From Owenia fusiformis (Eukaryota; Annelida; Polychaeta; Sabellida; Oweniidae), in assembly GCA_903813345.2 (NCBI GenBank), contig CAIIXF020000011.1, positions 35,496,166-35,560,165 of the forward strand: 64,000 nucleotides of DNA, in the 5' to 3' direction. Position numbers and translations under genes: made by a program. Below are positions 1 to 64,000 of this stretch, piece after piece (position 1 is the stretch's first letter; each line of letters starts with the position of its first letter). The notes under the pieces are model-generated. The model saw only the letters and a program-made list of their open reading frames with translations. It was not told the origin of the DNA and did no database searches.

Positions 1-313
1 TTATGTTAACTTCTGGTGTATTAACCAATATCATAGCTTCTTATTTCATATCAAGATAAAGAAAGCTGTGTGGAATATGTCTACATCACTTTAAACATAA
101 CATTGACCTGTTGTATTTGGAAACAAGCCGGTGAAAATTCAAACAAACATAGGTGTTAAGCAAAAGACGTGATCATGTCTGTTATCTCTAAGCTCTGGGG
201 CTTTCCCTCATCTTTTGCCTCGCTATGTGTGGATTAAATGTAACAAAGTGACATCTATGTTTGGGTGAATTGTTATATTGTTTTAATTCTCTGATCACAA
301 TAAGTACAACTAC
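1..313. other. Non-coding flank at window start
   Basis: I see no coding exon or recognisable repeat here. It is AT-rich sequence lying 3' of the minus-strand cGAS-like gene, and it may also be part of an upstream TMEM138 intron on the plus strand. Confidence 0.4.
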
Positions 314-1720
314 TTATCTATACTTTATGGTTAATGAGGCCTTTACACTGCCATCTTGATAATGCCAGTCTAGTGTGAGGGGACTATCAACTCCAACAGA
401 CCAATTCACGTAACTGTCAACCTTCTTAATTGCCTTCATTAATTCTCCCAACTGTCTACTATCAACGTCACCCTCACTAAGTTGCTTGTCCCACCAGGTA
501 GGGGTGTGGGGCTCCTGAGTGAGACTGAGTAGTTTGTGTATCCATCTATCATCTTCTGTGTGACTCACTTGGAACATAAACCATGCAATTGCTGCAATAC
601 TATGAGGTCCGTTGAGCTGTAGCTTTCTCTTAGGAAAGAATACATCAGTTATGTGGTATGGTTTAGGATAGTTTATTTGTATGTTGTGAATAACATTAGG
701 TTTGTCCATAATCCTCCAAACAATATCTTTCAAACATTTTCCCACATTGATTTCATGACATGTCTGCTGGTGGTGTAATAATATAATGTTCAGAGTATAG
801 CTGGAGAGTAATCTAGGATATGTCTTATGTGACATTTCGGAAGCAAGATGAGAGATGAACTTAAGAGTTAGGAATAGTTCCTTGTGAGATTCAGACAAAA
901 CATATTTTGTGTTAACAGGGGGTTTGATGACAGATTTCTTCCAGTGTTTCGAATAAGTATAGCCACACCCACACTTGTTATCAATGTAACTACCATTCAC
1001 CATGAGACATGGCCCCAGCTGCTCACTTGGTTTCCCCTCTATAGAGAAACAGAGGTCTATATCAGTAGTACACAGGGGGCCACCAACCCTCAGCCAGAAA
1101 CTGGGACCATGTATGTCCTCATGGACACTTATGTCTCCTCTCTTATATGGAGCATTAGTGTTCTCATAATGATCTTTTACTCCTATATATGTCAATGTAT
1201 CCATATGCTGAAGGGACTCTATCATGATTTTTCTGAGTTCATTATTAAATTCATTGCAACAAAGATGCTTCTGCCTTTCTCTTAATCCTAGATGGTAAAG
1301 AAAACGAATTTGACTTTCTGCTGATTTCGCTTTTATATAACCATATCCATACTCTCTTCCCTCACATGCAAACTTAACCTCCTCCACTGTGTTAGTGTTA
1401 AAGTTCGCAAGGATTGGCATAAAGTCGTATTCATCTGGCCTCATTATCTTAGTTCCACTATATGAACTACCACGTCTGAGAAGCTCCTTGGAACTTAGCA
1501 TTGAGTCATATTCACCAACCTTTCCAACCAGAGCTTGCATGTTGTCTTCAATAAATGATGTATGTTCATTGAGCTCTTCTGGTGTGTATCTATTCCTAAC
1601 ATCAACTGCCTTAGATGTTATATGTACAAATTCTCCTAAGCGTCTTTCTTCATCTGTGGTAATATTGACTAATTTTGAGGAATATGGTCCAGTTAGCTTT
1701 GGCAGTGTGTTAGACGTCAT
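314..1720 (-). CDS. cGAS-like receptor (cGLR) / Mab-21 domain nucleotidyltransferase, single exon
   Basis: The 468-aa ORF has the layout of the cGAS/Mab-21 family, which senses nucleic acid and makes cyclic di-nucleotide second messengers. Seen: the nucleotidyltransferase motif GSS at residues 84-86, followed by an E-Y-D pair (E97 and D99), then a third acidic strand with D220 (D-I-D-L). Together these could supply the full metal-binding triad. The C-terminal half carries the typical Mab-21 helices: K-E-L-F-L-T-L-K near 280, then an L-L-S-S-Y-T-L plus L-L-H-H segment near 305-318. I do not see the vertebrate H-C-C-C zinc thumb, so a direct DNA-binding role is unlikely; dsRNA or another ligand is as plausible. 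The ATG at 1720 is the first in frame and no intron is needed. Related cGLR genes are greatly expanded in molluscs. Ligand and product cannot be read from sequence. Confidence 0.88.
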   Translation of the reverse strand: MTSNTLPKLTGPYSSKLVNITTDEERRLGEFVHITSKAVDVRNRYTPEELNEHTSFIEDNMQALVGKVGEYDSMLSSKELLRRGSSYSGTKIMRPDEYDFMPILANFNTNTVEEVKFACEGREYGYGYIKAKSAESQIRFLYHLGLRERQKHLCCNEFNNELRKIMIESLQHMDTLTYIGVKDHYENTNAPYKRGDISVHEDIHGPSFWLRVGGPLCTTDIDLCFSIEGKPSEQLGPCLMVNGSYIDNKCGCGYTYSKHWKKSVIKPPVNTKYVLSESHKELFLTLKFISHLASEMSHKTYPRLLSSYTLNIILLHHQQTCHEINVGKCLKDIVWRIMDKPNVIHNIQINYPKPYHITDVFFPKRKLQLNGPHSIAAIAWFMFQVSHTEDDRWIHKLLSLTQEPHTPTWWDKQLSEGDVDSRQLGELMKAIKKVDSYVNWSVGVDSPLTLDWHYQDGSVKASLTIKYR

Positions 1721-1748
1721 TTTTTTGATTAGATTGACTATATTTTAA

Positions 1749-3222
1749 TACAGTTACTGTCCAGTTCCTGATCTGGAAAGAAAGAGAATGTTCCTATTCC
1801 TTATATTCACTTAATATGTATCTTTCCAGTCTTTGATCGTCTTAGATGTTAAATATTCAGTCTTTATCAGTTTGAAGAGGTATGCACTTGAAGTTATATC
1901 ACGAAACAGATTTCATAAAAATATATTATCTTATAATGTGCAGCATATAGTCACATTAATATATTGTGGCTGTGCTATGATTTAAACTGTTAAATAAATA
2001 AAGAAAAAAAATTAGGGAAGGTGTGTTCGATTCCAGACAATCCAAACACAGTATTTCCTATATAATGCTTTATATGACCAGCAATCCACCCAAGGTCATC
2101 ATAAAATGATTGTCAAGGTGACAACTTGACTCTACGGATTGAAATTGATGCTTTACCAACTTGACCCTCGCTCGATTATTAATAGTCAAAAATCATCTTG
2201 ATTGTAGTCTTACAATGAGACCACGTACCCTCTCCCTCGATGTTTTGATGTTTTAATCAAGGGTATAAAGGTGTATTAAATGCTACATTGTTGAGATTGC
2301 ACGATAGTAAACTGTCAGAGGTATAGTATAATAAATTATGAGTCAAACATATCAAGAATCTTTTTTATCTGTTGGAGTGTCTTAGGGGATATCACTGATT
2401 GTCTGGGTGAGAAATTAAGAGATCTTTAAGCATGGAGAACAATGGGTTTTGAAGTGATGCTGCACAATGTTATCACATGACTAGCTCTCCCATAGAATAA
2501 ATATGAGCTAACCATCAACAACATAATAATAAAAAAACATTATAGTTAAGAGCTTGGTATAGTTTTTGATAAGGATTTGTATTGTCTTTAAATGCGTTAG
2601 TCTCATCTTGAGTATGTTAAAGAAAAGTGCCAATATTAAGGCTTTTTTCTCTACCACCATATTCTTCACAAAAACACTTCTTTGTATATTTTCATTTCAT
2701 TTGTGATGAAATATTTTAAACATATTGCCTAGCCATCCAAACCTATAAAAGTGTTATTCTTTGTGAAATTAATTAATAACGTATAAAAATCAACACCTGG
2801 CTTGCGTTACCCCTCTGTAAATATATCAAAAATTGGACTTGAAATGTGATGTTATACAGTACTAATATGTCTTATCAACTTATGTTAACGGATTGTTCTT
2901 TGTATGAATACCTATAACTGATTAGATTTTGGGCATGTTGGGTAAATTTAAAGGCAGCCATTTTAGATTTACTTTCCTTGAAACTTGTTTTTTGGTATCT
3001 CAAATTCAAAATTTTACCAATTTGTTACATGAATATTAATTTTGTCATATTTCCAACAACTCAACACCTTGAACACAAGAGTGAGAATCTGGCAGGTATA
3101 ACAGATAAACCTACACATATATAAAATAACACCTCCCAATGTAGAAATATCAAAGTGTATTGAGATTGTTCCTCTCACCAACAGTGCCTCTTTGAAATTG
3201 AATGTATTTCTTATATTTTCAG
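1749..3222. other. Non-coding region upstream of TMEM138 exon
   Basis: I searched the plus strand for the missing N-terminal TMEM138 exon (about 45 residues in vertebrates) and did not find it. The sequence is AT-rich without a recognised repeat. It ends in the pyrimidine-rich acceptor at 3211-3222 that starts the TMEM138 exon, so it is best read as intron. Confidence 0.5.
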
Positions 3223-4214
3223 AATCCAGGATGTCTGCATCATATTTGCAGTTATCGTTGTGTTCCTCGTCTTCTTCAACACTTACATCTTCCAAGCTGG
3301 TCTTGTCAGCATCCTCATCAACAAGTTCAAGTGGACGATCATCGTTACATTCATTTACTTTGTATTATGTGTGGGGCTTCATGTTTGGGAAATGGTGAGT
3401 GCTCTAATATTATGAAATTAATTTAGCGTACCTTTTACATGTACAGTAAAACCTGTATTATCCAAACTCCACTTTGACAGGCTGAAAGTGATCAGAAAAT
3501 CAAGTGTTCATATTTCAAGGTTTTTTCTAACAAAGGAGTCAGTAGGACATTACGAAATCACAATTAGGATAACATATATATATCTTTTATTGACATGTTC
3601 ACATTGAGAGGTGTTCGCATAACTGAGGTGTACAGATCAGTGCCCACCTGAGATTTTGAAAATATGCTTGCACTCACCTGGAATCAATTTGCACCCACTT
3701 GAAAATGAGAAAGATCGTAAAAATATTTTGATAAATTTTGGTCTGAATTGTGAAAATGAGTATTTTGCACCCACTCGGGAAAAATCCTGTGGAGAACACT
3801 GATATAGTTGTATATTCATTATGAACGTTTAAGTGGGAAAATGTGTATGAATTATGCTATCTTTGCCACTTTAAATTAATACTCTGATAAGTTCACTCTC
3901 TAATAATTTGGTCACTTTGTAAAATGTTGCTGTGTAAATGTCTAAAGTGTTCATTGATGAAGGTACAGTATGTATTTATATGATGGTTACCTGATATATG
4001 GTATATTCCTTTATAATTTCAGACTATGCGATGGGCAGTGGATGACCCAACTGCTTATATATGGAATGACGGATTCCGGGCGATTTTTGCACTTCAAAAA
4101 ATAGTCTCAGTATTGTATTACTACTTTTACAAACGAACAGCTTTGAGACTTGGTGACCCACGATTTTATGAGGAAAGTGAATGGGTTCGACAGGAATTTG
4201 AAAAAAGGAGATAG
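3223..4214 (+). CDS. TMEM138: TMEM138, last two coding exons (5' part missing)
   Basis: Two plus-strand exons encode the C-terminal three quarters of TMEM138, a four-pass membrane protein of the ciliary base. Exon 3223-3394 (172 nt) has a TTTTCAG acceptor and GTGAGT donor. It codes 57 residues starting I-Q-D-V, with two hydrophobic helices and the conserved F-F-N-T-Y-I-F-Q-A-G-L-V block. Exon 4023-4214 follows a TTTCAG acceptor, joins in phase 0 and reads on through I-W-N-D-G, Y-Y-Y-F-Y-K-R-T-A and R-L-G-D-P-R-F-Y to a stop after E-K-R-R, where the vertebrate protein also ends. The first exon begins with one base completing a codon, so at least one 5' exon exists. It is absent from 1749-3222, so it probably lies before the window and the minus-strand cGLR gene would be nested in this gene's intron. 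Confidence 0.93.
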
Positions 4215-4750
4215 TAACCCGTACTAATAATGTCGGGTAGGCAGTGGGTGAGAATACATCATCCTAGCAGCAACAATGCTTGACATCCGTCCAATATCTG
4301 AAGCATGCTCTTCTGAAATCATCTTGGCAAGTGTTAACAGGATATATGACTTGGAGAATGAGAAAGACAAATAACTAGCAATCACTTACTGGTAACTGGA
4401 GCATCAATTTTGGTTTATGTCTCACAGTCTTATGATTGACACAAGATTATGAATTGGACTAGAGAACAAAGGTTAAATGGATTGGAAGAGGGGCTGTGCT
4501 AACTTTATTTTTAAGCTGTATTGTGTTTTTATGTTGTTTAAAGTACATTAACATTATCTTGAAAGATGACTCCAGGATTAATTTTTATTTTACACTGTAC
4601 TAAAAGCTGCATTGGAGTTGAACTTCACAAAGAATCTCAATGTGCCAAATATAATGGTTTTGCAAGTAGGCTAAATGCTGTATTTCAAAACCTAGTCTAT
4701 TTTATTTTTAAAATTTAAGTTTTTTACTAATTGCATAGTTCTTTGTACCA

Positions 4751-4756
4751 AATAAA
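4751..4756 (+). terminator. Candidate polyadenylation signal of TMEM138
   Basis: AATAAA lies 537 bases after the TMEM138 stop, in AT-rich 3' UTR-like sequence. Another AATAAA at 5954-5959 is a later alternative, beyond a transposon insertion. Confidence 0.45.
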
Positions 4757-4886
4757 TAGAGGCGAATGTCTTTAAAAATTCTCTTTTTAATTATTTAACA
4801 GAAGTTGTAAAACTTTGTCAAAATATATTATAAACATATATAAAATATATATGTACAATTGGTCCTCAGACTAGTGTAAAACCTTA

Positions 4887-5694
4887 CCCTACTATCACAC
4901 CAAACTAGTTCTCACTACGTTCTCGAAAACGGGCTTCAACTGTGTACGAACGGACTGGACCTACTAAGAACCGTTTGGGATCTATTTACAAACTTCATCG
5001 AACGTACTCGAACCGGTAGGTCCTCTAGAACTCAGACAATGCTCAAAATGTTCTCGTGGTCGTCACGTTCTACAATAAGAACGAGTGAAAACGTACTAAC
5101 GACGAGCTAGACGTACTACGAACGGAACCGTCGTACTTCAATCCTACTAGGGACGTTTTAACAACGAGTTGAACTGTCTGAGGACGTGTTTAGAACGAGG
5201 TAGAACTAATTGCAAACGGGTTTAAACTGATTAAGAACGTATTGAACACTGCTTATGAACGAGTTAGCAAAAATATAGCTATCACACCAAACAAGTTGCC
5301 ACTGCGTTCTCCAAAACTGGTTTTAAACTGTGTGCGAACGGAGTGAACGTAGCTGCAACTTTCTAAGGTCTATTTACGAACTTTATGAACGTTCTCAGAC
5401 GGGAATGTGATTTTAGAATTTTGAATCGATTCAAAATCCGATGGCGACCATGCCGTTCTGTTATCAGGTCATGTTGACCTTCTAGACTAAGGGACGCGTT
5501 CTAGTACGTTGCACACCGACGTGGTATGACCTGAACGAACTGCGAACGAGATGGACGTATTGAAGACTGTTTAAGAACGAAGAAGCTAATTATTTCAGAC
5601 ATATTTCCAGATCACAGTCAGATTGAGCCCGTTTTACGACGTTTTCGTAGGAATGGCAAGAACGGGTAAGAACTAGTTTGGTGTGATAGGGGGG
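4887..5694. mobile_element. Non-autonomous DNA transposon, 808 bp, with internal tandem copy
   Basis: The termini are inverted repeats: CTATCACACCAAACTAGTTC at the left (from 4892) and its reverse complement at the right (to about 5690). Both sit inside C-runs/G-runs and are flanked by TTA (4884-4886 and 5695-5697), a possible 3-bp target duplication. The terminal block recurs at about 5278 in the same orientation, and the following ~130 bp repeats the first 130 bp, so the element contains a tandem internal duplication. The interior is rich in GAACG/CGTTC motifs and has no transposase ORF. The superfamily is not resolved. Confidence 0.75.
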
Positions 5695-5697
5695 TTA

Positions 5698-7600
5698 GAA
5701 AATTAATTAGGCTCCAAATGAACAGCAATATCGAATGTAAGAGATTTCCAATGTCTGGTCTATAAAAATAACTAATACATGTATATCATTTATAAAAATC
5801 AGACTTTGTACTGACTCTTAATTGATCTTTTAAATTAGAATGTAAATATTCCATTGTGTTGTGACTGAATATTACTCAAGTTTACATGTACATAAAAATT
5901 GTATAATAACTTTTGTATTGTAAATATTGAAAATATGCTTGTACTAGATATTTAATAAATCTACAAAAATGTTAAAAGTTTGTATGTTTGTTGTAAAATC
6001 AAGGTGTCAATTAAGGTTAGAGTGGGGTCAACCGAGATATTAAAATCTCTTAATGCCTCAAGTTTTGGAAGATCTTACACATTTAACTTGTTAGACCAAA
6101 ATTTGGTATGATAGTTATGATTTTTGAAACCTTACAAAACATGAGGTATACATAATCCATATACCTTATGCTTATTGGGGACAGTTCTATAAGTTCGGTT
6201 CTAAATGATACCTTATCTGGATAGTAATGCTGATTCTAGTATTCAGTATGAAAAATTGCATACTGTGGATGTACAACTGATTTTATTTGGAAGTTTGGAA
6301 ATAATGTTTTGCAGGATCATCCATTGAATCTTGTTCAGTGTGATTTGTTGTAGATAACTCCTATAGATGGCAGTTCACTACTAGGTTATTCAGCTGATTC
6401 TCCCTTTCAATTGGAAAATATATTGATTTTGATGGAAAAAAACAAAAATACACCATTTTCAATTGACCAGCCATTATGAGAAATTACATTTTTGCAATAT
6501 TGCAAATTTCATCTTAAGCATGTCCTGGTCCTATGTCTAAGGCACTGGTATTTGACACCAAAAAAATAGAAAATTGGATGCCATTTTGAAACAGAACTGC
6601 CATATTTAAAATTCCTTCTCAAGCAGAGGTCATATCATATCCCCATACAGTGGTACATGTAATATTCATGAAAAACAACAATAAAAGTATATTCTCGTAT
6701 TTAGTCCATTTATTTGGTTTATATATAAACATACAAATACCTCCAGTGTAACTTTTGAGTACATTTATTAGTAAATAATATGCAACACCCTGATGTCTAT
6801 TGCTCAGAGGAAATATTTGTCATGAGGAACTAATATTACATTGGAGTTCAATGTAGAATAAATGTCAGTTATTAAAATATAGATAGCAGAGTAGTAATTA
6901 ACCAATCAGACGTGTGGCTGATTTTATGTGACGCAGACTCCAGTATCTTTTTTTCGTTGATTTACTTCTATTTTTTAAGCTTTCGGATTTTTAAATATCT
7001 ACCAGAAAACTGTTAATGTATAAAATATTTTAACAGGGGTTTCATTATAATATCTGACAATAGGAGACACAAATCAAGATAACAAGTAAAATTATTGGAA
7101 TGATAATGCAAAGTTTCACAAAAACATGTGATTTTGGTAAAAACAACCATAAATATAGGTGGAAATTGCCTGCTGGGAATGAAGCCCTGCGGTACTAAAG
7201 GCCAACCATGGGCGTAGCGCCCGGTACGCTGGGTACGCACAGGCATACCAGATGGTTGCAAATTCACTCCAAATACAACCAAATTTCAAAATTTTTCTAG
7301 GGGGAGAACCCCCTGACCCCTGAAGACTTGTTTTTTGTTTCCCTCTACTCTTGCTCCCATGCAGGCTCCCATGGTGGCGTACTACTTAGAAGAATAGTGA
7401 TACGCCCATGCCAACTGTTTTCCCATGTTCAATGTGTACTACATTTTCTATTATACTGCTATGAATCTGAATGTATTCATATTATAGGTCAACAGAAAGA
7501 TGGCACTAGGGGTCATTCTGCTATTTTTCTTCCTTTATAAATAGACAGACACTAGTGCCATCTTTTATTCAACCTAGTCCCTACATTAATCCCCAAGTCC
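5698..7600. other. Intergenic DNA without recognised genes
   Basis: No exon or long ORF with family resemblance was seen. A degraded repeat lies around 7180-7330 (a GGGCGTAGC stretch and a GGGGAGAACCCCCTGACCCC block, a kind common in dispersed invertebrate repeats). A short hairpin at 7497-7567 has AGATGGCACTAG and its reverse complement as arms. Confidence 0.35.
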
Positions 7601-7605
7601 CGTGT

Positions 7606-8013
7606 CCCTTTAATACTTGTAGTCCATTTGTCATTTTCTGAACGTATGAATATTTAAAAGTATGATGTTTTTCTGTGTAAATACTATCATTAGGGATTAT
7701 TGGAGTGATTTAGCTGGGTTGCCAAAAAAATAACTTTGGGGAAAAATTTTGTATCTATTACCATGGTAACATACCAGGTATATGGTGGTATCCAAACGCT
7801 AAGTCAATAGTCAACGCCATGTTAAGCGATTGCACCCCTCCCTAATCAGCCTATATAATTTTTTCCCCAAACAAACTTTTTGGGCAACCCAGTTAAATCA
7901 CTTCAGAAAACCCTTATTAACATAAATCGACCATAAAACATCGTACTTTTAACAATTTCTAGGTTCACTATTGGATGTATAGGGGTGACAAATGGACTAT
8001 TGTATTACTTTAT
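7606..8013. mobile_element. Foldback MITE with ~130-bp inverted arms
   Basis: TAGTCCATTTGTCA at 7620-7633 is matched by its reverse complement at 7986-7999. The similarity continues inwards through a GCTGGGTTGCC block (left) and GGGCAACCCAG (right) to about 7750 and 7855. There is no coding capacity. A clear target duplication was not identified. Confidence 0.7.
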
Positions 8014-8966
8014 GTGTCCCCTATTAATAAAAAACATTTATATACATTCATATACATGAAGTGAAAATAAGTAATTTTTCACCAATCATTTTGATTACAA
8101 AAATATGAGCGATAATTTTATCTTTAAAATATATGAAGAGTATTTAAAGGCAGAATCTGCCATAGTTTGGGTGAATTTTATACACATGCATGGTTGAGTG
8201 AAGCCTCAATCACATTTGGTAGACGTACAGCGGCTGTAGCTTCACAAAATCAATATAGAAAATCTACATCATACTACATATCCCTATATTTTACACAGCA
8301 TATTTCTCTCGATTTTGGGAAGAGTTCCCATAGATCAAATGTGACTGAGGCATGAGGCAGTTAAGGCAACTGTCTATATTGAGATGTTTTTTCAATTAAA
8401 CCATGGAAATAAGTCATTTTCTTGCACTAATATACCTCCTTATAAGTCCCAATTTGCCATGCCCATAATTTTAGATCCTAGCTACACCCCTGCACATAAC
8501 TAAATAGACATGCTAAAAGTTACCCGCATATAAAATACAATATCATATAAAATATATCATACAAAATATGATTAACATGAATAAATATATGAAATGTGGA
8601 GAAGTTGCGCCTCAGTCAAATTATTGTACAATTATAATCTTCAGAAAATCGGTATAAAATCTTTGAAATATATTTTAGGACCAGCCTAATTAACCTAACT
8701 TAAATGATTTGAAATACATGTATTGTTTTCATTATTTCATGTTTTGACTATTTCCTGAACAGTCCAGCAATTAAACAACTATAAATAATCCCAAAATGTT
8801 AGAGAAACATATGAATGATTCAAACATTTTACACTCTTCGATTTCTGTACCCTTTTTCTATAGATTCAATCGTATCTTCAAAATTAATAGACCTTTCCTG
8901 CAAACCCTGCCATCTACCTTTTATGTAATTATCATTTATTGGCTAAATTAATGATGTCATAGATTG

Positions 8967-9349
8967 TAGAGATGTCACGGAACAAAAAAAAATCGGAAAG
9001 GTTCGGTTCAGAACATTTTGCTTCGGAACGGAACAATTTCTGAACGGTTCGGAACAGAGTGACTGCATGGAAAAGATTAAAATAAGTTGATCATCTAAGT
9101 CTATTCTATTGGTAGCGAAAAGCTGATCAAAACTCTTCAATGAGAAGGAGTGAAAAGAATGAACCTCTTTTGGTGCAAAATATTGAAAGAAAAATGCTGT
9201 TTTGTGGCGATTTAAGGGCCAAAAGTTGTGAAAGGGTAAAATGTTCTTGTTCCGGAACCGAACCGAAATTCTCAATTTGTGTTCCGTGTTCCGTTCCGAG
9301 GGCATAATTCCACGGATCGGAACAAAATCGGGTATCCGTGACACCTCTA
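8967..9349. mobile_element. hAT-type MITE with 8-bp target duplication
   Basis: The 383-bp element starts TAGAGATGTCACGG and ends CCGTGACACCTCTA. It is flanked by a perfect 8-bp direct repeat, ATAGATTG (8959-8966 and 9350-9357). An 8-bp duplication with this type of terminus is diagnostic of hAT transposons. Subterminal GGTTCGG/CCGAACC motifs form long imperfect inverted arms. A 133-aa minus-strand reading frame through it has no family resemblance and is incidental. Confidence 0.88.
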
Positions 9350-9431
9350 ATAGATTGTATGTAGCGATATCCTAGATGCGAGTAGAAATAATCTTGATTT
9401 ACGTCATTAAAAATTCACAGTCAAACTGATG

Positions 9432-9800
9432 TCATATTTGGAATCTACATGTAAAATTGCATCTAGAAATGTGGTTTTGCAAAGAGTTTATCAAGTATGA
9501 AAAATTATTTTTCTTTGAAAATGTGACTTCTAGGAGATTCCCCATAGACCCCATGTTGTAAAACCACAAAAAGTGAAATATCTTTTCTTGTGTTGGGCAG
9601 ATAATATTTTCTCTTTCTGGACATATTTTAATTTGTACAACTATCACATACATAAGGGTAATATGAAAAGTGAACCACTAAAACTGATGAATATTCAAGT
9701 TTAAAGGAATTTTGTAATACCCTGCCATGTTATTTCCCCCAAATCAGCCACCTGGTGAAGAAACTGGTAACTACCTACTCGCATCTGAGTAATTGAAATC
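9432..9800. repeat. Dispersed interspersed repeat (copy 1)
   Basis: In reverse complement this stretch resembles 18730-18888 plus 19232-19312: the shared landmarks GTAGTTACCAGTTTC, the ATTTGGG block and the GTGTCCAG/AACACAAGA blocks occur in the same order. In the second copy a SINE interrupts the repeat, so this one shows the uninterrupted state. The transposon class is unknown. Confidence 0.6.
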
Positions 9801-9959
9801 ATGAATTTATCAATATATACTGTAGTTTCTTTCATCACCAAAAGATGGCAGGGTTGATTGAAAATGTCTGAAATCACAAAATGTCTACAGGTTTTCTATA
9901 ATATTTGCAAATGGTCTAGGAAGTTTTGATTGCCATTTTATTAATCGAATATTTAACAA

Positions 9960-11160
9960 GCTGATGACAATATTGTACCTTTTTTTAGGTACAATAAAAA
10001 GCAACTTCTTTACACACAAACACCAGAAAAGAGTTGACCTTCATATCAACACTTTGTCAGATATTTTAGTACCCTATTGAAAACTGTTTTATAATTTTAT
10101 ATAAATAATTACTCAACTTTCAGTTGTCATTGTTACTTATGACTGCATAGCTAATTTGCCTATTTAATCAAAGAGTTACATTTATATGTATAATAAAAAA
10201 ATAAAATAAGAATTAATGTTACACAATTATACTACAAACAAATAATATCACATATATACACAAGGCATTACCATAGCAGCATGTCACCTCACAGAAATAG
10301 TAACAAGTGTTACGCCACATCTTGGTGGTGACATTTAAATAATGTAATGTATGCAGTAGAGAGAAACAAGGCTTAACATGACAAAATGTCACCACCTGGC
10401 TGCTCACAATATTATGAGTTCAATCTTAAGTCAGATTTGAATTTCTGAGAACTTGCAGATGATTTTGAAAAAATAAATTGGTCAATTTGAAGCAAGTTTT
10501 TTTACCCTGAAAAGGTCATTGAAGGTGAAATCTCAAATCTAGAGTCAGATTTGAACTTATGAGAACTTGTAAATTGATCAATTTGCAAGATGAAAAAATA
10601 CCTTTTTTGAGTTATTAGAAGTTGTAAGAATTTGTTATAGACGCCGATCACCAACCACCGACAAAAAAAGGGAGACCATAACAATATGTCACCACTTTTT
10701 GGTGGTGACAGAACAAAACAACAATGCTAAACTACATAATAATAAAGTACATCTATGTACACATAATGAGTATTAATTACAAACATTATTAACAAAAGAA
10801 TACCATTTCAATGAAACTCAGGCAACCAACCTAAATAAGGCTTTCAGATTCGTTTTCATGTTGATACACGTGCTCATGGTTATAGGCCGGGAAAAAGTCT
10901 TGTTTCTTATCAAAAATTACAATAAATAATGACACCCTTCTGAGGGTCCATATAGTGAAAAGTTATGCTAATTCTTTCTTTCACAAGCTTCTAATAATTT
11001 AGTATGCATTCTACATGAACCAAATGAAGAGTTGACTTGGGTTTAAAAATGAACATTTTGAATAAACCTGATTGTTTTTTTGTAAAAATGATGACCAGAA
11101 ACAATTCTTTTTGGCCTAATATGCTTTTATTGTGTCCTTATCATACACATTCTCCTTGGC
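9960..11160. other. Intergenic DNA 3' of the NOX2-type gene
   Basis: No coding exon was recognised. It contains several copies of a GTCACCAC / GTGGTGAC motif (about 10310-10710) that can pair as inverted repeats, probably a degraded element. The 3' UTR of the minus-strand oxidase gene extends into this interval. A minus-strand AATAAA, read as TTTATT, lies at 11126-11131, only ~30 bases after its stop. Confidence 0.35.
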
Positions 11161-14100
11161 TTAAAAGTTTTCTTTATTATAAAAGAACTTTGCCCCACCC
11201 TCTTCTATATTGGTGTATTTGTTAGACATCTTATGAAGTGTGGTGGAGAGAACCTTTGGACCACAGAAGAATACCCCAATGCTTGTGCTGAAAAACATCA
11301 TATAAGGTCATTACAGGATTGTTTAATACAATTACTGGAAAACATCTTAAAATTATTATCACAGCTTATTTGAGAAAAATTTTGAAGGCCCTAAAAACTT
11401 TTGGGCTCAACCATTTTGTAGGGCCTCAAAAAATGGGCCTTTTTGTGCATTATTTGGCCTTTTTAGGCCAAATTATCAAAAAATGGGCTTCAAATTTTCC
11501 AAATTTGAGCCCAATATATGGTTCTAATGGCCCAAAAAAATTTTCCACACAGGCGCGGACAATTTTTGCAGACTCTATATTTGGGCCCCCCTTGTTAGTG
11601 TCTGGATCTGCCAGTGTGAAAGACTGACCACAAGTTACACCTGACAATAGACTTGGACCTGAACAATAATTACTTTAGGGTTTTAATATGACATTCCCCA
11701 TATTTCAGAACCATATAAAAACATTTGCACTTGCCAAATGTTGGCAACTTAAAAAATGGCAAGGCAAGTATAAACCCAATACCAATTGCCTATCAGGCAA
11801 GTATAACCCAAAACTCAGCTTCCACACTGATAATTTATTGGATTAATGAATTGTTCAAAGAATTGGATTCCTACAAGATACGATCATGACATCATAGACC
11901 AAATATCTCTGGGTTGGCAGCAATGAATTAAGATAAAATATACAATTAAATCAGCATTATGGTACACAAAACATTAAATCTATGAATTTGAAGTATCTGT
12001 GCATCTTTAAAACCTGTCTTACTTGGTAAATCATGAAATCAAATGAATTAAATAACAACTAACAGTTTTATTCTGAATTAAGCAATTATGCCATGAATCA
12101 GCTGAAGCAGCTGGCATTTGTGTCTCCATCACATTTAATTAAAATCATGAACCTTTATTGCTGTCTTGGTTACACTAATCTACATTGATTTCTTCCCTAC
12201 TTTAATAATAAATCATAACTTACTTTGGGTTAGCATCAGCAATGCCTTTAAATATTGCATCCCAGTTTGGTCGTCCATAGTTTGTTTTCTGGTGCAATCC
12301 TGTAACTGCGTCGTAAACATCTTCTTCTTGGAGCATTATGTTCTTCGCCTTAAAAATATTCAGAGTTGAACACTTGTAAGTAGAGTAAAACATGTATATC
12401 TAAACAACTCTCTAATCCAAACTTTGTTCATTTTTAGCTCCTTTTTAAGCTACAAAGTTAAGGTCCCTCCTCCACACCCCCTCACCTGGTTTTGATCCCA
12501 TCCTCGGGTTAAATAAATATTAGCATCCAGAAAGTCGCGTTTTCCTTGTTCGGCCATTTGTGTCTCTAGCTGATGGAGCAGGTCAGAGAACCACTCGAAA
12601 GCATTTGTATCGGGGCAAATCCAGAAGAAATGAACTTTACGCAGTTTTGTCTCAAAGTTTGGATTATTGTACTGGTACCTGAAAACATATATTTTTATAT
12701 TTATTCATTATTTCGACACACATTTTATAACAGCAGTACACTAAAATATATCAAGTTGTGGAGTGTCTGTGATCAGTTACATATACGACTAAGTCTACCC
12801 GTATAGCCCAGCCGTAGAGAAAATGTACTAAATTACGCATAGGTCCCGGATTCGATCCCCGGTTCAAGCACTTTGCTTCTTGCGTTTCTAGCTTCTTAAT
12901 ACCTTGAACATTTAAATAAAAATGTGATTCATTTTCAATATCATATGAGTTACTTTGGCACTGTCTTCTGGGGTTTTTGGTTAGGTAAATCTCCCAGTTC
13001 CTATTGCTAATGGAAGTATACCGGTTCTTAACTGAGCTATTTAAGAGTGTTCACCTCTTGTCAATGATGATGTAAGTATTGTTCTACAATTATTGGACAG
13101 TCATGTTTAAAAGTCAATTTGGGTTGTGATTCAATGTCTATACGTAATTTTTCTCTTAACAATGCTGATGTTAACATACTGTTTTTGGTTAGAATGATCA
13201 TTCATCTCTAACTCATTGAAAATTGATTTTATATCTGAACACCATCTATTAGGTTGATTATAGTCAATATTAAATTTTTGGTGAGTCTATTGGTGAGTCA
13301 ATTCCAAAGACGTACAAAGACATGTCTTTCGGGGTAAGCCAGCCAGAATCGCTATATAGAGCAGGAATTAAAGCATATCTATGAATATCCATAAATGCAC
13401 GTATGGCACTTTGGTGAATATTGTCACAGGTTTTGAAAAGGTTTCACTCTCCAAATACCAGCACTATAGTTCATAATGGGTAATACACATAAGCTGTAGT
13501 AGATCAGTTTCGCTTTCACAAATCAGGGCAGTGTCATCTGCATATACTTGTAATAAAATGTTTATAAGTTCATCACCATATTTGACGCCAATTTGACTTG
13601 AGGTTATTGTCTTTGCTAGGTCATTTAAAAAGATATTGCACAAACAAGAAGAAAGATTATCTCCTTGTTTTAATCCAGCTGTAGATGGGAACCAGTTTGT
13701 TGTTTTACCATTGAGATTTTCTATGTTAGAAGTTCTATTATACATTGTCCTTAAAGGAATATTCCTTGCCAGACTCTTTCTCTCTTGATATGGTAGCTAT
13801 AATCATATATATAGTTTCCATATTTAGCAAAACATGGGAAAATGTTTTAATATGGTCAATATTGATCATTTAAAAATCTAGTGCTTATTTCCAGTGAGCT
13901 GCCATCTTTTAAGATTTCTTGCAGGAAGTGATGTCATCAACTCTCAACTTCTATAACCTTGCCCATAACAGTATAGGGAAGTAGCACAAAATCACTTCTA
14001 GACAAGTGATCATTACTTTCTGGGTAAAAATATTTTCAAGGCTTGTTAACTTAGAATAAAAGAAGAGATTTTCAGAAGGATTAAATAAGATTCAAAGTTG

Positions 14101-17100
14101 AAAAAGAATTTTTAGCTGGTTTTGTAATTCTTAATAGCTCCTCACCTAATGCTATATGCAAAGTTGAGAGTCAATGACATCACTTCCTGTGTGAAATTTT
14201 AAAAGATGGCAGCTTACTGGAATTGAGCATCACATTTCTAAGTGATCAAATTTGACCATATCAAAACATTTTTGGGTGTTTTTCTAAACATGGCAAGCAT
14301 ATATATGGTTATAGCTACCATATGAGGAGAGAGATGGTTTGGCAAGGAATATTCCTTTAAAGCTCTATACATACGGCCATCAATACCTGTTTTGATCAGT
14401 CGCATAAACAAACAGTTCCTGTCACTTTTATCAAAACATTGTTCTACATCTATGAAGCATATAAATGTTGATTGTTTTTATTGTTGTTTTCTATGGCATC
14501 ATACAGATGATCAATACAAGCACTTAATTTACTGAAGCCATTTTGCTCATCAGCTAGAAAAGATTCACTGAAGCGCATTAGTCTATTACTCAATACTGAA
14601 CTGTATAACTTACTCATTGAGCACAACAGACTTATTCCTCTCTAGTTTAGTGGTATTCTAGGGTCGTTTTTGCGATTTTTAGGAATCGGTTTAATTATGG
14701 CGTTACTCCATTGTGAAGGGTATAATCCATGTTTAAAGCATTTATTAAACAAAACTGTTAATAATGATACCGAGGTGGCATTTTGGAATACTTCATCTGG
14801 TAGTTAATCAATTCCTATTACTTTTCCTTTTTTGTTTCGTTTACTGCAACAATGATTTCATCCATATTTATGTCACTGTTAATATGAATGTCACTGTTAA
14901 AATGTATGTCACTGTTAATATGTATGTCACTGTTAGATATAAATCAATCTTCTGTTGTATATTTTAAATGTTTATTTCAATTCATTTATCTGTTTCAGCA
15001 ATGTATCAGGGTGAAAATCTTACAAACTTAAATGGATGAAAAACTTATTTTTTAGGACTGAGAAAATGCGTACCTCAAGAATGTTTTTTCTTAATTCTGG
15101 ACCTTTTAAAGGTTGGATGTACCTAGAACCTTGTATATGGAATACACCTATTATGTATGGTTGGTCTAGGGAAAATCCAAAATGGGTTCTTTTGGTTTAT
15201 ATCGCAACCCTAAAAGGTATATAAAAAGATCTACTTTCCTGTTATCTCAAAATCTGCTTTGAACTCTACCATTGGATGTCTATGAGAAATTCCTCAAAGA
15301 GAAAATTCTAGGGATTAAGGAATGGGTACCATTTACACAATTTGAGATATTGGCATACATGAAACCTATTTAAAACAGCATTTATATTATTCAAAAGCGA
15401 GTGGGATCAATGACTCCCAGTCCTCTGATGTTTGAAAAATGAAAATACCTAGGTATCCATAGATAATCCTTGAAAATGCCTTAAAAACATAAGCGAAATG
15501 CATGAAAAAACTCCCCCAATTCATTCTTCAAATAACTCCCCCTCCTTTAAGTGTATACACATTATGAAGTTGTAAGGTCTATATTTTCTCCCATATTGAA
15601 ATACATTTATTCCAGCAACTTTTCCTCTACTGATCTTGCCTCAGAGTTCTGTATTTTCATGTGAAGCTAATTTCATATTCTCCCCCTGTAAGCAATTTGC
15701 AATCATTTCAAAACTATTTCTGCTCATGCTGTAACATACACCCAGATGTTGTCTAGCATTTAGTTAATAGTGTAGTATTGTCTTGAGTCAAGACAGCCTA
15801 GTTTGTACATAGACTAATGTGTCATGTTTTGATACAATTGTCAATAAAAGAAATATATAGAGAAGTACAGGAGTTCTGGGACACCCTGTACTGAGAAGAC
15901 CTTTTCGTTTATTTAGACGCATAAAAACGGAGAACATATATAATCACTACATTGGATTCATTGCTTGGAAAACAATACATTATATATAAGTTAGTGTATT
16001 ATGTTGACTTTTAAGAGAGTAAGCTTGGCAGGATTTATTCTAGTTACCTTGATATGGATGCCATTCTTTTATCACTTCAGGTAAATTCATATTTATTATG
16101 CATAGACGTAACACAGCAACACTCTAAGATTTAGATGTTAAGTGTGTCTAGATATATTAGACAATTATGTAAGGTAGAACCAGCTCTGTAAGGAGTGACA
16201 CCTAAAATATATATGGTATGTTCACGCCTGGTGATAGAGAAAATGCTGGTTTTTGCTGGGCTTCTAAATATAAGATCTATAAAAAAAGGTGCAGCGTGTT
16301 GACATACATACAGATGTCAATGTTTTTGCTATAAATCAGGCAACAACATTGGTCTACACCACCTGTAATAAATATGTTTTTATCACAAAATTAATGGCAT
16401 TGCTGGTTTTTTAATTAAGTTCTATACGTTAAAAAAATGATTTAAAATGATTAAAATTGAACGGAGGGGTGAAGTGAACTGAGGGATTCATCCCTGAATC
16501 ATCCCTGAAATTCTGAACAATATCACAAAAAGGGAAAATCTGGTCATAAATAACAGAAAAGCATACACTAGGACTTTTTTTTTTAAATGTTATTTAGGGG
16601 TATGTGAACTATGCAGAAACATTATATTCAATTTATCCCAAAATTGGCAAGATTAGAGATGAGTCCCCTTTAATGTTTATAGATATAAAGAGAATCATGT
16701 TTTCAGATGATATATTTGATAGTTCTAAACACATTGCTTTAGAACTGACTAGATACGAGGAGTACCAATCACAATCAATTCTGTAGATGTCATCTTCTAG
16801 ATCTCTTCTGATCAGAATTTCATTTACATCAGATATGAAGTTACTGTATAATTCTCCATTTTCTATTACATTTCTCAGTTAAACTACAATGATCTTGAAA
16901 CGTTGTGGAGGAAGTTGGGGTAATTGGGTAACTGTAACTGAGGTAATTAATTTAGTTCAGTTCTTTTTTAAATGTTGAAAATATGCTAAGTAATGTGACT
17001 CATGGCATGTTTTTAAAAGTATGTCAATATAAGAAATCAGAGCAGGTCAAAATTGGTAACCACTTTTTTATAAATCGAATGAATGTATTCAATGCATTTA

Positions 17101-20100
17101 AAAACGTTCAGTTTTACGATACTTTGCATTTCTATTAATGGTAGAGAGAGTAAATATTCCTTTCAAGAGAAATGGGTGTTGTTCGCTAAGGTTGTATTGA
17201 TATTATCTCAATGACAATACTGTTTACACAAAAAGGATAGTGAAAAGGAGAGAAGACAGTAAATATTTCTTAAAGGCCCCATATAAAGTCTAAACCACTT
17301 TGGTTTATATGTTATCAAAATTTTGTATTTGGGACTTTTCAATTTAATTTCAAAAAGTTCATTTTGAAGGCTTTTTAAAAAAATTGAATTTCAAAGAGTT
17401 GATGAAATTTTAGTAGTCTTGGACATAATTACATGTACATCGTAACTTATTTTGTGTTATGAAAAAAATTGGTCGAAAAATATGCAAAAAAATTACTCAG
17501 AAAAGCTGTTCAGAGAAAAAAGCATTAAAAATTTAGTTTTCATTGAATCCAATGGTACATAATTATTTTATCACTATCTAGCTGGCAACTGTATGATTGG
17601 TCTAAACCGGGTCACATTTCATGTGATATCTGGCGATATTCAATGGCAATGCTAATCAGATAAGACAACCGTGAGATATCTAGCGATATCCCACGCTCCC
17701 CGGGAATTTTCAATGAGAATTTGTTTTCGTTCGGTATAAGTCAAAATGGCAGACAAGAAAAATTCCTGACGAAGAAAAGTTAAAATTAATTGAAAATATA
17801 CACCAAAATCAGCTAAACATTCGATTAAAGTTTTTGTTCATTGGATGGACGAAACTGGGAATAATATGGACTTGCAAAATGTGCAAAAAAGTGAAATATA
17901 TACAAAATTATAACCTTTTTGTGAAGAGAGAAATCAAGACTAGATAGGGATCACTGCAGACCCATCCACAATATTGAATGCTATTAAATCAACAGTGATA
18001 TAATAAAACAAATATTTCACTCTACTGAGGTGAATACCTGTGCATCTTTCACAAGTGATATTCCATGAAGCCAATATCAATATTATAAAAAAAGATAAAA
18101 ACTTATTTTCAACCTAGATAGGCCAATAATATTGGTTTATTTTGAAAGTTTAGGATTTTATATATGCATAAAATCATACATTGAATGGTTTAAATATTAC
18201 AACTTTCACCTGATCTCTTTAATTAAATAGAGAAAATAATGCATTTTACATTGTGTTGTGTTGTCTTTCATTATCTAAAAATCAAAACTTTGGTCTTTAA
18301 AATGGCAGGAAATCCAAATATTTGAAAAGTATAAAATGTCTCAAATAGTTTTTCAAGTCCTGAAAAGTAATATTTGAATAATTAAACTATATTTTCAAAG
18401 TTTGGACTGTACCTTTAACAGCTATTTGAAAAAGTTCAGTCGAAATGAAACAGAAATATAGAAATAAGTTTATGATGACTAATACAGGATGTCTAGAAAG
18501 TAAAGATACAAATATTCTTTAATTTTAAGAGATTTGCTTATTTTGAGATGAGTAAGATTATAACAATATATCTTCCAACTTTCACCACATACAGAGTAGT
18601 CCCAAGTTGCCATAGTTACCATAAGCACTAGGCTCCAAGGATCTAGTCATTTTGAGAATTTCATTTACATCAGAATTTCCAATGTGACTCTTTACCTTTT
18701 TATAATATTGTATCATTATAACGACCTTGAAACTTTTGTTAATAACCCAGATGCCAGTTGGTAGTTACCAGTTTCACCACCAGATGGCGAATTTGGGTCA
18801 GATAACATGACGGATATAGTGGAAGGTTCCCTTGAACTTGAAAATTCATCATTTTAAGTGGATCAATTTTCATATACCCCTTATTGTATTGTATTGTATT
18901 GTATTTGGTTTACCACCAATGAAGGTGAGCAATACCTCTTGGGTATATCCCGTATATATACAGTCGTAATTTACGTAATTAATTGGAAGAAAGACCCAGA
19001 AACCCCTTCTTGAAGGAGCCCTGTGTTCTTTTATGTGCACCCATACATAGACATACAAGTACACACCACAGACTTTTGTATGAGTTGCGGACCACTCAGT
19101 CAAACACCCTGAAGTACTTCACGCAAACAAGCAAATTTAGTCTTGTCTGAACCGAATCGAATCGAATCGAATCCGGGACCTATTGTGTAAGAGGTATATG
19201 CGCTACCGCTGAGCTATATGAGTGGACTAATATGACTAATAATTATACAAATGAAAATGTGTCCAGTAAAAGAAAATATTATTTTTCCAACACAAGAAGA
19301 TATATTTCACTTTTTGATATTTTTCATAAAAAATTATTAGCCCAGTGGACTGATGAACTTTGTTTCCAAACTGAGACTTTCTTTTTTGAATCGGTCTACT
19401 GCACGTTATGCCTGCTTCAGACAATTTAGATATTTTTACATATTGTAGAATTTAATATCCTCTTTTGAATATTCATAATTTAATTTGGATATTATTTCTG
19501 TATTTTTCATAAAAAAAATTATTATCCAAGTAGACTGTTCTCCAAACGGAGACTTGTCCTTTGGTTTAATACTGTAAACCAAGATTACTTCTACTTGCAT
19601 CTAGTCTATTAAGGTAAGAACAATGACACATAAAAAATCTTTTATTTGAGTCTTAAATCCACTCCACCTGGGATATCATAAATATGAATATAGAAAGGTG
19701 ATTAACTGGAAGAGCTTGAATATGGGTTTTATTATTATATGTCAAATATCATACTGACAGAGAGGTATAAACCAATATTCAATTAACACGTGAGCACAGC
19801 GAATGAATGAAGATATTGATATCCATGAGTAAATATAATTGATATTTTTTCAAAACCATAGGATTTATCCTACACTTTTTCAATTCAATTCACTTTATTT
19901 CAAATGTTTCAAATACAGTGTTTTACGTTGACATGAAAAGACACCCCGAGGGGTGTATAAGTTCCATGTTTAACATACAATATAGCATTTACTAAATTAA
20001 CAGTCAGGTTATATGGAAACAAAAAAAAATGACAAAGCATAACATGCATCACAATAAAATACAAGTAATAAGAAGAAAGCATTTTTCAAAGAAGATCTAA

Positions 20101-23100
20101 TAATGACTTAGCAAATCAAACTTTAACTTTCGTTCAAATGATTTGATATGTTTAGACTTTTTGAGATCAAGTGAAAGAGTATTGTAGAGTAATGGGCCAC
20201 TTGTTTCGATTGATTTTCTTCCAATTTCTGTTTTGAATTTTTTTACAGTTAAATTCTTATTAATTCTCGTGTCATGATTATGAATTGCTGTTCCAGGAAC
20301 AAATAAATGTTTGAACTTTTGAAAAGGAAATTCTGGTGATTCTGAAACAGTTTTCTGAACAAAGCTAGCGGTTTGTAGTTTATTGATGTCAAATATATTC
20401 AATATTTTCAATTTTGAAAAGAGAGGTCCTGAAGGAGCCAGACGATCAGAATAGGTGATAACTCTCAAGAATTTCTTTTGCAGAACATACAATTTTTGAA
20501 TAAGAGTTTTTATGGCATTTCCCCATAAAAGGTTACAATAGCTTAAGTAGGAATATATCATGGAATAATAGATAGTGGTCATTGTATTTAAAGTCAGTCT
20601 ATGTCTAGTCTTGTAGAGAAGGCCTATCAAGTTAGAAATTTTTGTACAGATAGCATTTATGTGAGATGACCAATTCAGCTTTGAGTCAATAATGACACCT
20701 AGAAAATTTATTTCTTTAACTTCTTCTATAGGTTGTTCATTAATTTTGAGAACAATATTGTTTTTATTAGGATCCTTCTTTTTATTAAATATCATATATT
20801 TTGTTTTTTCAACATTAAGAGTTAATTTATTAGATTTCATCCAGTTAGAAACAGTTTTTAATTCAGCATTCATATCTGAGACTAGAGTTTCAAAATTTTT
20901 ATTGGTAAGTAGGATATTAGTATCATCAGCATATAAGACAAAGTTTAGTTTATTTGATATTAAATGTATGTCATTTATAAATATTATGAACAAGAGGGGA
21001 CCTATGACTGAACCTTGAGGGACACCATATTCAACTTTATTTTTACCGGATCTATATCTCATATCTGTAGTTGTAAATTGATCAATCAAGACATCTTTCT
21101 TAACAATTTCTGTGACCATAATTCGATTTTCGAGATAACTTTTGAACCAGGAAAGAGCTGTTCCACGAATACCATAAAATTCAAGTTTTTGTAATAATAT
21201 TTTGTGATCCACTGTATCAAAAGCCTTAGTCAAATCAATATATATCCCAATGCTAGTTTCCCCGATATCTAATGATCTACGAATATTTTCAATGAAATTT
21301 AGAAGTGCCATATAAGTTGAGTGCTTCTTCCTGAAACCATATTGTTGTAAATATAAAATTTCATATTTTTCTAAAAATGTTGTCACTTTTACATGAACAA
21401 TTTTTTCAAGCACTTTAGAAAATACACTGAGAATTGAAATTGGTCTATAGTTGTTGAATTTATCTTTAAGGCCTTTCTTATAAATTGGAATTACTCTAGC
21501 TATTTTTAATGCATCAGGAAATGTACCAGTAGTTATTGATAAATTGAATATCTGAGTAAGAGGAGTTGACAAAGATTCGTTCAGTGTTTTCACTACTCTG
21601 GGTTCTATATCATCTATAGATGCAGCAGAGTCTTTTAAAGATTTTAATTGGGCCATGACATCAGTTTCAGTAATAGGTGTTAGAAATATTGAGTTATTAT
21701 TTGAATTAGTTTGCTAAATGTATTATAACATTTAAAAATAAATTTGATATCTATTGGCAAAATGAATATTTGGAGGATATTGTCACGATATACTCCGGAA
21801 AACCAATATGCGGAGGATATCGTGATGATATACTCTGGAAAACCCAATATGCGGAGGATATTGTGACGATATACTCTACTTGTTGATTTCCCGCCAAATT
21901 GACTCTATTTGGCATGAAATTCATTTTGCAATGATATAATACATTTAGTACACTCCTTGTAAGTGTAGGATAATAAGAACATCCTATGATTTTTTTCAGA
22001 ATATCATTTTAATCTACTCAGTGATATATATTGCTCTCTCGTGCAGATATCAATATCACCTTGTAGATAAAAATGATATTCCTCAAAATCATAGGATATC
22101 CTATAAATACTATATGTTCAAATAGAATACAAAATATTTTCTTGTATTTCAGAGGGGAGATCAACAGGCTTCTATTTGTCAAGTTAAATAAAAAATCTGA
22201 TATGGCCATATTCACATATCCGAAGGCTTTGATGGCACAGTTTGACCAAGACAATAATACCACAATACAACAAAACAAGAAAATGAAATTTGAACCTAAT
22301 AGTTTGAAACAAAATAATCACAGTGTTGCGAGTCCAACAAAATATGCTGTTATTACATCATCAACTCCTATCAAACGCTGGAGCAATTGGGATTACGCAT
22401 TTCGCCTTCCGATTACTGTCGAGGTTTACATCAAACTCAACTTCAAATGTATTGTTATCATATCTGGCAGCTTTTCAAGGTGGACTTCTCATCCTGCACT
22501 GAGAGTTATCTATGACAGATTAAAGAAGAACGCAAATGTAAAACTGATGTTTCTCGAAACAGCAATTAAAGTGCAGACACTAATGGCTATGGCATCACGA
22601 ATATTTGTGCCATATTTCATCCCAGGATTGAAGCCCGAAGACATCGTCATGATGACTGATGCTGATTTGTGGCTTCTTGGACAAAGGGGACTGGAATACG
22701 TCAGCTTTAATAGTTCATCAGAGATTTTAATAACGAATGCATTTTGCTGCGGAAACTTTCAATTAGATGGATTAAAAATTCCACATTACGCAATGTGTCA
22801 CATTTCAATGTCTGCCAACCAATGGAAAGATGTTTTAAAAGTTGATAGTTATTTTCGAGACGTAAATACAACAGAATATGTAGAAAATGGTCGGGCTAAG
22901 AACCTCGATAAAATAATTCAAAAAATATTTTTCGATACTTTTGGAGTCAACCCTAACGTTCCAGTTGGAATTGGAAGTTATTTAGATGAGAAAATGGTTA
23001 GTAAAAGAATTTATGAATATCAAAAATTACATCCAAGTTTTCCTATTAAAAAGAAGCGATTTCCAAAGAATGGTCGAGTTTGCCGTTTGCACTGGCCTTC

Positions 23101-26100
23101 AGACCCTAAATTTAACATAACTGAGAAGGTTGACGCACATTTACCAGATAATGCACTTTCCGATGATTCGTGGAATAAAACCAGAACTCTCATGGAAAAA
23201 GTGTTTGAAGGCCAACAGCTCACTGATTTGCTTAATTTTGCAAACAATGTCAGTGTTTTGATAAAAAACACAAAATAATTTACTGCTCATTTTTCTACTG
23301 CATGATTTACATATTCTATTATTATTTGATAAGAAGTGAACAATTTATATACTGTGCTATTGTTTTGACATAAATGTCAAAATAAAATTGGTATTTTTAG
23401 CAGTGTAAAAATATTTTTACATAAGACCAACAAATATGGCTTTCAAACCACAAGATCTGGTGCCATTTGCATTGGCTTACAATTTCTTGCAACTTTTCTG
23501 ATAGTTACAATGGCCAATTAGTCATTTAATTTAATAATAAAGTTTCATTTGAGTCCAATATCTGGACTACAATCATATCTGGACTACAATCCACCCTGCA
23601 GAGTGCAGATATCCTATCCATTCATAAATAAAAACCATATCCCTAGTCAGAGGATAATCCTTATATACATGTCTTAACCAAAACCAAGAATAACACTACT
23701 GTCTATGTGTGAAACACCTTTATATGGGAATAAATAGAGTTTAAGAAAACTGAAACCAGGTCAAAATATCAACGGTATGTTTTTTTCAAGACTTTATTGT
23801 AAAATATTTAGTTTTCATCAAATTAAGTATTCACTAATGATATTTTTAGAAAATATCGCACGAGGATGATATGAAATAAAATTGGTATTTTTAGAAGTGT
23901 AAAAATATTTTTGCCAAATGTTCATTAGACCAACAAATATGGCTTTTAACAACTAGATCTGGTGCCATTTGCATTGGTTTACATATTCTTGCTACATTTC
24001 TGATAGTTACAATGGCCAATATGTCATTTATTTTAATAATAATATTTCATTTGAGTCCCATTTGAATGAAAATAATATGATAGTGTATTATGAGGTTATA
24101 TAATGGTTCATTCTGTATATCGTGTTTATACTCGAGTGAGTATATAATATATTCACAAGTGAGCGTAGCGAACGAGTGAATATAGTATATTCTCACGAGA
24201 GTATAAAATGCACGATATACAGAATGAACCATTATATAATCTTATTATGCCACTCTCAGTTCAATTACAGTTGATTCAAACACAATCATAACAATTATAA
24301 AAACCATAAAAATATCCCATAGCCAACTCAGTAATGCCGATGTTGACCTCGATCCATTTATGACGTCACTTGATTCCAGCAAATCATGTGGGAACCATTT
24401 ATGACGTCACTTGATTCTAGGAAATCATGTGTAACAAAACATACACCTCGTTCTTTGGTCAATATTCATTAGTTCCCAGAATGCACTTCTACAGTGGTAT
24501 ACGCTGGAGTGTATACGGAGGAGTTGTATACGATGACGATATACCACTCTCCACTGTATATCGTTGTTATAGACCCATGTTATACAACTGTAATCGGACT
24601 TAGAGTGGTATAATGATAGTTATATCTGGACTACAATCATATCTGGACTACAATCCACCCTGCAGAGTGCAGATATCATATCCATTCATGAATAAAAACC
24701 ATATCCCTAGTCAGAGGATAATCCTTATATACATGTCTTAATCAATACCAAGAATAACACTACTGTCTATGTGTGAAAGACCTTTATATGGGAATAAATA
24801 GAGTTTGAGAAAACCGAAACCAGGTCAAAATATCTATGGTATGTTTTTTCAAGACTTTATTGTAAAATATTTAGTTTTCATCAAATTAAGTATTCACTAA
24901 TGATATTTTTAGAAAATATCGCACAAGGATGATATGAGTACAAAATTATCTAAAATTAAGAAATTTTTGTGAGGATTATGCTGGATCTGATACTGATACT
25001 TTAATCAAACAATGCAACAAAATATTGATAGAACACAGATTATATTCACAAAGAAATGTAAAAAATATGAACTTTTTCATCCCTTATTGTTTATCATAAA
25101 AGTGGAAATTAAATTGCATGTGTATGAATAGCATCAATTTTGTCATTCAAATATTACACTTGAAACCTATTGAGTCCCGACTACTTCACTATTTGTTTTA
25201 AATTTTTTGAAAAAATTTTTTCATCCCTCGATTTTATATATGGCTTTACATAGAATTACAAAATGTCACCTTGGGCTTTCAATTTAAAAATCTAGTTGAA
25301 AGCCCATAATGTCACTATGACCTTAGTGAGATTGCTAGCAATATAAATGATCATGTTAAATTCTATTTTCGAGTCTATTCAAATTATTTGTCAAATTCTG
25401 AGACATGCAGTTCCCATACCTATTTATATGGGCGATTCATTTAAACAAATATTTTGAAAGAATAGAAAGTGTTTTTTATAAGGCACAGTAATGGTGATAA
25501 AAACATAAAATTCACTGTAGTTCTTTGCTTGATAGGAAATTACATCTGTCAGACAAACAGTATATGAATTGAATAGACTCAGTAAATGTTTAATCATGTG
25601 ATGAAATAAGATATAGAGTGACATATCACAAAGGACCAAAATGAGTTGTAATAATAAGGTCTAAAATAAACATTATTACCACCTTGCCAGGCCAGTTCTA
25701 GGGGTTTTAATGCTAGTTTAGAAGGCATTCATTTTACTATATCGACCTGAGCAATATGTGACATCATAGTGGTGGTCCATATTGCCGGTCAAGAATGTAA
25801 TTAATGACTAGCAATTTTCCCCGGGAAATTAGATATCGTTCAGTGCGTAAGATTTTCTTGCTGTTTCAGTCCTGGTCGTTAACGGTGGTAATAATACAAA
25901 TAACGTCATTTCTGTGGGCAATATAGTGAAATATTGGACCTTTAGCCTTCGGCCCTCTGTCCAATATTTCACTATTGCCCTTCTAAATGACGTTATTGTA
26001 TTATTTATTTCAATTGTAACCTTTGTGCCACACAGAACTCAAGTTTATGTAAAATGAAATACAAAATATTTTTCTAACAAATATGACAACAATAGTTTGT

Positions 26101-29100
26101 CACATGTATTTTCTATTTGTCCCGTATTTCTGAATTTTTCTACATACCCTTAGAGATCTCTTAAATTTGAGAATCATAATTATCTATTTTCGAGAAAGTA
26201 CAGTAGCTTATCTGAGGATTTTTTATTAAATTTAGCCATACTAATGTACTGAATGTCCTGTAGATAAACCAATCTTTTGGACAAACAATATCGAAGATTT
26301 AATCAAGGATACACATACGTTACTCATGACACTCATGACACATAGTTTAAAAGTATGTCTATATAAAAAATTCAAAGCGGATCAAAATGTGGTTGATGCT
26401 TTCTACAAAATAAAAAAATAAACAATGTGTTCAGTTCAGTTTGACTCAGTTTGCGTGCCTAATCACAAAGTAATGAATTGATTTTCTTTTTTTTTATGAA
26501 CCTATTTCATGTTTTTATGAAAGATTTGTATTCACTAAATTCATAATGACTTTACTATATTACTAGAAAGTTAAAAGAAATATGAATAGCCTTTGAAACA
26601 GCCAGTTTAAACAGCCAGTTAAACAGTCTGGTTAATTCTAACTTTTCTACACAAAAGATACTACAGGCTATTCCACAAACTCTTTAATTGTTGACATGTA
26701 AATTACACATTTTTGCACTTTAAATAACTTTGCAAATTAATAATATAACATGGATTTTTGGGGGCTAATTTATAAGAAAAAATGGCACTAATTTTGAATT
26801 GAAGGGTCAATTGGAAATTCATTCTTGAGCAGGGGTCCTTTGCCTGTATGACATTAGCCTTTAGCACCCACTCCTCTTAAAGTAATCATTTTTCAAGAAT
26901 TGAGCAGCCATCTTAAAAATTCCTTCTTGAGCAGAGTCCTGTGTCCTTAAAGCAACTGGTCAACTGGTATTTGAGGAATCAAACATTACATTTTTATGAA
27001 AAATCGTGGCCATTTTGAAATGAACTACCACATTGAAAATGCCTCCTAATTTAGCAGAGAATTAGTTTATCAAGTTTGAACCAAATTCCATCATCCAGTC
27101 CATAAATGGTATCAAGAATACCATTTTTATGGATTTCAACTGGTACTTGAGTAAAAGGCAGCCATTTTATATTGAGCAGCCATACTGAAAATTACTCCTT
27201 GATCAGAGGTCCTACTCCAATTTAAACTAAATCTGTCACTGGTGTTTGAGCTATCCCTAGGACAAATGAACGGAGGGATGAAGGCAATTGCAGAGGGAGT
27301 ACTTCCCTATATCCCTATGAACTTGTTTGGTGAGATAATAAATAAATAGTTAGAACCACAATGGGCTTTAACAAATACAATCAATTGAAGCACTAGGAAC
27401 TAGGATTGAAACGAGAACCAGTGTTTCCAAGAGAATGCTTATGCAACTGCCACATCTGACTAAATCTTGCATAAGATTTAAAATTGTAACTTACCAAACA
27501 TGTTTCAGAACTGAAGCAAAAGGTGTCACTCCAATTCCTGCGGCTACACAGATGTCAACTTGATATTGGAACACGTCCTGTTAAAAAACATAAACATGTT
27601 AGAAGAGAGGGCTGCATAGTTGAATGTTTGTATGGTTGAATGGTAGTGTGGTTGAATGTTTGTATGGTTGAATGGTTGTATGGTTGAATGTTTGTATGGT
27701 TGAATGGTTGTATGGTTGAAAGTTTGTATGGTTCAATGGTTGTGTGGTTGAAAGTTTGTATGGTTGAATGGTTGTGTGGTTGAAACTTTGTATAGTTTAA
27801 TGTTTGTATGATTGAATGGTCTAATTTCTGTACTATTGTGAATGGTAAAATACCCCCGTAATATTTCAGAGGATTCCCTTTCTAAAATCACATCTTTCGC
27901 TTGAAAAATGGAAATCAATAAGCTTTCTAAATGTACATACCTCACTAGCTGTACCAAATGGCCCATCCGCTGCTACTGCGGGAAGTTTCCACGCTTCTTG
28001 GAATTCCTTCTCATCTGCGTGGCACATCTTGGCCAGCGCATTCGTCCAGTCACCAACAGTACGAATATGCACACTAAAGTAGTCTTCTTCTGGTGACTAT
28101 GGTAACAACAAAAAACACAAATTACTAGTATTTAATAAATATTAATTAATTAGACATTAATTTGCTAAAAAGACATTAACAAATAAAATTTGAACCGAAT
28201 CCAGCAACTGGTAATTGTGTTATCAAAACCTATATTTCTATAAAATAGGATGGCCATTCAAAATGAACCAAATCTGATGATTGGTATTTGAGAAATCACC
28301 TTGACAAACAAAACAGATGGAAGAATAGCTTCCACATATCCCTAGGCCTTCTTTGAATTTTATTTGTTGGGATAATAAACATAATTTAAACACAGGGTTT
28401 ACTTACAGATGTTAGAGTAAATGGGTGCCACTCTAGTCTAGAAATACTTGGGCAGTGTAAGAATATGTACTGTCCTGCCTCCATCTTGAAACCTTTCCTT
28501 TTCATTTGTAATTCAAGTACTTTTGATGGATGTTTCACAACCTAAACAAAAGATAAAATGTTCAAATTATATATACAGAATACATGTAAGTGTATGCATC
28601 TTATAGCATCAGGGACTGTGTCTGAAAATACCATGTTATCATTGATAATTTTGTTCAAAAGAATATTTTTAGGAACAAAACCTATAAAGAGAGTTGTTGA
28701 ATCAGTAAGATTTATGGGTTGGGATTCCATAAACATAGTTTAAACATAATTTAATTATACCCAATACCTAAAAATTCAAAACCACAAAATCTGATTGTTT
28801 TACTTTTTGTCACAACTGCCATCTATACATTACCCTCGTCTATAAAACCATATGCAGACTTATTTGTAACAATGAAGTACATTTCATTTCTTACCTTTGT
28901 GATGACAATCTTCTGCTGACTTCTGTAGAAGCGTATACCTCTCTCAATCATATAGAACACCATGGGAACTATAACCCATTGCCAAGTCTGAAATATCAAG
29001 GCGTAACTTTGTAGAAAACAACTGTCATTATGTCATATTTCACTCATGTCACATTTCACCCATGTCATACTTCACCTATGTCATATTTCATTCATGTTAT

Positions 29101-32100
29101 GTTTCATCAATGTTACATTTCACCAATGTCACATTTGACCAATGTCTTACCTTACCAATGTCACATTTCACCAATGTTATACTTTACCAATATGAAATTT
29201 CACAATGTCACAGAAGACAGATTTACAGAGCTAAATCTCCAGGCTAAATTTCAAAAAAAGACTAGGCATGTTGCATATAAAATCTAATGTATCCTGTTTT
29301 TGTTTTTTCAACCAAGAATTCTTTAGTATACAAAAATAGTGACTGCCATTGAGGGAAATAGTGCAAAATACTTTTTAACTATTTCCCGAAAATATGGCAG
29401 TCACTATTTGTTTTATTATATATCCCATATGTACTCTGTAAACAATAACAGAATGGGAAGTCTTTTCATTTCAACATTTAATGTCGACAGGTTCTTATTG
29501 GCATTTAAAGGTATTTTGCCTTTCAACTCCTATCATCTCAGATATCAGGGAAGATAAAACATACTAATGACTGGTCACATGACTTCACTGGTGATTAGTA
29601 CATTCCATCTTCCCTGATGCCAGGGATTTAGAACTTTGCAGGGAATTAGTTTATCTATTTCATATCATGTGACCATGAATAAGCCAATGAGCATCTAGAA
29701 TACATATGGGGTATATAATAAATAGAATTACTCAACCCATGTTATATTTGATAAGATCAACTAGACACTATATAGAAATAATACAGTACATGTATAGTGT
29801 TATTTGGGCTGAGCAAATCTGAATGGAACAAAATTTTGCTGATTAGGTGTTAAAAATGTGTGTGTGACGTGCAATGCAATAGCATTGTTTTTTACTATGG
29901 TGAACTATTCTTGTAACTTATATTGATTTGAATCTTGAATAAGTTTTCTTATAAAGAAAACAACCAAAATTAAGGCAATATCTGGGCCTGTTGACATCAC
30001 TTACCTGGGCTGGCCCTCCAGCAAACTGAGGAACTGGACACTCTGGGTTAGTTGGTCCCCATTGTAGGTACTGCGTTGCACATAACACAGGGTCGTGTAG
30101 ATCTATGTTGGTTTGACTTCTCACAACACCTCTGAAAGAAAAAAGGTGCTTATAGGTCAGTAAGTAACCATGAAAATTCTTAAGTGTTTCACCATGAAGG
30201 TGTTCCATTTACAAAGGTTGATTTAACATTATGTTTATTTCATCATTTGACAAGTGTTTCACATTTCAAATGAGTGCCATGAGGAGTTAAACTTGTATTC
30301 AATTTTGAACATTTGTGAAACCAGCTATGAAGCTACAACAGTTAGGTCCCTTATTTGTTTAATATTTATGACATACAGGGTGGTCAAAAAAATGGAAACC
30401 CTGCATTTTCCTTATATCTTTGTCACTTTAAAATATTACTCCCTGATATTTCAAACATTTGTAAATCATTCAATTTCATACCACCCTATCATATTTCATG
30501 ACCATCAGACTGATAGTCAGAATTTTACAGCACTATGAATAACATGCTTCAGATTTGGCCATCATCGCACTGTAGGCAAAACAGCACAGTTGTCAATGAC
30601 CCAAATGCATTCCTCAGCAGGTATGGCCTGAATGACACAAATGATCTCACTTTTGAGGTAAGCAACTGTTCTGAGGTCATTCTCATATACTCTACCTCTG
30701 CCGTATCCCCACAGGTAGGGACATTTTAGACGATGAATACAGGTTTCCTCACAACGCAATAGTGGCCACTGGGCATGTTCTTTAAAGTACTAAAAAATTG
30801 TGACTATCAATCTGATGGTCATGAAATAAAGTAGGCTGGTAGCAAATTGAATGATGTACAAAAGTGTAAAATATCAGGGAGTTATTTTTTAAAATGACAA
30901 AGATATGAGGAAAATGGTATTAGGGTTTCCTTTTTTTTACCACCCTGTAGTTCATGACAAGAATCTGCGCCTCTACTTACTGAACCCCATGGATGACAAG
31001 CCCAATAAAAAATACTGCAAATAAATGATGTGTGAACCAGAAAACCTCAAAGTAGGAACGTCTGAAAGTAAAAAAATATTGTAACATTTAAAGTATTTAT
31101 AAAGAAATCAGATTTTTGCGGTTAAAATTAGTTCAAAATAACAGGCATCATTTTTGTAAAAATCAAAATATAACTTTTAATTTCAAAATCAACATTAAAT
31201 ATTGTTTAACCTGGTCCTTATAATTAACATAAATAAACAAATCATCTAAACTATATAAAACATAAAAATAATTGAACAAACCTTATTACTTCAGTTGATG
31301 ATGTATAGATGACAATTAGAGACAATGTAATAATAACACCAGTGATCCCAGGTACAAACTTGAGCAGCTCTACTGTAGTGTTCTATTTAGAGAAACATTG
31401 AATATGTTAGTATGGGACACATATATGTACAGGGTAGAGGGGGACATTTACAACTCATGAACTATGGGGTAATGTAATAATGACACCAGTGATCCCAGGT
31501 ACAAACTTGAGCAGCTCTACTGTAGTGTTCTATTAACAGAAACATTGAGTGTGTTAGTATGGGCCACATATATGTACAGGGTAGGGGGGGACATTTACAA
31601 CTCAGGAACTATGGGGTAATGTAATAATGACACCAGTGATCCCAGGTACAAACTTGAGCAGCTCTACTATATTGTTCTATTAATAGAAACATTGAGTGTG
31701 TTAGTATGGGCCACATGTATGTGCAGGGTAGGGGGGGGGACATTTACAACTCATTAAATGTAATAATGACACCAGTTATCCCAGGTACAAACTTGAACAG
31801 CTCTACTGTAGTGTTCTATTAACAGAAACATTGAGTGTGTTAGTATGGGGCACATGTATGTACAGGGTAGGGGGGGGGCAATTACAACTCATTAACTATA
31901 GTGTAATGTTATAATGACACCAGTGATCCCAGGTACAAACTTGAGCAGCTCTACTGTAGTGTTCTATTAATAGAAACATTGAGTGTGTTAGTATAGGCCA
32001 CATATATGTACAGGGTAGGGGGGGGGGGACATTTACAACTCATGAACTATGGGGTAATGTAATAATGACACCAGTGATCCCAGGTACAAACTTGAGCAGC

Positions 32101-35100
32101 TCTACTGTAGTGTTCTATTAATAGAAACATTGAGTGTGTTAGTATGGGCCACCATATGTGCAAGGTAAGGGGACATTTACAACTCATGAACTATGGGGTA
32201 ATGTAATAATGACACCAGTGATCCCAGGTACAAACTTGAGCAGCTCTACTGTAGTGTTCTATTAATAGAAACATTGAGTGTGTTAGTATGGGCCACATAT
32301 ATATGTGCAAGGTAGGGGGGGGGGCATTTACAACTCATGAACTATGGGGTAATGTAATAATGACACCAGTGATCCCAGGTACAAACTTGAGCAGCTCTAC
32401 TGTAGTGTTCTACTAATAGAAACATTGAGTGTGTTAGTATGGGCACATATATGTGCAAGGGGGACATTTACAACTCATAAACTATAGTGTAATGTTATAA
32501 TAACACCAGCGATCCAAGGTACAAACTTGAGCAGCTCTACTGTAGTGTTCTATTAATAGAAACATTGAGTGTGTTAGTATGGGCCACATATATGTACAGG
32601 GTAGGGGGGGGGGGCATTTACAACTCATGAACTATGGGGTAATGTAATAATAACACCAAGGTACAAACTTGAGCAGCTCTACTGTAGTGTTCCATTAATA
32701 GAAACATTGAGTGTGTTAGTATGGGCCACATATGTCAAATATTAGTCAAATGACCCAGATAAGTCACATGACCCAGATAAGTCACTTGACCCAGATGAGT
32801 CACATGACCCAGATGAGTCACATGACCCAGATGAGTCACATGACCCAGATGAGTCACATGACCCAGATAAGTGACATGACCCAGATTAGTCACATGACCC
32901 AAACTAGTCAAATGACCCAGATAAGTCACATGACCCAGATAATTCATTTGACCCAGATTAGTCGCATGACCCAGATAAGTCCCATGACCCAGATTAGTTC
33001 CATGAACCAGATAAGTCCCATGACCCAGATTAGTCACATGACCCAGATTAGTACATGACCCAGATTAATCACATGACCTACCTTATCAGTTCAGTAGCAG
33101 ATGAGTAAATGATAATCAGTGAAAGTGTTATCATGACACCTGTTACCCCGGCAACAATTTTCAACATCTCAAGTATGGTGTGCTTTGAAAATAAATAATT
33201 CAAAGTGATCATGTGATGAGTATATGTTGTGAAGTTCTTTCTAGGATTTTTATGCCTTTCCGTATTCTCAGATGGTGCAAATACACTTCAACTTGGTGCA
33301 AATGCACTTCAACTGGGTGCAAGTGCACTTCAACTGGGTACAAGTGCACTTTGACATGGTACAAATGCATTTCAAATTGGTGTAAAGAAACTGCTTCAAT
33401 ACTAGGAAAACAAGCCCAATGGATGCCACTCATAAACATCACTCTCTAACATAAATACAACATTGTAAATTAAAGAAGAAAAACTTCCAGTAATCATTTC
33501 AAAAGGTTCCTCCAAGAGATGGAAAATATAAATGGTTGCAATACGAATTTGAATGCAGCGATTTGATATATTAAATATAAGCACTATACTTGTTTAAACA
33601 TTTAAATCATTTTGGTGTACTGAGGATGAGAAAAAATATTCCAGTAAAGGGTTCCACCTATTGTATTGGATACAATGGCATTTGTACAGTTTTACTGCAA
33701 AAGTTGAGTAATCTCCTTTTTTTAATTTGCCATGAACGTCATCCATATTAAAGAAAACTCAAATGTGAACATCTACGATAAGAAACACTCTTGGCTGGTT
33801 CCAATGGTGTTCATATCAAACAGGGTTTACTGTATATTGGGAAATGCTGCAAACTGCAAGCGACCTTATTATTCAACCAATCTACCCAGGTTCTTTATTT
33901 CCCCCAAAAGATGGCAGGATTTAAAGGAGGGGTCTGTCTACAGAGCAGGAAATGTCCCAGAATTCATAGATAAGCCTCCATGTAAAATGGACCTCTAGAG
34001 GTTCAATTTTACATTGAGACAGATCCATCTATAATTTCTGGGGTATTTCCCTTTTAGCCTGTATGGCATATTCACTTACCGTATTTGGGTCTCTAATGGG
34101 GTTGAGCCAGGGGTCCTCTTGTGTACTTAAAGTGGAAAGTAATCCCCTGGTTTGGTTGTTTGGACTATCCCATGCCTGCATGAAGAACTCCAAGTTGAAG
34201 CAATGTGCAATGATATGTACAGCTGAAATGAATAATATGTACAGTTAAAATGAATAATATGTACAGTTGAAATGGATAATATGTACAGCTGGAATGGATA
34301 ATATGTAAAACTGAAATGAATAATATGTACAGCTGAAATGGATAATATGTACAGCTGAAATTGATAATATGTACAGCTGGAAAGAATAAAATGTACAGCT
34401 GAAATGAATAATATGTACAGCTGAAATGGATAATATGTACAGCTGAAATGAATAAAATGTACAGCTGGAATGAATAATATGTACAGCTGAAATTGATAAT
34501 ATGCACAGCTGGAAAGAATAAAATGTACAGCTGAAATGAATAATATGTACAGCTAAAATGGATAATATGTACAGCTGAAATGAATAATATGTACAGTTGA
34601 ATTGGATAATATATACAGCTGAAATGGATAATATGTACAGTTGAAATGAATAAAATGTACAGTTGAAATGGATAATATATACAGCTGAAATGGATAATAT
34701 GTACAGCTGAAATGAATAAAATGTACAGCTTAAATGGATAATATATACAGCTGAAATGGGTAATATGTACAGCTGAAATGAACAATATGTACGTAACAGC
34801 TGAAATAGATAATATGTACAGCTAGAATAGATAACACCTGCTCATCTGAATATTTATGGCCTGTCCCAGAGGTGTTTTTACTCTACCTGTACATGGCCAA
34901 AGATAAATTATCCTAATTGGAAATTCACTCACTTTCAGGCCAGGAGAAATAATTTTGTTTTTCCTGCATTGGAAACCCAGTATCATTATTGGATTAACCC
35001 TCATGAGACTAGCATATATTTTATAAAACAATGAACCGTAAATGCAATATTCTTAATCTGTTTCATCTTTGTAATTATGCAGTGAGGTGCAGATCACAGG

Positions 35101-38100
35101 AGGGTGAGGATATTCAGTATAATGACTGTGATTTCAAAACTGATGTGCTTATGAATCTGATGTGATTACAATCAATGGAACAAGTACAACATCAAATCTG
35201 CTTGAACTAAACATAGTAATATTAATATTCACTCTTTTGTGAGATGTACTATGGCTAGTATTACTTTTTATGGTCATGGCTATAATTTCAAACAGAATTT
35301 ATGCTCCCTTTGGAATCCATATGTGTCTGAGTTTACTTTATCAAAAATATTAAACAAGAGATTGAAAGAAAATAATGTCTGCCAATCCATAATTCAGAAT
35401 CAGACAGTTTGGTGACAACAATAATAATTCTAATGTCTTTGAAATAGTTCAATGAAAGAATGTGCAGGCCCGTTGCCAGAACCCCCCCCCCCTCCCCAGC
35501 CCCTGGATACAGGCCTGATGTGTAACGCATATTCATAAGATTGTGCACAAGTTTGACATGCATTAAGTAATCATGCAAGTGAAGATATTGACAAATATTT
35601 TTTAAAGTTAGTGTCTATTTAAAAAACCTTGGCGAAATGATTGTGATGAAACACTGCGAGGGAAGTGAGTGCCAAAGGACGATTCTCGGTTTGGAGAACA
35701 GTCTCCTGGCCTAATAATTTTTTTCATGAAAAATATAGAAATATTACCCAAATTAAACTATGAATATTCAAAAGAGGACATTTACATCTACAAGATGTAA
35801 AAATAACAAATTGGTCTGAAGCAGGGATAATGCTCAATTAGACTGATTCAATAAAATACAAGTCTTGATTTTGGGGAAAGAAGTTCATCAGTGTACTGCG
35901 CTAATATTTTTTTGCGAAAAATCTAAAAATATTACCCAAATTAAATTATGACTATTCAAAAGAAAACATTCAAATCTATATTATGTAAAAAAATCAAATT
36001 TGTCCGAAACAGGGATAATGCTAATTTAGATTGAAGAACTTCGTTCTCCAAACCGAGAATCGTCCTTTTTCAGCCTTGAATTTCATGTAGCATTATTCCA
36101 AGAATTCAAAGCTGAATAGTATCATTTTGATGAACGTTAGACTGTTCTGAATAATAAATGTTAAACTAATACAGTATTCCTTTTAAAACATTATATCCAG
36201 GATGTCATGGATCCTTTTGAGATGTTACATTTGAGGTTGGTTCCATTTACCTGTATGAAAGATGATCATGTACGCCAACGCTTTGTGGAATGTAATATTC
36301 TTGTCCATTTGACGTCGTACATTTCTTCGGCAAATTATTCTACAGCACTGAAACAAATAGTAAAATAGTATATAAAAGAATTTGACGATTAGAAAGTCAA
36401 TTTAGTCTAGGATGAGTAAAAGAAACGCTATATTTTCTTCATTTTAGTTTAAGTGAACACAAAATGATAAATAGGCTATTTTCTCACTTGGTCACTATTT
36501 TAATTTTTCAAGAGGGGCGGGGGTCTGGATTTATCAACCCGATTTAGGATATTATACTTCGCATCATGATGTTGGAACTAATTTCTTATTTCTAATTTCT
36601 TATATTATTTAAGACATGAGTAATGACCAAGAAAATATTATCTTTTCTTTTGACTGGTCAAACATTAGTACACCTATATTAACAAATCAAATATGCCTCA
36701 GGGGTTCTTATGTTTATATTGATAAATCCTAATAAGAAGATTTAAAAAATGATCCATCTTATCTTATTTAAGCCATAAATACATCAATGTAGTCGGATAT
36801 GAACTTTTCATGTAATATACAGAGATATAAAGTAGAAATTAGAAGGGTAAGCAAAGAAAAAATTATGACAAATAGTCTAAAAACAATATTTCATTTAGAC
36901 ACACATGTACTGTCACCCCCCCCCCCCCACTTCTTAAGTTTGGCAACTGGCTATTTATGTATTTATATATATATCGTTTTCTGAACTAAGAAACAAAATT
37001 AGGATTCAATTAATGTCAGGCTTTGATATGCCACCAAAGGAATACTTCTAGTTGCCAAACGTATGTAGGGGAGTGTATGTACATGTATGTTAATATTATC
37101 ACTTATGGAGGGGAGTGTATGTATGTTGATATCATCACTACACATTTAACTTCGCTGTTGCTTGACTTATAGGGTTAGGAGCGCATGTGTCATTTAAGGC
37201 TTCAACATACCTACATAATATTACAATACTGTACATGAAAATTGTCTTTCATAATAAAGTACATATTACTATTATCCCATATGCATGTTTCAAATGTTAT
37301 TTTCAAGATCAAATCATGTTACATAACTAAATATCACATAAACTTGACAACCAGTGACTGACAATTGCATTTGATTTATTCAATTTGAATTTATAATAAC
37401 CAGTGAGAGATAAAACATTTTCATAAATTGCATTTCAAATTATCTAAATATCAAAATATAGCTCTAACATCAAGACAGACATCAAAATCGTTTTTCTAAA
37501 ATTATTTTACCTCTACAGAGTGTTATAAAACTATGAATAGAAGAAAAATGTTTAAAATGTTGGAACCTTTTGATAGATTATATAGATATTTGATGAATGG
37601 ACAATATGCTTTATGATACAGCCTCAAGTAATGAAAATTAATTTATACTCGGTAAAACCTCTCTGATCGGAATACTACTTCAACACTCCAAAAGTGTTTG
37701 GATTGTCATTCTCATTGTATATGTCTGTTTATTCAATCAGGAAAAAGATTCATGAGAAACCCTGAACTTGTGAAGATGTAAAATTGTTCTTTCTCTCGAA
37801 ATTGTATAAATTACTTAAAAAACATATTTTCACATCAAGATAATCACATTTACCTCTGAAGTAAACTGAAATTGCAAAGCTTAGAATGATTTGAAAGGTC
37901 ATTTTCTCCATAAATATGTTTTTAACTGAGAAAAACTAGGATAGAATTGATCAAATTCAATCAAAATTATGTTTTCAATTGTTTTAGAGAGTGACCAGAT
38001 CAGCTTGACCTTGGAATTTTAATACAGGCCATCAATTTCACTCCCAAATATGGAAAGTGTAAAAATAGAGATGTCAATCAAATATTGAACTGTATGGAAC

Positions 38101-41100
38101 AGAAGGCTAATATTTAGATGTGATCTTGAATCACCTATGACAAAGGCTAAGACTGGTGATTAACAGCCTTTCAACGCAGGATTTAGGTTACTTTGTAGTC
38201 CTAACGTTTGAAACTGAAATACTGATTTCAGCGGCTATTCTTTCAATCTACGAATGTTCCTAACATCAGTAGGGAGAAACTATGGAAGACTTCAGCTGCC
38301 TCTGTGCAGATCAAGACTTCTTTTTATCTGTGAGGTGGAAGTTTTCTACATGAAATTAAAATGGCGGGTTTAACGGAGAAGAACAATCGTCCAGAGATTT
38401 CCGAATGATGCCAATAAACAAGCTAGCATCAGCCCTGGAGTCTGCATTTCTCACTCCAAGTTTGAATCACAAGTTTTGTTATTTTTTTCTAACAAAATAA
38501 TTCAGAGGTGATCACCATATTAATTGAATTAAATTAGTGGCCATGTATGGTCACAGACGATAATGACACTAGCTTTATTGACATCGTTCGTAATCTCTGC
38601 ACAATTTGTTCTTCTCCGCTAAAATCTGCCATTTTAATTGTTGTAAAAAAGTTTCGCCTCGGGCGATAAAAAGAGTCTGAGTCTGGAGTCTTCCATAGTT
38701 TCACCATTGAGGCCATTGATGTTAGGAACATTCATAGATATGAAGTAAGTCCCTGAATTCAGTATTTCATTTTCAGACGTTACGAATACAAAATGACCTA
38801 TATCCTACGTTGAAAGGCTGTATATCAAAATCAGTACAGTCTTCGAAATAGGTAACTCTTGAGTTTTTAGTTCTATAGCAATCAACATGATCCTGAAAAT
38901 ACATTCATTAGTACCCCGGACAGGTTGTATGATGCAGTCGTTTTTTTACTCTATATTTGCAATAGAACAACCATTCTTATTGAAATTTTCATATTTTATT
39001 CTGGAGACAATTTCCAACATGGAAAAAAAATATTTTAACAAAATTCTTAATTTTATGATTTTGATAGGCTTTATTCAAAAACACTCCACTGTCAATAAAA
39101 TACAGGGTTTGCTTGAACAATTAAACTTTAACGTCATTTCAAAGATTGTCTAGCTATTGAATTTTTGACAACCTAAAGTCTTTCCAGATGTATTTGAGGC
39201 CATATTAATTATTGCTGATTATTGTTATTCATTTTTTGTCATATTCAATAGGCCTAATATTATTACAGTGCTTTAGACCAATGAAAAACTTGTCACTCAG
39301 GGTCACTTTTTCTCTGAAAACGCACCTTTTTCTCCACTGGATTTTTCCGCCACTGTCACTCAGCATGCAAGCCTGTGGCACGTAAATTGTACCATGCTTT
39401 TAAAATGTCAGGTCTCCCTGACAATTTCATGATAAAATTTGACACAGCTGTATTAACATCTCTGAAGGATCTAATGCCAAGAATACTTCAAATAGGAGAT
39501 TCGTAATGTTTTACTTCATTTTGGACAGTATTGAACAGTGACCGGGTTGAACTCATGTCCGTGGACAAGAAGACTGACCTCCTCTATCTGGGCTCAATCT
39601 AGGGAACACTTCACAAAACGAGACCCAGAGCAACAAGTTTTTATTGGCCTAATGCACCGTAATTATATTGAATATGACTCAAGTGAATAAAAATAATCAG
39701 CCATAATTATTAATATGACAACAGATATATCTGGAAAGACTTTGGGCGGCCAGAAATTCAATAGCCAGACAATATTTGAAATGACGTTAAAAGTTCAATT
39801 GTTCAAGCAAAAACCTGTATTTTATTGACAGTGTAGTGTTTTTGAAAAAAGCCCGTCAAAATCATAAAATTGGAAATTTTTATAAAATATTTATTTTCCA
39901 TGTTGGAAATTGTCTCTAGAATAAATCTTGAAAATTTCAATAAGAATGGTTGTTCTATTGCAAATATAGAGTAAAAAAATGACTGCATCATACAACCTGT
40001 CCGGGGTACTATGTTAATATCTTCAAAAGATAAATATGTGCAAAAGCAAGTTGGAAGTTTTATTACAAAATCATTCAAAAACTTAAACTTGCCTGGAGAT
40101 TAACATTTTGAATGCATCACACCTAAAGTATATTATAACATATGTAAATAACAAGTTTTTTGTATAAATTGTATATATTAGTGTAGTGTAGTGTAGTTTT
40201 GTGAAATTTCATTTTGTAATGACTAATATGTCAGGTCATGACATCTAAAGAGTCAATAAAAGATATATATATATAAATTGAATTTGTTTGCATTAAAGAA
40301 CTATTTGACGATTGTATTCAGGTCGGCGTGACATATTTGCAATGAAATATTTCAATTCATTATCTATTTTTACCACAATGAAAGAATTTCCTCAATAAAT
40401 TGATACAAAGTTAGAGTTAGATTCATAGATGATTGATTGAAAGGTTGATTCAAGAATTTGTAAAGTTGATTTATTGAAAGGATGAGGGGTTGAAACGATG
40501 ATTGGTTGAAATGATACTATCAGTTGTCACACGTTTCAGCATGTGATACAGGAAATATTCCTCGATAGGTAATACTCTCATCCACAAAAGCGAAGCTTGA
40601 GTGGTGATACATTGTTACCCGAGTGGAATGTTTCCTTATCACACACGCTGATATTTGTGATGACGATTTTATCACAAATGTCTGGGAAATATGAAGCATT
40701 TTGATTTTGTCATTATGATTGTGATCAGTACTCCCAGAAACTACAGTATTATAATTTTGTGTGTTTTGAAATTTCGCTTTGAAATAATTTGACGTTGTTC
40801 CATTGTATTCGTACTCTTGCTTGTGAAATAATATGACATCATACTGTTTTCTTTAAAAATATGAAACATCATAAGTGGTTGCCTCTAGTAACCTGTGAGA
40901 CGGCTGTGTGAGATGGGAACCAACCATTCAGATTACTGGAATTTCACATAGTATGTGATAAAATATGGTATTACATTTCTCCATTTACACTCAACATCTA
41001 AACTGTTCTTTACATTACAGGAGCCTCTGATGAATGAGAGGAGGTTCCTACACACTGGGAACAAGATCAGCATACAGTTAAGGATGAGACACACTGCGGA

Positions 41101-44100
41101 TCTTACACTCAACACCTAAACAGTTACTTACATTACAGGAGCCTCTAATGAATGAGAGGAGGTTCCTACACACTGGGAACAAGATCAGCATACAGTTAAG
41201 GTTAATACACGCTGCAGATCTTACACTCAACACCTAAACTGTTACTTACATTACAGGAACCTCTAATGAATGAGAGGAGGTTCCTACACACTGGGAACAA
41301 GATCAGCATACAGTTAAGGTTGAGACACACTGCGGATCTTACACTCAACACCTAAACAGTTACTTACATTACAGGAGCCTCTAATGAATGAGAGGAGATT
41401 CCTACACACTGGGAACAAGATCAGCATACAGTTAAGGTTAATACACGCTGCAGATCTTACACTCAACACCTAAACTGTTACTTACATTACAGGAACCTCT
41501 AATGAATGAGAGGAGGTTCCTACACACTGGGAACAAGATCAGCATACAGTTAAGGTTGAGACACGCTGCGGATCTTACACTCAACTCCTAAACAGTTACT
41601 TACATTACAGGAGCCTCTAATGAATGAGAGGAGGTTCCTACACACTGGGAACAAGATCAGCATATAGTTAAGGTTGAGACACACTGCGGATCCTACACTC
41701 AACACCTAAACAGTTACTTACATTACAGGAGCCTCTAATGAATGAGAGGAGGTTCCTACACACTGGGAACAAGATCAGCATATAGTTAAGGTTGAGACAC
41801 ACTGCGGATCCTACACTCAACACCTAAACAGTTACTTACATTACAGGAGCCTCTAATGAATGAGAGGAGGTTCCTACACACTGGGAACAAGATCAGCATA
41901 CAGTTAAGGTTAAGACACGCTGCGGATCTTACACTCAACACCTAAACAGTTACTTACATTACAAGAGCCTCTAATGAATGAGAGGAGGTTCCTACACACT
42001 GGGAACAAGATCAGCATACAGTTAAGGTTGAGACACGCTGCAGATCTTACACTCAACACCTAAACAGTAACTTACATTGTAGGAGCCTCTATTGAATGAG
42101 AGGAGATTCCTACACACTGGGAACAAGATCAGCATACAGTTAAGGTTGAGACACGCTGCAGATCTTACACTCAAAACCTAAACAGTTACTTACATTACAG
42201 GAGCCTCTAATGAATGAGAGGAGGTTCCTACATACTGGGAACAAGATCAGCATACAGTTATGGTTAAGACACGCTGCGGATCTTACACTCAACACCTAAA
42301 CAGTTACTTACATTGTAGGAGCCTCTATTGAATGAGAGGAGATTCCTACACACTGGGAACAAGATCAGCATACAGTTAAGGTTGAGACACGCTGCAGATC
42401 TTACACTCAAAACCTAAACAGTTACTTACATTACAGGAGCCTCTAATGAATGAGAGGAGGTTCCTACATACTGGGAACAAGATCAGCATACAGTTATGGT
42501 TAAGACACGCTGCGGATCTTACACTCAACACCTCAACTGTTACTTACATTACAGGAGCCTCTGATGAATGAGAGGAGGTTCCTACACACTGGGAACAAGA
42601 TCAGCATACAGTTAAGGTTGAGACACGCTGCGGATCTTACACTCAACACCTAAACAGTTACTTACATTACAGGAGCCGCTAATAAATGAGAGGAGGTTCC
42701 TACACACTGGGAACAAGATCAGCATACAGTTAAGGTTGAGACATGCTGCGGATCTTACACTCAACTCTTAAACAGTTACTTACATTACAGGAGCCTCTGA
42801 TGAATGAGAGGAGGTTCCTACACACTGGGAACAAGATCAGCATACAGTTAAGGTTGAGACACGCTGCGGATCTTACACTCAACACCTAAACAGTTACTTA
42901 CATTACAGGAGCCTCTGATGAATGAGAGGAGGTTCCTACACACTGAGAACAAGATCAGCATACAGTTAAGGTTGAGACACGCTGCAGATCTTACACTCAA
43001 CTCCTAAACAGTTACTTACATTACAGGAGCCTCTGATGAATGAGAGGAGGTTCCTACACACTGGGAACAAGATCAGCATACAGTTAAGGTTGAGACACAC
43101 TGCGGATCCTACACTCAACACCTAAACAGTTACTTACATTACAGGAGCCTCTAATGAATGAGAGGAGGTTCCTACACACTGGGAACAAGATCAGCATACA
43201 GTTAAGGTTAAGACACGCTGCGGATCTTACACTCAACACCTAAACAGTTACTTACATTACAAGAGCCTCTAATGAATGAGAGGAGGTTCCTACACACTGG
43301 GAACAAGATCAGCATACAGTTAAGGTTGAGACACGCTGCAGATCTTACACTCAACACCTAAACAGTTACTTACATTGTAGGAGCCTCTATTGAATGAGAG
43401 GAGATTCCTACACACTGGGAACAAGATCAGCATACAGTTAAGGTTGAGACACGCTGCAGATCTTACACTCAAAACCTAAACAGTTACTTACATTACAGGA
43501 GCCTCTAATGAATGAGAGGAGGTTCCTACATACTGGGAACAAGATCAGCATACAGTTATGGTTAAGACACGCTGCGGATCTTACACTCAACACCTCAACT
43601 GTTACTTACATTACAGGAGCCTCTAATGAATGAGAGGAGATTCCTACACACTGGGAACAAGATCAGCATACAGTTAAGGTTGAGACACGCTGCAGATCTT
43701 ACACTCAACACCTAAACTGTTACTTACATTACAGGAACCTCTAATGAATGAGAGGAGGTTCCTACACACTGGGAACAAGATCAGCATACAGTTAAGGTTG
43801 AGACACACTGCGGATCTTACACTCAACTCCTAAACAGTTACTTACATTACAGGAGCCTCTAATGAATGAGAGGAGGTTCCTACACACTGAGAACAAGATC
43901 AGCATACAGTTAAGGTTGAGACACGCTGCAGATCTTACACTCAACTCCTAAACAGTTACTTACATTACAGGAGCCTCTAATGAATGAGAGGAGGTTCCTA
44001 CACACTGGGAACAAGATCAGCATACAGTTAAGGTTGAGACACGCTGCAGATCTTACACTCAACTCCTAAACAGTTACTTACATTACAGGAGCCTCTAATG

Positions 44101-47100
44101 AATGAGAGGAGGTTCCTACACACTGGGAACAAGATCAGCATACAGTTAAGGTTGAGACACGCTGCTGATCTTACACTCAACACCTAAACTGTTACTTACA
44201 TTACAGGAGCCTCTAATGAATGAGAGGAGGTTCCTACATACTGGGAACAAGATCAGCATACAGTTATGGTTAAGACACGCTGCGGATCTTACACTCAACA
44301 CCTAAACTGTTACTTACATTACAGGAGCCTCTGATGAATGAGAGGAGGTTCCTACACACTGGGAACAAGATCAGCATACAGTTAAGGTTAATACACGCTG
44401 CAGATCTTACACTCAACACCTAAACAGTTACTTACATTACAGGAGCCTCTAATGAATGAGAGGAGGTTCCTACATACTGGGAACAACATCAGCGTACAGT
44501 TATGGTTAAGACACGCTGCGGATCTTACACTCAACACCTAAACAGTTACTTACATTACAAGAGCCTCTAATGAATGAGAGGAGGTTCCTACACACTGGGA
44601 ACAAGATCAGCATACAGTTAAGGTTAAGACACGCTGCAGATCTTACACTCAACTCCTTAACAGTTACTTACATTACAGGAGCCTCTAATGAATGAAAGGA
44701 GGTTCCTACATACTGGGAACAACATCAGCATACAGTTATGGTTAAGACACGCTGTGGATCTTACACTCAACACCTAAACAGTTACTTACATTACAGGAGC
44801 CTCTAATGAATGAGAGGAGGTTCCTACACACTGGGAACAAGATCAGCATACAGTTAAGGTTAAGACACGCTGCAGATCCTCGCGCAAATGGCAGGGCCAG
44901 CTGAAATATGAGAAAATTCACTTTACACTTCAGCGGGTATTGGCTCTGGAAAGACAGCCCATGGTGCAATCAATTAAGTAAAGCCAGTGCAAGTGGAAGC
45001 TACCAAGTGGAAGATCTTGGCTACATGAAAATAATGGAAGGTGTTCTGCTTAGAGAGGTCCATTTTACAAGTTGTATATCAAAGTAATGGGTGACAGTTT
45101 CAAGTGTTCCACTGATGGAGGTGTTCCACTTTACACGTTTTGTTATGCAAATATGGTATACTCCATCCAACTTTAATTTTTTACATAAATTACAAGTCAT
45201 TTTAATAATTTATACCTTATATCATTTCACTAATCTAACTTGTGGATATATGTGCAAATGTACATGAGCTAAATTTTACTGTCCCCTAGTATCCCTCGTT
45301 TGTATTTCATTCAAAATTTAAAAAAACTAGCTATCCATGACCAATGTAAAATACATCAGGCAAGTATGAGTTTCTAATATAAATAATGACCTACCCCTAA
45401 TATTTGATTGAGGTAGTAATACTGTGCTCCATTGTAGAACTTTAGAAAGAAACCAGTGAAAACTCCAATATTTGTTCCAAACCAGATAAACTGAAATAAA
45501 AAACATAAAATATTTTATATTTTAAGGTGCATTTTCTGGAATAAATTCGTTGTATCTATTACATCCCATAGTTGATGTTTCATCTAAATCCTGTAGATGT
45601 TTTGCATGACCTAGCTATATGAATTGAATATTACAATGTACACATTGGCATTTTGAAAAGGTAATATCATACAGTTGCAGACCTCTCTTGAGGTCAACTG
45701 GCAAATTTGTATACCAATACTGGAATCCTTGAAATAAACATTGAAAAGGACCTGAGGTTGAGTTCAACAGTACTTACAAGGTTTACATTTGAGGTATACT
45801 TTGACAGTTGACAGAATAGAAAGATTAACAATTGTTTTGTTAGTTCGAAGAATATTAACCTGGTAAACATTATTGATTCTGCAAAACGATTTTTAACTTT
45901 TTTATAAATTTATTCAGACAACATTAGGCTAACATTCCTTTCATATATATTCAAACTCTTATAAAAATCAATGCAAGATAAGCTATTAAGTAAATAACCC
46001 AGTTAGTAGTACCCCCCCCCCCTCCCTGTTACAGATTGTCATCAATTGATAGACTTAAAGCAATTATTCAAGTATACTACAGATATGATTTGGGCCTCAT
46101 GCATTAAATAATTAAATAAGCAAGTCAAAAACACCAAGTTGACATTTCATTTGTCTCTTTTAAAGTAGAAATTTTCAAAAGGACGATTCTCGGTTTGGAG
46201 AACAGTCTCCTGGGCTAATAATTTTTTTCATGAAAAATATAAAAATATTACCCAAATTAAACTATGAATATTCAAAAGAGGACATTTAAATCTACAAGAT
46301 GTAAAAATAACAAATTGGTCTGAAGCAGGGATAACGCTCAATTAGAGCGATTCAATAAAATACAAGTCTCGATTTGGGGAAAAAAGTTCATCAGTGTACT
46401 GCGCTAATATTTTTTTGCGAAAAATCTAGAAATATTACCCAAATTAAATTATGACTATTCAAAAGAAGACATTCAAATCTATATTATGTAAAAAAATCAA
46501 ATTTGTCCGAAGCAGGGATAATGCTCATTTAGATTGATGAACTTCGTTCTCCAAACCGAGAATCGTCCTTTGAACAAATATTTGAAGATAACAATTTTCA
46601 ATGTGGCAAATACAGGAAATATTAACAAAATTCAATTTATCAGATGTGAGCCATAAATCCAATTAAAGCAATAGCTAATTGAACTAATGTTATGAGGTGA
46701 ATGTACTAATAAACTGAGATTATCAGTTAAACGATAAACAATACTTCACATTGAAGATAGCATAATGTCAAATTCAAATAATCAACAATATTTGAGGATT
46801 GCTGGGTCAAAACTATGGGATAAGATACCCTTTTCCAATAGCTATTTGATTTTACTTTCAAAGAGAGTTTTATCTATATTCTTTCAGTTACGGAAAATCC
46901 TTTGATCAAGTCCTAACCAATCAGTATAATTATAAGAACGTCAGGTCAGTCGGCCTGGCCAAAAATTCTGCAGTTTAATACCATTTTGAACATTTTCCAA
47001 GTGATTCTGGGGTCATTTAGATGTAATCAACATTGAAACTCATTACTCTTACTCAGAGTAGAATACTGGACTCTAACACTCAGGGTAGGGAGTAACAGGA

Positions 47101-50100
47101 GTGTGTCCAAACATGGGTGCCTGAGTCATTGTCATGACTTTCCAATATTTGTTGTTTGGTGATTACAAGAGTTTAACCTAATAAATTACAGTGAGTCACG
47201 CCCTTTAAACAAAAATTCAATTTAGCTCAATTTTTGAAATACAATTTAACATTTAAATTCCCCAAGTCATTTAATCAATAATTCAACCATTGGTATTATA
47301 AGTATCTTTGTTATACTTGGTTTCACTTTTTGATATTAGTGTTAAAAGTATCTACTTTCCATCCATGGTCATTGGTCAATGGTAGTAAATGGTTTGATTC
47401 TCAATCCAATAGCCCCAAAACAATTTAATTTATAATGTTTTAGACTTTTTTAGTTGTATCAGATTGACAATCTAGAATCTATGCTCCATTTTGTCCTTGA
47501 TGCCATAATGTGACTATATGCACATAAAACTAAAAGCTTTCATGGTACATATTTGATTGATTATCATTCATCACACATTCTTATGAACAAATAAAACAGA
47601 TTTGCACTGTAGGCTGAGAATTTAGAACAAGTGGAATGGAAACCATATTTCCCTTTGCATGATTTGAGGTGTATTGAGAATTTTATTTTACCATAATTGT
47701 GATCTACCAAAAATTCCTTCAAATTGAGTATAACTTTGAAGAGGATATGAAATTATTGCAGAATCCTAAATTGGGCAGCGATTTTGAATTTTCTGAGACC
47801 TGAATCGGAAGAATATTCTGAATTACCTTTCATTTAAGCATAATAAAGCTATTCCTCAGAGATTGAAAATTCTTGTTTTCACTACCCCTCCACAGATCCT
47901 AGGAGGCGTGCTCGAGGAGCCATGCCAAAGACAGAATATGTCGAATATGTCGAATATGTCAATATTAAAACATTGAAAACCTTTATTTAGTGTTTCATTT
48001 TAGATGCATCCTGCTTACAGATGTTATGTTCAACTAACTGAGGTGTTCCACTTTACATTTAGTTTTATTTTAAATAACTTTTAAATGGCAGTAACAAATC
48101 AATGAACTAATAAGCTGTTACTTTTCATATGCCATAAGAAAAAGAAATGAGCCATAGTTTACTGTTCAACTGAGAATTATCTCTTCAACATACTTTTATC
48201 TCACATAAAACTTTTTGATGATCTGTGCTTAAAATATTCTGAACTGCCATTTCATTTCTGCTTGAGATCCGTAAATGTCGTTCGACCAATGCGTGATGAT
48301 GATACATGTATTGTGTGAAATATATCAATTATCCACCCGTGTAGCTCAGCGGTAGCGCAGGTACCTCTTACGCAATAGGTCCCGGATTCGATCCCCGGTT
48401 CAGGCAAGACTAAAATTGCTTGTTTGCGTGAAGTACTTCAGGGTGTTTGGCTGAGTGGTCCGCAACTCGTACAAAAGGCTGTGGTGTGTACTTGTATGTC
48501 TATGTATAAGTGCACATAAAAGAACACAGTGCTCCTTCAAGGAGGGGTTTCTGGGTCTATCTTCCGTGTTAGTTACGTAAATTACGACCGTATATATACG
48601 GGACATACCCAAAAGGTATTGCTCACCTTCATTGGTGGTAAACAAAATACAACACAAAATACAATAATATACACAAACAAATGAGTATTATCTAGTCTGT
48701 ATATGAAGACAGCTTAATTTTTTAATTCTGTATTCCCTCTGAAAGAGACCGTACTTTCAAGATGGTAACAACCATGACTTCCATTTAATGACTACTTTCA
48801 AGATGGTAACAACCATGACTTCAATTTAATGACTACTACCAGGTGAGACTGGATGACTTATAAGAATAGACTATTGGACTGCTGGAGAAAGTACCAGATG
48901 ACTACCAAGAAAGTTTGGGAAGAAATGTCGACTAACACTAGGGATGTTTGGTGGAGATAACTCTGCCAACGGGCACTGCATGCGAAGGAAATTTATTATC
49001 TGAGATGTCTGGTACGCCTGTGGTATCTGCATGAAAGATTTCTACTAGATTACAGCATGCAATGGATACTATCAAAGTTCCATGTTAGACAGAGGAAAAT
49101 TTAACCCCACAATGGCCCACATGCTGTAAGCTTAAAAGTGATAGTAGAGGGTCATATATGGACACAATGTACAACTCTGCTTGTAGACTATTGGGGTACT
49201 CCTCGTAACAACTGCTCCAGTTTAATCCTTGAAAGTAGGAGGAGTGAGACTGCTGATAAAGCATATCAGTAGCCTATGATGTTTTGAACAACTAAGATAA
49301 TAATGACCATAGGCGTCAAAGGGGTATGTTAGGTACGAATGCATCCCCTTTTTAAACTGCCAAGGAAATTTTTGACAAGATTCTTGTGAAATGATAAAAA
49401 TGCTGTTTTATCAGATAAAAACCAATAAAACTCCTTAAACAATGCTCAGAATGCAACAAATAACATCTTTGAAAAATTTCCCTAGGGAGCTCACCCAGGA
49501 TACCTGTAGCATATTATCGAAGTTAAATTGGTTGCAATCAATCTTGAATGCAGAATATGTGATGCATGGCTGCATTGTAAGTTGAATTCAATAACGGCTA
49601 CGAGAAAATCAGAATAATAAAGAAAGCCGTATACGGAGTTTAAACTTGTTGAACTACAGCCAGTGCAGTGATTTTACTATATGTGCACATAGCCATCTTT
49701 TAGATAGATGGCTATGCAAACCTCGTTATTCCCAGTCCTTTCTAAAGGTCTTTTGTAAAAATGTAAGAAATCTTTGAAACATTTACCCTACATGTACTTC
49801 AATCGATGCATAACATTCTAAAGTATCATTTTTCTAACCATATCTGGCTAACTGGAGTCGGGAGATAGTGTAATTGGCGAAAAATTATGAAGATTTGATA
49901 ATATTTTCAAGATGGCTTCTCAGGAAGTTGGGTAATGCGCGTGCACCTCCATGCCATGACATTTCGGCTTCCGGTTATATGCATGCGCATTGGCAAGACT
50001 TCCTGGTCAGACAACATGGAAAATAACAAGTTCCAAATACATTTTTCGTCAATTAAACTGTCTCCCGACTCCATATAGCCCGATATGGTTAGAAAACGAT

Positions 50101-50362
50101 ACTTTATGATGTTATAGATTGATTGAAGTAGTGTAAGTGTTCCCACGATTTCTTACATTTTTGTAAAAGACCTTTAACATGGACTGGGTATATCAAGATA
50201 TGAAAAGCTATCTCTCAGGAGATAGCTTTGTGCAAACTAAGTAACAGTGATTCACTTTTACTGTCACGACTGTCTGTGTGAAAAAGTTGAAAAAAAGTTT
50301 TCAAATATTTTACTTACCAAAAAAGCCCATTTCGGCCCCTCGTTTAGCATCCAATCACCCAT
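11161..50362 (-). CDS. NOX2: NOX2-type NADPH oxidase catalytic subunit (gp91phox-like), complete, 15 coding exons
   Basis: This enzyme moves electrons from cytosolic NADPH through FAD and two hemes to oxygen, making superoxide across the plasma or phagosome membrane. Exons in transcript order: 50318-50362, 45395-45490, 44790-44900, 36251-36347, 34080-34222, 6B 33082-33182 or 6A 31282-31382, 30981-31061, 30005-30131, 28895-28987, 28407-28541, 27941-28096, 27495-27577, 12486-12678, 12224-12348, 11161-11287. All have AG/GT borders and compatible phases, giving 570 aa, the same length as human NOX2. Visible: six-helix oxidase core, heme histidines H105, H119, H209 and H222, FAD motif H-P-F-T-L-T-S (337-343), [14 protein letters not shown] motifs D-G-P-F-G-T-A-S-E (387-395), G-I-G-V-T-P-F (409-415) and C-G-P (537-539), and terminal N-K-E-N-F. 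No EF-hands, so not NOX5/DUOX. Intron 12 holds another gene; introns 3, 4 and 6 hold exon-derived arrays. Confidence 0.96.
11395..11630. repeat. Dispersed repeat related to 63618-63802
   Basis: The end of this stretch (GGGCCCCCCTTGTTAG, then CTGGATCTGCCAGTG) matches in reverse complement the beginning of the element at the right edge of the window. The interior is made of GGCC/GGGCC-flanked AT-rich blocks. It lies in NOX2 intron 14, between exons 14 and 15. Confidence 0.5.
12794..12885 (+). mobile_element. tRNA-derived SINE head (truncated or diverged copy)
   Basis: This stretch carries the tRNA-like 5' region of the SINE family seen in full at 48333-48665: an A-box-like segment (GTATAGCCCAGCCGTAG), a box B (GGTCCCGGATTCGATCCCC), and the following GGTTCAAGCA. 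The A box is damaged and the 3' body is absent. It sits in NOX2 intron 12, about 115 bp upstream of exon 13. Confidence 0.7.
13464..14760 (-). pseudogene. Non-LTR retrotransposon reverse transcriptase fragment, split by a MITE
   Basis: The minus strand encodes reverse transcriptase of a LINE. From about 14740 down to 14361 it reads [12 protein letters not shown], a G-I-S-L-L-C-S block, then D-E-Q-N-G-F. Below 13750 it reads G-L-K-Q-G-D-N-L-S and the catalytic Y-A-D-D box. The 602-bp element 13755-14356 lies between the two halves. Stops or frame shifts occur in the upper half (for example inside the P-L-N-Y-R-G region), so it is dead. It is a different family from the LINE at 19877-21716, and its clade is not certain. 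Confidence 0.8.
13755..14356. mobile_element. TTAA-target MITE inserted in LINE
   Basis: The termini AGGAATATTCCTTGCC and its reverse complement bound a 602-bp element flanked by TTAA at 13751-13754 and 14357-14360. Removing the element with one TTAA leaves the LINE reading frame continuous across the site (…R-A-L-R-T-M…), which proves the borders. TTAA duplication is typical of the piggyBac and Kolobok superfamilies. There is no ORF. The inner arms also pair (CATATATATGGTTATAGC near the right end, matching left sequence around 13795-13820). Confidence 0.88.
16001..23278 (+). CDS. Type II membrane glycosyltransferase-like protein, two exons, nested in NOX2 intron 12
   Basis: I predict exon 1 16001-16080 (26 codons plus AG, donor GTAAAT) and exon 2 22153-23278 (acceptor TGTATTTCAG), joining in exact phase to 401 aa. 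Exon 1 alone makes a signal anchor: M-L-T-F-K-R followed by about 20 hydrophobic residues, as in Golgi glycosyltransferases. Exon 2 contains a GT-A-like core: a Y-A-V-I-T-S strand near 91-96, a hydrophobic K-C-I-V-I-I-S strand near 125-131, the metal-binding D-A-D triplet at 196-198 preceded by I-V-M-M-T, and R-L-H-W-P-S-D near 338-344, whose H340 could be the C-terminal metal ligand. I do not recognise a named family; sugar donor and acceptor are unknown. The intron contains a LINE and repeats. AATAAA at 23381-23386 is a fitting poly(A) signal. Further small in-phase exons cannot be excluded. Confidence 0.75.
17274..18414. mobile_element. TTAA-target non-autonomous element (family B, copy 1)
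   Basis: The element begins AGGCCCCATATAAAGT and ends with its loose inverse (GGACTGTACCT). It is flanked by TTAA at 17270-17273 and 18415-18418. The same family is at 57924-58756 with intact TTAA flanks, and a truncated piece lies near 55329. The interior contains GGTCGAAAAAT and ATGGCAGGAAAT-like blocks shared with the other copy. It has no ORF and lies in the intron of the glycosyltransferase-like gene. Confidence 0.75.
18730..19312. repeat. Dispersed interspersed repeat (copy 2), split by a SINE
   Basis: Pieces 18730-18888 and 19232-19312 together match the reverse complement of 9432-9800 in order. The gap between them is exactly the SINE 18889-19226. The SINE is therefore younger than this repeat. 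Confidence 0.6.
18889..19226 (-). mobile_element. tRNA-derived SINE, full-length copy (minus strand)
   Basis: Read on the minus strand it starts with a tRNA-like head containing A box TAGCTCAGCGGTAGCGCA and B box GGTCCCGGATTCGAT. It continues through a ~210-bp body with TGTGGTGTGTACTTGTATG and GGGGTTTCTGGGTC, and ends in a CACCTTCATTGGTGGTAAA block plus a (TACAA)n tail. Body and tail match the copy at 48333-48665 almost base for base. The head shows a short expansion of GAATC units. Confidence 0.9.
19308..19563. mobile_element. Degenerate MITE copy related to 35674-36068
   Basis: The block TTTTTCATAAAAAATTATTAG and the end sequence CTCCAAACGGAGACTTGTCC correspond to the interior and terminus of the two near-identical elements at 35674-36068 and 46178-46571. 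Many substitutions indicate an old copy. Confidence 0.55.
19877..21716 (-). mobile_element. 5'-truncated CR1/L2-type LINE with intact reverse transcriptase
   Basis: The minus strand has a 519-aa open frame (20097-21656). It shows LINE reverse transcriptase blocks in order: [58 protein letters not shown], the catalytic Y-A-D-D, and a thumb region [10 protein letters not shown]. The frame is open upstream to a stop at about 21714, where similarity ends, so endonuclease and ORF1 are missing. The 3' end terminates in TGAAATAAAGTGAATTGAATTG, a short-repeat tail typical of CR1/L2 LINEs. The intact frame suggests a fairly recent insertion. It lies in the intron of the glycosyltransferase-like gene and antisense to it. 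Confidence 0.9.
21762..21875. repeat. Short tandem repeat, about 3 units of ~50 bp
   Basis: Three successive copies share GGAGGATATTGT followed by GACGATATACTC and then GGAAAACCAATATGC, with single-base differences. It lies between the LINE and exon 2 of the glycosyltransferase-like gene. Confidence 0.7.
23381..24938. repeat. 494-bp tandem duplication; second copy interrupted
   Basis: Copy 1 (23381-23874) and copy 2 (23875-24058 plus about 24626-24938) share AATAAAATTGGTATTTTTAG, the ATCTGGTGCCATTTGCATTGG block, a CTGCAGAGTGCAGATATC block and a GAAAATATCGCAC block in the same order with few differences. The duplication includes the poly(A) signal of the glycosyltransferase-like gene. About 567 bp (24059-24625) has inserted in copy 2. 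Confidence 0.85.
24079..24620. mobile_element. Composite foldback insertion with two palindromic modules
   Basis: The first module (24079-24250) is a hairpin: GGTTATATAATGGTTCATTC… returns as GAATGAACCATTATATAA around a centre near 24165. The second (24243-24619) starts TTATGCCACTCTCAGTTC and ends with its near reverse complement (GGACTTAGAGTGGTATAATG), with ATACAACTGTAAT extending the right arm. No coding capacity. It interrupts the second copy of the 494-bp duplication. Confidence 0.7.
25889..26006. repeat. Palindromic hairpin, ~55-bp arms
   Basis: AATAACGTCATTT followed by GGGCAATATAGTGAAATATTGGAC is mirrored by GTCCAATATTTCACTATTGCCC and AAATGACGTTATT. The loop reads CTTTAGCCTTCGGCCCTCT. 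It could be a small MITE. Located in NOX2 intron 12. Confidence 0.75.
27618..27830. repeat. Minisatellite of ~16-bp GGTTGAATGGTTGTAT units
   Basis: Roughly a dozen imperfect units of GGTTGAATG(G/T)TTGTAT occur in NOX2 intron 11, starting about 40 bp upstream (in transcript sense) of the exon 12 acceptor. Confidence 0.85.
29031..29215. repeat. Minisatellite of ~15-bp ATGTCACATTTCACC units
   Basis: About a dozen imperfect copies lie in NOX2 intron 8, about 45 bp upstream (in transcript sense) of the exon 9 acceptor. Confidence 0.85.
29334..29409. repeat. Short hairpin
   Basis: AATAGTGACTGCCAT…GGGAAATAG is followed after a short loop by CTATTTCCC…ATGGCAGTCACTATT. A second, looser inverted pair (TATCAGGGAAGAT and ATCTTCCCTGATGCC) follows at 29540-29625. 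Intronic. Confidence 0.75.
30376..30948. mobile_element. Mariner/Tc1-like deletion derivative with transposase remnant
   Basis: The termini are CAGGGTGGTCAAAAAAATGG at the left and a matching inverse ending ACCACCCTG at the right, flanked by TA on both sides (30374-30375, 30949-30950). The arms stay complementary for ~110 bp. In reverse complement the centre codes [10 protein letters not shown] followed by L-K-S-E-I and I-P-A-E-E, resembling the C-terminal end of mariner-type transposases. It sits in NOX2 intron 7 and stops 32 bases from the exon 7 coding sequence. Confidence 0.8.
31282..31382 (-). CDS. NOX2: NOX2 exon 6A (one of two interchangeable exons)
   Basis: This 101-nt exon has an AAATAG acceptor and GTTTGT donor. 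It starts in phase 0 and ends with AG, which the first base of exon 7 completes to Arg. It codes 33 residues, N-T-T-V-E-L-L-K through S-T-E-V-I, containing the G-I-T-G-V helix of the oxidase core just before the R-S-Y-F-E segment. Exon 6B (33082-33182) has the same length, phase and homologous sequence. The 5' part of 6A is copied nine more times just upstream. Confidence 0.9.
31471..32730 (-). repeat. Tandem array of truncated exon 6A copies (~147-bp unit, 9 copies)
   Basis: Copies begin near 31471, 31618, 31757, 31905, 32056, 32200, 32351, 32491 and 32641. Each carries, in transcript sense, the acceptor (TAATAG) and the first ~57 nt of exon 6A up to the I-I-T-L codons, then unrelated sequence with a G-run and a GTGTGTTAGTATGGGC-type block. 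The 3' half of the exon and its donor are absent. Copies are highly similar, and the last one lacks a GTGATCCCAG block. If spliced in from exon 5, each copy would run into a stop shortly after the exon-derived part. Confidence 0.92.
32742..33078. repeat. 18-bp minisatellite abutting the exon 6B donor
   Basis: About 19 units of AGTCACATGACCCAGATG-type sequence run up to the donor of exon 6B: the last, diverged unit merges into the ACCTAC donor bases at 33076-33081. Because 18 is a multiple of 3, long open frames appear on both strands; they are repeat artefacts. Confidence 0.92.
33082..33182 (-). CDS. NOX2: NOX2 exon 6B (alternative to 6A)
   Basis: This 101-nt exon has a TTCAAAG acceptor and GTAGGT donor, and the same entry and exit phases as 6A. 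It codes H-T-I-L-E-M-L-K through A-T-E-L-I, sharing about 20 of 33 residues with 6A, including G-V-T-G-V and I-T-L-S-L-I. Reading frame and splice sites are intact, so it is a working alternative and not a relic. Joining 6A and 6B in one mRNA would shift the frame because 101 is not divisible by 3, which points to mutually exclusive use. Confidence 0.9.
33275..33385. repeat. 21-bp minisatellite upstream of exon 6B
   Basis: Five to six units of the type TTCAACTGGGTGCAAGTGCAC lie in NOX2 intron 5, about 95 bp before the exon 6B acceptor in transcript sense. Confidence 0.85.
34212..34836 (-). repeat. 22-bp minisatellite made of the exon 5 splice acceptor (~28 units)
   Basis: In transcript sense the unit is ATATTATTCATTTCAGCTGTAC: the intron end, the AG acceptor and the first bases of NOX2 exon 5. 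The authentic acceptor at 34223-34224 is the last of the row, and the exon itself begins CTGTACATATCATTG. Units vary by single bases (GAAATGGATAAT, GGAATG and so on in plus sense). Because all units lack stops, the array is open for about 200 codons. Confidence 0.93.
35674..36068. mobile_element. MITE, AAAGGACGATTCTCGG family, copy 1
   Basis: Perfect terminal inverted repeats AAAGGACGATTCTCGGTTTG / CAAACCGAGAATCGTCCTTT bound a 395-bp element, nearly identical to 46178-46571. The internal halves are themselves similar (two ATATTACCCAAATTAAA blocks), suggesting a dimeric origin. No ORF. In NOX2 intron 4. Confidence 0.9.
38163..38821. mobile_element. Foldback element with long imperfect arms
   Basis: The left end ACAGCCTTTCAACG is matched by CGTTGAAAGGCTGT at the right end. 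Complementarity continues through AATGTTCCTAACATCA, an AACTATGGAAGACT block and AAAATGGC stretches towards a centre near 38470. No convincing ORF and no clear target duplication. Confidence 0.8.
38909..40012. mobile_element. Foldback element with ~310-bp arms
   Basis: TAGTACCCCGGACAGG at the left and CCTGTCCGGGGTACTA at the right start arms that stay about 90% complementary for ~310 bp, so similar reading frames of about 90 aa appear on opposite strands. The central ~450 bp has no arm match beyond local pairs. No transposase seen. In NOX2 intron 3. Confidence 0.88.
40985..44878 (-). repeat. 118-bp satellite built from NOX2 exon 3 plus its splice donor (33 units)
   Basis: Unit starts checked at 40985, 41103, 41221, 41339, 42283 and 44761 all fall on exact multiples of 118, so 32 copies plus the authentic exon give 33 units without net indels. 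Each unit, in transcript sense, is the last 89 nt of exon 3 (from S-A-A-C-L-N to S-C-N), its GTAAGT donor and 24 more intronic nt. Only the unit next to 44878 continues into the real 5' end of the exon and its acceptor at 44901. Variants such as CTATTGAATG, CATACTGG and GTTATGG recur in groups, showing higher-order duplication. Confidence 0.96.
45491..48330. other. NOX2 intron 1, distal part
   Basis: No exon seen between exon 2 and exon 1 apart from the repeats listed separately (46178-46571, 48333-48665, 49683-50234). A poly-C tract lies near 46010. Confidence 0.5.
46178..46571. mobile_element. MITE, AAAGGACGATTCTCGG family, copy 2
   Basis: This 394-bp copy has the same perfect termini as 35674-36068 and differs at few positions, so both moved recently. 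In NOX2 intron 1. Confidence 0.9.
48333..48665 (+). mobile_element. tRNA-derived SINE, full-length copy (plus strand)
   Basis: The head has A box GTAGCTCAGCGGTAGCGCAG and box B GGTCCCGGATTCGATCCCC. The body and the ACAAAATACAACACAAAATACA tail agree with 18889-19226. It lacks acceptor-stem pairing and a mature tRNA 3' end, so it is not a tRNA gene. Confidence 0.92.
49683..50234. mobile_element. Foldback MITE in NOX2 intron 1, 84 bp from exon 1
   Basis: Left TGCACATAGCCATC and right GATAGCTTTGTGCA start arms that pair for about 200 bp (GTCGGGAGATAGTG against a CTGTCTCCCGAC block, AAATGTAAGAAATC against GATTTCTTACATTT). Each arm also ends in its own small hairpin (AGCCATCTTTTAGATAGATGGCT at the left). 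Confidence 0.85.
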
Positions 50363-50972
50363 CTTTCTTGAGATTTTTACTTCAACTGTCTTCCCAGGTA
50401 CACATTTTAACACATTTTACACGATTTATGTATTTATAAGCTAAAATCGGATCAGATTTTGTTCCGCAAGAAAAGATTCAAAAGACTGATTTCTGGTACA
50501 GATTGACGTAAAAGTTTTAGTAAAGGATAGACAACCAATAAAACGTTAGAGTTTATTCAGTCCGAACAGGTGCTATAGGCGGAAGTTGTGATTTCTAGAA
50601 ACATTTCCAACGATCCTGAAGACTTTATCACATAATTCTGGACTTAAGACAGTTCGTATTGTGTTTTTAATCAAACTCTATCGTCGTACCAAGTAATGGA
50701 ATGATTACTGATACAGATGTTTTAATTTTAATTTAGTAGTAGCACACTAGCCTAGGCTAGAGTCCATTTCAATGGTTCATTTCGTCAGTAGAACGGCAAA
50801 AATAAGAAATTGGGAGACCATTGTGCAATAATATATGGAAAAGTATATTCATAATGTACATGAATGACATTTGTATATCTTGGATTGCTTCTAGTTTGGC
50901 TTATAAAGTGTGTGGCCTCTTATATTTGGATGTTTCTCTGCTGTGTTATTTAAAGATTCTCGCAATCTTTAT

Positions 50973-51012
50973 CCAATCAGCGTTTGCGAGTGTGTCGGCT
51001 CACGTATAAAAG
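50973..51012 (+). promoter_or_regulatory. Candidate core promoter: CCAAT box and TATA box
   Basis: CCAAT at 50973-50977 is followed by TATAAAAG at 51005-51012, classic spacing for a plus-strand start near 51035. The minus-strand NOX2 start codon is 640 bp away, so the interval could be bidirectional. The likely plus-strand target would be SSU72 via a spliced 5' UTR (a strong TTTTCAG acceptor ends near 53270). This is inference only. Confidence 0.35.
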
Positions 51013-51513
51013 GCGAATCCAACTCAAATCCATGCAGGGGTGTATGAGGTACTCGAATATGAAAGAGTTCGTGAAATCTGAATTTATATGCACATGGTCA
51101 ATGTTTACACATGTTTGGAGTTATTGAAGAAAATGTGATATGGGTGTGGTTCCGGATTTGAAGTCATTGCTGGAAAATATGATTTTAATACATGAAATTA
51201 TATCTATAAATACAGTACTAAAAATAACAGTACACTATATACATGTATGATTGTGTCCAGAAATGTTTGAAACCCTTACGGAAAATTCTGTCTACATTTT
51301 GTCACCATTGCTCTTTCTTCCCGCATTCTAGTGCTGTTTGAATGAATATATTAATTAATGTATTTCTAACTAAAATATATCACTTTTTTTATAAACCAAA
51401 AACATTTAGATCATAAAAAATTATTCAATACTTGAGTGAGCACGATATGCAAGGGTTACTAAGTTGACACAGTAAATGACCACTGATATTGTGTTAGTCC
51501 ATGCACACAGCGT

Positions 51514-51957
51514 ATTCTGCTAAGGCCATAAGAAGTAGATCCTCTGTTTTGCATCCCTTGCTGCACGATTTTGAGTAAATCAGAAAAAAACACATCCAAA
51601 TAGCAATCACAAGGGTCTGAAAGTACCATCGCATTTCAGAATCAGATGAAATGGCGGATAATTTGATGTGCGTCAAAATTGACAGTGTTATAATTATTTG
51701 ACATACATTGTGTTTTTTCTTATTTTTTACCCTTGAATAATAGCTATATTTTTATATATTGTATAAAATGTGTAGATATGTGTTTGTAATCACTGCAAAT
51801 TGGGATGTCATCCTTTTTTATGCCCCTAAAATGTATATATTTCTCAGCAAACAAGTTTGTGTTTTTTTCTTGAGTTTGTGTTTGTTTTCCTTGTACCCTT
51901 GCATGATTTGGATTTTGCCAGGACGCAAAACAAAGAATCTACTTCTTATGGCCTAAT
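51514..51957. mobile_element. Foldback MITE
   Basis: GGCCATAAGAAGTAGAT…TTTGC at the left is mirrored by GCAAAACAAAGAATCTACTTC…GGCC at the right; CCCTTGC and GCAAGGG-type blocks continue the pairing. No ORF of note. Confidence 0.7.
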
Positions 51958-51959
51958 AT

Positions 51960-53460
51960 ACATTTGCTAACACCCCCACTTTCATAGTGAAGTGACTAAT
52001 TGGTTTATGTTTACATTTTAATGTGTTTTGGGTTCCTTGTTACAGCAAGGGGGGCCAGTAAAGTAGACTAACATGTTTGCATGGCAAATTTTGATCGAAT
52101 ATGTGAGACACTTTAAGATTAACATGGCTGAAATTCTTCAAAATCTGAAATATACTCTAGATCTATTATTTTTTTTGTTTACTCAACTCTGGCTAGATCT
52201 TAGTTCAACAAGTAAAACCTGGTCGTTATTGTTGTTGTCTAGTCTGGGCCTTATTTCTTATATGACATATCTTGTGGCCTATTCGGCCTTTGATGCAAAA
52301 AAATTTAATAGTGGCTGATGGCAGCACATAGCATGCACGTTTTATTAATAACTGATAGTAAGAATTTGCGACCAATGAAAGCATAGCACGGAAGTTAAAC
52401 TCAACCTCATTTTACCACATTTGATTTTAAAATTTGTTCAAAAGTTAGGCCTAGTCTTACCCTTTGCATTTGTTCTACTTCGCTTCTTAAAGAGAGCTGA
52501 GTTTATAACTAGGCTCTGCGTGCAGGGTAGCTTAGCCTACATAATAAAAGTAACTAACAGTAACAAGAAAAAATATCATCACTTGTCGATCGATGCCAAC
52601 ATTGAAAATGTAATTATTTTCTGACATTAACTGACTGTAGATTCTTAATCAGCCATCCAAAAGATTTGAACTAATAACCTGATCTCTTCTTGTGTGTTTT
52701 TAATTTTTTGTCTGGAAATAAGACCAAAACTCGCAATTCAAATTCTGATGTGACAAAATGGCAGCCATTTGATTTCAAATTTTGTAATCACAACATTGAA
52801 TCACACCGTTGAGTCGAAAATCGACCCTAAGATCTCTCTTATTGCAATTTCATTCAGAACTATACTCAGAGCTCACTTGAGGTTGGTAGAGTAGGTATCG
52901 AGAGTCAGTGTACTATAATTCTATTATTTGGGGGAATCCCCAAGATTATCCAAATTGGAATTAGGGTAAATTTTATCTGAAAATGAATCTACCTACTTAG
53001 ATTAATTTTTTGATAAAAATTTATCCTAAAAATTGTTTGAATTTATCGAGGTTTGGATAAATTCTAAGATTAATCCCACAGTGTATCATTACCATGATAA
53101 AATTTATCCAGATCGGATTACGGATCATATGAATTCACAGGCCCTAGCTTATTTATTTTCCATTTGGAAATTTGGCAATGAAACTTATGGCATCCAAAAG
53201 CATTGTCAGAAAGCATCCAAAAAATTATTGCTGATTGAAATTATTAATTGATTTTTTTCCTATTTTCAGAGCATCATTGGAGTAAAAGAACAACTTAAAG
53301 ATCAAAAGTTGATGTCCAATAACTTTCAAGAAATACAAAGATATATATAACATATGATGCATCATAACTTCTGAGAAATTCAACAGTCCATTTATATAAC
53401 ATACAGTATACCTAACTTTTGATTGGACAAGAGCTGTCACCAAAGACTATAATTATAATA
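51960..53460. other. Region upstream of SSU72
   Basis: No coding exon recognised. A pyrimidine-rich stretch ending TTTTCAG near 53270 could be the acceptor of a 5' UTR exon of SSU72. Confidence 0.35.
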
Positions 53461-53463
53461 AAC

Positions 53464-54045
53464 ATGCCAGATGACCTATACATTGCAGTTGTATGCTCCA
53501 GTAACCAGAACAGGAGTATGGAAGCTCATAATTTTTTGAACAAAAAGGGTTACAGGGTGAGGTCATTTGGATCAGGCAGCCATGTCAAACTCCCAGGTTC
53601 AGCAGCGGATAAGCCAAACATCTATGATTTCAATACGACATATGATGAAATGTACCGGGATTTAATTTCTAAAAATCCAGAACTTTATACACAAAATGGC
53701 ATACTTCACATGCTTGATCGGAATCGTCGGATTAAACCACATCCTGAACGATTCCAAGGATGTAAAGAAAAATTTGATGTCATTATCACGTGTGAGGAGC
53801 GCGTTTATGATCAGGTTATAGAAGATTTTGATAGTCGAGAAAAGGGGACTGAAAAGGCGGTTCATGTACTCAATATAAACATTACTGATAATCACGAAGA
53901 TGCTACGATTGGTGCGTTTATGATATGTGACCTTGTCGCTATGTTACAAGATACTGAAGATTTGGATGATGAAATTGATGAACAGTTGCAGGAATTTGAA
54001 CATAAATGTGGCCGCGAATTGCTTCACATAGTGCAATTCTATTGA
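53464..54045 (+). CDS. SSU72: SSU72 RNA polymerase II CTD phosphatase, intronless
   Basis: SSU72 removes phosphate from Ser5 (and Ser7) of the RNA polymerase II C-terminal repeats and works with the cleavage/polyadenylation machinery in the nucleus. The 193-aa protein starts M-P-D-D at 53464; the upstream in-frame ATG at 53419 is not conserved. Seen: the phosphatase loop C-S-S-N-Q-N-R-S with C11 and R17 (CX5R), H-V-K-L-P-G, Y-T-Q-N-G-I-L-H-M-L-D-R-N, the T-C-E-E-R-V-Y-D-Q-V block and the D-N-H-E-D-A loop carrying the general-acid Asp. It ends in a Q-F-Y tail near the usual C-F-Y end and is one residue shorter than the human protein. It is a single exon although the vertebrate gene has several, so a functional retrocopy is possible. 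AATAAA at 54076-54081 ends the message early. Confidence 0.96.
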   Translation: MPDDLYIAVVCSSNQNRSMEAHNFLNKKGYRVRSFGSGSHVKLPGSAADKPNIYDFNTTYDEMYRDLISKNPELYTQNGILHMLDRNRRIKPHPERFQGCKEKFDVIITCEERVYDQVIEDFDSREKGTEKAVHVLNINITDNHEDATIGAFMICDLVAMLQDTEDLDDEIDEQLQEFEHKCGRELLHIVQFY

Positions 54046-54075
54046 TGTTTTCAGCTTTAGGCATGTTAAATATCA

Positions 54076-54081
54076 AATAAA
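54076..54081 (+). terminator. Candidate polyadenylation signal of SSU72
   Basis: AATAAA lies 31 bases past the stop codon in AT-rich sequence. Confidence 0.5.
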
Positions 54082-54547
54082 TTCTTTTCCACATTCAATG
54101 TGAAAGAAAGTGAATCTACCAGGAATTAAACAAAACTGAACTTTGCCTTGAGCATGATGCTTCACAAAATATTTTTTTAATAAATTTATTATATAAATAT
54201 TAAACAACAGCCATGCAGTGCAACATCTGTCTCGCTTTCAAAATAAATATGTACACACACAATATGTAACTGTGGTATATCTGCTCATTATCGTTTCAAC
54301 ATCTTGAAAAATAGGGAGACCCTGAGCCTTGTATTATAGATTGTAAAACGCCATAACTTAAGGGTCACACAGGGGTGCCATACAATGCAAGTTATAAACA
54401 CATGTAGCAATCCATATGCCAAAAGTATACAGTTATTCTCATTGAATCAGTATCAAACCATTGTTGTTCCTATTTGTTAAGAAGTACATGTAGTTTTGGT
54501 TTGGTATTTCCTGATGCGTGTCTCAATAATATTTGAATTTTAAAGTA

Positions 54548-54814
54548 CAGTAAAGCCTGCACATGTGAACACCTTTGGTACTTGAAAAAAGTGTTCCACT
54601 GAGACAATGTCAGAGAAGTTCATTTTGTACCACTGTTTCAGGAAGTGTTCTACTCAAAAGTGGAAGTGTTCCACTTACAGAGATTCTCTACAAAAGTGGA
54701 AGTGTTCCACTTACAGAGATGGTCTACCAAAGTGGAAGTGTTCCACTTACAGAGATGTTCTACAAAGGTGGAAGTGTTCCACTTACATGGTGTTCTGATT
54801 TACAGGTTTCACTG
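54548..54814. mobile_element. Pogo/Tigger-like MITE with TA target site
   Basis: CAGTAAAGCCTG at the left and CAGGTTTCACTG at the right are inverted termini of the pogo type, bordered by TA (54546-54547 and 54815-54816). The 267-bp interior consists mostly of the minisatellite listed next. Similar CAGTAAAACCTG-type ends occur singly near 3446. Confidence 0.75.
54640..54790 (+). repeat. 36-bp minisatellite inside the pogo-like MITE (4 units)
   Basis: GTGGAAGTGTTCCACTTACA recurs at exact 36-bp intervals (TGGAAG at 54661, 54697, 54733, 54769). GTGGAA/TTCCAC makes each unit locally palindromic. Confidence 0.9.
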
Positions 54815-54829
54815 TACATACATACAAGT

Positions 54830-57800
54830 CCTACTTATAGATGTCTCTTGATAATTGATTGTATGTTTGGTGTAAAATATTGTTAAAAACTGTTAAAATG
54901 TGTCATTTGTTTGTATATAAAATGGTAAATTAAAAATCAATAAAGTTGTATGTATATGTATGAATATTTTGACTCTTTTTGTTTATTCAGCCCTTCTCCT
55001 TCTCTTGTCAAAATGAAGCATTGTAACTCTTTAAAATTCAAATAATTTTCTTTATTGAAAAGTACACTTCCCTCAATTCAAAAAATCATATTCTGTCTTG
55101 GAAAGTACACTGTCTTCCCTCCATAAGTTTGGCAACCTGGATCAGAGCTCTTTACGGAGGTCAGTTGGAATGTGATCTGAATTCCTTCAAACAACAAACA
55201 AAATTAGGCAACAATTCATCATTGATTCATTACTTTGTTTTTCCCCAGTTTTGATGGTATCACCTACAGCTCAAACACCAATACTAGTAGTCACCAAGTA
55301 GATGAAAATATTTTCAAATAATTTCAAGGCCCCATGTAAAGTTCAAGCCAGTCTACCAATTGTTATCAAAATGTACTCTCAGACTTTTCATTTCAATGTT
55401 CACTGTTCAAAAAATCATGAATTTATTTTGAATAAAATGTTCAAAGTTACACATTTGTATAACAGACATCCAAACCTATTTTGTGTTGAAAAAAATAAGT
55501 AAAATTGGTTGAAAAAAAGCTTGCCTGATCTTTAGTGAAAATAATTTGTTTTACAGTGATTAGTTCCAGTGTGTCTTATCTCTGTCCAGCTACATATGGG
55601 TTTAAACATTTCTATTATGCACACTCTCAGAAATATTTGCATTGAAGGTGCCAGAACATGGGAATGGAGAGCAGTTAGATGAGCTCACACTTTGTTAGAA
55701 ATTCACAATGTACAGGGGCGTAGCCAGTATCTCAAATTAGTCAAAGAAAAATAATAGGCAACGCATTCACACTTTTCTAAATTATTTCTGGTTTAGTCAG
55801 ATTTTCCAAGATTTTGGCGAGGCTGTGCCAATGTCCCATGATATATAGGAGGCATTCAATAATAGGTTAGGAATTATTGTGAAGATATATTTGCCAGAGT
55901 TCACAAGGGTTGAAAACTGGATTGCCCACTAATATCAGCATTCAGTCCATTGCCCAATAGGCAATTTATTTTTCCCTTATTGCCTAAAGAAACCGACTGC
56001 CAGCGAGTTTAGGAGCATGACTCACATTTGACACCTACTTCTTGTGTTGGTCAATGCAGTAAAAATACTCATTTAACTAATTTAGCAATGTTGCTACAGT
56101 TTAGTTTGTCACAACCTTTTACTTTAATTTCACTAAAAAAATCAACATTTTCCACTAACAAGTCTCCATTTATCCACTCCCTTCAACTTCAGGTCTTCAT
56201 CATTTTTCTGTGATTTTTCATTAGGTTTTCTTGTTTAATTAAGGCTAGGGCAAAAAATTACAAGTCAATTTCTAAGGTGAATTGAATATTTTTTTCAAAT
56301 CTGAAATAAACATACATCAATGAATGAACATAAATAAATAAATGGGTTCATCATGTTTTTATTGTTATTTGTTCACAGTCAAATACATTCATTTAATCTA
56401 TTGACAGCATATCATCTATCATTCAACGTCATACAATGACTGAAAGGTAGAGAAATGCGGAATAATGTCCATTGTAAAGAACATATTCACCTTCTAACTC
56501 ATATTGCTTCAGTTATTTATCTTGAACAGGTGTCATATCACATGAAATTACTAAACAATCTAGTACATGAATTGTACATAACACTGACACAATGGGCACA
56601 CTGGTCCCTACAGCAATTTAGCTATTTTCAGTAAAATTGACCAGCCGTGAATTCCTCTTCAATGGAAAAAAAGATATGCTAAAATGAAAAAAACTGGAGG
56701 TTTGTTCAGGATTGGGCTATTTGGAAGATCAATGAGGCACCAATAAACAGAAATTCAATTTTTAAAGGCCTTGTATTAAATGGGTAAACCATGCATAATC
56801 TTGAATCAGGCCAAGCAAAAAATATGAATTGACTGCTTAACTTGGAATATGTCCTACCTCCCCATTTGAAGAGTCATCATGATCAATCAGTGAGGGAGTA
56901 GTGAGTTAAAAGGGATTTCTTTGCTCCTTCAAGGCGACCCATATATCTTTGCCAGCAACTGAGAATTACCTCGAATGTTGTCCAATTTGCACAAGTTATG
57001 CTTTCTGTCAAGTCATTCATAATATTTGATATATCTCTCAAATGTGTTATGTGCCTCTTCAAATACATCGAACAAATTGCATCTCTATAACAGAGCATCT
57101 TTCTCGGGAAAAGCCAAGAATTCTGCGATTTGAAATACCCTGCTTGCATTGAATGTTGACCTTATTCCTCTTACACATTTGGAAGACTCAGGATGGGTGT
57201 AAGATACATTTTTGAGAAAAGGTCTGTTTAAAACAGAAATATTGTTAAACAGGATGGCACACTAAAATACAAACCCTCTCATTTTAGAATAACTCTGATG
57301 GAATCTCCTAATTTTGTATTCGTATAGTGCTCAATGCATATGAAATATATGAAGTATCATGTTAACTGTAATTGTGTTATCTTTGGTGCAATGAACATCA
57401 TGAAGTAACTCGTCATTAGCCTAATGCTGTTTTTCCGAGTCAATCTAGTGACATCTCCCACAAGCAGTCAAGGTATTAATAGCACAGCCAATTACAATAT
57501 GGAGGTTCTAAACTGTAAGCTAGACTTTCATTTTATGAGTGTTAGCAGATTTTCATTTGCCTCCACTTGTAATGAACCATGTTCAAGCTGTTTTCTTTGA
57601 AATTGAACTGAATATAACATGTGGAGTTTCTATTGCAATCACAGTTGGAATAATTTCATGATATAAGTTATATAAAAAGGTGAATGGTCTGTTATATGGG
57701 CCCATACAGGAAGAATGGTGTGTTATTAACTTATATGGGCCCATACTGGATGAATGGTGTGTTATTAACTTATCTGAGCCAATACTCAAAGTGGATGAAT

Positions 57801-57900
57801 GGGGTGTTCATTTGTTATACAAGTCCATTTTCACCATAGGCAAAATGTCTGTTTTATTTAGTCCATATTCTAAGCATAGGTGAATTGTGTGTAATATATA
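54830..57900. other. Intergenic DNA between convergent SSU72 and NUS1
   Basis: No coding exon recognised. A truncated copy of the TTAA family-B element (CAAGGCCCCATGTAAAGTTC, from about 55328) is present. A short tandem repeat of ~45-bp units with TATATGGGCCCATAC occurs at 57690-57800. Confidence 0.4.
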
Positions 57901-57923
57901 AGGCAAGCCTACATTTCTCTTAA

Positions 57924-58756
57924 AGGCCCCATATAAAGTTTAAACCACTTTGGCTTATATTGTAGTCTTACCCAATGTTATGAAAGTGTGATATGTGAAA
58001 CTTTTTTTTTTAATTTCAAAAAGTGGTTTTTGATAGACTTTTTGTTCCAAAATTTGTGAATTTATTTAAAACCAACTTTTAAAGGTCACTCATATCTTCT
58101 AATTAGCAACAATTCATACCAATGCATAGCATTCATACTCCCGTGTTTTTTGCCGAAAAAATTAAGAAAATCGGTTCATAAATAAGCGAGAAATGAACTT
58201 ATCAGTGCATGAAAATGGTTCTGAGAAAAATGCATTTCAAAGTTTTAGTTCTCATAGAAACCAATGGTACAATGATATCTAAAACATAATTTATTCTTCC
58301 TTTTAACCTGGTTAGACAATCAACGCTGGTTTTTTATGAAAGTCTAGCATATTTAAAAAAGATTGACATCGAAAAAAAAATTTCAATTTTTTTCAAAAAG
58401 TTTTTGGTACCTTAGTGACATCACTAATGTTTCAAAATATTTTTGATATGCTAAAACATTGAAGTGGCCCATTAAATATGGCATTCTACTATTGAAATAG
58501 TGTGTCCTTTGTTCAACCTTTGCATTGGTGTTAAAAAGATAATCTTTTTTGAAATGCATTAAGAAATATTTGATGATTAAGAAATTTCAACTTTTTTTGA
58601 AAAATGGCGGGAAATTTGAATATTTGAGAAATGAAATGCTCACAACTTTTTTTTCAAAAATTTTTTTTTGTTCAAAAATCTCTAAAATCACTTTTTAAGT
58701 CCTGACAAATAGTAAATGAATGATAAAAAAATATTTTCAAACTTTAGACGGGGACT
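57924..58756. mobile_element. TTAA-target non-autonomous element (family B, copy 2)
   Basis: It begins AGGCCCCATATAAAGTTT and ends in an inverse resembling it (AAACTTTAGACGGGGACT), with TTAA at 57920-57923 and 58757-58760. It shares internal blocks with 17274-18414. No ORF. Confidence 0.78.
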
Positions 58757-59001
58757 TTAAAACTAACACCTTTCTCATGCCAGTTATCGCACAAAGTTTG
58801 TATTTTTCAGACCTTCCTTGTAGGCAGCATTCCCCACAATGATATAACAGGCAACAATAAAACTACAAAAATGGCTGGAATCTATTTCAACACCCTCTCC
58901 ATTAATCCATACAAAGGTGATTCAGTGTGCATGTACATTGTACTATGTTCTATGATAATGGTGATGAATTCTCCTTTTTATAACATTCATTCTAAATTAT
59001 T

Positions 59002-62000
59002 CTATTTGCCGAATCGTTGTTCTATATTGCCGTAAGATTGCAGAGCTAGTAGAAAACTAGTGTAGGAAAACTTGTGGTGACTTGAAATGGACCTGGAAGA
59101 ATAAAAAAAAATGACAGAGTATCTTATCATTTTCAGTGTTTTTATGAACAAGGCGAGAATAATACTAATATACATGTATAAAACCTGACATATGGATTGG
59201 CACATTTTAGCATTTTTAATCTTTTTAACATGGAAGTCAATGGCATATTAAATAAAAAATGGGACCAAAAAAATGTCTACATTGGGAGGTGTTCAGTTTA
59301 GAGAGGTATTTGGATATCCATGTATTTCTTACTTTTATCTAAACATTCAAGATAATAGTAATATTCAGCTGTGTTTGAAAAGTATGCATTTTATATTAGT
59401 TTAAAGTTTATTGATCAAGATAGGGGAATTCATAATTGGAGTAATCCGAAAATGAATAATATGGACATGATACAGAATCAATAGTCTCTGAATATGTATT
59501 ATTAATTCAAGTGGTAGCCTTAATGACGAGCCATTTTAATAATGAGCAAACATTGAATAAACAAAGTACTAAGTATTTAACTTATGGAAACAATTTTTGC
59601 AAGAAATTTTGCACAAGATAAAGGAGACCATTTTGAATTTGAATGTGAATTTGGAAATCCCCTCTATATTTAGAGGATTATAAACCTGTGTCATAAGAGA
59701 TGTTGGCAAAAAAAACATTTTAGCCACAAATGCATTTGAACAGATGGGTGGCCATTTTCAAAAAGGGTGGCCATTTTGAATTGAGTGACCATTTTGAAAC
59801 TTTCCTCTTAAACATTGTGGTCTTACTACTAGCCACAAGGCGTCAACCTTCTCTATACTATTTAGGATCATAAGCTCACTTATATTTTCTCATTCTAAGG
59901 AGGTTTCACATTTTTATTTCACAGTATTTCACATTTTTTACTCAAATTATAATTTAAAGTATTTCTCATTTTATGCTTACAGTTTTTCACTTTTTATCTC
60001 AAAGTTTTTCATAATTTTACTCATGGTACCTTACATACCTAGCATAATAGTTCATATGTTAAATACTTACAATATTTCAGTAAGACGTAACTGCCAAGGC
60101 ATAAAACCTAACATCGACTCTGTTTCTCCAAATCTTAGCACTAAATCAGGGTCTGGAAAGCCAGACTCATCTGAAAAGAGTATAAAATCTGTTAGTACAC
60201 TAGAATCCCCATAACAAATACGTTACTTACACTGAAATTGTCGATTCTTCCCATATAAAGCCAATCTTATTATATGACAGGCTGATTGGCTCAATGGGAA
60301 ATACCACATAACAAAAGATTTCTCTCATTTAAACATAAAACAATGAATCATGTTTTGAAAATTACATGCACATATAAATCTTCTCAATGTTGCATTTTAT
60401 CATACCTTGTAAAATTGCATCTATATTATGAGGGACTATATCTTCTTTTTTGTATGTTTTAGTCGCAACTCCCTGACATAGTTTTCTGGCTGTTGTGACT
60501 ATTTTATTTCGTCCATCATATATGGAATGAAGCTGTATATGGGTAGAGTTTGGTTGATATCCTAAAAAAGAAAAGCCGGGTTGGGTATAATAACTTAACA
60601 TTTTTCACAAAGACTGCATCCAATTCCAAGCTTTTTGAATGAAATATCATCAATTTCAAACCAGATTTGGTTACATGTGCTCCAAATTCTTTTGATTTTT
60701 GAATGAAATATTTTTCGCGTTTTAAAGAGTTAGACAGTGAATGACGTTAGACGAAGCAAGAGATTTGCCAATTGTGATGTGAAATATTGCCTTCATGTTT
60801 TCTTACCTATGTCTTGAGGCTTGGTATTGTGTGAATGTATGTGAGCATTGTAGTTTTTGTAATCATATCCTAGATGTTCTTTGTTGCTTCTCTTGATTTC
60901 TTTCCTTAAATTTTCTTCATTTCGTTTAAAGTTCCCTGAAAACAAAGCAGCTTCATGTGAATGAAAAATTGTCTATTCATTACCAAAATTCAATAATGAA
61001 AGTGGACATGACATATCATAATACAAATTGGGGGTCTCTGCGATTGCTCGTTATTGATCGAGCAATTGGTAAAAACATGAGCGTATCAATATCCTTACTT
61101 GAATATCAAAGATTAATTGTATTGTTTCACCATATCTTAAAACAATCATTAATACCAGCCATTAATACAATGCCCATTTCAACATTTTTTTGCCAGAAAT
61201 CTCTGTCATTCTAAGTATTAGGATATCATCATGTTGGAAACATCATCAGAATGCGCTGTTCTCTCATTTGCTTTTAATTATGCAGGCAATCATTTTAAAA
61301 GACTGCTTCTCTAGTGGTTAACTTGATAACACTTTGAGAAACTTTCATTCATGAGTATTTTTTCGCGCGTGATCATATTAAGGTGCAGTGATACTTAACA
61401 GGAAATGACAAAACAGGAAGTGACAAAAAAGTAACCCGCGGATCAACTTAATTCGTGTTTCAAAGGTCACTATTATTCAGCTGTCCATTTTCAAAATCGA
61501 ACATGGCTCTCAAAGTGAGTAATCTTAATCACTTCGAGAGCCATGTTACATTTTGAAACTTATGGCACTTCAAACGGGGAAGTGGACAGCTGATTAATAG
61601 TGACCTTTGAAATCGAATTAAGTCGATCAGCGGCCTACTTTTGTTCTCTAACTATGTTATACATCATTATCATCCTTCTGTGCAAGTATTGGAGCGCTGA
61701 AGTACTTCCTTTTTGATCAAGACTTGTAATTGTTAGTCGAGTGAATGTTTTTACTGCCAAATTCCAATATGGCGTTTTCTGCTCTGACATTTTCGTAAAT
61801 CTCCGGAGGTTGTCCGAACTTAACTAATTCTCAAAATTCATTTCGTTCGTTGCGTATCTCACTCCTAGCAAACCGCCATATTGGAAATGGGTCTAAAAAA
61901 CAGTCACTCGATGAACAATTTACAAGTCTTGATCGAAAAAGAAGTATTTCAGCGCTCTATTACTTACACGGATTGATGATACTGATGTAAGACACAGTTA

Positions 62001-63166
62001 GATACCAAAAGTAAGCCGCTGATCGACTTAATTCAATTTCAAAGGTCACAATCATTCAGCTGTCCAAATGCTCTGTGGGAAAGCTATTATATCAAAATCC
62101 AAATAGCTTTCGCAGGAAGTAGGAGTAATCTAGATACACATCCCTTTAGTTTTGTATATTTTACATTTTGTATACTCCATGGGCCTTCAATTAGAAGGGT
62201 ATGCAACTCTGTGTAATAACATGAGACCTTCAAAATGAGCAATGCCATGCTTCCCTTTTATGCGTAATATTTCAAAAAGTATTAGATAAATGTATATGTT
62301 TTAGTATTATTTTGATTAAAAATCAATTTTCAAAGGGATTAAAGCATAAAATATATTCAATCTCATGTAAAAGTAAACAAAAAAGACCAATAAGAATAAG
62401 AGGTATCAAGATGTTCTCTTCAAGTATTGCATTGTGGGTAATTATTCAGGAACACATTCCAATAAAAACATAATTTGTGGGAGAATGTTCACTTTCTGTA
62501 TTGTCATAATTATGATGAATTCCATTTTTTATTAAATTATTAACATATATGTAGATAATCATGTTTTCATTTTTGAGTTATTTCTCTTAATCATCCATAA
62601 AAAGTACAAAACAAGATTTTCTTGGAATGTGTACATTCTCCAATTTTGAAAACCCAAAGGCAATGCTTATGTATGAAATATGGGAAGTTACCTACCCTTC
62701 TAATTGAAAGCCCATGGTATACTCTAACTACTTATGTATGGCATCTTGAAAATTCTCTCGTTTTTAACATGGGAAATCCTCACTTCAGCATATCCAGGTG
62801 TCATTTATTTATGGCGAGCACTGTACTAGCTGACTGACATGAACAGTTCCGAAAGTTCCACAAGGATATGTGAGTAGAATACTTACCATGCCTATCACAG
62901 ACTGTTATATGGTTCACACCCATTGCCATCGCCCATACAATTATATTAGCTACATCACTGAATGATACTTCATGCTCATAAATAAGCAGTCCTAAATGCA
63001 ACGGTCTCTTTTTGAGCCCTGAAACGTCCTCCTTGAATTTTTGACTTGTTGTTTTTGTGTTCTTTATCAGGCCAGGAGACAGCAAAACTTTGTTCAATTT
63101 GTGCATGCATGTTCGCAATAATCCTAAGAAATGTAGCATACGCAGTATTAGTCCATATAACACCAT
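59002..63166 (-). CDS. NUS1: NUS1 (Nogo-B receptor), dehydrodolichyl diphosphate synthase subunit, complete, 5 exons
   Basis: NUS1 pairs with DHDDS in the ER membrane to form the cis-prenyltransferase that makes dolichol for N-glycosylation. Exons in transcript order: 62887-63166, 60807-60935, 60406-60561, 60071-60170, 59002-59092. All have AG/GT borders and fit in phase to 251 aa. An in-frame TAA lies just upstream of the ATG at 63166. Seen: a hydrophobic N-terminal anchor (L-H-F-L-G-L-L), [21 protein letters not shown] in the place of the vertebrate [35 protein letters not shown], and the C-terminal E-Q-R-F-G-K with the catalytic R-x-G motif. It is shorter than human NUS1 (293 aa), mainly at the N-terminus. 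Intron 1 contains foldback repeats. Confidence 0.95.
61405..62070. mobile_element. Nested foldback elements in NUS1 intron 1
   Basis: An inner hairpin (61450-61625) has arms TTTCAAAGGTCACTATTATTC / AATAGTGACCTTTGAAA with CTCTCAAAGTGAGTAATC / TCACTTCGAGAG at its tip. A larger palindrome (61620-62055) has GATCAGCGGCCTACTTTTG against CAAAAGTAAGCCGCTGATC and, inside, GCGCTGAAGTACTTC against GAAGTATTTCAGCGC. The GACTTAATTC…GGTCAC arm occurs three times. Confidence 0.8.
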
Positions 63167-63617
63167 GCTAACTTCTTATTTGATAAAATAAGTCAAAAAT
63201 GAATATGATGAAAAATTTTCATGGCAAGACGAACAGACACGCCGGCAACTGCCACGGAGCAAATAGAGGGCCAGATGGAGAGTTTTGATTGGTTGATTTT
63301 TTCTGCCCAAATACTCTAAAATGATCAAATAAATACAATCGAAGTTCAAACCTTTAGAGATGTAAATTCTATGACACATTTATGAAACTTGAGTGAAAAT
63401 ATGTTGGATTCAATTTATTTTACAACCTAACGTTACCTGTAAAAGTTGGATAACGCGGGAAATTCAAAATTTGTTAAACTTCCAAACTTTTTTGGCACTC
63501 GCTTGCTCTTTCTCTCTGTGTTGATTCTTAGTCTGAGAAACTTTGGAAGCTGAAATGTTCTTTCTATATCCATTATTTGTCCATCCACGTCTGGTATGTG
63601 TAGTTGATATGTAACAC
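63167..63617. other. 5' flank of NUS1
   Basis: No other gene seen. This interval should contain the NUS1 5' UTR and promoter. No clear TATA box was recognised. Confidence 0.35.
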
Positions 63618-63802
63618 TGGCAGATCCAGAAGCTAAGAAGGGGGCCAACATTTTGGGTCAGGAAAAAATTGGACCCAATTTTTGAAAATTTAAGGCCCAT
63701 TTTTTAAAAATTATGAATTAATTATAAAATCATTGGGCCTAAAAATTTTAGGGGCCCTAAAAAAATTCTTGGCCATTTAAAGGGGCTGGATCCGCCAGTG
63801 AG
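63618..63802. mobile_element. Short TIR element, CACTGGCRGATCCAG termini
   Basis: CACTGGCAGATCCAG at the left and CTGGATCCGCCAGTG at the right are inverted copies bounding about 185 bp of GGCCC-flanked AT-rich sequence. The family also occurs at 11395-11630. GTAAC lies at or near both borders, but a clean target duplication is not certain. The termini are of a type found in hAT-like elements. Confidence 0.65.
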
Positions 63803-64000
63803 TAACTCAGTATACGAAGTGACATTTAGAAAATCCCTAATGAAACTGGTTGTGAAATAACAATTGTAGTAGTATAGTACTAAGTTGTATCCTCCCTGTC
63901 GTTTGTCTAAATTAAACCAACATTGTTAGGACTTTACTCAAAATATTTAATTATTCTATTGTTATTTGGACAATCAGTGTCTAAGGCAGAGTTAATTGTC

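Follow-up and report, generated by a model that had tools for sequence, protein, structure and literature searches.

Human IFI6 (6-16, G1P3) was reportedly described by Turri in 1995 as carrying a minisatellite with multiple splice donors. The IFI6 repeat unit is about 12 bp long and is present in about 26 copies. The cited account of this gene reports that two downstream repeat units act as splice donor sites, resulting in three mRNA species (PMC4526556). Human CBS carries a 31-bp VNTR, c.1444_1467+7(16_21), described as 16-21 tandem copies with single-base differences between units (PMC2630376) and placed at exon 13/intron 13 (PMC1395315, PMC5188458). As described in these sources, the CBS repeat shows that junction-spanning arrays occur in working genes.

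Analysis of 64,000 nucleotides of Owenia fusiformis DNA (the window) revealed a tandem array of 118-bp units at the exon 3/intron 3 junction of a NOX2-like gene (Table 1). The array is a large, tidy example of the kind of repeat already known from human CBS and IFI6. As in the CBS VNTR, the tandemly repeated unit consists of the end of a coding exon, the splice donor and the start of the intron (PMC2630376); unlike the CBS unit, which by its notation has 24 coding and 7 intron nucleotides, the unit here has 89 and 29. The IFI6 repeat units likewise carry splice donors, the use of which is reported for IFI6 (PMC4526556) and would be hypothetical for the inner units here. The claim of the sequence-only reading that no such system had been described therefore fails, since the CBS VNTR as cited has the same architecture (PMC2630376) and IFI6 has repeat donors (PMC4526556). 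The cited passages on CBS make no mention of another junction-spanning array (PMC2630376, PMC1395315, PMC5188458), unlike the NOX2-like gene, where two more were found. Among the open-access titles listed in literature searches, mostly on repeats and splicing in general, none describes a NOX exon array or alternative exon 6 copies in a NOX2, which is weak evidence of absence.

Table 1. Positions in the window of the exons and tandem arrays of the NOX2-like gene.
Feature	Positions	Strand	Remarks
Exon 2	45395..45490	-	
Exon 3	44790..44900	-	111 nt, phase 0; unit 1 takes its exon part from the last 89 nt
Intron 3	36348..44789	-	8,442 nt, from exon 3 and exon 4 coordinates
33 x 118-bp array	40985..44878	-	unit: 89 nt from the end of exon 3 and 29 nt from the start of intron 3
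Unit 33 (far end of array)	40985..41102	-	donor GTAAAG; 7 differences from consensus
Exon 4	36251..36347	-	
22-bp x 28 array	34213..34834	-	spans exon 5 acceptor (TTTCAG, then CTGTACAT); overlaps first 10 nt of exon 5
Exon 5	34080..34222	-	
Exon 6a	33082..33182	-	101 nt
18-bp x 18.7 array	32744..33078	-	begins 3 nt past the donor-side end of exon 6a; abuts, does not span
147-bp x ~10 array	31324..32733	-	unit: acceptor and first 59 nt of exon 6b
Exon 6b	31282..31382	-	101 nt; 69/101 nt identical to exon 6a

Tandem Repeats Finder reported the array with period 118, 33.0 copies, 94% matches, 0% indels and a score of 6969, which bears out the period, copy number and extent proposed from the sequence alone, and cutting the minus strand at every 118 nt gave 33 units with no indels. 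A total of 27 distinct sequences were found among the 33 units, with a mean pairwise difference of 5.86 of 118 positions (5.0%). The predicted make-up of the unit stood for the 89 coding nucleotides and the GTAAGT donor; the intron part continues for 23 nt after GTAAGT, not 24. The units are not copies of exon 3 as such, since 22 nt at the acceptor side of the exon are left out, and the array lies inside intron 3 as proposed but occupies 3,805 nt of it rather than filling it. The donor GTAAGT was said to be kept, and it is in 32 of the 33 units, the exception being the far one.

A search of the 498-Mb genome with unit 1 gave at least 33 matches, and all 33 lie inside the array at C11:35537150-35541043. 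Because the unit was found at one genomic place, a single 3.9-kb stretch rather than the very long arrays or many loci of satellite DNA, the array is an intronic minisatellite at a single locus and not a dispersed satellite; the word satellite, used in the sequence-only reading, is too strong. A mobile element carrying exon 3 was also considered and is not supported: of 37 matches in a protein search 33 fall in the array, and the four weak ones elsewhere (the best with 53% identity and E 1.3e-4, the others with E 0.009, 0.009 and 0.59) are taken for paralogous, oxidase-type exons. The 20-kb region around the strongest of the four, inspected by eye, has no array overlapping an oxidase exon match.

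The 37 residues of exon 3 match the cytochrome b-245 heavy chain (NOX2) in PDB chains 8gz3 and 8kei (E 3.4e-11). The earlier reading of a NOX2 exon as the seed of the array is supported, for the edge of the exon. Exon 3 has the acceptor ATATTTCAG and the donor GTAAGT, and the outermost copy was confirmed as the only one with the true acceptor. Exon 3 together with the other exons places the gene in the NOX2 (CYBB) family; exon-sized matches were found along the NOX2 protein, and a NAD_binding_6 match lies within the window at C11:35508657. Pfam searches of exon-sized pieces of the gene named no oxidase domain, and a Pox_L5 match of the exon 3 frame was below threshold (20.9 bits, cut-off 24) and was taken as chance. 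One open frame runs across the joined exons 2, 3, 4, 5, 6a or 6b, and 7, which was the last exon joined; exon 1 was searched for and not found. Judged by its sequence, the gene looks intact.

Exon 6 of this gene is doubled. Exons 6a and 6b are similar and of equal length, and inclusion of both breaks the frame and gives stops; by sequence and frame the pair appears to be of the mutually exclusive type. Neither this doubling nor the two further junction-spanning arrays had been mentioned in the sequence-only reading.

Our preferred explanation, which we hold to be probable, is that of a local minisatellite that arose when the exon 3/intron 3 junction was duplicated in tandem. It would then have expanded several units at a time, through unequal exchange or replication slippage. 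Because a duplication of the donor edge leaves the outermost copy of exon 3 whole, the array may be tolerated: its outer end keeps a complete exon, with true acceptor, coding part and donor, and the extra copies would land in the intron. The exact period, the single locus and the occurrence of edge-spanning arrays elsewhere in this genome and in human CBS speak for this explanation. Comparison of the flanks by eye found no clear microhomology at the unit ends.

The array would then have turned over in concert with the working exon 3. Unit 1, the end of the working exon, differs by 1 nt from unit 3 and by 1 nt from unit 32. Units two apart differ on average by 4.65 positions against 5.86 in 5,000 permutations of the unit order, none of which was as low, and units eleven apart by 4.82 against 5.87 (P 0.005); no significant structure was seen at lag 1 (P 0.59) or lag 9 (P 0.12). 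The coding part had been described as well kept, which the data support, and homogenisation is visible in these values. Coding alleles in the array comprise 12 synonymous and 12 others, against 7.2 synonymous expected (P 0.019). Variable sites were found at 13/30 third positions, 10/59 first or second positions and 10/29 intron positions; the difference between third and first or second positions (Fisher P 0.010, base-stratified P 0.029) is a modest signal (P 0.01-0.03) from 24 alleles and one among several tests. Variability at intron positions was not significantly different from that at third (P 0.60) or first and second positions (P 0.10). From the preference of changes for third codon positions within the 89 coding nt, we infer that copying between the array and the working exon has continued.

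With regard to splicing, the first donor is predicted to be used, via exon definition. All eight later donors examined (2-7, 32 and 33) lead to a stop at one shared codon upstream of the second donor. Because splicing from any later donor would introduce a premature stop, the inner donors would be at most decoys or U1 binding sites, which could slow or tune the removal of intron 3. A stronger version, in which selection maintains the 32 extra U1-type sites as competitors of the true donor that cause retention of intron 3 and thereby control how much functional oxidase mRNA is made, seems unlikely to us. The near-constant GTAAGT is in keeping with it, as is the reported association of higher copy number of the donor-spanning repeat with lower enzyme activity in the cited account of human CBS (PMC5188458). 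However, the extra splice sites show no sign of selection: the donor positions change in unit 33 only, yet 85 of the 118 positions of the unit are invariant, and the acceptor G of the 22-bp array, present in 21 of its 26 regular units, belongs to the positions that vary more.

The array was earlier summarised as one acceptor facing 33 donors, which is a simplification, since every unit also has a possible, modest acceptor. This motif, TTCYCAG, lies 41 nt upstream of the donor in 33/33 units and could allow a chain of 77-nt removal steps or 41-nt pseudo-exons. The unit sites score 2.5-6.8 on a matrix of 13 acceptors of the NOX2-like gene; in leave-one-out scoring 3/13 real acceptors fall below the lowest unit site and 6/13 below the highest, and inner splicing in the array is possible because each candidate scores above some of the gene's real acceptors. 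A potato gene is described as having gained a new intron when sequence spanning an intron-exon boundary was duplicated in tandem (PMC4974935). The potato case as cited is one duplication that made a spliced new intron (PMC4974935); the present array has 33 copies, and new introns in it would be hypothetical. The matrix is, however, tiny, and the scores are near those of ordinary AGs (987 AGs between 45394 and 27500, array included: 90th percentile 5.0, 95th 6.7). A different AG in units 7-8 outscores the TTCYCAG site (5.0 vs 3.8), and inclusion of 1, 2 or 3 consensus-type pseudo-exons gives an early stop; we regard such a chain as very improbable.

Copy number is often uncertain in arrays of near-identical units, and the assembler might have inflated a shorter array or even a single exon. 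Against this, most units are distinct and there is structure in their order, the window is without N, contigs of up to 62 Mb are among those listed for the genome, and a 3.9-kb array would be short relative to long reads, if such reads were used. An artefact of assembly is highly improbable.

The two further junction-spanning arrays lie on the acceptor side. By pattern, 22 YAG acceptors were found in the 22-bp array, and TAG is kept at 9/10 acceptor sites of the 147-bp array. The possibility that the upstream acceptors in the 22-bp array extend exon 5 in frame was considered and rejected, all eight in-frame steps tested (k = 3 to 24) running into a stop. Genome searches gave at least 8 matches to the 22-bp unit and at least 10 to the 147-bp unit, and all of these (8/8 and 10/10) are in the NOX2-like gene.

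It could be proposed that the donor array at exon 3 acts together with the acceptor arrays of exons 5 and 6b to tune splicing, selection of exon 6a or 6b included, that splice junctions are preferred birthplaces of arrays in this genome with the NOX2-like gene as a hot spot, and that working exons keep exchanging sequence with array copies; this combined proposal we consider improbable. Tests for a bias of arrays towards splice sites across the genome gave no clear result. Among sampled exons elsewhere, 4/132 have an array spanning an edge; the sample comprises 132 of 175 listed matches of two protein families, picked for clustering in short pieces and not at random, with match ends used as a proxy for exon ends. 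Arrays scoring at least 100 in this sample span an exon edge in 4/29 cases, against 1.86 expected from unit lengths, and those scoring at least 50 in 6/68, against 2.44 expected. In one case (L008) the match extends past the likely donor, and the overlap between array and exon shrinks from 25 to about 4 nt. Genome-wide, TTTCAG triples with gaps of 12-42 nt number 6,367, and triples of the reversed word 1,884; because TTTCAG is also the commoner of the two as a single word (592,735 vs 357,508), this excess is larger than a linear effect of word frequency would give and smaller than a cubic one. Triples of the donor word showed no excess genome-wide (GTAAGT 6,638, reversed 6,471).

The precedent in human CBS and IFI6 limits the surprise of the finding. 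The array is a clean natural case in which to ask how the spliceosome picks one of more than thirty identical donors. It also lets one ask whether the concerted evolution of a minisatellite can extend to the working exon that belongs to it. One gene has both a donor-side array and two acceptor-side arrays, so that the two halves of the question are present at one locus.

The window covers contig C11, positions 35496166-35560165. The NOX2-like gene lies on its minus strand, where exon-sized matches cover most of the NOX2 protein, as placed with a human NOX2 query sequence. Exon 3 by itself matched the PDB chains of cytochrome b-245 heavy chain (NOX2) with an E-value of 3.4e-11. A single open frame was found across exons 2, 3, 4, 5, 6a or 6b, and 7 when joined; exon 1 of this gene was looked for and not found, and the numbering is our own count starting at exon 2. 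The window also contains an inverted repeat (38909-39311 / 39615-40011) with two arms of about 400 bp that are 86% identical, possibly a transposable element. At 53416-54045 on the plus strand, a 209-aa open frame matches Ssu72 across 188 residues (Pfam E 4e-88) in one piece, hence apparently without introns there.

Coordinates of exons and tandem arrays of the NOX2-like gene (window positions)
Feature	Position	Strand	Details
Exon 3	44790-44900 (111 nt)	minus	acceptor ATATTTCAG, donor GTAAGT
118-bp array	40985-44878	minus	Tandem Repeats Finder: 33.0 copies, 94% matches, no indels
22-bp array, 28 units	34213-34834	minus	enters first 10 nt of exon 5, repeats acceptor TTTCAG/CTGTACAT
Exon 6a	33082-33182 (101 nt)	minus	
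18-bp array	begins 3 nt past donor end of exon 6a		
147-bp array, about 10 units	31324-32733	minus	repeats the acceptor of exon 6b with the 59 nt that follow it
Exon 6b	31282-31382 (101 nt)	minus	

The sequence-only reading had described intron 3 as filled with tandem copies of exon 3, and our analysis confirmed this with small corrections: there are 33 units, each comprising 89 nt from the end of exon 3 plus 29 nt from the start of intron 3, and the donor is AATGTAAGT in 32 units and AATGTAAAG in the farthest. The array occupies 3,805 of the 8,442 nt of the intron. The term satellite could not be kept, since unit 1, the outermost copy holding the working end of exon 3, gave at least 33 matches in the whole genome (498 Mb, 525 contigs), and all those listed fall inside this array. 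Analysis of the units revealed 27 distinct sequences among the 33, with an average pairwise difference of 5.86 nt (5.0%). Unit 1 differs by 1 nt from unit 3 and from unit 32; units 2 and 33 differ from the consensus at 8 and 7 sites, respectively. Units 12 and 23, 14 and 25, and 15 and 26 are identical pairs, and units 13 and 24 differ by 1 nt. Permutation of unit order revealed structure at lag 2 (mean difference 4.65 vs 5.86 permuted; none of 5,000 as low) and lag 11 (4.82 vs 5.87; P 0.005), and no significance at lag 1 (P 0.59) or lag 9 (P 0.12). Copying thus probably proceeded in blocks of several units at a time.

Read in the frame of the exon, all 33 units are free of stops, and the translation of 12 of them equals that of the consensus. 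The 89 coding nt contain 12 synonymous and 12 non-synonymous alleles, against 7.2 synonymous expected when transitions and transversions are taken into account (P 0.019). Variation was seen at 13 of 30 third codon positions, at 10 of the 59 first and second positions, and at 10 of the 29 positions in the intron. Third positions are more variable than first and second positions (P 0.010; base-stratified P 0.029), and intron positions differ significantly from neither (P 0.10 vs first and second, P 0.60 vs third). Taken plainly, this means that many variants would have been carried by the working exon first and copied afterwards; the signal is modest and comes from several tests on 24 alleles.

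The first donor of the array is expected to be the one used because it is part of the sole complete exon. In a test chain, use of a later donor led to a stop at one common codon for all eight donors listed (2-7, 32 and 33); the remaining later donors should give the same stop because this codon precedes the second donor. All 33 units carry TTCYCAG 41 nt upstream of the donor, which would permit mini-introns of 77 nt. On a small matrix built from 13 acceptors of the gene, these sites score 2.5-6.8, where the 90th and 95th percentiles of 987 regional AGs (array included) are 5.0 and 6.7. When real acceptors were left out one at a time, 3 of 13 scored under the lowest TTCYCAG site and 6 of 13 under the highest, and with this overlap inner splicing is possible on sequence.

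Two further arrays repeat acceptors, at exons 5 and 6b, and all their listed genome matches sit in the NOX2-like gene. A pattern search found 22 YAG sites in the 22-bp array; among 26 regular units the acceptor AG keeps its G in 21, and the additional acceptors thus show no sign of selection. In the 147-bp array TAG is kept at 9 of 10 acceptor sites and TACTAAC, the classic branch-site word, is readable in the units. Exons 6a and 6b are diverged duplicates, identical at 69 of 101 nt, and inclusion of both shifts the frame and introduces stops, as in mutually exclusive exons.

Whether arrays fall on exon edges by chance was considered within the gene and across the genome. At score >=100, 3 of 10 arrays of the gene span an edge, against 0.40 expected by unit lengths (Poisson P 0.008) and 0.34 by random-placement simulation (P 0.003); at score >=50 the three are among all 16 arrays (0.49, P 0.013; 0.43, P 0.007). 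The exon 3 array is itself one of the three, and the fair test is 2 of 9 others against roughly 0.3 by subtraction. Elsewhere, 4 of 29 arrays cross an exon-match edge against 1.86 expected in a sample of 132 of the 175 exon matches listed for two protein families; by eye, L008 is donor-side and L016, L032 and L040 are acceptor-side. L032 (ABC transporter gene, 909-1283) has acceptor words about every 21 bp across the edge; in two myosin genes, a 34-bp donor-side unit is repeated 4 times at L008 (6165-6300) and a 61-bp acceptor-side unit 4.5 times at L040 (1136-1408). The 20 kb surrounding a NOX-like paralogue contain no array overlapping an exon match. Genome-wide, donor word triples show no excess (6,638 vs 6,471); acceptor words were counted at 6,367 vs 1,884 for triples and 592,735 vs 357,508 for singles, an ambiguous excess. 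The genome is minisatellite-rich, and a preference of arrays for splice junctions is possible. On contig C9 (37986009-37994334), twelve consecutive matches to one part of the myosin head resemble the alternative exons known from muscle myosin genes.

The sequence-only reading knew of no described system in which an oxidase exon seeds a satellite, but comparable arrays are known from the literature. The human CBS VNTR, c.1444_1467+7(16_21), is described as repeating an exon end with its donor in 16-21 copies, the same architecture as the 118-bp array (PMC2630376), and CBS activity is reportedly lower with more copies (PMC5188458). Two downstream repeat units of IFI6 are described as acting as donors (PMC4526556), and in potato a new intron is reported to have arisen from tandem duplication across an intron-exon boundary (PMC4974935). 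The 118-bp array is therefore a large example of an already known kind of repeat. What is unusual in the NOX2-like gene is how large the unit is, how many near-identical donors it provides, and the presence of two acceptor arrays alongside.
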